64,000 nucleotides of DNA from Tetraselmis striata (lineage: Eukaryota; Chlorophyta; Chlorodendrophyceae; Chlorodendrales; Chlorodendraceae). Below, one piece after another: positions 1-64,000 of the stretch (its first letter is position 1; every line of letters begins with the position of its first letter). Location: the NCBI GenBank assembly GCA_006384855.1, contig VCJN01003561.1, positions 186,001-250,000 of the forward strand. The letters are read 5' to 3'. The notes below the pieces were generated by a model. It made no database searches, had not been told where the DNA came from, and saw nothing but the letters and a program-made list of their open reading frames with translations. Made by a program: the position numbers and the translations under genes.

Positions 1-2890
1 AAAGAAATTCTCAATCAGACGCCAAGACCATTCGTGTTGCATGTGTTGTTTTCGGACCTTCGTTTTTTATTGAAATTAATTGTTCATCAACAGATGACGA
101 CTGAACATAACGCGATAACGCATCAGGGTTGTTTTAGGTCACAAACCTACCGCTGTTGAATATAGACTCCGCTAGCAAAAAGGGGAGGGGGCAATGACTT
201 ATCTGTATCGATCTTTAGTTGTATCGCACATACATCGTGATAGTACCGTAGTCAGCATCACTATGATTACCTGTACTGCGCGCGCTGACATGTATATGCA
301 ATTGCGCGGGCCCAGTGCTATACAATAGAATACGACCATTTTGATTGTATATGTATATAGTATCACAAGCAGACGACAGCTTTCCATCTGGAAAAGCCGT
401 AATTATTATGGTACCATACTTCATGGATACGCCGATGTGGCTGCACTTTTTGTATCGCATGATGAGTTCCTACAACATGATGCGGATAATCATCCAGCTA
501 GAATTCCATCAACTGCAAATCAAACATTGCTTTATGTTGTTTAAGGGGGACGAGAGAATGACGTAGTGTGACAGTTGTATCGGGGTACAAGCACATGAAG
601 CTTTGCCCCCCTTCCCCTCGCCGAAGCGCTATTCCGGAGTAATTTTAACAATTAATTTCCGGACATCGTACTGCATTATGGGCGACGTTCTACTCGTGCA
701 GTAGGGATTGTATAAATGTACGACGACTGCTTTAGTCGCTAGTGCTCATATATACCGCGCGCGCCGCGGATCGTCCCAAAAGCTCTAGCGAGATATTGCC
801 CCCAGTTTCAACACGCCCTAAGTTTCAATACGCTATGTATTCTCCGCATCAACTCGTCGTCAGGCCATGCATGTGCCTGCCCACTATGGCTCAAACTGTT
901 CGTTTGATCAAGGGCGCATATCGGCAACCCTAGCGGCATCGGTGGTGGGCCAGCAACGCACTCGTTGTTAAAGGGTGGAGATGTCGAAACGATAAGTGAG
1001 TCTAGAAGAAAAGCGCACGAAGACTTTCCGCCGCCGAGACATCACGCATCCATCATGATACGACCATGGCGTAGTAGTGCGGCGCCGCAGACCCCCATTG
1101 TTAGCCGTGGCCCGCGCCAGCCAAGCAAGGGAGGGCGTTGCTGTTGCTGGCGGCCGGCAGCATCGAGCACATGCAGCCGCTGAGAATCATACTCAGATGG
1201 TACCACGTGATGTAGTTCCCAACAAGAAGGACGTCGTTATTATTGGCAACGCGGGAAACGTCGGGGGGCGTGTCCGACCTTTGCAACGTGCATGATTGCA
1301 GGAAGCCCAAGTGCATCTTCTCGTGGAAGGCGCATGTCAACATGAAGCCATCGGAGCCATTCACTCCAGATGATGAGGTTTCATGCAAGTGCGTGTGACT
1401 GTTCACTTGTGCCCATCCCCGTCCCCTCTCTGTTGCTATTGACTATGAATATTGCAGTTGAGTATACAATATGTATGTCATTTACATGGTTTTGGCCTCT
1501 CACACACTGCATGATGCCATGGCATCATCCGCATATGTTAATGGCATGCAACTCCTTGATGAAGACCACCACATGTACAACGCCTTTGTGTGTGATAGCG
1601 GCCTCACTTGTGACCATGCCATGGAGACGGGGTTCTATATCACTCGCAACAAGCGACGCAAGACTTGTCATGGGAACGCAGGGATCGATGTGGAGCCTAC
1701 GCTATGTGCAATGTGTTCATGCGCATCGGGTGACTTAGCATGAGCCTTTGTTGATCGGCATTTATCAGACGTATTCAAGACGATGTTGTCCATGTGCCAG
1801 ATGCATGGCATGACACCAATGAGATGTAATATGCCAAAGGCTACAAGAGTTCGGGCAAGGAGAAGTAGCATGCGCTCGATGTGGAGCGAAGGCGCAGAGG
1901 GACAATAGCGAGTGTGCGGCGTGCAGCAAAAGCCAGCAAGGCAGCAGCCAGCAACCAGCGGCGTGCACCAACTAGCTAGCAAGCAGCAGCCACATGCCAG
2001 TAGCAACTAGCCGTGACAGCTTTGTATGGATGGTGGAAGCCGGGAGGGTCATGGGCCAGTCATAGACCTTTGTAATCACAGCATGTGGTTTGTGCTTCTT
2101 ACATTATTTGCTGCGAGCTGCAATGTGCATGCACAGCAACTAGCTGCAACTCTGCTGCTCCGCAACTCTGCTGCTGCACAACTCTACATGCAATTGTGAC
2201 TGTTTTCCCCCCGAAAGTGCTCATTGCAGTACTTTACACTTAACATCATCCATAAACAAAACTTCTGGAGAAAGGGCCGGGGGGGGGGGTTGAGGGGGGG
2301 GGGCGGGAATCCGCGAGTTGGGCGGGGGAGGGCGGGGGGGGGGGGGGGGGGGGGTCGTCCCTAATACTAAAACAGCGATACAATTCAGTGCCCCTATTTT
2401 ATTCGCTACTGTCCTGTCCCCGCGGGGCGGGGGCGAAAAAGCATGCAAGCAAATGCGTCCGCCTGCGCGTGCGGCTTGTCGCCCGCCGCCCCGCCGTCGC
2501 AATATCGTCGGCGCGGAAGATACTCATCACGGCACTAACCCGCACGCGCGTAGACTATCAGGCGCGCCGGCTCGCAGCTCGGCGATCGCTGATCCTGCGC
2601 GCGACGCGCCCTTTGCTTCGTCCGCGGACTCTCGCTGCCCCCCCCCCCCCCCCCCCAAAGCTGCGCCCCCGTACTGTCTGCGAAGACGTCGGCCGGCCAC
2701 CTAGCGCTCCACCATCTGCCCGCCCCCCCCTCCCACCCCTCTCCCCCCCCTCTCCCCCCCCTCTCCCCCCTCCCCCCTCCCCAACCCCAGCCACTTCCCT
2801 CCCCCCCCCCCCCCCCCTGAGCGCCCCTTATTCCCCCTCCAGGCATCAAACCCATCAGGGGCCCGCGCATTTCGCAGCCGAGCCAGGCGA
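1..2890. other. No supported gene
   Basis: Only short open frames with no recognisable domain and no consistent splice structure are seen on either strand. From about 2279 to 2354 the plus strand is almost pure G, and from about 2637 to 2815 it is C-rich; the long proline- or glycine-rich open frames here are products of these tracts. Confidence 0.5.
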
Positions 2891-3583
2891 GCGTGGCACA
2901 CGCGGCATGTGCTCGCACAGGTGTGCGCCATTGGCAGCGAGCTGGACAGCGGCTCCAGCCCAGACACCAATGTCAGCGTCAGTGTCATCGTCGGCATCAG
3001 CGCGTCGTGCGGCACATTTCCCACGGCGGTGGAGGCCTGCTGGGGGCGCCAGGCGCCTTGGCGCCCCGCAGCGCAGCAGGGGGACGCCCCGCAGCGCAGC
3101 AGGACAGCGTGCGACGGCCTGGAATGCGTCGTCCGCAGGGCTGCCGCCGAGCACAGCCGCGGGTAGACCACTCACGGGCCCATCGGTACCGCATCGGTGA
3201 GGCTCCCTGCTTGGCCCCGACCTGCGACCCCTCTCCCGAGAACACCGCGGCCCTTTGACTATTCACTACGGGTTCCTGTTGTTCCTTCCGGGAGGAGCGC
3301 AGACGTGTGTAGAACGGCCCGTAAGGACTCTGGCTCAGGGTGTAGTGCAGGACATCATCACAATGTAAGAATTAGTACAATCATCCCACATGTTCACTGC
3401 ATTCAATCCTTTTTCAAATGTGGTACAGCTTATAAAAGTGCTGTCAGCATACATATATGTGTGTGTGTATTCTCTTCACATTGCGATCGAAGCCTCTTTC
3501 AGTCTCCCGCTCCATCCGCAACCGCCGCCTAGAACCCACACCGGCGTAGAATTCCGTCCACTGCCCCCTCCTCTTAATCCTGA
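2891..3583. other. GC-rich stretch upstream of the SulP gene, possible 5' exon or UTR
   Basis: Open frames run on both strands but none is recognisable. The first SulP exon I can place has no ATG in its open frame, which begins just after a TGA at 3581-3583. The true start is therefore probably in an upstream exon, and this stretch is the nearest candidate. I could not find a frame-consistent splice pair. Confidence 0.25.
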
Positions 3584-3592
3584 CGTCCACAT

Positions 3593-5521
3593 TTGGCGTC
3601 CCGCTGTCCGGCCAGGTGGCAGCTGGGTGGCGCCGGAGTGCCACCCGCCAGTGCGGCCTCGGAACGGAGCGGAGGGGGGCCTGAGGGCGCGGGCAGCCTG
3701 CCGGTGTGCCCGCCCGACGCGGCGGCGTTCGGGCGCGAGCTCGCCGTGGGCGCGACCGTTGCATTCGGGGGCCTCGTCTTCGCCATCTCCTTTGCGACGC
3801 TGGTGTTCTCAGGGCCGGACGCCCCGGAGGTGCCTCCCCTCCCTCCCCAAGGCAATTCCCTTCCCCAACCGGGTGTGGCTAGGGGATGCCGAGTGACGTG
3901 TCATGCGTCACCCGAGGCCTCGTACACTTTAGCCGCTCACTGCGCACCCACAGCGCAAGTTGGCCCCGCGCAGTGGATACCATCGGGCGGAAGACGAATC
4001 TCACATGTTCATTTGTGATGTGTGCGGCGGGCTATGCTCGAGGACTGTGCCATACGGCCGTGCATCGCTCCTCCGCCTCTGCCTCTCTCTCCCGTTGCAT
4101 ATGCTGGAAAGGGTGTACGCGCCTGGCCTGGAAGGGGTGCAATCTTAGTGCGGCTGGAGGGCGTCACGTGACCCCGACAAGCAGACTCCTCGCTTACACT
4201 CTACACTCTCTGCACTCATTATATATCTATATCTGTATCTATGTGTATATACAGGATGTTTAGAGCATACACATACTTTGTAAATATATGTGCATATACA
4301 CATATCTACACGTATATGTCTGCACATATATATACAATCTACACACATATATGCATATATGCATATATATATATATACACACACCCACACACACAAGTAC
4401 ACACACACATATGTATGCACACACACATACTCCCATCCCTCCTGCATCAGCGAGTCTTACTTGATGCCCCATTGGCATTGTCTTTGTCTGTTATGCCGCC
4501 ATGCGCGCTGTGACCGCACCGCCGAGCGTGCGCCTGATGACCGCGCGGTGGGGCGCCTCCTCAGGGCGCACTGGCGGCCGGGACAAGCTTCATCATGTTC
4601 AGCGGCATGGTCGGCGCGTGCGGGATTGCGCTCCGCAGCTCCCTGCCGGCCATTGCGGAGATCCAGGATGGGCCGTCGGCCATCTTTGCCCTCATCGCCG
4701 CCGCGGTGTACGCCACGGAGGGCATCGAGGAGGACGCCAAGCTGCCCACCGTGGAGGCGGCCATCCTGCTGACCAGCACCGCCACGGGGACGCTCATGAT
4801 GGCGCTCGGCAGCGCCAAGCTCGGCAACATCGTGCGGCTGCTGCCCTCCCCGGTCACGGGCGGCTTCCTCGCTGGCACCGGATGGGTGCTCACCACTGGC
4901 AGCTTCAAGGTGATCCCCCCCCCCCCCCCCCCCCCCCCCGCCGCCATCCCCTCCCTCAGAATTATGCCTAACCGTTTCTGATTTTGTGGCCCCACGATCC
5001 TAATTCACTGTTACGTAGACAAGCACTCTTCTCACCCGGAAATCCGCGCAGTCAGAAGTTCCGCTGGGAGTGGCAGGTTGCATGCTTCAGGGAGCGACAA
5101 GCACCCTGGGCGCAGCCGTGGCCACAGCCGATCGACCACAGCCGTCCCCAATATCCGGCTCCTGGCAAAAATACAGCAGCCATCAATCGACAGGCTGCTG
5201 CAGCTACTACACGCTCGTTCTATAGTGAATCTTAGGCCACGACGCTTCCCCCCGCCGCCGCGCCCGCAGTCGAAGCGTCGGCCACTAGATAAGGGAGTGA
5301 ACAACAAGAGAGTTACACAATGGAGCAAAAGGCAATTCCCTCACGGGGGCCAGCAATGCTGGCTGCTGATTACCAGATCTGCCATGATGGGGCCCCGGGC
5401 CCGCCTGGCAGACTCTAGATAGGTATTAGCGCCGACGGAGCCCACACTTTCTCACCCTCGAGAAGGGCTCAGCAGCCTGCCAGATTGGGATGCGGTGATG
5501 CTTTCGAGCCACTGGCTGCTA

Positions 5522-5554
<33 letters not shown>

Positions 5555-7907
5555 CACTCTTCTAACCCGCCGCGCCCCTCCGTGTCTCGCAGGTTTTGAC
5601 AGGGCTCGCGGCCGAGCCCAGCGCGGTGGCCGCGGCGCTCCAGAGCCCAGAGCTCCTCACTGTCATCCTCCCCGGGGCGGCGCTAGGGCTGGCGCTGGCC
5701 GTTGGCAACCGCCGCATTGGCAAGTTCTGGGTGGTGCCGTCCTTCCTCCTTGGCGGCTCGCTGCTCTACTTCCTGGGCCTGCAGGTCTTGCTGGGCATGA
5801 GCCCCGAGGCGGCGCTACAGGCCGGCTTCCTCCTTGGCCCCTTCGACCCCTCCGTGTCCGCGGCGGGCTACTCCCCGCTGCTCTTGGACCCCGAGACGCT
5901 GGCGAGGGTGAGGTGGGACGTGGTGCTCGACCAGGGGCCGAGGGCCGCAACCGTGTTCGGCCTCAGCACGCTGGGCCTGCTGCTCATCACCAGCGCCGTA
6001 GAGATCTCCACGGGCCTCGAGGGTGACGCCAACGAGGAACTCAAGGCCGCGGGGTTGGCGAACCTGCTCGGCGGCCTGGGCGGCGGCGTCATGTCCTACC
6101 ACTCCCTGTCATCCACCCAGATCGCCAACAGCATGGGCGCCCGCAGCCGCCTCCCGGGCCTCGTCTGCGCCTTGGCGTACGCGGCCGCGCTCCTCACGGG
6201 CCCCGGCCCCCTCGCCTACATCCCCTCCTCCCTCATCGGCGGCCTCCTCCTCTTCATCGGACTCTCCTTCCTGTACGAGTGGCTCGTGGAGGGCTGGGAC
6301 AATCTTCCCCACTCCGAGTACGCCGTCGTCGTCCTCATCTTCGTCACAGTCGCGCTGCAGGGCTACCTCGCCGGGGTGGTCGTCGGCATCCTCGCCGCGG
6401 CCGCCGTGTTTGTCGCCGATTACAGCCGGGTCCCTGTCGTTCGCAGCCGGCTGCAGGTCCGCCCCTCATCCACCTCCCTCACCCTGCCCCCTCCGTGACT
6501 TGTTTTTGGGGCTCAGACTGATGCCTGTGCGCAACCCGGGCGCAGGTGGGCGGTGACGGCGGCATCCGCTCGTCGACAATCCGCTCCCGGGCCGAGGTGG
6601 AGGTACTCGCTCGGCTCGGGCACGTTGTGTACGCCGCCAAGTTGCAAGGCTTCCTCTTCTTCGCCACCGCGTACAAGGTGCTGGAGGAGATCCGGGGTCA
6701 GCACGCGGCCGGCAAGGCCCGCGGCAGCCCGCTGGCGTACGTCCTGCTCGACTTCCAGGGCGTCGTGGGGGTGGACGGATCCGCCATCTCCGTCTTCGAG
6801 AAGCTTCGGAGGTTTGGCGCGCGGGAGGGCATCACGCTGGTGCTCTCCGATGTCGACAGGCCGGAGCTCCGCCGCGTGGTCACAATTACCCTCTACGGCG
6901 AGGGGCGGCCCACGTTTGCCTTCGTCAACCGCGCGGACGACCGCGCCCTGGGGAAGCTCAACTCCACGGGAGGCATCGTCGCATCGGACGATGCGGCGCA
7001 GGTGGTCCAAGCCCAGGACCTCAACGCGGCCCTGGCGTTCGTGGAGGACAGGATGGTGCAGGGGGCGTGGATTGAAATGATGGATCAATGGTGCGGGGAG
7101 GAGGGCCAGGGCGGCGCCCAGGGCACGTCTGGCAGCGGGGCTTGGGTCGGTCAAGGCCCAAACCTTCCGATGAACGCGGGAGTCTACAGGTGAGGCAAAT
7201 CGTAGAATATGGGGATGCAGTACCAATAACGGATGCCATCTATCGCCGCCGGCTGATCCGAGCCTACGAAGGTCGACGGAGCTGTTTGAATTCGACCAAG
7301 CCTTGAGACTCGCTTCTACTGACCCCTCCCTATTTGCCCTGTCACCCTCTCCTCTCGACCCGCACCGGATGCCTGCAGGCTCGAAACACAAGAAGAGGCC
7401 GGCTTTTCGACGTTCGACGAAGTAGTGGCAGCAGTGTGCAACACCGTGGAGGAGGAGAAGGTGTTCAGCGCGGCTTGGAAGCCGGTGGCTTACGAGCAGG
7501 GCGAGGTGCTGTGCGAGCGCGGGGAGCCGGCGGACCGCATCTTCTGGGTCGACGAGGGCGCTGTTCTGCGCATCGACTTCCGGCCAGGCGACCTCCCGGA
7601 CGGGTCTCCGGGCCAGGAGGCAGGAGCGTCGGGCAACCGCGACCCCACCGGTCTATCCGTCAAGTTCACGCAGGATTTCATGGGCGCAGTGGGCTTCTAC
7701 CGCCAAGGGGGGGTCGGCAAGGTCCGTTTTGGCCGAATCGTCGTGGAGCGGAGCGGCAAAGGCTACGTCCTAGGGGAGGCGGACGTCGCGGCCATGGAGG
7801 CGGAACACCCGGCGGTGGCGATGAAGCTCCACCGCGTGATGGCGGGCACGCTGGCAAACCAGGTCGTCTCGCGAAACACCCTCATCACGCAGTACACCGT
7901 CCGGTGA
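3593..7907 (+). CDS. SulP-family anion transporter with STAS and cNMP-binding-like domains
   Basis: Predicted membrane anion transporter (sulfate or bicarbonate type; substrate not readable). Five exons join in phase: about 3593-3829, 4565-4909, 5593-6456, 6546-7189 and 7379-7907, giving about 870 residues. Exon 1 has a transmembrane helix ending in VFSGPDAPE, matching the SulP motif FSGPLAP. Exons 2 and 3 hold the remaining helices, including the SulP-like segments GNRRIGKFWVVPSFLLGG and GDANEELKAAGLANLLGG. Exon 4 is a cytosolic STAS domain, with the core LDFQGVVGVDGSA. Exon 5 resembles a cyclic-nucleotide-binding fold (EQGEVLCERGEPADRIFWVD). This SulP-STAS-cNMP order resembles bacterial and cyanobacterial proteins more than animal SLC26. 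The 5' end is unresolved because the first exon has no in-frame ATG. TGTAA follows the stop by about 30 bases. Family assignment is firm; substrate and exon 1 start are not. Confidence 0.85.
4201..4430. repeat. AT/AC microsatellite in SulP intron 1
   Basis: Degenerate TA and CA dinucleotide runs (tatatac, cacacac) lie in the intron between SulP exons 1 and 2. They give several spurious open frames. Confidence 0.85.
5529..5555. repeat. (CT)n microsatellite next to the SulP exon 3 acceptor
   Basis: About eleven CT units lie some 40 bases before the exon 3 acceptor at 5592. They may serve as part of an extended polypyrimidine tract. Confidence 0.85.
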
Positions 7908-7937
7908 TCGCAGCTATAAGAGCAGCTCATGGACAAC

Positions 7938-7942
7938 TGTAA
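7938..7942 (+). promoter_or_regulatory. TGTAA poly(A) signal of the SulP gene
   Basis: TGTAA, the polyadenylation signal known from chlorophyte algae, lies 31 bases past the stop codon. Signal identity is inferred from position and motif. Confidence 0.5.
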
Positions 7943-10626
7943 TACCACAGCAAGGTCGCCCTCTTTTTTAATATAAACGCCAGTCGCACATTGTGCCGAT
8001 ATGATGTATTTCTATGAAGAGCGATGCTCGACGGCTCAGGTTTGTAGAACAGGGCAGTTGGCACAATATCGTTCGTGGATCCCCGCAGTCAGTGACACCT
8101 AGTCAACTAGCATAATATATAAAAGGCAGGCAGTACACTGATGAGTCGGCGATTGTCAAAGTTCGACCACGTGAGCACATCATGTGGCCGCAGCCCGCAT
8201 TCGGCAGGCGAGTGCAATCTGTATATGATGACTTTGCTGGCAACTGTTAAAAATCGTCACGTAAAGTGTGAATTTGCCGTATATCTAGTTTTATGCGTAC
8301 TCTCCTTCTGCTCAATACATAGAGTTCTGATTGGTACTGCATACATACTGTGTCTGGCTAGGCAAAGACTAGCAAAACTGTACGATTAACATCAATCGGC
8401 GGGCTGCTATCCTTTGCACAATTCCAGGAACCTATTGACGACCAGCCATTATAGTATTTGTCCCAGTGCACACCTAAGGTAGCAGGAGGCCGGGCAGGGG
8501 TCCGCTCAGCCCTGGGTTGGTGCAGCATGCATGCGGACAACATTGGCAACGGCGGCTGAAGCGCCGCCTTGATTGAGATGACAGCCCACGCAAGTGGTTA
8601 GTCATACAAATATATCTTATAAGAGCTCGGCGCTTACACCGTAAGTAATGACCTATACAGGATCCGGTGCAACTACAGCATTTCCTGTAATGCTATCGAG
8701 GTGCGCGCTCGCAACTAGCAGGAACATCCGCATGCATATTGCATGCAAAGTACATGACAAGTAGCCAGATTTTCCCTGCAACTCACACCGGTACATGCAG
8801 ACTTTGCTGCATGACGTGCTGTGCACGTACTATAGATGACATTCATGCATTTACAAAGCGACAGAGCCAAAGAGAAAATGCGCAACCTTGTTGTGATATC
8901 GTGGACATGCCGCATTCAGTATCCGAGCATAATGCTTGACGGTGGATACCGATGGCACGTTGTGCTCACTGGCTATTGGTCGGAGTACAATTCCAGCCGA
9001 GGCACAGCCCGAGAATTGTTCAGCAAACGACCAAAGGATGAAGGCCCGCCCAGACATAAACGACTCAATGTCTTGTCCACTAAATATTGTCTGAGATAGA
9101 GTTTTTTCGCACATGGGAGGGTGCGGCCAGGCGCCCAGAAACGCAACTCATCTTCTGTCATGAGAACTACCGGCTGATCCGCCGAACCAGGGCTCCCGAC
9201 GATGATGTTAGTATGATATGCGGGAGTATGTTTGGAAAACGTGTACTTGGGCTAGGTAGGCGCTACTGCATAATATACCAATGTGTGATAAGCAGTAGCA
9301 CTGATGACGACGCTACTGATGACGAGGAGCCATCGACGGCGGTGATGCGCGCGCGGAGATCTCATCGTCAGTCGGGAAAGACGACTACGACGCGGCGAAT
9401 AACGATCTGCCACCGGCAAATGCCTTTGCAAATGGCACCGGCACATGTGTCGGCACACTTTTTTGGAAAGGTGTAAAACATGCTCTTTGGGCGGTGCTTT
9501 GTATACATGCCACTGAATACAGTCACCATCGCCGCCCGTCATTGTCACACGCCCCGCGCGCGATGACGGGCGGTGCGTGGCGGCCGGAAATGCAGCTTTG
9601 CCACGAGAAGCGTCCGATCGAGAATTCCGTTTATTTTTCGTCAGTACAGTCGAAACGTTTTTGGAGAGCTGTACAAGTCAGAAGCTTTCTTATTGGAGCA
9701 CTGTACAGTTAATCCCGGCTCGCACGCGCAGTGGTTCGTCGCGACGACATCGTCGATCGTCCGCCCGCGCTGCTCATCAACCGCCGCTGCCCGCCTCGCA
9801 ACTCGCGCGCATGCGGCGGCAGCCTTGCGCCTGGGTGGGTCTTGCGCTGATACAACAGTGACGAATGACGGGTCGTGACCAAACTCTAGCACGCATAAGC
9901 AATCGGCGCCTGTATGCAATCTGTCGCCAGGTGTAACATGCTCCTCTACTGCATCATTCTCGCTCGCTGCGTTAGTAAGACGACATTCGCGGCGCCTCAG
10001 TTCCCAGGCTGGCGAACTCGCAACCCGCGCTTTTTGCGTGATTCGTCAACGTGGTTAAAAGTGCTCGCAAGTGCGCGGGGTCGACAATTACGCTGACGAC
10101 TACGCATCACCGCCAGCGATGATGATGCTACTATTTTTTCTGAAGCGCACGTCGCGTTCGCTGCTCGTGACACGCTTCTAGCACTATAACTGTAATGACG
10201 TATGTGGCGGGGAGACGGACGAAACGATTTCAGCTAATTTATAGATACACCTCCCCATCATCTCGGCACCAGCAACAGCGAATATCAGAGCATATGTCAA
10301 TATGTGGCGAGCATAGATGCGATGTGAGTCATCGCCAACGATGCTGTGACTGACGGCTGCAGTTGCCGGGGCAGTGCCGAGTCTCCCGGAGTAGCGTTTC
10401 TTTTACTTCCCTATCCCGAGAGAAGACGCCCCTTTTCTGCTTTATTGTTCTGTTGGGCGACTGGGGGGGGGGGGGGGGGGGGCAGAGGGAAGAAAGGGGG
10501 CGCAAGTCGTGTGCCTGTTGCAAGTCCTCGCCGATTGCCGGCACTGCCGACCCCCCCCCCCCCCCCCCCCCCCCCGCTCCGCCGACGCCAACGTATGCGG
10601 CTGCCGACACTCCGCTCCGCCGGTGC
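7943..10626. other. Intergenic, nothing recognised
   Basis: Mixed-composition DNA with short open frames only and no domain or repeat that I recognise. A G run (about 10465-10482) and a C run (about 10552-10575) lie just past the 3' end of the minus-strand coiled-coil gene. Confidence 0.5.
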
Positions 10627-13600
10627 TCACTTGATGCCGAGGCGCTTCAGAGTCGCCATCTGGCCGGCCTTGGCCTCCAGCTGCCGCACCACCCGCCCCA
10701 GCTCGGCGCATATGCCGTGCGTTGAGGTGGAGCTGGACTCGCTCAGCCCCGTCAGGCGCATCTGGCGAGTCAGCGCCTGCACAAGTGTGAGAGAGAAGGG
10801 CCAAAAAAGGTTTGAGAATGAAGGCAGCGAAATTTTCGGAGGGCCTCCGGAGCATAATGTCCGGCTTCGTCCGCAGAGCTTCCTCTGCCATGGAGCATAG
10901 TAGTGGGTCGAAATACTCGGCGTACTTGCCCTCGCTGACCGAAGGCGCTCGAGTAGTTTGCGACGGCGGCGCCTTTGGAGAGTACACAATGACGAAGGGA
11001 AAACGCTCTACCACCCCTACAAGCTTGGCCGCAATGCGATACGGGAATATACCGACGTGTAGTATGTGTTACTAAATCCCTGCAATTCAGTGCGGCGTTG
11101 GTGTACATTTTCCGTCCAACTGATTGTGTGGAATAGCTGGCAGGAAAGCGGCAGGCGATTGTGTACAGGTTCACGGGGAGCTTGTCCAGACCTGATACTC
11201 TTGGTAGAGCTCGCCGTAGTCCTGCTGCAAGGAGGCCAGAACCCCATGATCGGCGCGCTGCTCCACCTGCAGGCAGCTCAGGCCGGTCAGTGCCTAAGGG
11301 CGAGAGTAGCTACCCGAGAGTACACTGCAATGCGCCCAGCTCGAGCGTCGTAGGCGCCGGCACCAGTGTGGCGTGGCCGTCGTTCTGGGTGGCTCAGCGC
11401 GCTCACCACTGCGGACGGTGGCACGACGCCCGCCGGCACGACTGTCGCCATGGTATGCGCCCAGCCAGGCTGCGGCGGGAGCTCGCCGGCTGGACTGTGC
11501 GGCGGCTGCAGACGAGCATGGCCACCATCGACATGGCGGACTCGGCCAGCGCTGCTGCAGCGCGCCGCTTTGCAGGCGGGCTGCGGCGCCGGGCCGCCCC
11601 CGTCGCTACTCCTGTGGCACTTGCGTGCGGCAGCACGTCGAGCAGTCGCCAGGCAGGGAGAGGTGCTTCGGCAGGGACGACCCGGGCTTCTGACATAGCG
11701 GGGGCGTGGGCAGTAGCGTCACGCAATCGTGTCAGTCATACACATCAGCTCTGCCCGTTATGCGCTGCCTGGCGGTGTGACCGATGCCAGCGATTGAGCG
11801 CTCCTTGGCACCTCCTCGACTACCGGTATGATATGGATGGCGGTCCCACGTGGCCGTGAGGGAGCTAACCAAGAGCCTACAAAGCCCCGTTACCACCACA
11901 CAGGTGCTAGCTGAAGTCAGCACACAATTCTCAAGTATCTCGCAGAATCCTGAGCACTCCATACACCGAGAAACCAAATTACTAGATATGTCAGTGGTAT
12001 ATCGAAGGTGATTTTTCACAGGCCAGGGGATGTATTTCACCCAGAGGACAAATGAGCTCAATTACAGAGTGCCAGTAGCAATTAACCAATTTGATATGCA
12101 ATCAGACGCAATTCTCACTGCTAAGAATGTGGTATAGTAATACATACATGTTTTCACCTGTTGCGATTCCTGCCCAATTTTCCGCGCCGTCATGCATTTC
12201 TATCATACTGAAACCACTCGAAAGACACGCAGTACCGCTGCCACAGTCCTCGGACGTAGCAATATCTGGATGGGATGGAGAGGGCTCGAGCAGAGGGCCG
12301 CCATAATTGGGCTCGAGCTGCCACCGAACCTAAGGCTGCTGCAGCTGCAAGGACATGTTACCCCCAATTCCATATCCCCTGAGCGTCAGCCACCTACTCG
12401 CCTGCTATGGGATCCATGCCAAATAAAGCTCATCTCCCTTCCCCTCCTCCCGTGTGATGTGCCCGGCAGGGTTGCGCGTGGATGCCGGCACGCGTTCGGG
12501 GTAGATCTGGAGCACCCAGCACGCAGTGGTTGCCAGGGGTGAGGGGGGGCATAGTTGGTTGCCAGGCCAGCAGCGCACCCAGGCTGCATCGCGTTGGCGG
12601 CGCCTGCTCGCGTCCTCCCGCGGCCACGACATGCGCAGCGCCCTCCGCAGCCTACCCTGCAGGGCGGCTCCGCCCGGCAGCGGCCGGCCCCGCCGCCGGG
12701 CCTCCACACAGAGCGCTGCCGTGGGCTCCGGCTGGGCGGCGCCGTTGGCTCGGCCAACTGTGCGCTGCGGTGGCATCGCTCTGTGTGGTCACGAGGGGCC
12801 AGTGGGGTGATAATATGCTCAGACTCTGCCATTTCCGTCAGGATCCAACCCGCCGTACAAATAGGTTTGATAATGATTGGCAAATGCGCTGCGCTGGTGC
12901 CCGGCGAAGCAAAGCAATTGAACTTCCACTGCAAATGCTAACGCAGCTTCACGGGAAACATTTGTGAGAAAGCGCCTGCCCCCCGCCTTTCGCCGACCAA
13001 ACACCATACAAACAGACAACAAGTGTGTTCAAAAAGCGCCACTAGGCACTCGCCAATAGTCTCATGTTGGGTTCTTAGTGACGTGGCGGCTCCCGCACTG
13101 TCCTATTGCCCACTTGAGCTCTAAGACAGATAGCGAGAGAACGCCGTCGCTATCAATAATAACGCTCGCGCAGGCACCAGGTGCTGGCAACATCAGAGTA
13201 TTGGCTCTACCACTTCCTGAGGCTCCATGTGCCGGTGACTCTAAGTGAGTTCCCTAACAGGATGGATGAAGGCGCTGCCCAAAGCAGACCCCTCCCCTCC
13301 CCCCCTCCCCTTCTCCCCCCACCAACGGCCCTCGCACCTGCACCCTGCGCCCCCTGCCAGCCTTTAGGCGGCGGCCTTTGCAGCGTGTCCAGCGCGCTCT
13401 GCAGGCGCTGGTTGGCAACCCACAGCACCTGGCACCCGCAGAGCAACACAAGCTCAGGCCCCTCTCCGCACCCCCCTTGCAGTCATTGGCATGGCTGCCC
13501 CCCCCCCCCCCCCCCCCCCGCGGGTTGATCCCACTAGTCCCGTGGTACGCCAGGCGGTCGCTCTTGCACCGCACGCACACCTCGGCGCTGTCCTCCGCCT

Positions 13601-16600
13601 CCCGGCGCGCGGCCTGCTCGGTGCTGGCGCGCTCCTCGGCAGCCTCCAGCAAGGCCAGCAGGCGGGAGTATCGCCCCTGCAACACCCCCCAACCCCCAAC
13701 CCTCGCTGTCAGCGGTACCATAAGTCACGCACCAGCTGTGCCACATAGGCTGACTAGAAAGCTTGGAGGCGGGAAGACTAGTGGGCATGGATGTTGGGAC
13801 CTACCTGCGCGCTCGACAGCCGGCGCTCGCAGGCGGTCAGCTTGTCCTGCATGGTGCCCACCTTCAGCGAGGAGCGCTCCACCTCCCTCTGGAACGTCTG
13901 CCAAGGCAAGGGATGGAGGGAGAATTGGAGGAAACTGCCACCATCCCCGCTGCCTTCGGAGTGCCACTGCCACCACTGAGAGCCGAACCTTGTACAGGGC
14001 CTCCCCCTGCGCGCGCAGCCGCTCCTCCGCCACCGCTGTCGCCTCTGGCTCCTCAGGCCTCTGCGCGCAGCAGCCACGGTTCCGCACTCACACAGCTACT
14101 CCCGCCTCGTCATCCGCGCCTCCCCTGTCCGCATGCAGTCAGCACAGCTGGCCGCCCTCACCTCGCTGGCCGCAGGACGCCGCACCTGCAGCTCCTGTCT
14201 CAGGCGCGCCACCTCCTCCGCCAGCCCCGCCGCCCGCCGCCCCTCCTCGCGCGCCTGCACAGTGACACCACCTCGGTCAGTCAAACCTGCACTAGCCAAT
14301 ACCCAAAGGTAGGCGGGGGGGGGGGGGGGGGGGGGCGCGCACCCGATCCTGCACGGCCCGCAGCGAGGAAGCCTTCTCCTGCCGCAGCTGATTGTACGAA
14401 GAACGCCACGCGTCGCAGTCCTCCTGCAGGTCGGTGTTCTGCATGACAGCCGGCGGTTGGTGCTATGTGGTTGGTGGTGGGCACAATGCCAGGGCAAAAG
14501 TGTCCAAAGGGGGGAGGTAAAAGGGAGCGCCGCCCCACCAACAGCTCCAGCTCCGCCACCCGCCGCTGCAGGGTGTCCTCCTTCTGCTTGGACGCCGCCC
14601 GCATCGCGGCCTCCCGGCTCCTGCCGGCCTCCTCTGCAGCTGCAACTGCGGCAGCAGTGGAGGACGCGGCCTCACGGCGGGACTCCGCGAGCGCCTGCGC
14701 AGGTTGCCGGACGGTTGGAGGGCTCACAACCTGACGTAGCCCTGACTTGCATCATCCCCTACTTATCCTTCGGCCCCCGGGGCGAGGCAAGCCAGGGGCT
14801 ATTGCGCACCCGCTCCTCCGCCAGCTCCTCCTCAAGCTGCGCCACCCTGTCCAGCAGTTGGCACCGCGTCTCCTCCATGCTCGCCGCGCCGGCCTCCTTG
14901 TCTCCCTCATGCACCTCGCGCAGCTTGCGGAGGGCTTGCTCTCGCTCCGCGTGCGCCCTGCGCTCCTGCTGCCTGTGCAGTGTGCAGCCAGCTGCCTCAT
15001 TGACCCTGTCCGTGGTACACTTTGAGCATGCGATCCGTACCACCTCTTGCCACATCCGGAAGGCAAGAGGGGGGGGGGGAGGGGGGTAAGACCAAAGACG
15101 GGGCGTGCATGCCTGAGCTCTGCCTGTGCATCACGCAGGGCCGACTCCAGCGCGGCGACCCTGCCCCGCGCCATGTCCAGCTCCGCGCGCAGGCGCTCCT
15201 CCGCCAGACCCGAGCTCCGCAGTTGTCTGCACACGGGGTGCGTTGTCAGGCCGGCAAGGGCGTGCTGGGAGCGGAGCTCAATGGATAACCGATGGAGATC
15301 AAGGCAGGCGGCATACACAGCGACAATATAGCAACGGCGTTCATGATCATAATCCGGCGCTGTCTGTGCAGCAGACAGCCCTTGTCGAGGCCAGCCATAA
15401 TCACAGGTACATGGGTTGGGGTGGGGTGGATGGGGGGAGGGGGAGTTTATGCCCGAGCCTGTGTGGCATGCCTGAGGTCCGCCTGTGCGGCGCGCAGCCC
15501 GTCCTCCATCGACGCCGCCCTCCCCCGCGCCGCATCCACCTCCGCGCGCAGGCGCTCCTCCGCCTGCTCCGAGCCTCGCAGCTGCGTTCCGCGCCGCATG
15601 CTGCACTCAGTATCGACGGCCGCGGCCTGCTTTGTTACCGTCTCCGCGACCAATCCCATAGCGGCGGGGCGCATGACAGGGTGGCGGCTGTTGCTGTGTG
15701 GCAGGACAGGCGCTGCGCTACAGACCTGAACCCTGGGCAGTGTTTGCCTGGCGACTGGTGATACACTGTTATAAATTGGCCTCTTAGTGTTGGCTGTTCG
15801 TCAGCTGCGTGTATACGCATATGGGCTTATCCGCGCAGCACACGTGCGGCAGCAGTAGCGTCACGAGCCAGCTGATGAGGTGAGGGGCAATCACCCCAGG
15901 GTACTCACCCTCTGCCGCAGGCGGCCGTTCTCCTCCGTCAGCCGTCCCGCGTCGCGTCGCAGCGCGGCCAGCATGGAGGCCGCCTCGTCCACCGCGCTCC
16001 CATCCCGCGCGCCGCCACCCACGTCGAAACTGAAGCTGCCGCCGCCCGCAGTGCTTTCTGGCTGCTCGCCGCCGTCGCCATCCGACACGCCTCCCGAGCG
16101 ATGACCCCCTACTCGGCGCGCAGCTGGCGCAGGTGCCTTGGATGCGGCGTCGCCGTCCACCCCCTGGCCGACTGTTTTTACCTCCCCCTCGCCTGAATCT
16201 GGAATTGCATCGCCGGAACGAGCGCTGGGAGGCATGGCCGGGGGGGGGGGGGGGGGGGGGGGAGGGGGGGAGGGGGGAGGGGGGGCGAAGTTTGGGGAAT
16301 CGTTTCGGTTGTCAGCGTCCGTCTGGTCGGACAGTGCGTCACGGAGACATTCGTTTCCTCCATAGATTGAGTACACCCCTAACGGGGGGTAGTGAGCTAT
16401 AACTTAGCGCATTAAAAGGCATATATCCGTGACGATTCCAGGTAGCTCGAGGCACGTGGCAGGGCGCAGGAAGGATACGGCGATTGGTGCGTTCGTGCGT
16501 CCGTCTGAGAGCGGGAAGCTTGACGCGGAAAGTATAGCCACAGGCCGGCCTGAACGAATTCAGCAATCCGAGGAGTCGCGAATAAATCGCTTCTTCGGCG

Positions 16601-16974
16601 GCAACGCTCCAGGGGCGCGGCAGATGGGTTGCTACTGTACCGACACGCCCCTTCCCTCAGCACGCCCGCTTACCTGCCCAGACTGCCGCGGCGCAGTTTA
16701 AGGCGTGATGCAGGGCTAGCTATCTAGGGAGGGCAGGGAGGAGGAGAGGGGGGGGGAGCTCTGCCGGACATATCAAGCGGAGCGGATGTTTGTTTCTTTA
16801 TCTGCTACTGTCCCAAATATTCCTGCCTCGCAACGAGAGCGCCGCCCGCCTGCCGCGTGCAGGACCGCACCTGCTAGCTAAAGTCCGTGCAGGAGGGCGC
16901 CCCAGCCCCAGCCGCGCACGTGCGGCGGCCAGTATGGCGGCCGCCTCCTCGTCGCTAGTCCTGAGTCCTGCCAT
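10627..16974 (-). CDS. Coiled-coil protein, at least 14 exons
   Basis: Function unknown; long heptad-rich helices suggest a structural or cytoskeletal (possibly centrosomal) protein, at least 570 residues. Exons that join in phase on the minus strand: 16974-16871 (ATG, MAGLRTSDEEAAAIL), 16224-15909, 15581-15472, 15226-15113, 14972-14810, 14694-14539, 14438-14343, 14254-14162, 14060-13989, 13897-13805, 13676-13581, one starting at 13428, then 11293-11192 and 10776-10627 (ends KRLGIK, TGA). Typical coil text is AEERLRAELDMARGRVAAL and LLDRVAQLEEELAEE. The segment 11294-13370 is unresolved and may hold one or more further exons. Two exons (15581-15472 and 15226-15113) are duplicates. Both of their donors appear to be GC rather than GT. 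No enzymatic domain is visible. Exon chain confidence is high from 16224 to 13581 and lower elsewhere. Confidence 0.75.
11294..13370. other. Unresolved interior of the coiled-coil gene
   Basis: The exon chain loses phase here. Open frames with coding-like text exist on both strands: for example 11455-11700 on the plus strand (RRLQTSMATIDMADSASA) and about 12580-12760 on the minus strand (LQGRLRRALRMSW). None could be joined confidently to the flanking exons. One or two exons of the coiled-coil gene are likely here. Confidence 0.35.
15113..15226 (-). repeat. Duplicated coiled-coil exon, copy b
   Basis: This exon encodes AEERLRAELDMARGRVAAL and ends at AG followed by GCATGC, a GC-type donor. 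It parallels the exon at 15472-15581 along its whole length. It begins and ends in phase 2, so it can be duplicated without breaking the frame. Confidence 0.75.
15472..15581 (-). repeat. Duplicated coiled-coil exon, copy a
   Basis: This exon encodes AEERLRAEVDAARGRAASM and is followed by the same GCATGC donor context as its neighbour at 15113-15226. It begins in phase 0 and ends in phase 2. The shared donor and text support tandem exon duplication. Confidence 0.7.
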
Positions 16975-17184
16975 GTGAGGTCTGAGTGGTGTGTGCCAGG
17001 CACCGCCTCTGCCAGTGGTCAATTAAGCCAGAGGGCGTGGTTGACGGCATTGATGTTGAGCGTTGACATTCACGTTGACGGCACTGCAGTATTGACGTAC
17101 AGGGTACAGGTATTGACTACCAGCCCTCTGCTGCTGCTGCTCGCGTTGACAATGGCTACGTGTGCGAGCGAGGAGTAGCTGATC

Positions 17185-17360
17185 TTTTTGGTTACAGGGA
17201 GAGCGTCCAGAGAATGCACGCAAAGTACTGGGGGAGGAAAAAGCCTACATTTAGCGAGGAGTAGCTGCTACGAGTACCTGTACCATTCCTTTTTTGGCTA
17301 ATGCAGGGAGAGCGTCAAGAGAATGCACGGAAAGTACTGGGGAAGGAACCTGTACCACCA
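17185..17360 (+). repeat. Two copies of a short dispersed repeat
   Basis: Copies at about 17187-17255 and 17284-17355 share the core GGGAGAGCGTC-AGAGAATG followed by AAGTACTGGGG. A third copy lies in reverse orientation at 56969-57031 as a clean insertion. These two copies lie just outside the left end of the PAT-like element. Confidence 0.8.
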
Positions 17361-17372
17361 GGGGGTATATTA

Positions 17373-17568
17373 CTGTAGGGTTTCCTAGGGGGAAACGACC
17401 TAAGAAACCCTGGTTTTCGCAGTGCCGACAGGGTTATGTGACGACCCTGCCGGCCTGGTCCGCCTGGACCGGCCGGCGCCGGTCCGACGGCGCCCTTTAT
17501 CCGAGTATAAAGGGCAGCCGCAGACCGGAAGCGCGCCTTCAGTTGTTGGAAGGCGCCCGACTATATTG
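17373..17568 (+). repeat. Split direct repeat A1 (left end of PAT-like element)
   Basis: Starts CTGTAGGGTTT, contains TATAAAG at 17506 (possible promoter) and ends ...CGACTATATTG. It is nearly identical to A2 at 28319-28512. An internal hairpin pairs AGGGTTT with AAACCCT. Confidence 0.85.
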
Positions 17569-17707
17569 TCTTCTACGATTGGTACATTTTTCGTTCATCT
17601 TCGACTCCAATTTCAAATTTCTTCTGCGTTGTGTCTGTTGTGTGATCCCGGCACTCACCGTGGCTCGCTCCGCGAGTTCGTCTTGGGCGTGGCTCCTTGT
17701 CTCGCTC

Positions 17708-18706
17708 ATGGTGCTGTCGCCGTGCTTCCTCGTCCCTGTTTTGGCAGTGGACAAGTTTGAACTCGTTTGGAACGAGCTACTTGAGGCTCGCAAAGCTCTT
17801 CGTGAGCAACTCGTTACGCGCGAAAATCATCTCACTGTCCTAGGTGGTGATACTCCACTTGCAAATGGGGTAACTGAGTTTTCCCCTCTCGTCGCCGCTA
17901 GACAAGCAGTAGTTGATACCCCTGCAGCTCTACTCCGTATCGAACGTGAGATCTCAGAGCTTAGGCAGGCGGTCGCGTCGTCGAGCGACCCGTCCACTTT
18001 GGCTTCGGTTTCGAAACGCGCTGTGGACGGAGACGCCGACTACGATCGCCAGAGCAAGAGGCCAGCTCAACCACCTGCTGCGGAGGTGCCGTCTCGCACC
18101 ATCAACGCGCCTGAGGATGGCTGGCTCGACAAAGATGGTAAGGTTCACCGCGGCCGCCATACCGCTGACGCGCGCATTCTTCAGCGTGACCTAGACGACG
18201 TCTTCAAGATCCATGACCTTTTGGCACCAGCGGAGGAGCCTCTGCGCGATCTGGTGAAGGACGGCACCGATCTCCATGCTTCCTCTCCGGCGTCGTTTGT
18301 GGAACTGCTCAAGGCGATTACCGCGGCTCCGACGTTGTGTTCTACTATGGCTCTTCGGATCAACAAGCGTGGCAAGACGCTTCATGTGGAGCACGAGTAC
18401 GGCGCGGAGGTCGCCCGGGAGTTTGATGCGGTGGACCCTCTCGGCGAGAAGGGCTCGGCGGACAAGGAGATGAAGAAGGCGATTGAGAAGGTCAAGGCCA
18501 AGAAACCTTCCTCTTCTTCGCGCGCGAAGCCAACTTCCTCTTCTCGCAAGCATGAGTTGTCTCGCCGTGGGAGCGACAACCGGAGGGAGGGCGGCCGTCG
18601 TGAGGAGAGGACTCCACCTGGTCGGTCTTCTGCCGCGGACATCACCTGCTACCGCTGCCAAAGGAAGGGTCACTTCAGTAGGGACTACCCGAGTGCGCGT
18701 CGCTGA
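17708..18706 (+). CDS. Gag-like protein of the PAT-like element
   Basis: About 332 residues if it starts at the ATG at 17708; the frame is open further upstream into repeat A1, but that ATG is the first beyond the promoter-like TATAAAG. The middle is helical and charged, with EEPLRDLVKDGTDLHASSP. A lysine- and serine-rich segment follows (about residues 255-300), then a C-terminal zinc knuckle CYRCQRKGHFSRDY. The usual pattern is C-x2-C-x4-H-x4-C; here the last Cys codon is TAC (Tyr), probably a point mutation. Gag proteins package the RNA template and form the particle. The ORF is otherwise intact, unlike the downstream RT and recombinase frames. Confidence 0.75.
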   Translation: MVLSPCFLVPVLAVDKFELVWNELLEARKALREQLVTRENHLTVLGGDTPLANGVTEFSPLVAARQAVVDTPAALLRIEREISELRQAVASSSDPSTLASVSKRAVDGDADYDRQSKRPAQPPAAEVPSRTINAPEDGWLDKDGKVHRGRHTADARILQRDLDDVFKIHDLLAPAEEPLRDLVKDGTDLHASSPASFVELLKAITAAPTLCSTMALRINKRGKTLHVEHEYGAEVAREFDAVDPLGEKGSADKEMKKAIEKVKAKKPSSSSRAKPTSSSRKHELSRRGSDNRREGGRREERTPPGRSSAADITCYRCQRKGHFSRDYPSARR

Positions 18707-19150
18707 AGCTGTGGAGTCTGCAAGCCTCATGGCCTGGGCAGTGATGGTGTTTTTCGTGTAGCTGCAGTTAGGCCTCCGGGCAGCTGTTAGCCCTCCTCCA
18801 AGAGCTGAGCTCATGCTCTTGTCGCAGCAGCTCTGATGCCCTCAGGGGGAATCACCTGTTTGGTAGTATATCTCGGAGATATACCTTGTGAATAATGCAT
18901 ATGATGGCCCCTACTACCCCGTGCTGCCTCTGGCAGTTGCCTCTGCGACTTTTCATGGTTGGCTGGTGATTCCATGTGTGTGAAGAACTGCACACCCTAG
19001 TGTGACGGTTCATATCTTCCGACGTGACGAAGCGATATCTATTTTGAAAATACTGTTATTTTCAGTTACCGATAATTTCGATCTCAAACTCCCTGTTTGA
19101 TTCATGCAACAGTCATCCAGGCTGCTTGCTGACCATAATGGTGATGTCTT

Positions 19151-20531
19151 TTGCGTTGGCGTTTTGTGGCAGTATTAACGTCAGCTAATTTTGAGCTCCC
19201 TCATGAGCCAGCTCTGGACGTCAATTATCTTGTGGAATCTGCCGGTGTTATCCGTAAAGGCTGGCAATTTTGGAACAGCATCACTGACCCGGTAAGAGAC
19301 AATCAGGTCAGAGATTGGGTCAGACATGGCTACCGTATGAAATGGGCTGATGGTCCCGCACCATCTGGCCATCTGCCAAATCACCCTTCTGCTCTTCAGC
19401 ACCCTGATTTTTTTGATGGGCAGATCGCTCTGTTATTGCCGTTGGGCCATATCAGAGAGGAGTCTGTACCACTTGTGGTCCTGAACCCCTTGGGTGTGGT
19501 TCCCAAACCCAATGGTGGACTCAAGCTGATCTGTGACCAGCACATACATGTCAACAAGCATTTGGTGTACACTCCACTCAAAATGGAGTCGCTGTCTTTG
19601 TCAGACCCGGTGAATCAGGGTGACATGCTGACCAGTAGTATGGCCCTGATTCAGGGCTATTATCATGTCCGTCTCCATGACTCTGCTGCTCCTTTCAGTG
19701 GGTTCGAGTGGAGAGGAAAATTCTATACTTGGCGGGTGCTGTGTGTTGGGTTACCTGATGCCCCCCGCTGTTTCTCTAAGGTCATGGGAGTGTTGGTGCG
19801 ACACTGGCGCAGTAGAGGCATCATGATGCTATGCTATCTGGATGACTGGCTGTTCATCTCTAGCTCTGTCAAGAAAGCACATTTGACTACTCAGCAAATG
19901 TTGGCTGATGTTGAGCACGCCCATGTCAACATCAACTTCAAAAAAATCCAGTCTGAATCCCAGCCCCACCATCGATCACCCACTGGGTTTTGATCTGGAC
20001 ACCGTGGTTGGTACCTTCTCTGTACCTCAGAAGCGATGGGATGCCCTTCAGCTCGATTCAGTCCCTGCTGCATGGCCACCATAGACGCCACAAAGTCAAG
20101 TCTCGAGCCAGCTGTGATGGGAAATTGATTTCTATGGGGCGAGCTTTTGGCCCAGTTTCTCGGCTATTTCCAGAGGTCTATATGCCAACATTGCTCGAGC
20201 TGAACGGTGGGGTCATCACGTTGCTCTCTCTGAGGAATCCCGTGAGGAGCTACAGTTTTGGTCCCAAGTGTCTAGGCAACAATTCACTGGACACATCGTC
20301 CCTGATCTGGACAGCAAGCTGTCCGTTTTTCTGGAATGTGATTCCTCGGGCATCGGCTGGGGCGGCCTGGCCAGACCGACAGATTGCAGCTCCGACCCCG
20401 TCGCGAAAGCTCACGGCTTCTTCCTTCCGTGGGAACGTGTAGAGTCCTCGACACACCGTGAGACTCGAGGTCTCCTTTTTGTCTTGAAGCGCCTATCACA
20501 CCCGATCGCGGGCAGACGAGTGCAAGTATGA
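19151..20531 (+). pseudogene. Reverse transcriptase / RNase H of the PAT-like element (frameshifted)
   Basis: The first 280 codons (to 19993) are an intact RT core: VVLNPLGVVPKPNGGLKL (finger region), MALIQGYYHVRLHDSA (motif A), VGLPDAPRCFSKVM (motif B) and the catalytic box CYLDDWLF (motif C, YLDD). The frame then breaks. DIRS-type text continues in other frames: FGPVSRL-like around 20140 and an RNase H start, ECDSSGIGWGG, near 20335, ending by 20531. At least three frameshifts are needed to follow it. The C-terminal half of RNase H is absent before the Ty3 insertion site at 20653. This is a degenerate, inactive copy. Confidence 0.8.
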
Positions 20532-20648
20532 ATCTCCCGGAACTGGCGCGTCCTCGCCTTGCGTGTCGACTGCCGACCTGGCGCGCGGCGCACCCCGGCG
20601 CACCACCGCTGCCTCCACCCGAGGTGGTGCGACCGTCAGGGCTCATGA

Positions 20649-20653
20649 GTCGG
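20649..20653. repeat. Target-site duplication GTCGG, left copy
   Basis: The five bases GTCGG precede the 5' LTR and recur directly after the 3' LTR at 26947-26951. This is the usual 5-bp duplication of a Ty3 integrase. Confidence 0.9.
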
Positions 20654-21066
20654 TGTTATACTCCATTTCCCTATAGCCATAATGTTCTGCTATACTAGCA
20701 GGTATAACTCCCCGCAAAGGTAGTACGACTACGCATCCGCGGAGTCGCTGTACATATTAGTATTGCGGGCGTAAATATTAGTAGTATAAGGCCGACGACT
20801 GTTCTGGAATTTTCTAGAGTTCTCTGACTCAAGCCTTACGTGGCTAACACAGCACGGGTATCCCATGACACCCGGCTAACATAGCACAGGTATGACTATG
20901 ACCTCGGCGGGTATAAATACCGCCTCGGACAAGTCTACTAGGAAGAATTCAGAGACAGAACTATAACCCAGGAACCCCTGTAACCAGAAGAGATTGGCCA
21001 TACTTTCTAAATCCTTCCGCTGCATCCTAAAGGGCCTAAAGAACAGGCTTAAGCTAGAGCCTAACA
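20654..21066 (+). repeat. 5' LTR of the Ty3 element
   Basis: 413 bp, TGTTATACT...CCTAACA. It contains GGGTATAAATACC around 20912, a plausible promoter TATA box for the element. Confidence 0.97.
20912..20918 (+). promoter_or_regulatory. TATA box in the 5' LTR
   Basis: TATAAAT, about 155 bases before the LTR end, is the only clear TATA element in the LTR. The promoter role is inferred. Confidence 0.55.
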
Positions 21067-21068
21067 CT

Positions 21069-21080
21069 TGGTTTCGGAGC
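21069..21080 (+). other. Primer-binding-like site
   Basis: TGGTTTCGGAGC lies two bases past the 5' LTR. It differs at two positions from TGGTATCAGAGC, the common primer site for initiator tRNA-Met in plant LTR elements. The tRNA of this host is unknown, so the primer is inferred. Confidence 0.55.
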
Positions 21081-21105
21081 TTAGACAGCGGTAAGCGACG
21101 TAAAG

Positions 21106-22266
21106 ATGGCTACACCAGGAGAGACACCACCTGAGGACAGCGGAAGCTTTCCGGTAGCGGCCACTGCCGGCGAAGCACAGCCGATTCCGCTCGAAGGAGG
21201 TCAAGAGGGCACGCAACCGACCCTCGCAACCATGATGAGCATGCTTCAACGATTAGCCGACCGAGTCGAGACCATGTCGACGGAGCAAGCGAAGATGCAA
21301 GATGTAGCGCAAGCTACGACGGCGGCAACGGCGGAGATTCGCCGCTTAGACGAGTACGTGCGACAAGGCTTTAGTCATTTCGACGACCGAGTGAACCGGA
21401 GCCGAGTTGTAGAGCAGCAGATGCGAGACCAGCTTCGTTCTGCCCGGACCAGCGACATGCCTGGGCTCATGCCGAGCGATGTGAAACCAGCGAAGATCGA
21501 GAAGCTATCGACTACGAATATCGACGAGCTACGGAACTGGTTTCGTCATGCACGGGGTTACCTGAAATATCACAATGTAAACCCGGAGGAACCTCGTAGC
21601 GTGTACTGGGCATCTGGCTATTTTCACGGACCTGTATCCAAGTGGTGGTACGCGCAAGTGGCGAGTACGCACGACGAAATTGGCGGCGGTTTTACCGGTA
21701 TTACGCACATGGAGGCGGCACTAATCACCGAATTCTGTGGACGTACACCGGCGAAGCAAGCTCGTATCAATCTGGATCGCGCGACACAGCGGACTACAGT
21801 ACAGAAGTACGCGAATTATTTCCGCGAGCAACTACTGGAGTTACCACATCGTCACGAGGAAGATAATGTACATGACTTCCAGCGCGGACTGAAACCCCAT
21901 ATTCGAAAGGAAGTTGCCCTGAAAAACCCTAAGACCCTGGCAGAAGCTGTACAGGCAGCTCTGGCTGTTGAAGCTGCGGAGCGGGAGACAGATGTGCACC
22001 GCGAGATCCGTCGCGAGCGCCTAAACATCATGGACGACGATGGCGACGACGACGAGCAGTACTACAGCAGTGCTGAGGGTGAAGCTACAGAACAAGAAGA
22101 CGACCTGTTGATGGCGCGGCGATTGACCGAGGAGGAGTTTGAGAGATTTAAGAAGGAAGGTCGCTGCTTTATCTGCAGGGCGAAAGGTCATGTTGCGTCC
22201 GCGTGCCCGAGCAAGAAGAAGAAGATTTCCGAGTATCGACCCAGAAAGACCCGGCCGGGAAACTAA
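21106..22266 (+). CDS. Gag polyprotein of the Ty3 element
   Basis: 386 residues from an ATG 40 bases past the LTR. An N-terminal coiled coil (about residues 40-125) is followed by a capsid-like region: residues about 140-290, with RNWFRHARGYLKYHNVNP, VSKWWYAQVAS and YANYFREQLLELPH, typical of Ty3 retrotransposon gag. An acidic stretch (MDDDGDDDEQYY) and a C-terminal zinc knuckle CFICRAKGHVASAC (C-x2-C-x4-H-x4-C, all residues present) complete it. Gag forms the particle and binds the element RNA. Its last 64 bases overlap pol, which lies in the -1 frame with no ATG in the overlap, so Pol is probably made by -1 frameshifting. I see no textbook slippery heptamer there. The ORF is intact. Confidence 0.9.
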   Translation: MATPGETPPEDSGSFPVAATAGEAQPIPLEGGQEGTQPTLATMMSMLQRLADRVETMSTEQAKMQDVAQATTAATAEIRRLDEYVRQGFSHFDDRVNRSRVVEQQMRDQLRSARTSDMPGLMPSDVKPAKIEKLSTTNIDELRNWFRHARGYLKYHNVNPEEPRSVYWASGYFHGPVSKWWYAQVASTHDEIGGGFTGITHMEAALITEFCGRTPAKQARINLDRATQRTTVQKYANYFREQLLELPHRHEEDNVHDFQRGLKPHIRKEVALKNPKTLAEAVQAALAVEAAERETDVHREIRRERLNIMDDDGDDDEQYYSSAEGEATEQEDDLLMARRLTEEEFERFKKEGRCFICRAKGHVASACPSKKKKISEYRPRKTRPGN

Positions 22267-25200
22267 GACGTGAGTCGGCCGCGCGCGGCGCGCGACAGGG
22301 TGAAGGACTGTCCCCTAAAACGGCTCGCGAGACTACAGAAGTACAGCCCTCGTATCCTCGAACGACACTGAGGCCTGATTTCCTCCACAAGGATTTCAGC
22401 GACTGGATGGTACATCGCGAATTATTTCACGAGTACACGAAGAAATACGGACCCTGCGACCTGGACGGAGCTTGCGATAATGACGGCCTGAATTCTCAAG
22501 TTTCTGGTAGTTTTTGCTGTCCGACGCGCCCATTTCAGGAACAGGATCTCGGAGAATATCGGCGTATTTGGCTAAATGCCCCGTATGACCGAATTGAAGA
22601 ATTTTTGGGCCACTACCTTCGACAGAAGTTATTGCATCCGCATCTACGAGCAATTATTGTGGTCCCAAAATGGTCGCGTAAGCCGTGGTTTCGACTACTG
22701 AGAAATTTTCGTCTGGTGGATGAGTTGCCAGCGGAGACTTTTGTGTTTACGTGTCCAACGAACGATGGCATAGAAGGTGCGAGACAAGATGTTGGCCCCA
22801 CTCGATGGGCGACACAGATCTACGCTGACGATGGCGCCGGCGTACGGTTTCTACCGCAGCACCTGAGAACCCCACCGAAGCCTGAGTGGACGCACTCGAA
22901 GGTTCTAGTAACCGATGGAAGACGAGTGCTTCTGACTGTAGAAGACAGCGGACTGATTTGGTTTCCAGAAGGCAAGCGCGGCGACACGGACGCGACGCCG
23001 GAGACAACAGCAGTACGACGATTACTCGAGCAAACTGGGTACCGGGTACAGGAGAGCAATCTACGGTACCTCGGCACTCAGCGGGCGGGAGACAACCGGT
23101 GTCCTGTATACCTGTATCGCGCTCGTCGTAATATTGTACCTACGAAGACCCCTTTGAACCGTGCACTATGGACAACCTGGAAGAAATTATTGGAGGCACG
23201 AAGTACGGGTTATCTGGAGACGGAGACAGTACGCTACCCACTACGGTACGAAAGCTTTGGCGAACAAATTGATGAATATATCAACCGTAACGTCCGACTA
23301 CCTGGCGAAGACTCCACATCGCGTTTGTGCAACGTATCTTCACCGAGTGGTACCCGACTGCTGACTATTACTGGCGAATTGCGAGGACGACACTGTAAAA
23401 TACTGGTGGACTCTGGTGCAACCGAAAATTTTGCGAGTACCGAATGGGTGCAATTGCATCAGTGCCCTACAGTATCCGGAGGAAAACACCGTATAAAACT
23501 GGCGAACGGCAGTATGAGTACCAGTACCAAACGGCTGAGGAGCGAAGTACTTACCGTAGGAGCTTTCGACTATAAATTGGACGCTATAGTTACAGACCTG
23601 GAGAAATTCGACATTATTCTCGGACAACCTTGGCTGGAAACAGTTAATCCTGACATTGACTGGACTGCTAAAATTATCAAACACCGGAAGACTGGACAAC
23701 ACATTGCTACAGCGGAACAGTATACAGTACCTACGACGGTTTACCATCTGGACGCGGCTAAGATGGCGAAGGAGCTGAGGAAGAGTCGCGGCGAGGAACT
23801 GTTTGCTGTTGCGGTACGCGAGGTGTTCGATGCGGTAGCTGAGCTGCGCACGGACCAGTCGACCGAGTGGACCGAGGAGCTCAAGGAGTCCCTTATGGAG
23901 TTTGCAGACATCATCGCGGAGCCTACTAACCTGCCACCGGAGCGCGAGTTCGACTTTGAGATCAACCTGGAAAGTGATGAACCCCCCAAGGAACGAACGT
24001 ACCGTATGTCACCAGCGGAGTTGCAAGAGGTACGGTCACAACTGGAGGAATTGTTGGCAAAAGGGTGGATTCGTCCGTCCAAGTCAAACTACGGCGCCCC
24101 AATTTCATTTGTGCGTAAGAAAGACGGCACTCTGCGTATGTGTGTGGACTACCGTAAATTGAATGACCTTACGAAGAAAGACCGGACCCCGCTTCCTCGT
24201 ATCGACGAATTATTGGACTCATTGCATGGTGCGACTATTTTCAGTACTCTGGACCTGTACAAAGGCTACCATCAAGTACGAATTAAACCGGAAGACATCC
24301 ACAAAACAGCGTTCCGGACACACTATGGACTCTACGAGTACTGTGTGTTACCTTTCGGCTTGACAAACGCCCCAGCTGGATTCCAGACTATGATGAACCG
24401 TGTTTTGAGCCCATATCTCGGCAAATTCTGCGCGGTATACCTGGACGACGTGGTGATCTACAGCAAGACAGCTGAAGAGCATCTCGAGCACATCAGATTG
24501 GTGCTACGGGAGTTGCAACGACACCACTTGCATATCAAGCTGTCGAAGTGTTCGTTCGGCGGTACTAGCGTGGAGTTTTTGGGCCATATCGTCGAAGCAG
24601 GACAGATCAAGATGGACCCCCGGAAGGTGGAAGCAGTTCAACAGTGGCCCGTGCCGAAGACAGTAAAGGACGTACGAGGTTTTCTCGGCCTTGCTGGCTA
24701 TTACCGCAAGTTCATCCATAACTTCGCGGCTATTGCGGCGCCACTACATGACCTGACGAAGAATCAACCGGAGTTTGTGTGGACGCCTCGTGCTGATGCA
24801 GCGTTTCGTGCATTAAAGGACGCAATGGTACGAGCACCTGTACTGAGTATACCGGACACATCTGCGGACGCCCGTTACACATTGTATACAGATGCTTCTG
24901 GATTTGCAGTGGGAGCTGTGCTGCTGCAAGATCAAGGCTCAGGACTTCGACCTGTCGCGTACCATGCACGCAAGATGAACAAACACGAAGTTCACTACCC
25001 GGTACATGAGCAAGAGTTGTTAGCGGTTCGTGATGCACTCATCAAGTTCCGATGCTACCTTGATGGAGCGGCGGGCTTTACGGTCATCACCGTCCATGAC
25101 ACACTACGGCACTTCTTTCGCCAACGCGATTTGTCGACGCGGCAAGTACGATGGCTGCAAGTGTTTGCGCCTTACCAACGACATATGGACATCGTCTACA

Positions 25201-25748
25201 AACGAGGAGCTGCCAATCATGCGGACGCCCTCTCTCGGCGACCCGACTTGAAGGATGCGCTACAGAAGCTAGATCTGCTGAACAACTGGTCAGAAGACGA
25301 GGCTGACTGCGAAATAAATTCAGTTTTATTTGCTATGGAGTCGCGACTACAGGCGGACAACAAGTTTTACGACGAAATCAAGACCGCATATGACTCCGAC
25401 GAGTACCTGAAATCGCGGAAAGCTTTACCATCCTGGCTAGTACGTCACAGTAATGGTCTACTGTACGCCTACGGCTCACGACTTTACGTACCAAATGTGG
25501 CGGAACTGCGACAACGAGCACTGTACGAACTACATGACGCGCCAACTGCTGGACACCCAGGAGGACGACGACTACTGGCGCGTACTGTGGAACTGTACTG
25601 GTGGCCCCGTATGAAACAGACTGTCACCAACTACGTGCGACGCTGCCCTACCTGTCAACGTACTAAGGCGGCCCGGCATAAGCCATACGGCTTACTTCAG
25701 CCCCATGACGTACCGTCACGACCATTTGAGGTAATATCCCTGGATTAA
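22203..25748 (+). CDS. Pol polyprotein of the Ty3 element (ends at TAA inside integrase)
   Basis: 1181 codons. Residues about 60-185 resemble phage Dam-type N6-adenine methyltransferases, with DGACDNDGLNSQV and WLNAPYDR where the family has (D/N)PP(Y/F). Residues about 228-310 resemble a Nudix domain (LIWFPEGKRGD...AVRRLLEQTGY) with its usual catalytic Glu residues altered. Then come the aspartic protease (LVDSGATENF, 401-410), reverse transcriptase (KDGTLRMCVDYRKLN, then YLDD at 746-749), RNase H (LYTDASGFAVG, near 895) and the integrase HHCC zinc finger (25527-25672). The frame stops at TAA 25746-25748, right after the Asp that should be the first integrase catalytic residue. Protease, RT and RNase H look intact. 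Pol is expected to be expressed as a Gag-Pol fusion. Confidence 0.93.
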   Translation: MPEQEEEDFRVSTQKDPAGKLRRESAARGARQGEGLSPKTARETTEVQPSYPRTTLRPDFLHKDFSDWMVHRELFHEYTKKYGPCDLDGACDNDGLNSQVSGSFCCPTRPFQEQDLGEYRRIWLNAPYDRIEEFLGHYLRQKLLHPHLRAIIVVPKWSRKPWFRLLRNFRLVDELPAETFVFTCPTNDGIEGARQDVGPTRWATQIYADDGAGVRFLPQHLRTPPKPEWTHSKVLVTDGRRVLLTVEDSGLIWFPEGKRGDTDATPETTAVRRLLEQTGYRVQESNLRYLGTQRAGDNRCPVYLYRARRNIVPTKTPLNRALWTTWKKLLEARSTGYLETETVRYPLRYESFGEQIDEYINRNVRLPGEDSTSRLCNVSSPSGTRLLTITGELRGRHCKILVDSGATENFASTEWVQLHQCPTVSGGKHRIKLANGSMSTSTKRLRSEVLTVGAFDYKLDAIVTDLEKFDIILGQPWLETVNPDIDWTAKIIKHRKTGQHIATAEQYTVPTTVYHLDAAKMAKELRKSRGEELFAVAVREVFDAVAELRTDQSTEWTEELKESLMEFADIIAEPTNLPPEREFDFEINLESDEPPKERTYRMSPAELQEVRSQLEELLAKGWIRPSKSNYGAPISFVRKKDGTLRMCVDYRKLNDLTKKDRTPLPRIDELLDSLHGATIFSTLDLYKGYHQVRIKPEDIHKTAFRTHYGLYEYCVLPFGLTNAPAGFQTMMNRVLSPYLGKFCAVYLDDVVIYSKTAEEHLEHIRLVLRELQRHHLHIKLSKCSFGGTSVEFLGHIVEAGQIKMDPRKVEAVQQWPVPKTVKDVRGFLGLAGYYRKFIHNFAAIAAPLHDLTKNQPEFVWTPRADAAFRALKDAMVRAPVLSIPDTSADARYTLYTDASGFAVGAVLLQDQGSGLRPVAYHARKMNKHEVHYPVHEQELLAVRDALIKFRCYLDGAAGFTVITVHDTLRHFFRQRDLSTRQVRWLQVFAPYQRHMDIVYKRGAANHADALSRRPDLKDALQKLDLLNNWSEDEADCEINSVLFAMESRLQADNKFYDEIKTAYDSDEYLKSRKALPSWLVRHSNGLLYAYGSRLYVPNVAELRQRALYELHDAPTAGHPGGRRLLARTVELYWWPRMKQTVTNYVRRCPTCQRTKAARHKPYGLLQPHDVPSRPFEVISLD

Positions 25749-26447
25749 ATCACAGATCTGCCGGAGTGCCAGGGGTATGACTCAGTAGTGATTTTCGTAT
25801 GTCTACTGTCAAAGCGAGTAATTGTTGAGCCAACTACGAAAACAGTTACTGCTGAAGGCCTGGCGGAGATTATGCATCGCTCAGTTTTTCGTCATTTCGG
25901 CCTGCCGGCTAAACTCATCTCTGACCGAGACCCCAGATTTATGTCGGAATTCTGGCAAAATATGTTCAAGACCATGGGTACTAAGCTGAACATCTCTACA
26001 GCTTTTCATCCAGCAACCGATGGCCAGACGGAACGGACTAACCAAACTTGGGAGCAAGTGCTACGCTGCTACGTGCACCCCCTGCACGATGATTGGGTCA
26101 ACCACCTCACCAACGTGGAGTTTGCGATCAACGCTGCTCAGTCGACTTCGACTACTATGTCCCCTTTCAAGGCGACTTTGGGATTCGAGCCGACTACACC
26201 TGCTACTACTCAACTCGCAACCGAGCCAACTCGAGCTCTTCCGGAACACGTCAAGTATGTACAGGAGCTTCATCGCTTCGCGCATGATTGCGTACTGGAG
26301 GCTCAAACTCGGGAGCCCCTACGCGGAGTCAAGCACCTGGACATTTTCCGGTCGTTCTTACTGTCTAAACCATACCGACAGTTTACTGAGAGCCCAGACT
26401 TCATTCGGTTCCGGAATCGCTACCCAAGCCGAGTACCTTCCGCCTGA
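25749..26447 (+). pseudogene. Integrase remainder, in the pol frame after the stop
   Basis: This reading frame continues pol without a shift and encodes most of the integrase core: LISDRDPRF carries the second catalytic Asp and DGQTERTNQ the catalytic Glu. The first catalytic Asp is upstream of the TAA at 25746. After AHDCVLEAQTRE the text no longer follows the family. The GPY/F-type C-terminal domain is missing, and IFRSFLLSKPYR may be the tail of a Ty3 C-terminus joined after an internal deletion. A full-length integrase would need both stop readthrough and the missing domain. Confidence 0.8.
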
Positions 26448-26520
26448 ACTTCAAAATCAAGACCAAGACTGTAGTTTCCTGTAGTTCTGTGACACCTGCA
26501 CAGCGAGGACGCTTGTGCTT

Positions 26521-26533
26521 AAGGGGGAGAGAG
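26521..26533 (+). other. Polypurine tract
   Basis: AAGGGGGAGAGAG directly abuts the 3' LTR, the place where plus-strand DNA synthesis is primed. Confidence 0.9.
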
Positions 26534-26946
26534 TGTTATACTCCATTTCCCTATAGCCATAATGTTCTGCTATACTAGCAGGTATAACTCCCCGCAAAGG
26601 TAGTACGACTACGCATCCGCGGAGTCGCTGTACATATTAGTATTGCGGGCGTAAATATTAGTAGTATAAGGCCGACGACTGTTCTGGAATTTTCTAGAGT
26701 TCTCTGACTCAAGCCTTACGTGGCTAACACAGCACGGGTATCCCATGACACCCGGCTAGCATAGCACAGGTATGACTATGACCTCGGCGGGTATAAATAC
26801 CGCCTCGGACAAGTCTACTAGGAAGAATTCAGAGACAGAACTATAACCCAGGAACCCCTGTAACCAGAAGAGATTGGCCATACTTTCTAAATCCTTCCGC
26901 TGCATCCTAAAGGGCCTAAAGAACAGGCTTAAGCTAGAGCCTAACA
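26534..26946 (+). repeat. 3' LTR of the Ty3 element
   Basis: 413 bp, identical to the 5' LTR except for G at 26759. Followed by the target duplication GTCGG. Confidence 0.97.
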
Positions 26947-26951
26947 GTCGG
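26947..26951. repeat. Target-site duplication GTCGG, right copy
   Basis: Matches 20649-20653 and marks where the interrupted PAT-like element resumes. Confidence 0.9.
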
Positions 26952-27025
26952 CCATCAACCGTGGGTGTACCTCCGCATGGCCGAGTTACCCGGTAGCAAC
27001 CTCCGATGCGACCGGAACATCACTG

Positions 27026-28107
27026 TTTAAAGCTTTGATCGCATCGGCTCCACGACAGTGGGCAGCTGGCTCTAATCGTGGCTATGCCTATCTGTGGAAT
27101 CGATTCGTGATGTTTTGCGAAGCTCGGACACCCCCAAAGTGCCCTATGCCAGCAGCTCCGATTGTAGTGGCTATGTTTTTGCAAGCTCGGGTGGACGCGC
27201 CGTCTACCAACAGTTATTCCGTGATCATGTCCGCATCGGCGGCGGTATCGCAGATGCACCGGCTGAATATGCACCCTAGTCCTACCTTATCACCGTGTTG
27301 CGCCTCTGTCCGGGCGGCAGCCAAGCGCACCCTGGGGCTCGCCGTGAAAAACGTCAAGGAACCCTTCGCGTGGTCTGACATCGCGAAGCTCGTCCGGCTT
27401 CGCTGCCGGGACGACTCGGGTATTTGTTCCTGGATAATAGCAGTCGCCGCGCGCGTTAGTTTTGCCGGCTTCTTTCCGCTACGGCGACCTCCAAGCAAGT
27501 TCTTCGATGGGAGGACGTCTCCTTCCTCTCGACTTACCTGGAATTCCGCTTCGTGAAGCGCAAGAACGACCAGCACCGCCTGTGTGGCAAGGCGCATGTC
27601 GCCAGAATGCCCGGCGCCGTGGTGTGCGTCTATGGACTCCTGCATCGGTACCATGCCGTGATGATCCGCTGGGCAACACCCACCTTGCGAATGTTCCCGG
27701 GATTCAGCGGCACAATCCTACGGCACAAAGGAGAGCTAGAGATAGTTCCCTCCTCCTCCCCTATTGAGTACCCCGCGTTCAGACGCTAACTTGCGCGGTG
27801 GTTGGGCCCGCTGCTCCCCCCTGCGATGCCTGAGGCCGCTTTTCTGGCTCGGTACGGCACCCAGTCCATCCGGAGCGCCGGCGCTTCCGCCGCCGCTAAC
27901 GCAGACATCCCGTTTGCGACATGGGGCCAGCATGGTGGCTGGAAGTCGACCTCTGCTCAGCTTCGCTATATGGGGCTGGATGAGGAGCACGTTTTGTCCG
28001 TGTCGCGTGCGATCCTGACGCTTGCCGAGGAGGACGAGCTGGACGATAGTGACGGTGACGACTCGTCACCCGACACAAACTCGGATTCCTCCCGGGGCGC
28101 CACTTAG
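27026..28107 (+). pseudogene. Tyrosine recombinase of the PAT-like element (frameshifted)
   Basis: DIRS/PAT-type tyrosine recombinase, the enzyme that integrates the circular DNA copy. The N-terminal half reads from 27026 to about 27480 (GYAYLWNRFVMFCEART, SWIIAVAARVSFAGFF). Two frame changes occur between 27480 and 27510, after which FRFVKRKNDQHR and MFPGFSG continue to a TAA at 27787-27789. The last part (27802-28107) carries ARYGTQSIRSAGASAAANAD, GQHGGWKSTSAQLRYMG (probable catalytic His/Trp and Tyr region) and an acidic tail. With two frameshifts and one stop it cannot make an active enzyme. Confidence 0.85.
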
Positions 28108-28252
28108 GTCCCAACCTAGTGGCAGTTTTATACCGTGCTTCTGATGTTCCATGCTTGTGTCTGTACCTGAATGTATGTGATTCCCTGTATGATTTTGTCA
28201 CATATGTCCGTGTACGGGCCCCGCCAGACCGGCCACTGGTCTTTCATCTGTT

Positions 28253-28319
28253 GGATCTTTCGGTCCCAGCCGACCCCGTACATTTTGATGCAAAATCGAC
28301 GATGTCTAGCTGCGAAAAC
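28253..28319 (+). repeat. Split direct repeat B1
   Basis: Runs from GGATCTTTCGGTCC to TAGCTGCGAAAAC and is joined without a gap to A2. It matches B2 apart from a 4-base indel and a few substitutions. CTGCGAAAAC pairs with GTTTTCGCAG near 28358, giving a hairpin over the junction. Confidence 0.85.
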
Positions 28320-28512
28320 TGTAGGGTTTTCTATGGGGAGACGACCTAAGAAACCCTGGTTTTCGCAGTGCCGACAGGGTTATGTGACGACCCTGCCGTC
28401 CCGGTCCGCCTGGACCGGCCGGCGCCGGTCCGACGGCGCCCTTTATCCGAGTATAAAAGGCAGCCGCAGACCGAAAGCGCCTTCAGTTGTTGGAAGGCAC
28501 CCGACTATATTG
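28319..28512 (+). repeat. Split direct repeat A2
   Basis: Near-identical to A1 at 17373-17568, with a TATAAAAG box at 28452. Similarity ends at TATATTG. Confidence 0.85.
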
Positions 28513-28876
28513 CCTCCCACCCGCCCGCCCGGAGACAATTCTTCGCAGTTATAGTACGTTTCCGGATGCCGCTCGATTTAGATTAGGGATAGTGTGGTTA
28601 TTTGTGAAAGCACCTGAAGTGGGGAGTGAATATCAGAATTGGTATGCATCATCGCACAGGGGTGTTGCGTGTCCGATAAACCGAGGTGCTGCAGTAATTA
28701 ATCAGGTTTTTCCGGCGTCTTGGCCGTGATGAGAGGCTAGGAGCAGCATAGCGGGATGTATTGTCCTGATGAGTCACGTGGTCGCTGGTGGCTTGTAATT
28801 TATAACACCCACGGGGGCTCGGGACGCGCGGCGCCTTTCCGGACACCATCCGGTCTGGCGGCCCCGTACCAGTCGT

Positions 28877-28947
28877 GGATCTTTCGGTCCCAGCCGACCC
28901 CGTACATTTTGCTTGATGCAAAATCTACGCTGTCTAGCTGCGAAAAC
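28877..28947 (+). repeat. Split direct repeat B2 (right end of PAT-like element)
   Basis: Matches B1 and ends TGCGAAAAC, after which the sequence is unrelated, so this is taken as the right terminus. Confidence 0.8.
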
Positions 28948-29370
28948 CCATGGAGGCCCTGACCTGGTACTACTACTACTGTAAGAAATAAATCCACATA
29001 CTGCAAAATGTAGTATACTGAAAATCAAAGAATCATATAAAGCCCCGGGCGCCGTAGACTGTCGGGAGGCATCCCGTTCTCGTTGAAACCGGGCAGAGCA
29101 TTATTGAGGGCGGTTTTCCAATCAAGGTAGTGGGGCTCGCTCGAGCAAGCGAAGGGCGCACGGACGTTCTGGTCCTGACCACCGGCGCGTGACTCGTTCC
29201 CGCCCTGAATGGTGTCCTCTTCGGCGGCGGCATAGGAGTCTCTTGGGTAGCAAAGAACCCGGAAAGCCGCTCCTAGATGAGCTTCTTCATTCTCGCGTCT
29301 TCCGCCTCGCGACGCGCCTCCTCGATGCGGCCTTGCGCAGTGGTCGTCACCTCGTCACCCTCGACAACTA
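28948..29370 (-). other. Possible decayed transposon ORF
   Basis: On the minus strand a coding-like text (EPHYLDWKTALNNALPG; EEARREAEDARMKK) is interrupted by a stop. I cannot place it in a family. It lies beside a second decayed retroelement fragment in the same orientation, so a transposon origin is likely. Confidence 0.3.
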
Positions 29371-29605
29371 ACCGCCGCCTTGCCACGGAAGAGAAACAAG
29401 CAGCGACGGGTTCGGGAGGATTTGGACACCCACGCTAGGGCGGACTTCATGTCGTGGCAAACGTCGGAAAGGCCATATGCCGCTCACTCGTGTGCAGCGT
29501 GATTGGAGTCGCCCCCAGAGCAACGTGCCACGTGACGAGCGTACGCGACCGCCCAATAAGCCGATGGAGTGAATTCCTCGCCAACGGCCTCAAAATGGGC
29601 TAGCA
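29371..29605 (-). pseudogene. Short copy of a retroelement 3' fragment
   Basis: This is a diverged direct duplicate of 31139-31370, sharing for example GATTGGAGTCGCCCCCAGAG. Its minus-strand text (GVQILPNPSLLVSL) matches that of the longer fragment (GVDVQILPDPPVVVSL). Confidence 0.65.
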
Positions 29606-29771
29606 TGCCTTGTACCGTGAAGGATCAAAAATCACAAGGGCATGTCTTGCCGAGGGAGAGGACATGAGCCGTCGGCAGGCTGAATGGGCGGAAAGCGGCA
29701 ACGCGGAACATGGAATTGTTAGTGGTACTCTGTCGATAGGTATCAGGCACAAGTAGACCCGTTGCAGAAGT

Positions 29772-29917
29772 GTGGAATCCAGAGAGCCACAAGGATAAAT
29801 CGTTGTAGTCGCTACATTGTACATCCCAGCGTCCGCCGACCCAGGAGTGTGGAATCTAGAGAGCCACAAAGATAAATCGTTGTAGTCACTACATTGTACA
29901 TCGCAGCGTCCGCCGTC
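29772..29917. repeat. Tandem duplication, about 75-bp unit, two copies
   Basis: Units at 29772-29847 and 29848-29917 share GTGTGGAATC-AGAGAGCCACAA and TAAATCGTTGTAGTC. Confidence 0.85.
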
Positions 29918-30779
29918 CCGCCGACCCGGGGCCCGTGGTCTGTCGACGGACGGGCGGGGAGGCGGACGGGCGACGGTCGTCCTGCGTCCGGCGACATGCG
30001 AACGACGGCGTCCGGCGTCCGGGTCCGGTCCACGCGGCGGGCTCGGCGCTTCGCGCCATGCCCGCCCCGTAGACCTGACGAATGGCGACGACCGGCCCGA
30101 CCGGCGGCGGCTAGGCGGCCGGTACCCGTACCGGTACCGATTGTCAGATAAGCGCAATGGTTATTTTGGCCTGCGCGGAATTATGACGGAGTAAATAACG
30201 GATACATGGTCGATTAATCTAATAATATATGCGAAACCGTTCCGAAAGTCGGCGACAGACAAACAGACTGACTGACAGAAAGACATACTCGCCTCGTTCG
30301 TGATTAATATGGTAGGATACTGTGAAGATTCATGTACAAAATGTACATATCAAATCTTGACATGCGACCATTAGATTTTTACAGCAGGGCTTTAACACAT
30401 GCGCACTACAAACAAAACTAATAGCAATAACTATGACAGGTTGCTAGCAAAAAAGAGACATAAGCTTGAAACCAAGGTCGAGCAGGAGGCCAGGGAGCCA
30501 AGAATCAAGGAAGAGCCAAGGGAACAACGAAGTCGCCAAGCTGCCAGGAACGAAAGGGCCAAGGGAAGCATTGAAACCAAGGAACGACCAAAAAGACCGA
30601 AAGGGGAACATGAAACCAATGGGGGCCACCGCCCCGGGGTAAGCCATCAGCCGCGGCGGGTACGCTTGCAGCCAATGACCCGGATCATAGCAAGACATGC
30701 CGACGAGCGACGCGACGCATGCACATGAGCACCATCAGGTGCCGCGCGCGCGGCCGCGACCCCGCCAAGAACGTTGTCT
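29918..30779. other. No supported gene
   Basis: GC-rich and then AT-rich DNA. A highly charged plus-strand frame at 30399-30728 (KLETKVEQEAREPRIKEE) is built from degenerate short repeats and has no recognised domain. Confidence 0.4.
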
Positions 30780-31436
30780 TCATGTGCCATGTTGATGCGC
30801 AAGGAGAATCGGCGGCGCCACGCAGACGAGAGCTGGCCGATTTTCTGGCCAATAATATGTGCGTGTGTGGCTAGCTTTCGCGAGCTCCACCAAGAAAGCC
30901 TCAGCGTGCGGGGCCAGCGAGCCGAACTCGGAAACGGCGAAAGGAGCAAAGCGAAGCATGCCGGCGGCGTTGTGGACACCCTCGTCATACTTTTGGATTT
31001 TTTGGCGCTGTGCAGCCCGCAATGTTGTCGTTGGATCCGAGCTTGACACGCCGAGGATAGGAGCAATGGTGGCATCGACAGCAACCGTGTTCCCGCGGAG
31101 ACTACCATACCCAAAAAGCCCAACATGGGCCGGCCGGCCGTCGCTGCCCTTCGGAAGAGAAACAACCACCGGCGGGTCCGGGAGGATCTGGACATCAACG
31201 CCCAGGGCGGACTTAACGTCGTGGCAAACGTCGCAAAGGCCATGTGCCGCGCACTCGTGTGCGGCGTGATTGGAGTCGCCCCCAGAGCAACGTGCCACAT
31301 GATCAGCGTACGCGGCCGCCCAAGCCGGAGGAGTGAATTCCACGCCAACGGCCTCAAAACGGGCAACTAATATACAGCACAAAATGCGAATCGATGAACC
31401 GTATACATGGATAACGGCCCAGCCTCTTTTTCTCAA
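30780..31436 (-). pseudogene. C-terminal fragment of a retroelement polyprotein
   Basis: One 218-codon minus-strand frame reads GVDVQILPDPPVVVSL, NTVAVDATIAPILGV, KIQKYDEGVHNAAGM and FAPFAVSEFGSLAPHAEAF. This matches, from memory of the family, the region after the RT of non-LTR-like elements in plants and protists, with a DVTI-type motif and an F-PF-FG motif. No RT lies next to it, so it is a truncated copy. The zinc-ligand-like HVARCSGGDSNHAAHECAAH upstream is consistent. Family placement is by motif only. Confidence 0.6.
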
Positions 31437-31839
31437 AGTGGCGAAGTCATATATAGCGACGACAAGTTCTATCTGCTATGTGCAATGTATAAGAACTAGA
31501 TGCGATTCATAATAAATGCAATTTATGTAAGGATTATTTATGGGACTGGTCTCCCCCCCCCCCCCCCCGTGTTTCTGCTCGTCTGTGCGCCACTACTGTG
31601 ATGATGGTCGCCATCGACGTCGCCGAACGATTTGACGGCGGGCGGAGTGGGGTCACAGCGACGACGGTGCATGAACACTTGCGAGATGCCATCCGTGCGC
31701 TCGCAGCACTCATAGCCGGCATCATCGTGCGCGAGGCATCCTCAGAGTACAGCGCATTGGACAGGGGCGCCGCGCTCGTTTTCGTCGTCAGGCGGCGCGG
31801 GCGCCGGGCAGCAGGTGGAGCCGACAACACATAAATAAT
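31437..31839. other. Upstream region of the RsmE gene
   Basis: Contains a C run (about 31554-31568) and an open plus-strand frame (31598-31834) with no recognised domain. No clear promoter element is seen. Confidence 0.4.
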
Positions 31840-33532
31840 ATGCTCGCGGCCGTACCGCAATACAGGGGGAGTCGGCCTGGGCCGGCACCACCGCGCCCCC
31901 TGGCATTCCGAAAGGTGCGCTTGGTGGCGCCCCGAACGCCTGGCTCCCACTGCAGCCCAGTGGCTTTGACATCCGCCTGGGCCCTCGCGGTGGCCAGCCC
32001 GCGGCTGCACACAGCCGACTCAGGCCAAGGCATCGCGGGCTGTGCCGCAGGTGGTTGTCTGCCGCAACAGGATACTGTTCGCTCCGCACGAGGTGCGGCG
32101 GCTAGGCAGCGGCAAATCTGCTGCGCGGGTGAAGCTGGCGAGTGACGATGCGCGGGCCGTCCACATACGAGAGATCCTCAAACTCGAGAAGGGTGAGCCC
32201 ATCAAGGTTTGTGCGCAACGGGGGCGCCCAGGCGCTCTTGTAACTGTCGGAGGGTAGGAACAGCACTGTTACCTTGGTGCTGAGGGAGTCTGGGGAGGCG
32301 ACAAGATGTATGCAGCAGGGCCCAAGGGGGCAAGGGGGAAGCAACCAGGCGGCGCTGTGCTGGCATCTGCGGATGCTTTTAAAATCATGTCGCCACCTCG
32401 CACAGGTCGGGGTGCTCGGCGGCGAACGCGCAACGGGGGTCATCGAGCAGGCATCTAACTCGGGAGTGGATGTCCGTGTGGACGAGGGGGGGTGGGAGCC
32501 GCCCATGGAAAAGCTGGCAGTGGATGTGCTTCTGGCACTGCCGCGACCAAAGGCATGTCACCGCGCCATCATGAATATGCCCACCCTGTTTGTTGTCCAT
32601 ACGACACAGCAAGGGGCGCAGCGCTTCACATTCACCTTTGGTGTTGAGTGTGGTGCACGCTGAAGCCATGCGCCTACCATCCTAGGTCACCAATCGCCTT
32701 TGGCCGGTGCTGTCGTCCTTGGGTGTGCGCTCCATCTACATTTCTGGCGCTGAAAAGGTCAGTGGGCCCTGTCCGCTGGCCTCTGGTCTTTTCCTTGGCC
32801 GCTGCCCTTCCGCCTGACAGAGACTTGCATGGATGGCGACTGGCAGGTGGAGAAGGCGTATTGGGGGGCGAAGTGCCTTGCTCCGGAGAAGGTGCGAGCA
32901 TTGTCCGGGGTCTCGAGGGTCTGCTGGAGTCGCGCACTCTGCTGGGGTGCTTAGCGCGACGCTGCTCACTGCTCTGTGCTGGCTAGATCACGGAGGAGAT
33001 GATAATGGGGCTGGAGCAGTCGGGGGACACCATTCTGCCGTCAGTGGTGGCTTGCCGCCGCCTGAGGAAGCTGCTTGCTTGGCTGGGTGAGGACATGGAT
33101 CCAAGGGATGCCGGGAAGCAGCCGGGAACCGCTGCTGGTGACGGCATCCTCGTTCCAAAGGAGCTCGTGGCGGGCGGACTGGCGGCGGGGGCCGTGGGCG
33201 CGGCATGCAGCAATGGGAGGCCGCACGCCGCTACTGTGGGGGAGCGCCAGCTGAGGTTGCTGGCTCATCCTGGTGAGACGGCCGTCAGCATGCAGCAGGC
33301 GGTGACCGCGCATATTGACGCCACCTCCGGCGGCCAGGGGCACTCTGTGCTCATAGCGGTCGGCCCTGAGGGCGGCTGGACAGATGCGGAGGTTGAGCTG
33401 CTGTCCGGCCGCGGGTTTGTGCATGTCAGCCTCGGCTGCCGCCCCCTCACAACCAGCGTCGCGGCGGTCGCCCTGATATCGATTGTTGGCAACATACTGC
33501 AAAACCACCGTGGCGCAGGGGGACATATGTAA
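31840..33532 (+). CDS. rsmE: RsmE-type 16S rRNA (uracil-1498-N3) methyltransferase
   Basis: SPOUT-class methyltransferase that modifies U1498 of bacterial-type 16S rRNA; in an alga this means organelle ribosomes. Six exons join in phase 0: 31840-31914, 32051-32206, 32406-32552, 32686-32757, 32847-32891 and 32986-33532, giving about 347 residues. Exon 1 (MLAAVPQYRGSRPG...) is a basic leader lacking acidic residues, like an organelle transit peptide. Exon 2 is the PUA-like RNA-binding start (RNRILF, ARAVHIREILKLEKG). Exons 3-5 cover LALPRPK, VTNRLWPVLSSLGV and GAEKVEKAYW. Exon 6 has GLEQSGDTILPSV, the knot motif VGPEGGWTDAEVELL and the C-terminal SLGCRPLTTSVAAVALI, where the family usually has LG-R-LR-ETA. 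Intron 3 seems to use a GC donor (AAAG|GCATGT). The stop overlaps TGTAA. Confidence 0.93.
33528..33532 (+). promoter_or_regulatory. TGTAA overlapping the RsmE stop codon
   Basis: The final ATG TAA forms TGTAA, the chlorophyte poly(A) signal. Whether it acts as the signal is inferred; no other TGTAA is seen close downstream. Confidence 0.35.
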
Positions 33533-34657
33533 TATTTACCGGTTCCCAGCGACAAACACCTGTTATTCAGAAGGCTCCACCTGTACATGCAAATTCAGAG
33601 GTGGGGTTGGCGTGCCTGTCTGTTCGCTGCGGGTTGCATTCATCCAGGCAGTGGCTTCCCCGTGCGTTTGCAGCAGGCACATTCCTAAGGCTGTTTTGAC
33701 TGGAAGCCCTACCACTGGATTGTTATCCTGTAGTGTCTGGGCGCGGAAGCCCCTGTTAAACTCGTACTCGTATAATTATGATGAACAATTAATTAAAGCA
33801 GCGACACATCCAACATGACGTACCCAGTACTGCGAGGTACTCTCGCGTACCGTAAAGTTTTGTGACCAAGTTTTGCGACTATCGAAATTGCGCGTCTGCT
33901 GGGCGCTCCGCGCTGCTACCGGTACAGGGTAGCGACTTGAGTGGTATGGATATATTTATAATATAATTATGCTGATATCGAGCGCGGCGGCGGCCCCCTT
34001 CGCGCGCGTACCTGTACATTATGCAGCACGTTGTGGCGCGTGATGCTGCTATGCTGCTATTACATGAGCTAGCGCAGCAGAAGGCGATATGATCATTGCT
34101 GTCATGTTTCCTCCATAATTCGTTGGTAATATTACTTTCACCGCTCCCGACAACAGCGCCGACTATACGACGCCGGGCGCGGGGCCGAGCGCCCGAGCCA
34201 GGGCGGCCCTCTGCCGGGCTCTATCGCGCTTCGTTTTTTATTTTCTCATCCGGCGCGCGCGCTGACGCCGTCGCAGGTGGCGTTGTGGCCCAAACCCTTG
34301 TCTGACGTCGTGGCACCGCGCGCGCCGTGCCTGCGCTCGCAATATATTGCTGCTGCTTGGCGCGCCTTCACCGTCCCCGCGCGTGCTGCAGGGGAGCATC
34401 TATCTCTTGCTGCTGCTGCTGTCACCGGCTGCCACAGGGCTGAGCAGAGGTCGCTCACCTTCTTCCTGCAGACCGCAAGCGCGTGGCCTGCAGGCCGTCG
34501 CAGCAGCAGCCCCCACTTGCAGTGAGCGAGTGCCGACTGCCGAGTCCCCTACCCGTCGCTCGCTCGCTCGCCGGGCTCAGCAGGGCGACGTGGCGCGGCT
34601 CGTCTCTCAGCGGCGAGCAGCAGCCCAGGCGTATAGATTCGGGTCAGGGGGGGCGCG
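33533..34657. other. Intergenic between rsmE and the J-domain gene
   Basis: No gene seen. Segment 34063-34092 (ATTACATGAGCTAG..CAGCAGAAGGCGATAT) recurs at 52960-52988, so part is a dispersed repeat. From about 34200 the DNA becomes GC-rich and is probably promoter and 5' UTR of the J-domain gene. Confidence 0.45.
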
Positions 34658-37077
34658 ATGGCGCGCGACCTGTACGCAGTGCTGGAAGTGCAGCGCGGCG
34701 CGTCACCGACGGAGGTGAAAGCTGCCTACCGCGAGCTGGCCAAGCGCTTCCACCCGGACCGGTGAGTCGGCCACCCGCGTGGCATCACCGCTCTTTGTCG
34801 GATCCCCCCCCCCCCCCCCCCCCCCCCACGTACTCGTACGCGCACTAGAGACGCTTGGGGGCGGAAAAGGGGGGAAGTTGGGGGGCTAGCCGGCTGTGAG
34901 CTGCCTTGGAGGGGTGGAGACCCGGGAGGACTCCTAACCGGCGATACCGTCACCCCGCCACTCTAGGCACCACTCTTCGCCAGAGCACCTCAAGACGGAC
35001 GCGCTGGCGCGGTTCAAAGTTTGCCCCCCCCCCCCCCCCCCCCCCCCGCCCCCCTCCCCTTCCCTAGGTCCACCCCCTCCAGGACAATGCCCATCCTCCG
35101 GTACTGGGTGCTAAATGCAGGCGGGGGGGGGAGGGGGTGGTAAATACGGCATCATCCCAGAGACTCTGACGCTGCGATGGCGGTGCTGCCGGGCGCGCTG
35201 GCCGCAGGAGATCTCGGAGGCGTACGAGATTCTGGGCGATGGTGCGCCGCCCGGTCCGTGTGTTTATATCTGTGTTCAGCATGCCCGAGCAGGGGAAGCA
35301 ATGGGGGACACAGGGGGGAGAGGCAGGGAAAGGCGTGGCGCTGCATGGTAGGCGGAAGGGCCGCCCCTCTGCAGGCCCGCTGGTCGTCATATGCGCTCGC
35401 CTCATGCCGCCACCAGTAATGCACTGGAGGATAGACATGCGCACAGCTCTTCACTCATCTCAGTAGATCAGCAAAGCCAGTGATTCCGTACCTGATGAAT
35501 GGTTATGCCCAAACAAGGGCGTCCTTGCCTTTAAACCCCCCCCCCTCCCTCCTCTGCCCTGCCCGCGTCCCTCTGCGCAGCCGGCAAGCGCTCCGTGTAC
35601 GATGTGTCGGGGCGCAGCGCCGCAATGCGCTCCGGTGGCGCCTCGTCGTCCTCCTCTGCCCACGCTGGCGGCGGAGGCTACAGCGGCAACCCCTACCACG
35701 GCCGCCAGTACACCTACTACGGCCGGCAGGAGGGTGGGTGACCCCCCGCCCAGACACACACCCAGCGGGAAGGCAGAAGCAGTGATGGGGACTATGCTGA
35801 CCCCCTCACCCCCCTTGTTGTCTGCTGCCTTTCTATCCTGGGGCCGGGCAGCGCGCTACACGGACAGCTTTTTCCGGCAGATGCGGCGCGGCATGACTCC
35901 GCAGAACCTCCTGGTGCACGGCGTGCTGCTGGGGTGAGTGCGGCGGGACCTGCACCCCCTCTCATTTCCTCCCCCATCCCCCCCCCCCCCCCCCCTCACT
36001 CCCCCCCCCTCCCCCCTCGCCCGCCCCCCCTCCTCCATTCCCCATGCCCAGCGTCATTTTCGCCGCCTCCTGATGGGCTGATGGTTTGGTATCGCTGTGC
36101 TCCCGCGCGTGGGGGTGCTACTCGGGGGACAGCACGCTGCTGGCGGGCACGTACATGGCAAACCACACAGGGCAGGCCGTCTGGGAGTCCAAGAACACGG
36201 GGGTGCCCCCCCCCCCCCCCCCCCCCCCCCCGCCTTCCGAGCTCTGCACTGTGTGTGACGCATGGCCTCGGTGGAAAATGCACTTGGGGAGGGAGCTGCT
36301 GGGGCGGGGCGGGGAGCTTGTGCGTGAAGGGGGAGCGCCCCCCCCAAGTCGCCCCTCGGGGAGGTGGGCAGCATAGGCCAGCGGACCGCGCGGTAGCTGA
36401 GCCCAGGTTCTCATCCCCTCTCCCCTGCTGGGCTGCTCCCCTCTCCCTTGGGTGGGGAACTGACTGCCCTATCCGCAAGCAGGCTGGGGATGCGTGTCAG
36501 CGAAGAGATGTGTGTGTGGGGGGGGGTCGGCGGGGGGGGGGGGGGGGGGGGTTGATGTAGTCGTCACGCCCGCCTCCGCTTCTCCCCGCTTTGCGATTGC
36601 TGTGGCAGCACAACCACCAAGACTCTGACTCCCCCCCCTCCCCCCTTTTCCAGCTCGCCCCCCTCCTCTCGCTCTCCCCCCCCCCCCCCCCCCCACCCCC
36701 TTTCCAGCTTGCCTGTCCCCTCTGACTCCCCCCCCCCCCCCCCCCCCCCCTCCCCCCCCCGGGCCCCCTGGCAGCGCAACTTCAGCGACCTGCGCACGGT
36801 GGTGCACAGCCGGAAACGCGAGGCGGCAGAGGCCCGGCGGCAGGAGTTCCTGGAGAGGCGGCGGGCGCAGGAGCGGACGGCACGGGGGCCGCGGGAGCAG
36901 GCGGCCGCGGAGGGCGCAAAGTCCGCGGAGGCGGCGGGGGCAGGGGCGGGGGCGGGCGAGCATGGCGGGCTGGCGCAGGTGGTGGGGCCCGGTGGGGGCG
37001 TCGGCCTGGGCGTGATCGTGGCGCCTCCCCCCTCCTCCTCCACGGCGGCAACCAGCGCGCCGCGCTCCGCTGGCTAG
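34658..37077 (+). CDS. J-domain (DnaJ-like) protein with membrane segment
   Basis: Hsp70 co-chaperone of class C type: the J domain is N-terminal (residues 3-70) with HPD at 32-34, and there is no Gly/Phe or zinc region. Seven exons join in phase: 34658-34761, 34967-35018, 35208-35241, 35581-35733, 35852-35933, 36133-36202 and 36775-37077, totalling 265 residues. A serine/glycine-rich linker ([18 protein letters not shown]) precedes one hydrophobic stretch around [18 protein letters not shown], probably a membrane anchor. A basic helix ([18 protein letters not shown]) and an alanine/glycine-rich tail follow. The intron before exon 6 must run to 36132, because the earlier acceptor would bring a TGA into frame. 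Four introns contain long C runs. ER or mitochondrial membrane location is possible; the sequence does not decide. Confidence 0.9.
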
Positions 37078-37132
37078 TAAAGTGTTCCAAAACAACTGAC
37101 TGACTTTTGTGGTGGCTGTAGCGCATTGGTAC

Positions 37133-37137
37133 TGTAA
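37133..37137 (+). promoter_or_regulatory. TGTAA poly(A) signal of the J-domain gene
   Basis: Lies 56 bases after the stop codon; inferred from motif and position. Confidence 0.5.
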
Positions 37138-37279
37138 CAGCAACGAAAAATTCGTTCCGTATATTACACCCTACCTCTTGGGTTGAGCGGAAGAAAAGGA
37201 GAGCCGCGTCCGAAATCGCCTGGAATACGAGAGAATTCATACCGGTTACACTACGGTTTATGACGGATTTTTAGGCGTC

Positions 37280-37315
37280 CTCCGTCCGTACGTCCGTCCG
37301 TCCGTCCGTCCTCCG
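37280..37315. repeat. (GTCC)n microsatellite
   Basis: About eight imperfect CGTC/GTCC units in tandem. Confidence 0.8.
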
Positions 37316-38084
37316 TCATACGTGCTTCGTGTATGAACCGTCATACGTTCGGTGCTCGCTCGTTTGATTTCTATGCGCGCTTACCACAGTCCGTAGTTCG
37401 TAGTTTGTACCTCGGTAGTTCTGCGCATCCGCCCATCACACCCCTCAAGCGCGGCCAGATCACACGCCGACCGGCTGCGAACCCCCTGGATTTTTTATAT
37501 TTTCTAGTTATGGTGTCGGGCCCTCCCTCACATTGCCGTTTTTGTTGCACACCCTAAAACTTACGTGTCGCACTCCCGAAATATATGTGTTTATATATTC
37601 CCCCAGAAGGGGCTTACCCGAACTCGGATTGTATCGTGACTGCTGGGCCGACTCCACCCGGACGGGTATGGGATGCCGTAGGGTAGAGCTTTCAATCGTG
37701 GCGGCCAGTGGGTGCCGCGTATTTTCATGGCAGTGTTAAGACGACGGTGAAAGTCCCCGAGTTCGGAACGAAAGCAAGTCATCCACCTTCAATTATTGTA
37801 GTTTTGCGGAATGCTTAGGCAATTTGCCTGAACATTGGCACGGAGCGTCGGAGCGTCGTCACGTCCCAGCCTATAGCGCAGGTATCTCAGATACACAGCA
37901 TGGAGATACACAGCATGGCTCTTCATATTTATCATGTTAAGCTGCCAAAACAACTCGTGTCGATTCGTTCAGAGGGTACGCTCTGATTCCTTGAAAGGCC
38001 GTAGTCGTATCAGAGCAGACGCTGCAAACGAAATGTTTCACTGGTACCAGTGATGGAGTTCGCTCGCCTCAGGCGCGGAAAAAA

Positions 38085-38205
38085 ACACCTGCTGCTGCCC
38101 ACGTTCATTGGGCATGCGCACTTTGCGACGGTGAGAGCCCGCGGTCAAGCGCCGCCCCGCGCGCCGCTCCAACAAGGCGTGCACCGCGCCTAAGCAAGAA
38201 TAATA
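38085..38205 (+). repeat. Inverted duplicate of the last WW/IQ exon
   Basis: The strand opposite to the gene carries GAGCCCGCGGTCAAGCGCCG..CGCTCCAACAAGG, the reverse complement of about 38581-38650. It keeps the peptide ALLERRAGRRLTAGS in a shadow frame. Similarity fades beyond about 120 bp. The two arms are about 380 bp apart. Confidence 0.75.
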
Positions 38206-38573
38206 CATTACTACCCCCCTCACCCCCCCGGGAACTTTCTCCACCATAGTCGCGGCGTTAGCTAAGCTCTGTCGAGCAGCATCAGCTGTTCGGCACGGTG
38301 GCCTCTGTTGACGAGAGTCGTCCTTATCAGACCGGTCGCCAACACGGGCTATATGCTGGCAACACGGCAAGGCACGGCTCGCTGCCGAACATAAACGCAC
38401 TCCCAGCGCATCGCCTGGCACAGCTGACCGTATGTGATGGCGAAGTATAAGATTACACCTGATGCCACGCGTGTGCGCGCATTATCTTACGAGTACGGCT
38501 GCGCATCAGCGACGCTGCTCGACAGAGCTAAGCTCGCACCGCGACTCTGATGAAGGAAGTTGGGGGTCGGGGA

Positions 38574-38578
38574 TTACA
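38574..38578 (-). promoter_or_regulatory. TGTAA overlapping the WW/IQ stop codon
   Basis: On the minus strand the last codons CTG TAA create TGTAA, as in rsmE. The poly(A) role is inferred. Confidence 0.35.
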
Positions 38579-40455
38579 GCTCAGGCACGGTGCGCGCCTT
38601 GTTGGAGCGGCGGGCGGGGCGGCGCTTGACCGCGGGCTCGGCCGGCGGGCCGTCGCCGCCCTCCGCGCTGCCGCGCAAGCCCTCGCGGCTGCCGCTGCGC
38701 GCGCCGCCGTCGCGCGGCTTTCCGAACGAGCCGGTCCGCGCAAAGGACGCTGACAGGCGTGAGCTGAGGCCCGCCTCCGCCGGGGCGCCCTCCTCGCCGC
38801 CGCCCTCCGCGTCCCGCCGGTTCTTCTTCTTCTTCTTCTTGGCGCCGGCCTTCTGCTCGCCCGCCTGCATCTTCTTCACTCGGCGGTAGTGGTGGATGGA
38901 GCGCAGCACCGCCTCGCTGCTGCCCTGCCCCTTTTTCGTCTTGCGACCAGGCGCACACCAGATCGGGTGGTCAGCAGCTGCAGCTCCCTCTCGTATTCGG
39001 AAAACTTCGAGAGGCAGGTCGACGAAGGAGAACGACGGGGGGAGGGGGTCTACAAGATCGTATAAGGGATAACTGCGACGAGATTATATCACCTACTTCA
39101 CGATGCAGCACTGTCTGATGTCTCGATGGTATACCCAAAGTTGTTTATCGATAAACATAACGATCCACGACGGTGCCAACGCTACACTGCTGCGCCGGCA
39201 CTGCTGCTGTGATACACCGCCGCCCCTACTTCCACGATGTATGAGGTGGCCACAGCCCGTGCGACACAGATACTCTCCCCATAGCAAAGGTGCTGCGGGA
39301 CAATGCTTGGCTTTATTATAAATATATTGCCTCAAGCACGGTGATGCCAGTACTTAATGCAACAAAAAATAATGTAACGTACTCAATGTAATCATGCTAC
39401 GGGGTGATCACAGCGACAGTGCGTCGCTTAGCCACATTGTAGCGACGGCGCTGTCCATCATGGCGCCGCCGCCACAAGGCAATTGGCACAAGGCAAACAC
39501 AACAGTGGATGAGGAGAGAAGAAAGCCTTTCCCGCCCGGGGTCACGCGGCGCACCTGCATGTAGCGCTCCATGTCCGAGGCGAGCTCCTCCTCGGTGGGG
39601 ATGCCAAACATGGCGTGCACCGTCTCCACCGGCACCGGCAGCTGCAGCCGCTCCAGCTGGTGCAGCCGCTCTAGCGTCTCGCTCACCAGGCTGGGGAATT
39701 CGGCGTGCATCTCCGCGATCTTGCCCTCCTGCCGCGCCAGCCGCTTGAGCGCCTTCTGCTTGGCGGCGGCCGCCATCACGGGGTCCGTGGCCGCCAGCAT
39801 GTCGTCCTGCGTCTGCAGGTGCGCCTCCAGGTGCTGCACCAGCGGCACCAGCGGCGACAGCGGCATGTAGAGGTCCTCCAGCACACACAGCTGCTCCACG
39901 ATCGCGTCCACCAGCCCCTCGTCCGCCGGGCTGTACAGCCGCAGCTTCTTGCGCCACTTGTCCGTCATGCCCAGCTCGTCACGGATGCGCTCCAGGTCCG
40001 CCCACGCCGCGTGCGCCAGCGGCTCGATCGCCTGCGCGCGCCCGAGCCCATTGCTGCCGTGTCAGGTCGCGACCAGAAATGACCATAAGCCCGCACAGCC
40101 ACACCAAAGCCCAAGTTGCGCTCACTGCACCATCGCATCCCTGTCAGTGGCCTTCAACCGTCTCCCATGTGTTCGCGATGGTGTGTTGCTAGTTTGGTGT
40201 TTCATGTGTGCTGCGCACCTGCCATTCAGGCTACTGGTGCCCTTAGCAATTGCTCGCTTCCCCTCAGGGAGACGCTCAAGTGGGTGGGGGCTGAGGAAGA
40301 TAAGCTTAATAACTGGGCTTGGACGTTTTGGTGCTTACGGACTACCGATGTCAAAAGGGGAGGGCTCTCACATGGCCGCTGTAATGACCCAGCTGACAGG
40401 CGATAACACCGCGCCGGAATCGGAGCGGGGCCATAGCGCTACTCTCCCTCCCTCC

Positions 40456-40508
<53 letters not shown>

Positions 40509-40529
40509 AATATATATAGAGAGAACTAC

Positions 40530-40599
<70 letters not shown>

Positions 40600-43500
40600 C
40601 ACTCACGCCGAACCACACAAAACGCACCCCCATTCCTTCCTACGTGTGTCGGCGCACCCATGGCAAGCTGGGGATGAGCGGAGCGTCTGGGGAGCGAGGC
40701 CCCGCCGCCCCACTCAGCAGGTTGTTGCTGCTCAACGCCATACCAACTGTGTGTATACGGGCGCCGACGCGGTCATCATAACGCTGCGAACACGGGCCTG
40801 CCCTGCCTGCCGGAGGTCACATACGGACGAAACAACAGCAGAAGTAGAGCGATTGTTCTTAAAATAGCTTGCATGCCAGCTTAATCTGAGGCTTGTAATA
40901 AGGGCGCTTATAGAGCTGCGGCGGCGCCTGTAGATGGCCGGCGCATTGGCGCGTGATGCAGTAACCACGCTTTGGGTTCGCGACACATTCCCGCTACATA
41001 TACCTTCCCCTCCTCCACGCGAAGAGAGAAAGGCTACCTGGAAATATGTCAGCGTTGACCACGAAAAAACAGCACGGCATATCATACCCGATGAGGTAAC
41101 TGCACAGTTCCTCATGTTTGCGGCGCGCGAACCAATGCCCTGATGGATGAGGGCATGCATGCACCCTCTTGCCGCAGCGGCGGCGCCGCCAGTGGGGCAC
41201 ACGCTTGGCGGGGCGCTCCTGCCGCGGATCGCCACCCGGGGCGCACCTGCACGCGCAGCTTCTTCACGCGCTCCAGCTCCGCCCGGCACTTCTTCACCAC
41301 CTTGTTGCTCACCCAGCCGGGCGCGCCTACAAGTCGAAGCAGAGGGGCACATGCGGGGCGCCCGGAATCAGATGACGCGTTGCTTGGCGGATTGTGGCAA
41401 TGTGGCCATAGGGATGCATGCCATCACTGCTGCAACCACGCTCTGGGTTCGCCCAACAACGGGTATTTACGCCCCCGCCCCCGTCCCCCCACCCCCTTGA
41501 GGAAGTATATAATCACATGTGAATCTATCAGAATACGCAACGGATATAGCACGGAGTATCCGAAAAATGCAAACAAATTCAATATTTTTGTGACCCACAA
41601 GCCCAAATAACTATTATAGTATTGATAGAGGGTGGGGGAGGGAAACAGGAGTGGGCATAATGTAGTAGTAACCGTGACGTTAGCCAAATAATAATGAACA
41701 TTTGGGCCTCCTCCGCCCCGTTGACTATAGATAGGAGGGGGGGTTCAGCGTCGGGCGGGTACTGTCGCTTGTAATGTCATATTCTACGGGTACCGTCACT
41801 TGTAGAGAGATAAGACAGCTGGGGCTTTGAGGGCCGGGGGTCAGGGCGGCACCGGCGGGGGGCAGCTCCAGCCAGCGCTCCTCCGGCAGCTGCATGAGGC
41901 GCCAGTGGATGGCGAGCGTGTGGTGCATCTTGTCGAGCGTCGCCTGCCGCGACGCCTTCTCCTCCGCCAGCGCGGCCACCTTGCTCCGCAGCGCGCCCGT
42001 TGCCTCCGCGCCCAGCAGGTCCGCCGTGTCCTTGCACACCTCCTGGATGATCAGCTTATCCAGCAGCTTGTGCCCCGACGGCCGCACCACCTTCTCCGGC
42101 AGGTTGTACATCTCGATGAAGAAGGGGCGCAGCTTGTTCACAATGGCGCGCTGCTCGGTGCGCCGTCCGCGCCGCGCCGCGAGCTCCCGGCGAGCCGCAT
42201 GGCGCCGCCACTCCGTCTGGATGATGACCGCGTTGTGCGCCGCCCAGGCCTCCGGGTCGCGCATCAACCTGTACCGCTTGCGCGCCTTGTAGCCCTTCCA
42301 CGCCGCCTGCGCGACACACACACACCATCGCCGCGGGTCAGCCGCCGACGCCACAAACGGAAGGGGCAGGCAAAGGCATCGAATGTTCTCCAGCACGCTC
42401 CGCCTGCGCTACGCCGACGGCCGCCTTGACATAAACGTCATGCGGACACACATCGGCCCCCGCCAGCGTCCCAGATGTGCGCAAAGCACTGGCACTCGGA
42501 CGGCGGAAAGCCAACGGAGGATGAGCGCAATCGGCTTGGGTGCGGTAGGCAGTCTCGGGAGAGGAGGGCGTCGACACAGAGCAAGCCCGGCCAAGTGCGC
42601 TCATGACACGCTCCGACGCCGCAGCAGGGCATGTCAAAGGCACGCCCATTCTCATACCTTTATACCTACATATCATACATCATATATACATTTATATATA
42701 TCATATATATATATGTATATATATATCTATGTTTGCACATATACACCCCCGTGCCGACATGGCAATATAAAAACACTGTGGATCAGAAGCTGCCCAACGT
42801 GTCAAGAGGTCACATGCAGACAAAACTATGCCGGAACCTTAGCGGATGTTCTTATAGGTAAGATGCCGGGCCATTTTCAGGCTGATAATGAGGGCGCTTC
42901 CAGGTGCGCCAGCTGCTTGGATTTGAGCAGCGATTACCAACGGCCCCGGGCCTGCGGCAGAGTAGGCTTGGTAGGGGCCGGAGCGCACAAGGCACTGCTG
43001 CGTAGGGCGGGTCGGATATGCGGCAGTGGTGGGCGGTGGTGGCGGTGGTGGTGGTGGTGGTGGTGTGTGTGTGTGTGGGGGGGGGGGAAGGGGGCGCGGG
43101 GGGGAAGGCGCCGCGCCTGGATGCGCGTGGCCGCGGCGTTCATGGCGTCGCGGTTGTTGAGGTACGCCAGGAACTTCGAGCGCTCCCGGTACACGCGCCA
43201 GCTGGACTGGATCAGGCTGGCGCAGCTGTTGCGGTGCTCCGCCATCATGCGCGCAATCACCTGCAGGAACGCAAGGCACACTCAGCGGCCGGTCCCAGGG
43301 ATGTCCCCGGGCACAAGGGTATGTGTAAAGCCATGGGTCAGGACGCGCGAAAAGTCCCTTGTGAGCGTCCAACACGCGGTGGACGGACGCAACACGCCTT
43401 CAGGGCAATGAGCAAGTATCGGGCTCTCCCCGTTTCAGAAACAATGCGATGATGTGGACTCATCCGTGAAATACGTAATAGGTAGTACAGCGCGGCAACA

Positions 43501-46500
43501 GACCTGGCCAGTGCTAATGGATAAGCTCAATCGCTGTTGATTGAACAAGGTGCTAAGGATTACCCACAAATGGAAATGGAACAATTGGATGGGTAGTGGA
43601 TACCCAAGCGGTGATGTTGGCACTCAGGGTACTGTCAAGCCACCTTCCCTCTGGCGCCTAACAATAACGGGAAGCAGTTGTCGTTACGTGGGGCCGGGGG
43701 TTGGGGGGGAGGTGAGGGCGCGCACCGCGTGGCGGCGGGCAATGAAGCGCCGGTACAGGAACTGCAGGCGCAGGGCAATGAGGTCCCAGTAGCGCTTCTC
43801 GTCGTGGTACGCCCTGACGGCGGCAGGGGGGGGGGGGGGGGGACTGCGTCAGTGCGGTCCATAAGGTGCCAACGGGAGAGTCCCGGCGGCCTCGCTGATG
43901 ATGGTCCGGGCTGGATGGTGGCCCAGCCTCCCGCTGACAGGGTATGCGCACGGGTTGTTGGAGCTGACAGAGGGGGGGGCGCTCGGCTGGACCGTGGCAG
44001 CCTGCCACGAGGCGCATCGAGCAATGGCAAGGACGGGCGCGACGGCAAGGGCGTGCGGGGTGGTGCCGGTACGCGCCGTCCGCTGCTGACATGCCAGGCG
44101 GAGGGGTGTCTGCTGGCGGTCGGTCCCTTATCCCCCGGCAAGCGGCAGCGCGCGCGCAATCATGGCAGGACGTGGTGAGGGTGAGGGTGAGGGTGAGGAG
44201 AGGATCGGCGTGCGCGGCGGACCTGCGCGCAAACCTCCCGCGCCAGGCAGACTGGATGGCCAGCGCTGCGTTGCTCATGCGGGTGTGTGTCCGGTAGTGG
44301 TAGCCCTTCCACAGCGCCTGCGCGGCACAAGCAAGGGGAGGCGCGTCACCAAACAGCTCACTTGGGTGCCCTAAACTGAATGAGCGGAGACCCACAGAGC
44401 CAACTGCCTGCAGGGGAGGGGGTGAAGGGGTTGCGGAAGAGAAGGGGGGGGGGGGGGGGGGTCCGGGCACGACCGCAGAGGCACCGCCCCCACCTGGATC
44501 TTCACGGCCGCGGCGTCCGTCTTTTTCGTGCGCCGGTAGTGGTGGCCGCGCCAGATGGCCTGGATCTTTGTGGCGGCCTGGGCGGCGGGGGGCGAGCGGA
44601 TGCGGGCGCAGGGCACCAGGAGGGGTGTCAGCAGGCGACCCTGCCCACCCAGCTGGAGACCTTCTGATACGAAAAAAGGCAAAGACGAACCGCAGGGGCG
44701 CCCCAGGCCCACCGCCCCCAGGCCTTGGGTTCGCTACGTGCGATGTGTTTCTGAACCCCCCCCCCCCCCCCCGTTCCAACGGCATGAGACAACCACTGCA
44801 TTCACCGGCTGGAAATCGACACACCTTGGAAAGCATACACCACGGAAACCCAACGGACTCAGTGCTGCACAACAGTTAACTATGTTTTGGACGCACCTGG
44901 TGGAAGTTGGCCTCCTGGTGCTTCCTCATGAACTGCACGCGCTCCTTGGCCTGCTTTGCCCGCACCAGTGTCTGCGGGGACATGCGGCAGAGGCCGGGGG
45001 GAGGGGGGCAGCACGTGCAGCGAGTTGTCAGGCCACTTCCGGTTGCTCGATGGCGTCATTATAAAGTTGGCTTGATTTAGTTGAACATCTTCACTTAAAC
45101 GAGACTTACGGATAACCCTCCTGGGCGCCATACCAATGGGCGGCGGACGGAGGGAGTTGACGCAAGCGAGGAAAAGGGACGGAGGCGGGGAGGGCGGCAG
45201 CGGAGGCGGGGGAGTGAAGGGTGGGGGGGGGGGGGGGGGGGGGGGCGGCGGAGGACGGCAGGCCGGTCGTCCGATGCGATGCCGGGCGCAGGCAGGTACC
45301 CCCAAGCAGGGGCGGGGAGGGGCGCGCCTGTGCGCGCAGGACGGCGCGGATGACGCGGAAGTTCGTCCTGGCCTGCCGCATGCGGAACGTCTTCTGCAGC
45401 GCCAGAGCCGCGCGCTGCTGGCGGACGCCGTCCACCTTCTTGCGGTCGCTGTGGCCGCGCCAGGCCGACTGCGCGCAGGGGCGGGAGAGACAGGGAAGGG
45501 GAAGGGGGAGGGGGTGAGCCCGCTTGCCGCACCAAGCCGGGCCCACCAGGCGGCAGTGACATGGCGTGGCCAAGCTGGTGGACAATGCAAGCTTATGCTA
45601 GCACATCGGCAAGCGGCTGCCGGGACTGCGCACGCCCACCATCTGCCAGGCATCCCGTAACCACGCGTTGGGCTCACTATTCGCTCAAAGTTCACTACAT
45701 CATTGTCAATGCCCCCCCCTTCCCCCCCCCCCCCCCCCTTCTCCTTCAAAGAGGGAACAACCACATTCATCTGGAAATTCATGAGACTCAAGTCCGGAAA
45801 AATGCTGTCAATGTGTTGATTTATCCTATTGGTGATTGGCTGACTGGGTGAGAAAGGACCTAGCAGCAGCTGACCCTGCACTAATGCGGTAGGTACCGGA
45901 TGATACCTATGACTTTTGGGGCGATTTTGGGAGGTAGGCGCGGAGAGGGTGGGAGCTGGATGGGGCCTCCTGTGGCCAGGGGGAGGAATGGAGGGAGGGT
46001 GGGCGGCTATGCGCAATCACTGACTGCGCAGGGAGCGGCGGGAGAGGTGGTGGGGGAGGGGGCCAGGGGCATGTGGGCTGTGGAAGGTGCCGAGAGGGAG
46101 CGGGCGGAGATCGGCTGCGCCGCCTATGGGGAGGTACGCCGTGGTACCCGGGGCATCAACCGCATCGACAAGTGTACAGTAGGCTTCTACATCGCCGAAG
46201 ACAAGTACAAGAATTTCACCGCCTAAGTGCCAGCTATGGCAAAGGTATGAAAGAGAAGGGGCAGGGGGTGGGGGGGTGGGAAGGGGAGGGTGGGGGAGAC
46301 AGTGCGCACCTGTATGGCGGTGGCCGCGCAGCGCTCGTCGCGCTCCGCCCTGATGCCAGCCGCGCGGCGGCGGTCGGCCCGCCCCCGCTGCACCGCCTGC
46401 AGCGTGACCGCCGCCGCCGACTCCGTCTCCACCTGCGCCGCCACCACCTTGGCGTGCCGCCGTCGCGCTGCCTCGCGCCGCCCCCGCCGCCCCCGCTGCG

Positions 46501-49500
46501 CCGCCTGCAGCGTCACCGCCGCACGCTTCTCCGCGCGCAGCCCCGCCAGCGCGGAGCGCGCCAGCATCGCGCGAGTGGCGCGCTGGATGCGCCGCGCGGC
46601 GATGGCCCGGTGCACGCCGCGCCGAGCCGCGTGGCAGCGCCAGGCGCGCTGGATGTGGATCACCGCCAGCACCTGCCGGGCAGCCCGGGCCGGGAACAGG
46701 GAGGGGAAGGGGGGATGGGCGGGGTTGAGGGGGCAGAACCTCAGTTGCCTGCGGGACGACACTGGTGCTGCATGCACCTCCATATGCCCTCCGTCCCCGT
46801 GCTAGCCACCATCGTCGCTGCCTGCAGGGCGCTCGCGATGTGCCGCGGCCAAAAGGCGCGCCATCTACCGCACCGAGCTGGCTAACATGTATCGCAGGGC
46901 GGGCTCATCCTCCCTCCCACAATTCCCCGGGGTTTTTAAGGCGGTCACCCCAGCCACCCCAAAGGCGTACCCAGTCGGCCACATCCCCACCCAGTATGTC
47001 CCTCGTTCCCCCCCCCCCCCCCCCCCCCCCCCCGCGCGCCCCCCCCCCCCTTCCTTCTGCGCCTCCAGGAGAACATGAGATGCCATCAAGGCTCGCGGGT
47101 AGCAAAAAACCGGAACTGCTTTGGATCGCCGAGTCCGAGATTCCGTTCCATATTTGTGGTGTGTTCTGTTCTCGCGCGGGGCACCAGGAGGGGCCAGTTC
47201 TCAATTCCAAGGGGGTCAACAGCAACGAAATATTGACCCAAAGCGTGGACATGGTAGGCTCTGCCTGCCTCCCCCCCCCCCCCCCCCCCCCTCCTCTCTG
47301 CCCTTCCCCTCTTCTCCTTCCCTCTGCCCCCCCTCCCTCCCTCCTCTCCCCGTCTCCCTCCCCCCCTCTGCCCCCCTCTCCTTCCGCCCCTCTCCCGCTT
47401 GCCATGCCTCCGGGCCCTGTCAGCCGGGCAGCAGGCAGAAGCAGGCTCCCGGCGCACCTTGTAAAAGTTCTTGTTGGCGTAGTACATGCGCCAGGTGGTC
47501 TGGATGCACAGCGCCGCGCACTCGCGCTTCCACGCGGTGACGGCGTCGCGCACCTGCGGGCGGGCGGCGCGGTCAGAACGGCCGGGTCAGAGCTACGTGG
47601 CGGATGCGCAGGGAAGGACCCGAGCGGAGGAGGAAGAGGAAGAGGGGGAAGGGGTGGGGGAGGGTGGAAAGGCCGGAAGGCGTTGCGAGCCAGGTGCCCT
47701 CCCAAGACCTAGATATAACCCCGCGCTTTGGGTTTTCTGTTTGATACCCCTTTTGACCTAGTCTTAAAGAAGGACAAACAATGTCAATGCGGAAATATAT
47801 CAGACCACACCACGAATACAGCACGAAATTACTGACTTGATGGCTTACAACACCGAACACTGACCCAATCAGACAGTGCATATTTCTTGCGACTGGCGAA
47901 CCCAATCGATCAAGTGGTACGGAACATGGCGGCATTCGGCACTCAGCAACCTCCATACCTGAACAGTTTTCTACCACACCTCCATGTCATGTCCGTATAT
48001 CCAACGTTTAAACTGCCGCACCGTCCACCCCGGCATGCCCGTCTCTGCCCACGCTGCGTGCCCGCACCCGCACTCGATCCGGACAGCACTCTTTCAATAT
48101 CCGTGGAAGCGATAGCGGCGCTCCACCGCACGCAAATCGATATCAGTGTATTACGGTGCTTCACGCGTGCCTTGAATAGTACCCGGGTAATCAAGCGCGT
48201 GATGGCCGCCGCCTGCGCCACAAAGCGCAGTGCAGACAACCCCAACGTACTGCGCATACATATGCACACGCACATGCTAGTGCTCTGCGTGCGTATCTGT
48301 GTACGTCTGCGCCGCTGTGCGCCGGATGTATTGGCTGCAGCCTGCGTCGTTTTCTCTCGGTGCCGGTTAACACGTGAGGGGCTACGGGTTCCGGCGCGGT
48401 AAAAAGAGCACTGCAAGTAGGGACCTGCCCTATACCTGTCAGAGTTCAGACTCAAACAAAACTCTCGCGGAACTGTAACGGATGTTATCAATACCGCGCC
48501 GGGACCCGTATGGCGAATGTCCTTGCAGGTATTAGTTGCATGCATGCCCACTTTGAGGCTTGCACTGAGGACTGTTGTAGGTACACCAGCACCCGCAGTG
48601 CGTGGCGTGTGGACCAGTGAGCAGCGCAAGCCGCTGTTGGGTGCGAGTGAGGAGATGGGGGCGAGGGTGGGTGGATTGAGGTGGGGGGGGAGGGGGGGGG
48701 AGGGGGGGCGCACCACATAGCCTCGGTATATGCGCTGGATGGTGACGGCGGCCCTGGTGCGGATGTGGTGGTCCCCCATGTGCTTGCGGTAGTTGCGCTG
48801 GATGGTGGTGGCCGCCGCCTGGTAGTGCTGCTCCCACGGCGGGAAGTCCAGCCGCGCACTCTAAGGTTGGGAGGGGGGATAAGAGCAGGGGTGAGAGTTA
48901 GCCAGGCCACTCCATGTGCCTCCAGCTCCCCGTCCTTCCTGCGCGTTGCCGCCAACATGACGCTGCCCTGCGCTGTCTCCCGAAACTCTGCCCGGTTCGG
49001 TGTGCCGTAGACCCACGGACGCCAGCACCACGCGCACCTTGCGAAAGTTGTAAAAGTAGGAGGCGCCCGACGTTTCGTCCTGAAACGGCATCCACAGCTG
49101 CCGCAGGTTGGTCTCCGCGTCGGGCACCTCGTTGCGCGCCTTGCGCTTGCCGGCCTTGCGGCGCTCCTCCTGCACGAGCGCGAAAAAGTAGTCGTCCATC
49201 GGGTGCTTGATGGCCGACTTGCCGGTGGCCTTGTCGTAGAAGTACACGTTGCCGTCTGCGTCCTCCAGCTCCTCCCAGTTTGGCGGCAGCGAGACCTGAC
49301 GCGTTCAGGGAGGGAGCTGGGCATCAGGGCCACGCTGCCAAGCGCATGGGCATCCACCGTGGCGTGGGGTGGGGAGGGCGCGAGTCGCAAGGTGCCTCCC
49401 TCCCCAACCAGCTGGGCGTAATCCCCCAACCCTCTAGTCCGGCAACGTTGCCGCGTCAGACCCCCCTGCTCCATCGCCGGGGACACATTGCGCGTTGCCA

Positions 49501-50674
49501 ATGCCGACGTGCGCTTTGGCGGGAATAACCCCATCCGAAAAACTTGCCCTGCCTCACAATACAATGTTCTAAATCCCTGCTACCAAAAAACGTTTTGTCG
49601 TTTACTATTGGTGCATGAGAAAGGGCATTGATGGTGTGCCCCATCATGGAGTGTGTTGAGGGATGCAGTGGATTTGGGGCGCGGCAGATGCCGACTCCAA
49701 CATCGCCACTGCCGATCCTGTAATGGCGCCAGGGTAGCGGGAGGGGGGGGGGGGGGGGGGGGGGGGGTCTGCCCACCTGCACCGCCTGCTTGGCGACCCA
49801 CATGAGGTCGTACTCCTTGTGGCTGCTGATGCCCAGGTAGTTGGCCATGTCGAGGACCTCCTCCGGCGTGGGCGGCGGCCCCGTGCTGGGCGACGCCAGC
49901 AGGTTCAGCGCCCACCAGCCCTTCTTCTGGTCGCTGTATTGACGGAGGTTGTTAAACAGGTCGCGGTAGTAGCGGTGCAGGTACGGCTCCTCCTGTGGAG
50001 CCCAGCCCGGCAGCGCCCAGCACAGCGTCACAACGCGAGTCCCACAGACCCACAGCTTGACGCACTGGCCGGGGCGGCTGGCAGCAACACTGTCCCCTCT
50101 GCAGCCAAGATGGGGCCCGGGATGCGCGAGGGAAGCACAACAATGCGTGTGTACATGTGCATGCGTGTATAGATTGAAAGGGGGGGGAGGTCATGCAGAG
50201 CGGGGCCGGAAGCGGACCTGGCATTTCAGGTACAGGTTTCGAAACGTCTGCAGCAGCGGGTGGCTCCAAACGCTCTCGCCTGATTTGTGGTCATAGTAGA
50301 ATATCTACAAGTGTGCGCCAGGGTAAAGCGGCCGTCAGTTCGCTGTTGGCATGCATGGCATAAAGGCCAAGTGGTGGATGGAGTAGGCGGGTGTGTGTGG
50401 GGGGGGCGGGGGGGGGGGGGGGGGGCATCAGCGCATGGAGCTCATGATACCCCTGACGCACCTGCCCCTGGTCGTCGGCGTACGCACTCCAGGGCTCCGG
50501 CAGCGGCGCCTTGTAGAACTCCTCCGCGATCCAGTAGAAGCGCGCCCAGGTGACGCTGTCTGAGGTGTCCAGCCCCAGCTCCGCCGCGCGCTTGTTCACC
50601 TCCTGCTCGTACTCTGTCTGCGTGCCCAGCGCCAGCTCCTGCTCGTGGAAAACCTCCGGGTCCATGGCTACCAT
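38574..50674 (-). CDS. CEP164-like protein with two WW modules and about 16 IQ motifs
   Basis: Probable basal-body or ciliary scaffold binding calmodulin-like light chains. Seventeen minus-strand exons join in phase: 50674-50462, 50304-50218, 49992-49777, 49295-49038, 48860-48714, 47553-47458, 46672-46310, 45468-45343, 44971-44897, 44577-44494, 44317-44223, 43813-43726, 43260-43117, 42306-41853, 41326-41247, 40031-39555 and about 38960-38574, giving roughly 1120 residues. Two helical-plus-WW modules lie in the first 260: EFYKAPLPEPWSAY with FYYDHKSGESVWSHP, and LGISSHKEYDLMWVAKQAV with LPPNWEELEDADGNVYFYD. Both follow the pattern of the CEP164 N-terminus, which recruits TTBK2 in animals. The second WW has IKHP in place of the second Trp. 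IQ repeats such as AATKIQAIWRGHHYRR fill the middle. A helical region (39555-42306) and a basic Lys/Arg/Ser tail end it. Exons 16-17 are joined with less certainty. Confidence 0.88.
40455..40600. repeat. (CT)n and (TA)n microsatellites in a WW/IQ intron
   Basis: Two CT runs alternate with two TA runs in the intron between exons 15 and 16. Confidence 0.9.
42655..42735. repeat. AT-rich microsatellite in a WW/IQ intron
   Basis: Degenerate TATA/CATA runs lie in the intron between exons 13 and 14. Confidence 0.8.
45658..45790. repeat. Intronic dispersed repeat, representative copy
   Basis: Begins near AACCACGCGTTGGG and includes a C-rich tract followed by GGAACAACCACATTCATCTGG. Related text sits in other introns of the same gene at about 40970, 41436 and 47717, each with a form of CCACGCTTTGGGTT. 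Confidence 0.5.
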
Positions 50675-51890
50675 GCCCCGCAGCGCGGACGCGGAGGTCG
50701 CGGGGAGCAGGGAGGCTGGCTGCTCCCCGCCACGGGATATATTTTCCCTTGTTGAGGGCCCAAGGTAGTGAAACAACCCTTGTCGCGCTGACTGACAAGA
50801 GAGCCAATTAGAGAGCCTTAACTACGCGCTACTGGGTGCGTCTCGACATCGACGGCTGCCCGCCTCCCTTTACTCGCAGTGCCTCCACCCTCCAACCTGG
50901 CCGCGACGTGCACCTGAGCTTCTGCCCGCGCAGCCTACTGCCGGTGCGTCCGCCGGCTCTCGGGGCCATCCCCGCCGAGGAGGGCCGCGCGCATGGGGAG
51001 GGCACGGCGCGCAGGCGGCTGCGCCGACAACCGCAGCCGGGTGGCTGGAGGGGATAGCTGGCCGCCTGTGTAGCCTCGCGCAACGCAGCGGGGGATCCTG
51101 GTTGCCAGGATGCCTTGAGTTGAGGTGGAGCTGGCTGCGGGGCTGGTGATCAACCGGGAGGCCGGGAGCCCCCCCCCTACTCGCGACGGTGCCGCTGCGC
51201 GCCCGACCCGCCGCAAGCGACAGCCCGCCACGATATCCGAACGCAGCCACAGCAGCTGCGATGGGTAGTTCCGGCGAACGCCGAGGGGAGAGACGCAGGA
51301 TACGCGGTGGGGGTCGAACACTGAGGCTGGCGGGGAGCCGCGGATGGCTGCCGCTGCTTCCCTGCAGCCTTGTAGGTTGGCAGTGGCATTGCAGCACGGC
51401 GGATGAGCCCCGGCATGTGGGCGCTGCGCGCTCTACGGGCACTCGCGTCCATCGCGGTTGTACAGTACGCTTCAAAATTAATGGTAATACGCGAACTGTA
51501 CTCCAAGGGTACGGGTATTTGGTGAGCTTTTTTCGAGTAGTCGCCATCAACGCACTACGAAAAGCCTCCGAGCTGGGGACGAGGGGTGACCTGCCGGTGT
51601 TCTTTAAAATTGATTCGCGGTGCGGGAGCTACTCCTAAAAACATAGAATTTACACGGAAATAATACCGATCTATACCGAAATTTGACTTTCGGGGGTTTT
51701 AATTTGCTCTCACGGCGCGCGCCCGTGGCGCGCGCCGTAAATAATAGTTGGATACGTACTAGCTCATATATAATGATGATTACATGAGCTAGACGCAACA
51801 TTCAAGAAATCCACACAGAAATCCAGAAGGAAATCCAGAAGAAAATCCAGCTACGGGCCAACAGAGGCAGGAACCGCCATGGTAGCTTCC
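50675..51890. other. 5' flank of the WW/IQ gene, no further gene seen
   Basis: GC-rich on the gene side, turning AT-rich after about 51450. No promoter element stands out. Several overlapping frames exist on both strands, with none recognisable. Confidence 0.4.
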
Positions 51891-51899
51891 GACCAGGCA

Positions 51900-52790
51900 T
51901 CGCCACCAGCCAGCCGCCGCTCCACGCAGTAGGGACGCTCTCCCCAACACACAATCCCGGGCCACTCCAATAGCGGCACTAGGCCGAATGTAATGTGAAG
52001 GCGCCGACAGGAAAGGAGCTTCGAAGTTGAGGTCTCGCAGCAAGGAGCGGAAGTGGGGGGGTCTAACCCAGAACGGGGCGCCACGGGCGTGCAACAGACG
52101 CAGGCCACCCAACGCCAGATGCGCCGCCAGCTCGGTCGCGTCCTTTTCCGCCAAACCTAGAACGCCTTCCCCGGCATAACATCCCGGGCCACTCCAATAG
52201 CGGCACTAGGCCGAATGTAATGTGGAGGCGCCGACATGACAGGAAGGGAGAAAGTGCTCAACGAGTAGGGAATGCAGAGCCGACCGGGCCAGCAACGACG
52301 TAAGACGCCGGTGTCCAGCGCGCTTTGTTCCGCCCAGCGCCAGATCCGCCGCCAGCTCGGTCGCGTCCCCTTCCGCCGAACGTAGAACTCCCTTCCCAGC
52401 ACAACATCCCGGGCCACTCCAATAGCGGCACTAGGCCGAATGTAATGTGGAGGCGCCGACATGACAGGAAGGGAGAGGGTGCTGAAAGAACAGCGAACAG
52501 GGACTTGACCGGACCAGCAACGACGTAAGACGCCGGTGTCCAGCGCACGTTGTTCCGCCCAGCGCCAGATCCGCCGCCAGCTCGGTCGCGTCCCCTTCCG
52601 CCGAACGTAGAACTCCCTTCCCAGCACAACATCCCGGGCCACTCCAATAGCGGCACTAGGCCGAATGTAATGTGGAGGCGCCGACAGGACAGGAAGGGAG
52701 AGGGTGCTCAAAGAACAGCGAACGGGGACTTGACCGGACCAGCAACGACGTAAGACGCCGGTGTCCAGCCCACACTGCTCCTCCGCGGCA
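51900..52790. repeat. Tandem array, 225-bp unit, about four copies
   Basis: The marker ATCCCGGGCC recurs at 51954, 52181, 52406 and 52631, spacings of 227, 225 and 225. The last two full units are nearly identical and the first is diverged after about 80 bp. Because 225 is a multiple of three, a minus-strand frame stays open through the array (52157-52852) and repeats the peptide HYIRPSAAIGVARDV. No domain is recognised, so it is listed as a repeat and not a gene. Confidence 0.9.
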
Positions 52791-52959
52791 GTGGCAGCAC
52801 GGGCGGGGCCAAGGCAACCAAGGCGCCACCCGTGCACGATCCCCGCCCCCATTCCCGGCCGGGGATGGAGGCGGAGGAAGGGCCCGCGATTCCGAGGGCC
52901 GAGGACGGTCGTCGGGCCCGCCCAGGCGGCGGTGAGTGGGTGGGATTTTTATATATAAT

Positions 52960-52988
52960 TACATGAGCTAGCAGCAGAAGGCGATATC
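52960..52988. repeat. Short dispersed repeat beside the tandem array
   Basis: ATTACATGAGCTAG-CAGCAGAAGG recurs at 34063-34092. The first part (ATTACATGAGCTAG) also sits at about 51779-51792, on the other side of the array, so the array may lie inside an element with such ends. Confidence 0.5.
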
Positions 52989-52989
52989 A

Positions 52990-53733
52990 GGAAATGACCA
53001 GAAAAGGACAATCAGAAAGGTCCTCTACAGCAACTGCAAGGTGGAAGCAGTAGTAGTAAGGATTAGCACGAGCCCACGCATCAGACTTGGCCATCTGCAC
53101 ACCGGCAGAGAGAATGCCGCCTAGGGTACCATGCACGCAAGCCGAGACCCGCTGCAACATCCCCCGCCGTGTGCGCGACAGGTGACGGCGGAACTCAGCA
53201 ATGTTGGCTAGCGACAAAGTACTTGCTCATCATACTTGATTATCATACGTACTTGCCCCACCGTGTAGAGGTAGTAGTGCGCTAGCATATGAAGCGGCTG
53301 CCAAAAGGTGCGCATGCTCATTACAAAACAATTCGCCGCCTACGAGTACGCACGTACGTACCTCGTGACAGGTGTAACACTTGTGTTACGCGGGAATGAG
53401 CGGCTGGAAGGCGCGATGCGGGATCACTCGCGGTACCATGCGAGCAAGTCTATGGGGAGTCTATTGCTATAGAGCCATGCCAAAGACTCATTATGCGCTG
53501 CGCGTAGGAATATTTTTCCTGAATATTTGCGCTAATGTAAACTCGAGATGTGCGAAATTCGTGCTTCGTTTTTACATCTACATTCACCTACATGTACACG
53601 GCCAAATGAATTTAACCTAAAACATGGAGGTTGTAGCCAGTGAGCCGCGCCAGCGTTTTGATCAGGAGGGCGCGGGCGTCCTTCTCCATTGTGGTGTGAC
53701 GTGATATGGCGTGACGTGGCGTGATGATGTGAT
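52990..53733. other. No supported gene
   Basis: AT/GC mixed DNA with short open frames only. Confidence 0.45.
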
Positions 53734-54054
53734 GTGAATGTGACGCGACTGCGGGCGGGGATGCGGCCAGCGTTCGAGCGATGTACGGCGGTGCGCGCTT
53801 CAAAAAAGGACAAACCGTTTCGAGTCGTCAACTCCCGCGGGGAGCACACCATCGCATGGCGCGATGCCAGCGACCTGAAGAAGTACATGCACCGCATGTG
53901 CCGCAAGGAGGTCAACCCGCGCATGTGGACCATCGCTGCGCAGCCCAACGACCCCATGTCCGCCGCCGCGGCCCTCTTTGACAAGTCCGACGACCCCGAG
54001 TGCCCCTCCCCTGTGCGTGACAAGTCAGTGTTCTCCTTTGACAACGGCGTGTAA
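53734..54054 (+). pseudogene. Fragment resembling a D5-type primase-helicase N-terminal region
   Basis: A 106-codon frame with strongly GC-rich third positions, so it has been under coding selection. The stretch VNPRMWTIAAQPND...LFDKSDDPE...VFSFDNGV resembles, from memory, the segment before the helicase core in D5-like primase-helicases of large DNA viruses and related elements, which ends in an F-NG(V/I)Y motif. Here TAA replaces the codon expected after that motif, and coding-like sequence continues for about 23 codons in the same frame to TGA at 54124. No helicase domain follows. It could be a remnant of an algal virus, or an exon of a host gene with GTAAGT as splice donor. The family call is tentative. 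Confidence 0.35.
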
Positions 54055-54950
54055 GTGGCCGCCGCCAAAGAGTTCCACCTCTACCCGCCGCTGGCCGGCG
54101 ACCACCCCCTTGGCCGCCGCCGATGACTCGGTCCAACTAGACAGTGTATGTTATGCCCTAGCTCGTCCGACATAGCCGGCGACATCTAGGTGAAGATGGT
54201 GGGTGGGGGCGGCGCGCATATCGGCTGCTGCGGGTTCGCCACGGAGATCCCGTAGCACGGTGCCTGCGCGGCCGCGGCGGCCGCGAGCCGCCCACCATCG
54301 CCGTATATTTAGGTATGGCCGGCGGTACGGGCGTTTTCGGTGTCGGGGCCTAAGCGTCGTGGACTGGCTAGGGGATTAAGCATGGATGATGGCCCGAGCG
54401 GCGTGCGTGTCGCGCTGCCACAGGTGCAGCGTGTATACCAACGGCCCGAACCACATATCAATGTAACAATTTCGAGTGGGGGGGGGGGGGGGGGGGGGCG
54501 GGGGGGGGGGGGGGGGGGGACGGTCGCGCTACGCTACAGCTTACCGCGGGAACTAATGTGGCATCACAGTCTCATCGGAACTAAATGAGGCGCGCGCCGT
54601 TGAGTCAGTAGCATGTGACGGGGGCTGCCCGACAGCGTTGTGCACCGCGGATGATCGGCGCTAGAGTGCTACCTAGCGTAGGAGGAGCAGGGGCAGCTAG
54701 CCGCCTTGGAAAGTGATGAGAAAAGGCACCTATTGTCAATACCCGCTTCGCCATTTGATGTGATACAATGCATACCACGAGTGGCAACGGGCGTAGACAT
54801 CAAAACCTTCAAATATGTAATATTGGCTTTTTAACAATGCGCCGCAGCTCACGCTAGCATCCCCATGCATGCATGACACAGCTTATAGCGGGCCTTGCTG
54901 CCAAGTATACGAACAATTCAGTTGCGGCCCTAAATCCGGCGGGACTCCGT
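54055..54950. other. No supported gene; long G tract
   Basis: Between about 54478 and 54520 the plus strand is G apart from one C. Nothing else is recognised. Confidence 0.5.
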
Positions 54951-54954
54951 GCAT

Positions 54955-55100
54955 TTTCGGCGGAACTAGTCGGTAACCGCGGTATTCCGTGTTCCGTTTT
55001 CGCCTGAAATGTTCGATTCCGGCGGAACTCAACGGTATATCGTGGTTCCGTTCCGGCGGAACTACATTATTCCGCAGAATTTCATTCCGCCAGAACGGTA
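54955..55100. repeat. Cluster of GGAAC/GTTCC palindromic motifs
   Basis: Motifs such as TTCCGGCGGAACT and GTTCCGTTCCGGCGGAAC recur within 150 bp. Similar clusters lie at 56455-56505 and 61165-61245. Confidence 0.7.
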
Positions 55101-55102
55101 CT

Positions 55103-55374
55103 TGTCATGCGCAACCTCCCCGCAACCGACGTGCTGGTCCATGTCGCACTTCGGGGTTGGGAGGCAGAAGCCCATAGCCGGGAGAGTGTCTGGTTACAGA
55201 GAAGTGAGCAGGCCCGGTGCGCCGAACGCCTATATGGCGGGCGCGATGCGGTGCCCGCGGCGCGTGCGCAGCGCGGCGCTCGTACCACTCAGATATGTGC
55301 TAAAGTACTAATACGCATACCCTAGCTACATTATTGTCTGGTGTGCCGCAGTGGCAGCAGCACCGGTGTCAACA
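55103..55374 (+). repeat. Direct repeat pair, copy 1
   Basis: About 270 bp, TGTCATGCGCAACCTCC...GTGTCAACA. It matches 55920-56187 with few differences. The two copies enclose 545 bp of unrelated DNA. Confidence 0.9.
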
Positions 55375-55919
55375 TCCCCTCCCAATGTCGCAAGGGGATG
55401 CGCCAAGCAGGGGTTTCGGCTGCTAGCGCTAGTCGCTAGCCTAGAGAGGCAGCCCGCCATGCCCTGACCTCGGCATGGATCGGGGCAGATCCTCTAGGGA
55501 GTCTGACGGCGCCGGCTGTCGAGCGGATAAAAGTCGCGGGTGGCCACTTCTCCTTGGCGCTTGTGTGCCGAGCTTCGAATGCGACTTCATACTAGTCGAC
55601 GAGCGTTGCCCGAATTTTCCAGTCGGCCGAGCCGAGAATCTCTCCGGGCGGGAACTGCGGTACGCGGCAGTCGCTGGCGTCGTGGTAGCTGGCGAGGGAG
55701 CCCGTACATGGCGGTCGCTGGCGCCATGGTAGCCAGCGTCCGGGTATGCGCTTTAGATGTAAGTGCGCAAACAACCTGTCGAGTGCCGAGGCCCCTTTCT
55801 GGCTGCGGTGGTCTCGGTTTTACGTCCGGGCTTCCCGCCCAGACGGACTTCCTGCGAGGTCTAGCGTCAGACCATTCTCACTAGTGTCCGACATAGGCTG
55901 TAGAGGGCCCATAATAACC

Positions 55920-56187
55920 TGTCATGCGCAACCTCCGCGCAACCGACGTGCTGGTCCATGTCGCACTTCGGGGTTGGGAGGCAGAAGCCCATAGCCGGGA
56001 GAGTGTCTGGTTACAGAGAAGTGAGCAGGCCCGGTGCGCCGAACGCCTATATAGCGGGCGCGATGCGGTGCCCACGGCGCGTGCGTAGCGCGGCGCTCGT
56101 ACCACTCAGATATGTGCTGAAGTACTAAACGCATACCCTAGCGACATGGTCTGGTGTGCCGCAGTGGCAGCAGCACTCGTGTCAACA
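55920..56187 (+). repeat. Direct repeat pair, copy 2
   Basis: Same orientation as copy 1, with single-base changes and small indels. The TG...CA ends are LTR-like, but no internal ORF, primer site or polypurine tract was found. Confidence 0.9.
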
Positions 56188-56914
56188 GTACTTCTCCATT
56201 TCGAGTTCCGCCCAACCCTATCTAGGTACTACTTCCTCATATATTGGCTTTTAATTAGTGTTGCGAAGTACTTATTCATCAAGTTGCTTGATGACTTTTG
56301 ATGTCGACTAAAACGGCGCGTCGCATCCTTAACATGGCTACTTTCCATATGTGTTGTTGGATTGCTGCCGAAATGACGATTCGTCGTTATTGAAATGCCG
56401 TCACACCGGTCGGTAGAGACGCTGCATAATCTCACTCATTCACTGGTGACCACGATTGGGCGGAACTCAGTTCCGTTCCGGCGAGTTCCTGAGTTCCGGC
56501 CCGACTAGATAGGCTCCTAGAGGTGACCGTATGTATACCGTTTACGGCCGTATGCCACCCGTACCGGGAACTCGCATGTAGCGAGTGTCCGTCTTATAGT
56601 CGTTTGCAATTCGTGTAGATCTGACTGGAGAATAAAAAACAGAGTGCAAACGGAATATCTAGCGCGGACTATCGCCACTTCCGGTCTCTAGGAGGTGAGA
56701 ACATTAACATTTGCGCCCCGTCGGCGAACTCGATGGCCTCAGCGTGATTAGGCGTGCGCGAGGTAGGGGGTGAAGTCTTGATTAGCATGGACGTAAGGTA
56801 GCAACTCGTCGAGGGCCACGAAATGAGCAGCCATGTGGGCCCAAAGCACGCCATCCAAAGATACTCCTCTTGGGTGACAATTATACGAGATGTGACAATT
56901 ATACGAGTACCATA
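56188..56914. other. No supported gene
   Basis: AT-rich DNA with the second cluster of GGAAC-type motifs at 56455-56505. Confidence 0.45.
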
Positions 56915-56968
56915 TACCACGATTTCGTACTTGTAATATGTGTACGAGTACTTGTACAATGTGTGCCT

Positions 56969-57031
56969 GTCATGTAGGCATTTTCCTCCCCCAGTACATT
57001 CTCTTGACGCTCTCCCTGTGACCAAAAAGTA
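56969..57031 (-). mobile_element. 63-bp insertion with 11-bp target duplication
   Basis: AATGTGTGCCT stands on both sides (56958-56968 and 57032-57042). The related sequence near 60264 has the site once (AATGTGTATACCT) with no insert. On the minus strand the insert reads GGTCACAGGGAGAGCGTCAA and is the same repeat as the two copies at 17187-17355. It has no inverted ends and no ORF. Confidence 0.75.
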
Positions 57032-57239
57032 AATGTGTGCCTATGGCTACGGGTATGTCTACCGTATAATGTTGCTATGTGGTAAGCGTTGTGCTTCGGA
57101 GCCGGATTGATACCGCCTCGATTGTTACACAGCGCCAACACCGTAAAGTAAAGGTCACCGGATCGAACCGCAGTAATGCCGAGAATTGATTGAGGGGGGA
57201 GGGGGGGGAGGAATGTAGTGTGACAGTTGTATAGTTATA

Positions 57240-57483
57240 TTGGTAATAATGTATAGAGGCTTGATTACACCGGGCTATTATGTCACCTACCGATACTTGT
57301 ACTGTTAAGATTCTAGTTTGAATGTTGGCTACCTGTACTCGCAGTACGCGGGTACAGCTTGGACTTCCCGATGTCCAGCGGCGCTAGCGACAACATGCGA
57401 CCGCCTTGCTACATGACGCACCAGCACCACGAGGGGAGTCCACTTTCTGCCTTTGCGCCAGCTGACCAGCTAGCGCAACGGCG
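57240..57483 (+). repeat. Left direct repeat of the decayed YR element
   Basis: Shares ACCGGGCTAT, AAGATTCTAGTTTGAATGTT and GCTTGGACTTCCCGATG with 59854-60090, with about a tenth of bases changed by eye. Confidence 0.8.
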
Positions 57484-57581
57484 TCACACCTCTTTTAGGT
57501 GCGCAAGGTGTGAACATGTACGAGTGGACGGTCTCGACTCTCGGCGTCTAGTCTTCCACCACGACACTTACGCACGCTACG

Positions 57582-57960
57582 ATGGCAGGAGGCAAGAAGG
57601 CGGCGGACCCTACGAAGGCAACGCCGGCCGACAAATTGGACGAGACGCCCGCGGAGCCGATAGAGACGACACGGGACATGACGACGCTTGCGTTTCTGAA
57701 AGCGCTGGCGTTGAAGGTGGACGCCCTATCGACCCGCTTGCTTGGACGGAAATGGCAACAACAAGAACAAGGAGCAGCGCGACATTCCCTCGGACGACAA
57801 CGAAGTCGGCGAGGGTGGCGCAAGGAGCCGGAGCACGACGCCGGGACAGCCGCTGCTACGGGCGTGCGCGCGGCGTTACGGCCGTGTTCATCGACCCGCG
57901 GGATTGGGAAGACCTCTTGCCCCGGGCGCACCAAGACTGCGCCCCCCCCCCCCCCCCCCC
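57582..57960 (+). pseudogene. Gag-like remnant of the decayed YR element
   Basis: The frame from 57582 (MAGGKKAADPTKATPADKL, then FLKALALKVDALSTRLLGR) has the short helical coil often seen at the start of retrotransposon Gag. Coding text becomes inconsistent after about 57760, and a C run (about 57942-57962) follows. Assignment rests on position and composition. Confidence 0.4.
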
Positions 57961-58929
57961 CCCTTTCGGGCGCCATACGCCCGAGCCTCTGGCGGCCGCG
58001 TAACGACGAGGCCGACCGTTGCCTCACTGAGGCCAACAAGTATACTGCGTCGCGCGACGAGTACCGCCACATGTTGTGCTATGGCGTCTCCCACGCCGCC
58101 TCTAACGCGGCGGCTAAGACAGCTATGGCTACGCTTCGCGCGTCCGATACCCCCACCGAACCCCGCGTCGATGCCCTCGACCTACTCAACGCCGCGCATC
58201 GCACGCTTGAAGCAGTAGCCGACGCGGATGAGGCCAATCTCACCTATATACCTTCAACGCTTCAAAGCCAAGAAAGCCCTCACCCCTGAGGAGCAAGTCG
58301 CCGAGCGACTCATCTATTCCCGAGTCTTTCGACACCGCCGAGCATGAGCGCGCAGCCATCGTCGTCGACGGCCTCCTGGCAGCGCTCGAAGACAAGCGCC
58401 TCGAGGTCGGCCTCGCGGCTGCGGCCAAGGCACATGCGTCCTTGAAGAGGCAGGCAACGGAGCGCGACACCGACCGCGACAAGGCGCGGAAGGAAAAGGA
58501 CAAAGCCTTGCGCGATATACGGGAGCGGCAACGCCGCGAGGCGGACGCCAAGAACTGCGACAAGAACGGCGGCGAGACCGGCGACAAGACCCGCGACTGA
58601 CGGTGTGGTGCGCCGCGCCGACAGCTGCTGCCCCGACTCCGACTGTACGCGTCACCACGTAAGGCGGAGTTGGCGGCACTGGCAAGACATCGGCGCGAGC
58701 GCGCAAGTGAAGAGATGGATACGGGATGGCGTAAGCGTGCCTTTCCGCTACGACCGACCACCTCCAAGGTTAACCAAGGCATCTCGTTCAATGACGCGAC
58801 CCCTGCCCTGCTCAAGTTCATCACCGCCGAACTAAGACGAACCGCCGAACTTTACGGCGGTTCGCGCGGTTACGAAAAGACGGCCGCCGAACTTTACGGC
58901 GGCCGGCGCGTGGGAGAAGTCGTCGTGCG

Positions 58930-59115
58930 CATGCTGGGTGTCCCGGGCGTTCTTCGTCTTGATGCCCGGCGACAACCAATGGCGTTTTATCGTCGACCTT
59001 CTGCGCACACAAGCGATTACGAATGGAGGCATCCATGGGTGTGCGACACATGCCCGCGAAAGGGGGCTACATGCTTTCGTTCGACCTTCAAGACGGCTTC
59101 TATGCTGCCCTGGGC
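58930..59115 (+). pseudogene. Reverse transcriptase fragment of the decayed YR element
   Basis: Frames around 58960 (MPGDNQWRFIVDL) and 59071-59110 (YMLSFDLQDGFYA) match RT motif A of DIRS-like elements. The palm YxDD region is absent, so about two thirds of the domain has been lost. Confidence 0.6.
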
Positions 59116-59214
59116 ATCGCGCCCTCCGACCGCGACTACGGAGACCCTGCGTGAGGACGAATTGGGACCCACGTGGACCCGCGACCATCGATCATCCTCG
59201 TATCCTCTTGTTCC

Positions 59215-59754
59215 GCGCCGCGATGGCAATCGTTGCCATGTACGTGTTCTACGCGCGTGGCAAGGCCTGCGTAGGTTGCTGCCAAACGGACGATTTGACG
59301 GTTACTGCAGATGGTACAATCTTATTGTACCATCGGGACCAAACAGGCAAAAGAGGGCAACATTGTGACCGCGCAAGTTACAGTGCCATATTCCGGCGCG
59401 CGCAGCCCCGGATTGTGTCCCTGCTGCTCTATTTTGACGCCGTACGCGCAGTCTATTGCGGTAAGCGCGGACTGCCTGCAGTCCGGTAGGCAGTGACCCA
59501 CGACGAGCCGGCGGCATCCTGGACATCGGTCCCCGTTACACACTTGTTGCAGCTAGTGGCACATTTGTTTGAGGGAGCACCGGCCTCCCGGGTTTGTGTG
59601 GACGTCACACTTTCTCCGCAAAGGCGCGGCCACTGCGGCGTGCGCCATCGGCGTGGTGCTGCATAATATCACGCACTTTGGCGGTTGGGCGGAGTTGTTT
59701 AGCGTCGTGCTCGACTACACGAATCCCACGGCGCTGCCGTGTGCGGCATCATGA
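59215..59754 (+). pseudogene. Tyrosine recombinase C-terminal half of the decayed YR element
   Basis: The text runs through YARGKACVGCCQTDDLTV, ADGTILLYHRDQTGKRG and, after a frame change, FVWTSHFLRKGAATAACAIG, HFGGWAELFS and VVLDYTNPT. The H-x-x-R box (HFLR) and the likely nucleophile in LDYTNP are present. A frameshift between about 59360 and 59569 and a missing upstream Arg region make it inactive. Confidence 0.75.
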
Positions 59755-59853
59755 GAGCTCTTCGGCTGGCTTTCCTCTTGGAGTGGGCCGCTAGCGACAA
59801 GCTGCCCACCCATGGGCGGCATGAAAGCAAATGCGGCCCCACAGTGGTTAAAT

Positions 59854-60090
59854 GGTCATAATGGTAACATAGAGGTTTGATTGCACCGGGCTATCCTGTC
59901 ACCGGTACTGGTACTGCTAAGATTCTAGTTTGAATGTTAGCTACATGTGCTTGCAATACGCGCTCACCGCTTGGACTTCCCGATGGACGGCGCTAGCGAC
60001 AGCATGCGACAGCCTCGCTACATGACGCACCCGCACCACGAGGGGAGTCCACCTTTTGCCTTTGCGCCAGCTGACCAGCTAGAGCAACCC
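59854..60090 (+). repeat. Right direct repeat of the decayed YR element
   Basis: Partner of 57240-57483. The motif TGCGGCCCCACA-TGGTTA occurs just before it and again at about 60185. Confidence 0.8.
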
Positions 60091-60339
60091 ACCGATATCC
60101 CGCTATACTACCCTTTTCAATGCGGACAGTACCACATGTGGGCCTACTCACACCAAAAAATGTAAGATATTCACATCTTTGGGAATGCGGCCCCACAATG
60201 GTTAGACAAGTGCAATACAATACGAGTTAGTACCTGTCCTACTGTGTGTACGAGTACTAGTACAATGTGTATACCTTTGACTACGGGTATATGTACTGTA
60301 TAATGCTGCCATGTGGTAAGCGTTGTGACATAACAATTA

Positions 60340-62032
60340 TTGTATGCGGAAAAACATTGTAGCCTCTCGCCTCTGCACCACCGTTGCACACCCACTTTTG
60401 TTTGTCTTTGAGTCTCGACCGGCTGAGACGGTCGAAGCAAACGCCGGTCATCATGCTTGAGGTAGTCGTTCGTCAGGTCGCTCCGCATGGGAAAGAGCCC
60501 ACGCACTCGGCGGTTGACCACTCGAACGTCCTCGTAACCTGACTTTGCGCTCGAGGCAATAGTTCTTGCCCCGCGAGGTAGTCGTCCTCGTCATCACTCG
60601 CGGATATTTAGCTCCGACACGGCCGCTATGGGCTAGCTCTAGCAACTCGGGGCGCACTGCGGCTCCCCCGGTGCTTGTCGGCTGTCCCATGACGCGCTGC
60701 CCGGAATCAGCGCCATGTGCTCCGCCGTCTCCATCAACATCACGAGCCGTCAATTGGGTCAATGCCAATGTGAGCTCGCACAACAATGTAGAATGGCGGG
60801 CATGCGTGTCTGCTTGTAGCGATTCGAGCGACGGGTTCTTAGTTCTCCATCTGACATGTTGACGCATGGACGTACGGATGAGAATTTCACACACACACAT
60901 GGTGAGCCGGTGTGGTCTTGCTTAAATAAACATGTGACCTTGCTCGCTTTATGTTGCGACACAATTAATCGCTGCGTGTAACGCAACAAAACTGGAAGAT
61001 ACATGGCATGCTCAGCGGTTACGGCTGCTTTTATGTTTACTCGTGCTGCACCCAAAAGGGCGCAACAACGGCGGGTTAAATAGTATCCCGTGCCACTTAG
61101 CAGCAACTACGGTAGCCTATAAAGCGGTTAGGAAAGGAGGAAACTCCGTAGAGTAGTTTAGATCAGAACTGAGCGGGATTCCGTGGTCCCGTTCCGTCGG
61201 AACAGAATTCCGCGGAATTATGTGCCGCCGGAACGGAAATCCATCCTCCATTAGCGACTAATGTTGTGTCATCAAACTCGGGTCATTGTGTTGATGGGTT
61301 TGGATATAAAAATACACGGGGTAGGGTCTAGAGTCGGGCAAAGGCAAAGTACTACTACGGGTCATGTCCTGGCCCGGCGTCGGAATAACCACCACATCAA
61401 CCGTCGGTCGTCGCGCAGTGGGCCATCAGGGCTCGACATAATGAACCGGGTCGCCTGCGGAGGAGCGCAGAGCAACTGCGCGTGTTACCCCGCCGAGCCC
61501 CCTTCCGGGAAGGACAACAACTGCGTACAGGGTCAGGCGTCAGAGAGGGCTTGCACATCATTTCGCCCAGCTCTGCCGCGCCGGCCTGCCACGCCTCAGA
61601 TTTGACGCGCGCCAGGCGGCCGTCCGCTCCATCAGTAATCCTGGACCGAGAGCGCTCGCCCAGTCAACGGGACAGCGCGCGCCCGTCCAGCCGGTCCAAC
61701 GGGCCCACCTCGGTTGGCCGCCGACGGCTTTGCCAGGCCCCGAGCTTATAATGCCGGCACAAGGTCTCCTCAGCGGTGCGTTGTTGCTTCATTTAGCGGC
61801 TGTTCTTAAAGCAGGAGCGGCGACGCGGCTGTAGGCAGAGAGAAGTGGGCAGGAAGTTTTTTTGTTTAGGGATAGGGGGGGGGGGAGGGGGGGGGGCTTA
61901 ATAAAAACTCTCCGGAGGTGTACGAACGGGAGCCCAGGTCAATTTCTCCGCCCGGCATTTCTTTACCTTCACGCTGCGACAACCGACGCGGGATGGCCAC
62001 CAGCATAACCGCCAAAGCCTGTCGCCGGCTGA
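60340..62032. other. Repeat-rich intergenic DNA, no supported gene
   Basis: Open frames on the minus strand (60451-60900) and plus strand (61261-61605) have no recognised domain. A GGAAC-motif cluster lies at 61165-61245 and a G tract at about 61876-61895. Confidence 0.45.
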
Positions 62033-62077
62033 CCGACCCGCTGGCACGCAGGCTGGGCGGTGCTGCTGACGGCGCTG

Positions 62078-64000
62078 ATGTTCGCGGCATCGGCGCGGGC
62101 GGTGGAGCTGCCAGCGGCGCTGCACGTGGCGGTGTGCGTGGTGGGGCAGCTCAGCCGCACGGAGACAGCCTCCAAGGTGGCGAACCTCGTGCGGCCCAAC
62201 CTGGCGGAGGGGACGATGCTGGACGTGTTCCTGGTGCTGCAGCAAGGCGCGGCGCGCTTCACCAACCACAACAGCAAGAGCAGGACGTGCAACGCGGCAC
62301 CCAAGTCGCTGGCCGCCGCGGCCGCAGCCTTCGAGGCAGACGCACGCACCTTCAAGTCCTCCTACCACTACATCAACTATACGGTGCCTGACCGTGGCTT
62401 TGACTACCCAAACAGTGGCAACAGGAAGGGCACGCTCATCCCTCGCCTGACGAACCACATCAACCAGTTTCGCAGCTGGGCGCAGTGCGGCCAGGTAGTG
62501 GAGGCGCAGGAGCTGGCGGACGGCAAGCGCTACGACGCGGTGCTGCGGCTCCGGGACAACGCGCTCGTTCTGGAGCCCTTCAGCATGCGCAGCGCGCTGG
62601 CCAGGCTGGCAACGGAGGTGGCGCTGCGGGAGGGCAAGGCGCCGCCTGGCGTGCTGGACCGCGCTGCGCTGTGGGCGCTGCCGACAGTGGTGAAGGAATG
62701 CAGCGGGTGGGGAGGCTACAGCGACAAGGTGTGCGCAGCAACAACCCCCCCCCCCCCCCCCCCCCCCCCTCCCCCCTCTTTCCCCCATTGTACCTCAAGT
62801 AGCGACTATGTTCTCCTTTTTAATATATGCTGCGAGCTCTTGTGTTCAAATGCGCAACCCAGCTAGGGGTCTCCGCAATATGGCCTGGCACACCCCTCAA
62901 CGCAACGGCAATATAAATACCTTGAGGGTCCAGCCCGGCAACATCACGACCCTCGGTGACTCCAGTATGGGTGTTATCGCGCCGGCGGTACCTCGCAGTG
63001 CGGCAGCGCCGGTTGTCAAGTGTGTCACCATTAGCCCTTACATACCCTCCCAGTTTTTTTGTCGAGCTGTGGGTTTTCAAGACATGGGCAATGTATTGCG
63101 TGCATGGCCGGAACAGTTAAGTTGCATGGCGGGGGCCAATGCAGTGCCTTGTTGTCTAGTTTCATCACGTCTTGGGGTATTCAACCCTGCAACCGCTTTT
63201 GTTTCTATCAAGCATACCTAGCATGAATACTTGAATCTTCAGTATTCGTTCTTTGTATACATAGATTATATATATGTACTATGTTTTGCAAATTATTATA
63301 ATATAACTAGGTTCTTTATCTAAAGAGAGCAGGTTGAGAGAAGCTGGTTATCTACGCAGTTATGAGGGAGTCGGCCGATTGATACGGCATGTACTACCTC
63401 CCCCCCCCCCCCCCCCCCCCCTGGCCTGAGAGCGCCCTCCGTTGGTGGCCACGCAGACCATGCTGGTGCCGCGAGCCCACCTGTACGGCGCGCTGTACGG
63501 CCCCACCGACGAGTTCTACCTTGTCCAAAAGAGCGGCATCCCCCGTCAGGGTCACCCGTTCAAAATCCAGAACCCGGAGAGCTACATCAAGTTTGCGTTT
63601 CACAAGCAGGGGGTCCCGGTGCACATGGAGCCGGAGCCGGAGCACTACCCAGTGACAGATGCCCGCTGTGAGGATGGGGAGACCTTCTGCGTGGTGCCCT
63701 ACCGGAAGGACTGCTACCCAGTAAGCGTGAAGGGCATCTTAAAATGCCGGTATGCGTATTTCAACGGCCGCCCCGACGCACAGAACCCAGACACCAAGGT
63801 GCAGCGTCGACAGCATCGGTTGCGAGCTCGCACGAATCGAGCCGCACCCATCACCGCCTCGATGTTCTTTAAGGGCAAAGCCGGAGCTTCTCCATCTGGA
63901 AGCGGGGTGAAGTCTGCAGCATCGCCGCGGTCCGATAGCGGCTTCAACAGCACCAAGCGCACCGCTGACGCGACATCCTCGAGTGGGAAAGCCGGACACC
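62078..64000 (+). CDS. Secreted or Golgi-type protein, possible glycosyltransferase-like; runs off the window
   Basis: Exon 1 (open from 62033, ends 62728) has a hydrophobic leader (VLLTALMFAASARA), then VAVCVVGQLSRTE, RLTNHINQFRSWAQC and RYDAVLRLRDNALVLEPF. Exon 2 starts in phase 0 at 63457 (TMLVPRAHLYGALYGPTDEF), continues through YIKFAFHKQGVPVHM, VTDARCEDG and VVPYRKDCYP, and stays open to the window end. The V-C-V-x-G-Q-L opening and the D-x-(V/I)-x-(R/K)-R-D-N region recall algal glycosyltransferase-like proteins of unknown role, but no catalytic motif is certain. The start is unclear: the ATG at 62078 would shorten the leader, while an ATG at 61993 is in another frame. A long C run (about 62746-62769) lies in the intron. 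Paired Cys residues fit a luminal protein. Confidence 0.65.

Follow-up and report, generated by a model that had tools for sequence, protein, structure and literature searches.

The window, by which we mean the whole stretch of 64,000 nucleotides analysed here, contains a Ty3-type LTR retrotransposon at positions 20654-26946. Its LTRs, its target-site duplication, its Ty3-type Gag and the order protease, reverse transcriptase, RNase H and integrase place it in the Ty3/gypsy class, and the features are distributed as follows.

20649..20653, no strand: target-site duplication GTCGG, left copy; the identical five bases lie directly 3' of the 3' LTR
20654..21066, + strand: 5' LTR, 413 bp, TG...CA; one mismatch to the 3' LTR, at 20879
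21106..22266, + strand: gag ORF; above the Pfam cut-off for Ty3_capsid (34.4 bits) and Retrotrans_gag (26.1 bits)
22203..25748, + strand: pol ORF, overlapping gag in a different frame; in this copy an in-frame stop closes it in the integrase region
22392..22841, + strand: N6-adenine methyltransferase-like domain, Pol residues 64-213, motif NAPY (PF05869 match)
22884..23306, + strand: Nudix domain, Pol residues 228-368, Pfam match 234-308 (Pfam and profile comparisons; weak fold support)
22971..23042, + strand: degenerate Nudix box, Pol residues 257-280 (alignment and residue tally, 29 rows from 28 loci)
23328..23687, + strand: aspartic protease (Pfam RVP_2, 33.8 bits)
24111..24593, + strand: reverse transcriptase (Pfam RVT_1, 130 bits)
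24780..25175, + strand: RNase H (Pfam RT_RNaseH, 96.7 bits)
25503..25670, + strand: integrase zinc-binding domain (Pfam Integrase_H2C2, 70.5 bits)
25788..26447, + strand: piece of the integrase core, which in this copy lies beyond the in-frame stop that ends Pol (Pfam rve, 23.6 bits; cut-off 32.6 not reached)
26534..26946, + strand: 3' LTR (LTR repeat comparison)
26947..26951, no strand: target-site duplication GTCGG, right copy, matching the left

A zinc knuckle in Gag (zf-CCHC) scored 17.2 bits, below the Pfam cut-off of 20.8. A genome-wide search with Retrotrans_gag gave no match anywhere, not even at the gag of the window, and is therefore uninformative. Since the LTRs differ at a single base and GTCGG is present on both flanks, the insertion must be young. 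The element seemingly lies nested in another retroelement (17372-28480): it is surrounded by a 163-base direct repeat (17372-17534 and 28318-28480, 96% identical), preceded by a reverse transcriptase frame (19151-19993; RVT_1, 47.2 bits) and followed by frames at 27035-28107 that resemble a tyrosine recombinase by eye. The DIRS label for the outer element was likewise given by eye; Pfam yielded no recombinase match for its frames. Further along the window, positions 29765-29918 hold a 77-base tandem pair that is 92% identical.

The searched genome comprises 224 Mb in 2903 contigs. With 48 matches to the chlorophyll-binding family, the host is photosynthetic and probably a green alga. The stretch spanning the methyltransferase-like (hereafter Dam) and Nudix domains was matched at 126 places at least (all 126 scored, of 1245 candidates) and the Nudix piece of a relic at no fewer than 150 (all 150 scored, of 615 candidates), counts that may include duplicate contigs. 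Counted by hand, 118 of the 126 scored places have no stop within the stretch and 48 carry a 1539-aa open frame, one of the latter with a stop inside the match. Besides this young family, older relics of the stretch are present, including loci L010 and L027 (~80% identical). A whole-genome NUDIX search gave at least 149 matches (150 scored of 374 candidates), made up of this family, its relics and other loci, which we take for host genes from their score, frame and single occurrence. One locus (L009), considered as another Nudix-bearing retroelement, proved on reading to encode an unrelated protein.

A Nudix domain with an altered box

The preliminary description had noticed a Nudix-like translation at 22884-23132, which indeed reads that way within the single open Pol frame, and had proposed a profile search, which found the domain. 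In the whole Pol, Pfam NUDIX (PF00293) matched residues 234-308 with 25.3 bits (E 1.7e-5; cut-off 21.1), and the isolated stretch reached 28.8 bits (E 1.4e-6); with eight further copies at 27.4 to 35.4 bits, all nine copies scanned exceed the cut-off. Against a profile whose only source was a set of 13 canonical Nudix exons from this genome, the window domain ranked first (12.4 bits) of 518 sequences, a set that included 500 shuffles (best 7.5 bits) and 16 further Pol slices together with the domain in reverse. Profile-profile alignment of the retroelement Nudix set with the canonical exon set gave a probability of 84.8 and an E of 6.6e-6, compared with 0.2 and 0.38 for the control with a reversed query. 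The predicted structure of the stretch is a poor model (pLDDT 48) with a Nudix-like order of strands and helices. That the resemblance arose by chance, as this poor model, the weak scores in fold comparison and single-sequence PDB matches with E values of 0.021 at best might suggest, is largely refuted and very improbable, given the Pfam result in every copy scanned, the lower scores of the shuffle and reversal controls, the Nudix entries in the top rows of the fold comparison even with such a model, and the Nudix type of 22 of the 24 PDB names among the single-sequence matches. A 23rd name, methanol dehydrogenase activator, we also take to be of Nudix type. The domain first placed at residues 228-310 is there, but probably extends further, with strands and helices predicted to ~363-368 in the low-confidence model.

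The nearest relatives by sequence within the Nudix superfamily are Bacillus subtilis RppH, the best PDB profile match, and YtkD, followed by MutT-type proteins. Among NCBIfam models, YtkD RNA deprotection pyrophosphohydrolase (TIGR02705) scored highest with the three pieces tested, reaching 18.3 bits for the window, 25.9 for L010 and 21.7 for L027, against an equivalog cut-off of 154.4. The equivalog families YtkD, MutT and Deinococcus Nudix were all rejected as identities, being far under their NCBIfam cut-offs. The retroelement domain shares with the superfamily the G-K, TPE, R, E and T-G of the box, but it is part of a retrotransposon Pol, stays below every NCBIfam cut-off and has one extra box residue, RR for RE and EQ, EK or ER for EE.

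With the sequence G-KRGDT-D-ATPETTAV-RRLLEQTG, the box exceeds G-x5-E-x7-RE by one residue. It was tallied over 29 rows, most of them young copies, which represent 28 loci since the window copy was counted twice (also as L001). G257, K258, T265, P266, E267, R272, R273, E276, T278 and G279 are invariant in all rows. Position 263 is D in 26 rows and E in three, while position 277, never E, holds Q in 27 rows and R and K in one each. The box thus departs from the canonical G-x5-E-x7-RE-U-x-EE-x-G-U through R273, the residue at 277 and the additional position, and it is degenerate in all 28 loci read, relics L010 and L027 included. Because these relics share it, the loss of glutamates must be older than the young family. 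In the MutT register, which we assume here, R273 occupies the place of the RE glutamate and 277 that of the last glutamate of EE. The changes of RE to RR and of EE to EQ proposed earlier therefore hold, whereas the replacement of the first Glu by Ala depends on the register, its place being taken by D263 with A264 following.

The neighbouring Dam domain and the probable order of capture

Upstream of the Nudix lies a methyltransferase-like domain that the preliminary description had missed, so the accessory stretch comprises two domains. It matches PF05869 (Dam) with 28.7 bits when isolated and 24.0 bits in the whole Pol, the corresponding domain of L040 scoring 28.3 bits (cut-off 28.1), and its predicted structure has a methyltransferase fold, PCIF1-like. 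PCIF1 is also nearest by sequence, providing the only two PDB matches, which may in part reflect that no solved phage Dam of that family is among the matches. Dam-type N6-adenine methyltransferases have the catalytic motif [DN]PP[YFW]. The window copy departs from it with NAPY, and elsewhere we found NPVY (L029, L030, L044), NPPF (L042, L048) and NAPF (L037).

A Dam-type match upstream of the protease also occurs in six other Ty3-like loci of the genome, in the same frame in L029, L030, L043, L044 and L048 and in a separate frame in the relic L042. In a phylogenetic tree, the Dam domains of Ty3-type elements, including L047, form one clade apart from the others (support 100/98), although the window row sits on a long branch, which calls for caution. 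L029 Pol is ~40% identical to that of the window from protease to integrase, and the gap between Dam and protease amounts to ~50 residues in L029 versus ~166 in the window element. The four Dam-bearing Pols that were scanned (L029, L030, L044 and L048) gave no Pfam NUDIX match at E <= 1. The Nudix segment, for which the preliminary description had proposed a survey of related Ty3 elements, is thus present within its own lineage, at all 126 scored places and in relics, and missing from these four relatives. Their lack of it suggests that a single lineage probably gained the Nudix at a later stage; the simplest order would be the methyltransferase first and then the Nudix, an alternative being its loss from the other Dam-bearing Ty3 lineages. 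A chromodomain forms the end of the Dam-bearing Pols of L029 (2035-6636; Pfam Chromo, 31.6 bits) and L030 (477-4874; 32.0 bits), both above the cut-off of 25.1.

No significant recent host source of the Nudix was found among the open frames of 20 Nudix-match regions (L049-L068; best E 0.12). Viral contigs and GTDB contigs contained no relatives, which says little since these collections consist of viruses, phages, plasmids and prokaryotes.

Possible roles of the Nudix domain

The sequence bears out the preliminary description of a captured Nudix domain, with an altered box, that follows Gag and precedes the protease in a Ty3 Pol; what it does can be proposed in terms of probability. On balance, we consider it probable that a Dam-bearing Ty3 lineage captured a Nudix that is now a probable pseudoenzyme, kept as a binding module beside the methyltransferase. 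In this scenario, a lineage with a methyltransferase-like domain between Gag and protease would have acquired the Nudix between that domain and the protease, at least two of the box glutamates were lost in every copy read, most likely leaving a pseudoenzyme, and the domain would have been retained as a binder of an RNA end, a cap or a nucleotide, working alongside the methyltransferase inside the Gag-Pol particle. In favour of this scenario are the Nudix matches in every copy scanned with their controls, the presence of the segment at all scored places, its absence from the four relatives scanned, the Dam clade and the weak constraint on the relic branch described below. Because it lies between the Gag-Pol overlap and the protease, the Nudix would be made only within Gag-Pol and enter the particle with the reverse transcriptase. 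Hydrolysis appears unlikely because two or more of the box's four glutamates are gone, and this loss, together with the precedent of human CFIm25 (NUDT21), leads us to favour a binding pseudoenzyme. According to PMC3695940, CFIm25 is likewise a Nudix with box glutamates lost: two are missing, and the protein, which has no hydrolytic activity, still binds RNA as well as nucleotides. It differs in being a free host protein, and is not among the PDB sequence matches listed for the retroelement Nudix. Binding of RNA or a nucleotide rather than hydrolysis, as the preliminary description had suggested, is, by this analogy, our best-supported guess, and a partnership with the methyltransferase is a further proposal.

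A neutral passenger, that is, a single chance capture that was dead already and drifts while being tolerated as a linker, seems rather unlikely. The degenerate box in all loci read fits such a fate, and the Nudix is the least constrained of the domains measured, albeit not clearly so relative to protease and Dam. Differences common to the two relics L010 and L027 but rare or absent in the family defined a relic branch, on which the whole Nudix has 17 synonymous and 16 nonsynonymous changes (dN/dS ~0.32), a departure from neutrality (uncorrected P = 0.0013) that argues against drift and reveals weak constraint; a first pass over residues 228-312 had given 0.36 (uncorrected P = 0.027). Corresponding values are ~0.08 for Dam, 0.18 for protease and 0.06 for reverse transcriptase, the Nudix differing from reverse transcriptase (Fisher P = 0.008) but not from protease (P = 0.45), and marginally from Dam (P = 0.059), all uncorrected. 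Within the family, Nudix variants of any frequency number 19 synonymous and 27 nonsynonymous (0.51) and those seen twice or more 5 and 6 (0.43), whereas those found in three or more copies, 2 and 6 (1.08), indicate no constraint, as the passenger would predict. The value of 0.94 between L010 and L027 is expected of two dead copies. The constancy of the invariant box residues other than R273 also speaks against a passenger, but it weighs little because most rows are young copies.

PCIF1 and RppH, the solved proteins to which the two domains are most closely related, both act at RNA 5' ends, a coincidence that is suggestive without being evidence of function. An RNA 5'-end module, in which the PCIF1-like domain would mark the cap-adjacent adenosine of the element's RNA while the dead RppH-like Nudix holds the 5' end or cap, is an unlikely possibility. 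Such a mark might direct self RNA to packaging or translation or protect it from decay by the host, and to our knowledge neither a Nudix nor a cap-type writer would have a precedent in the Pol of LTR elements.

Retained hydrolase activity of the Nudix, based on a rearranged metal site and serving to sanitise dNTPs or to trim RNA 5' ends, is quite unlikely; it would be comparable to that of the retroviral dUTPase, of a fold different from Nudix, which removes dUTP. E276 and an acidic residue at 263 in all 29 rows, as well as the best matches to YtkD and RppH, would suit an active enzyme, but Arg replaces the RE glutamate throughout, Q, R or K stands in place of the last Glu, and the NCBIfam scores lie far below the cut-off. 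The betaretroviral dUTPase, as described in PMC1224870, is also a captured nucleotide-type domain between Gag and protease and occupies the same slot, N-terminal of the protease; it is an active enzyme, and the Ty3 element of the window has the methyltransferase-like domain in addition.

Additional domains are rarely kept in the Pol of LTR elements, and the ones retained show what limits the life cycle. A Dam-like domain in several Ty3-type families of a single genome and a degenerate Nudix in one of them suggest that the RNA or cDNA of these elements is modified or held by the elements themselves. Accessory-domain capture is known, but we found no report of a Nudix fold in an LTR retrotransposon in the open-access literature, and the present case extends the captures of dUTPase, AlkB and DNMT domains to another fold. 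Orchid Gypsy elements captured an AlkBH5-like 2-ODD in an additional ORF (PMC9289625), and DNMTs are described in Gypsy, LINE and DIRS elements, including the Gypsy-Dnmt3 of K. nitens (PMC5890265). The orchid and K. nitens elements likewise are Gypsy elements with a captured domain for nucleic-acid modification, but the domains that these sources describe are other than Nudix.

Dam domains in DIRS elements are already known (compare PMC6338049). They share with the Ty3 domain the PF05869 match and the PCIF1-like fold, but they follow reverse transcriptase and RNase H, as in L037, whereas those of Ty3-type elements precede the protease; the motif of Dam and PCIF1 is NPPY/F, compared with NAPY in the window element. 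L037 (1420-3507) carries a 696-aa RT-RNase H-Dam frame, and frames of the same length recur at many places (30-32 bits), which suggests that this family has been recently active.
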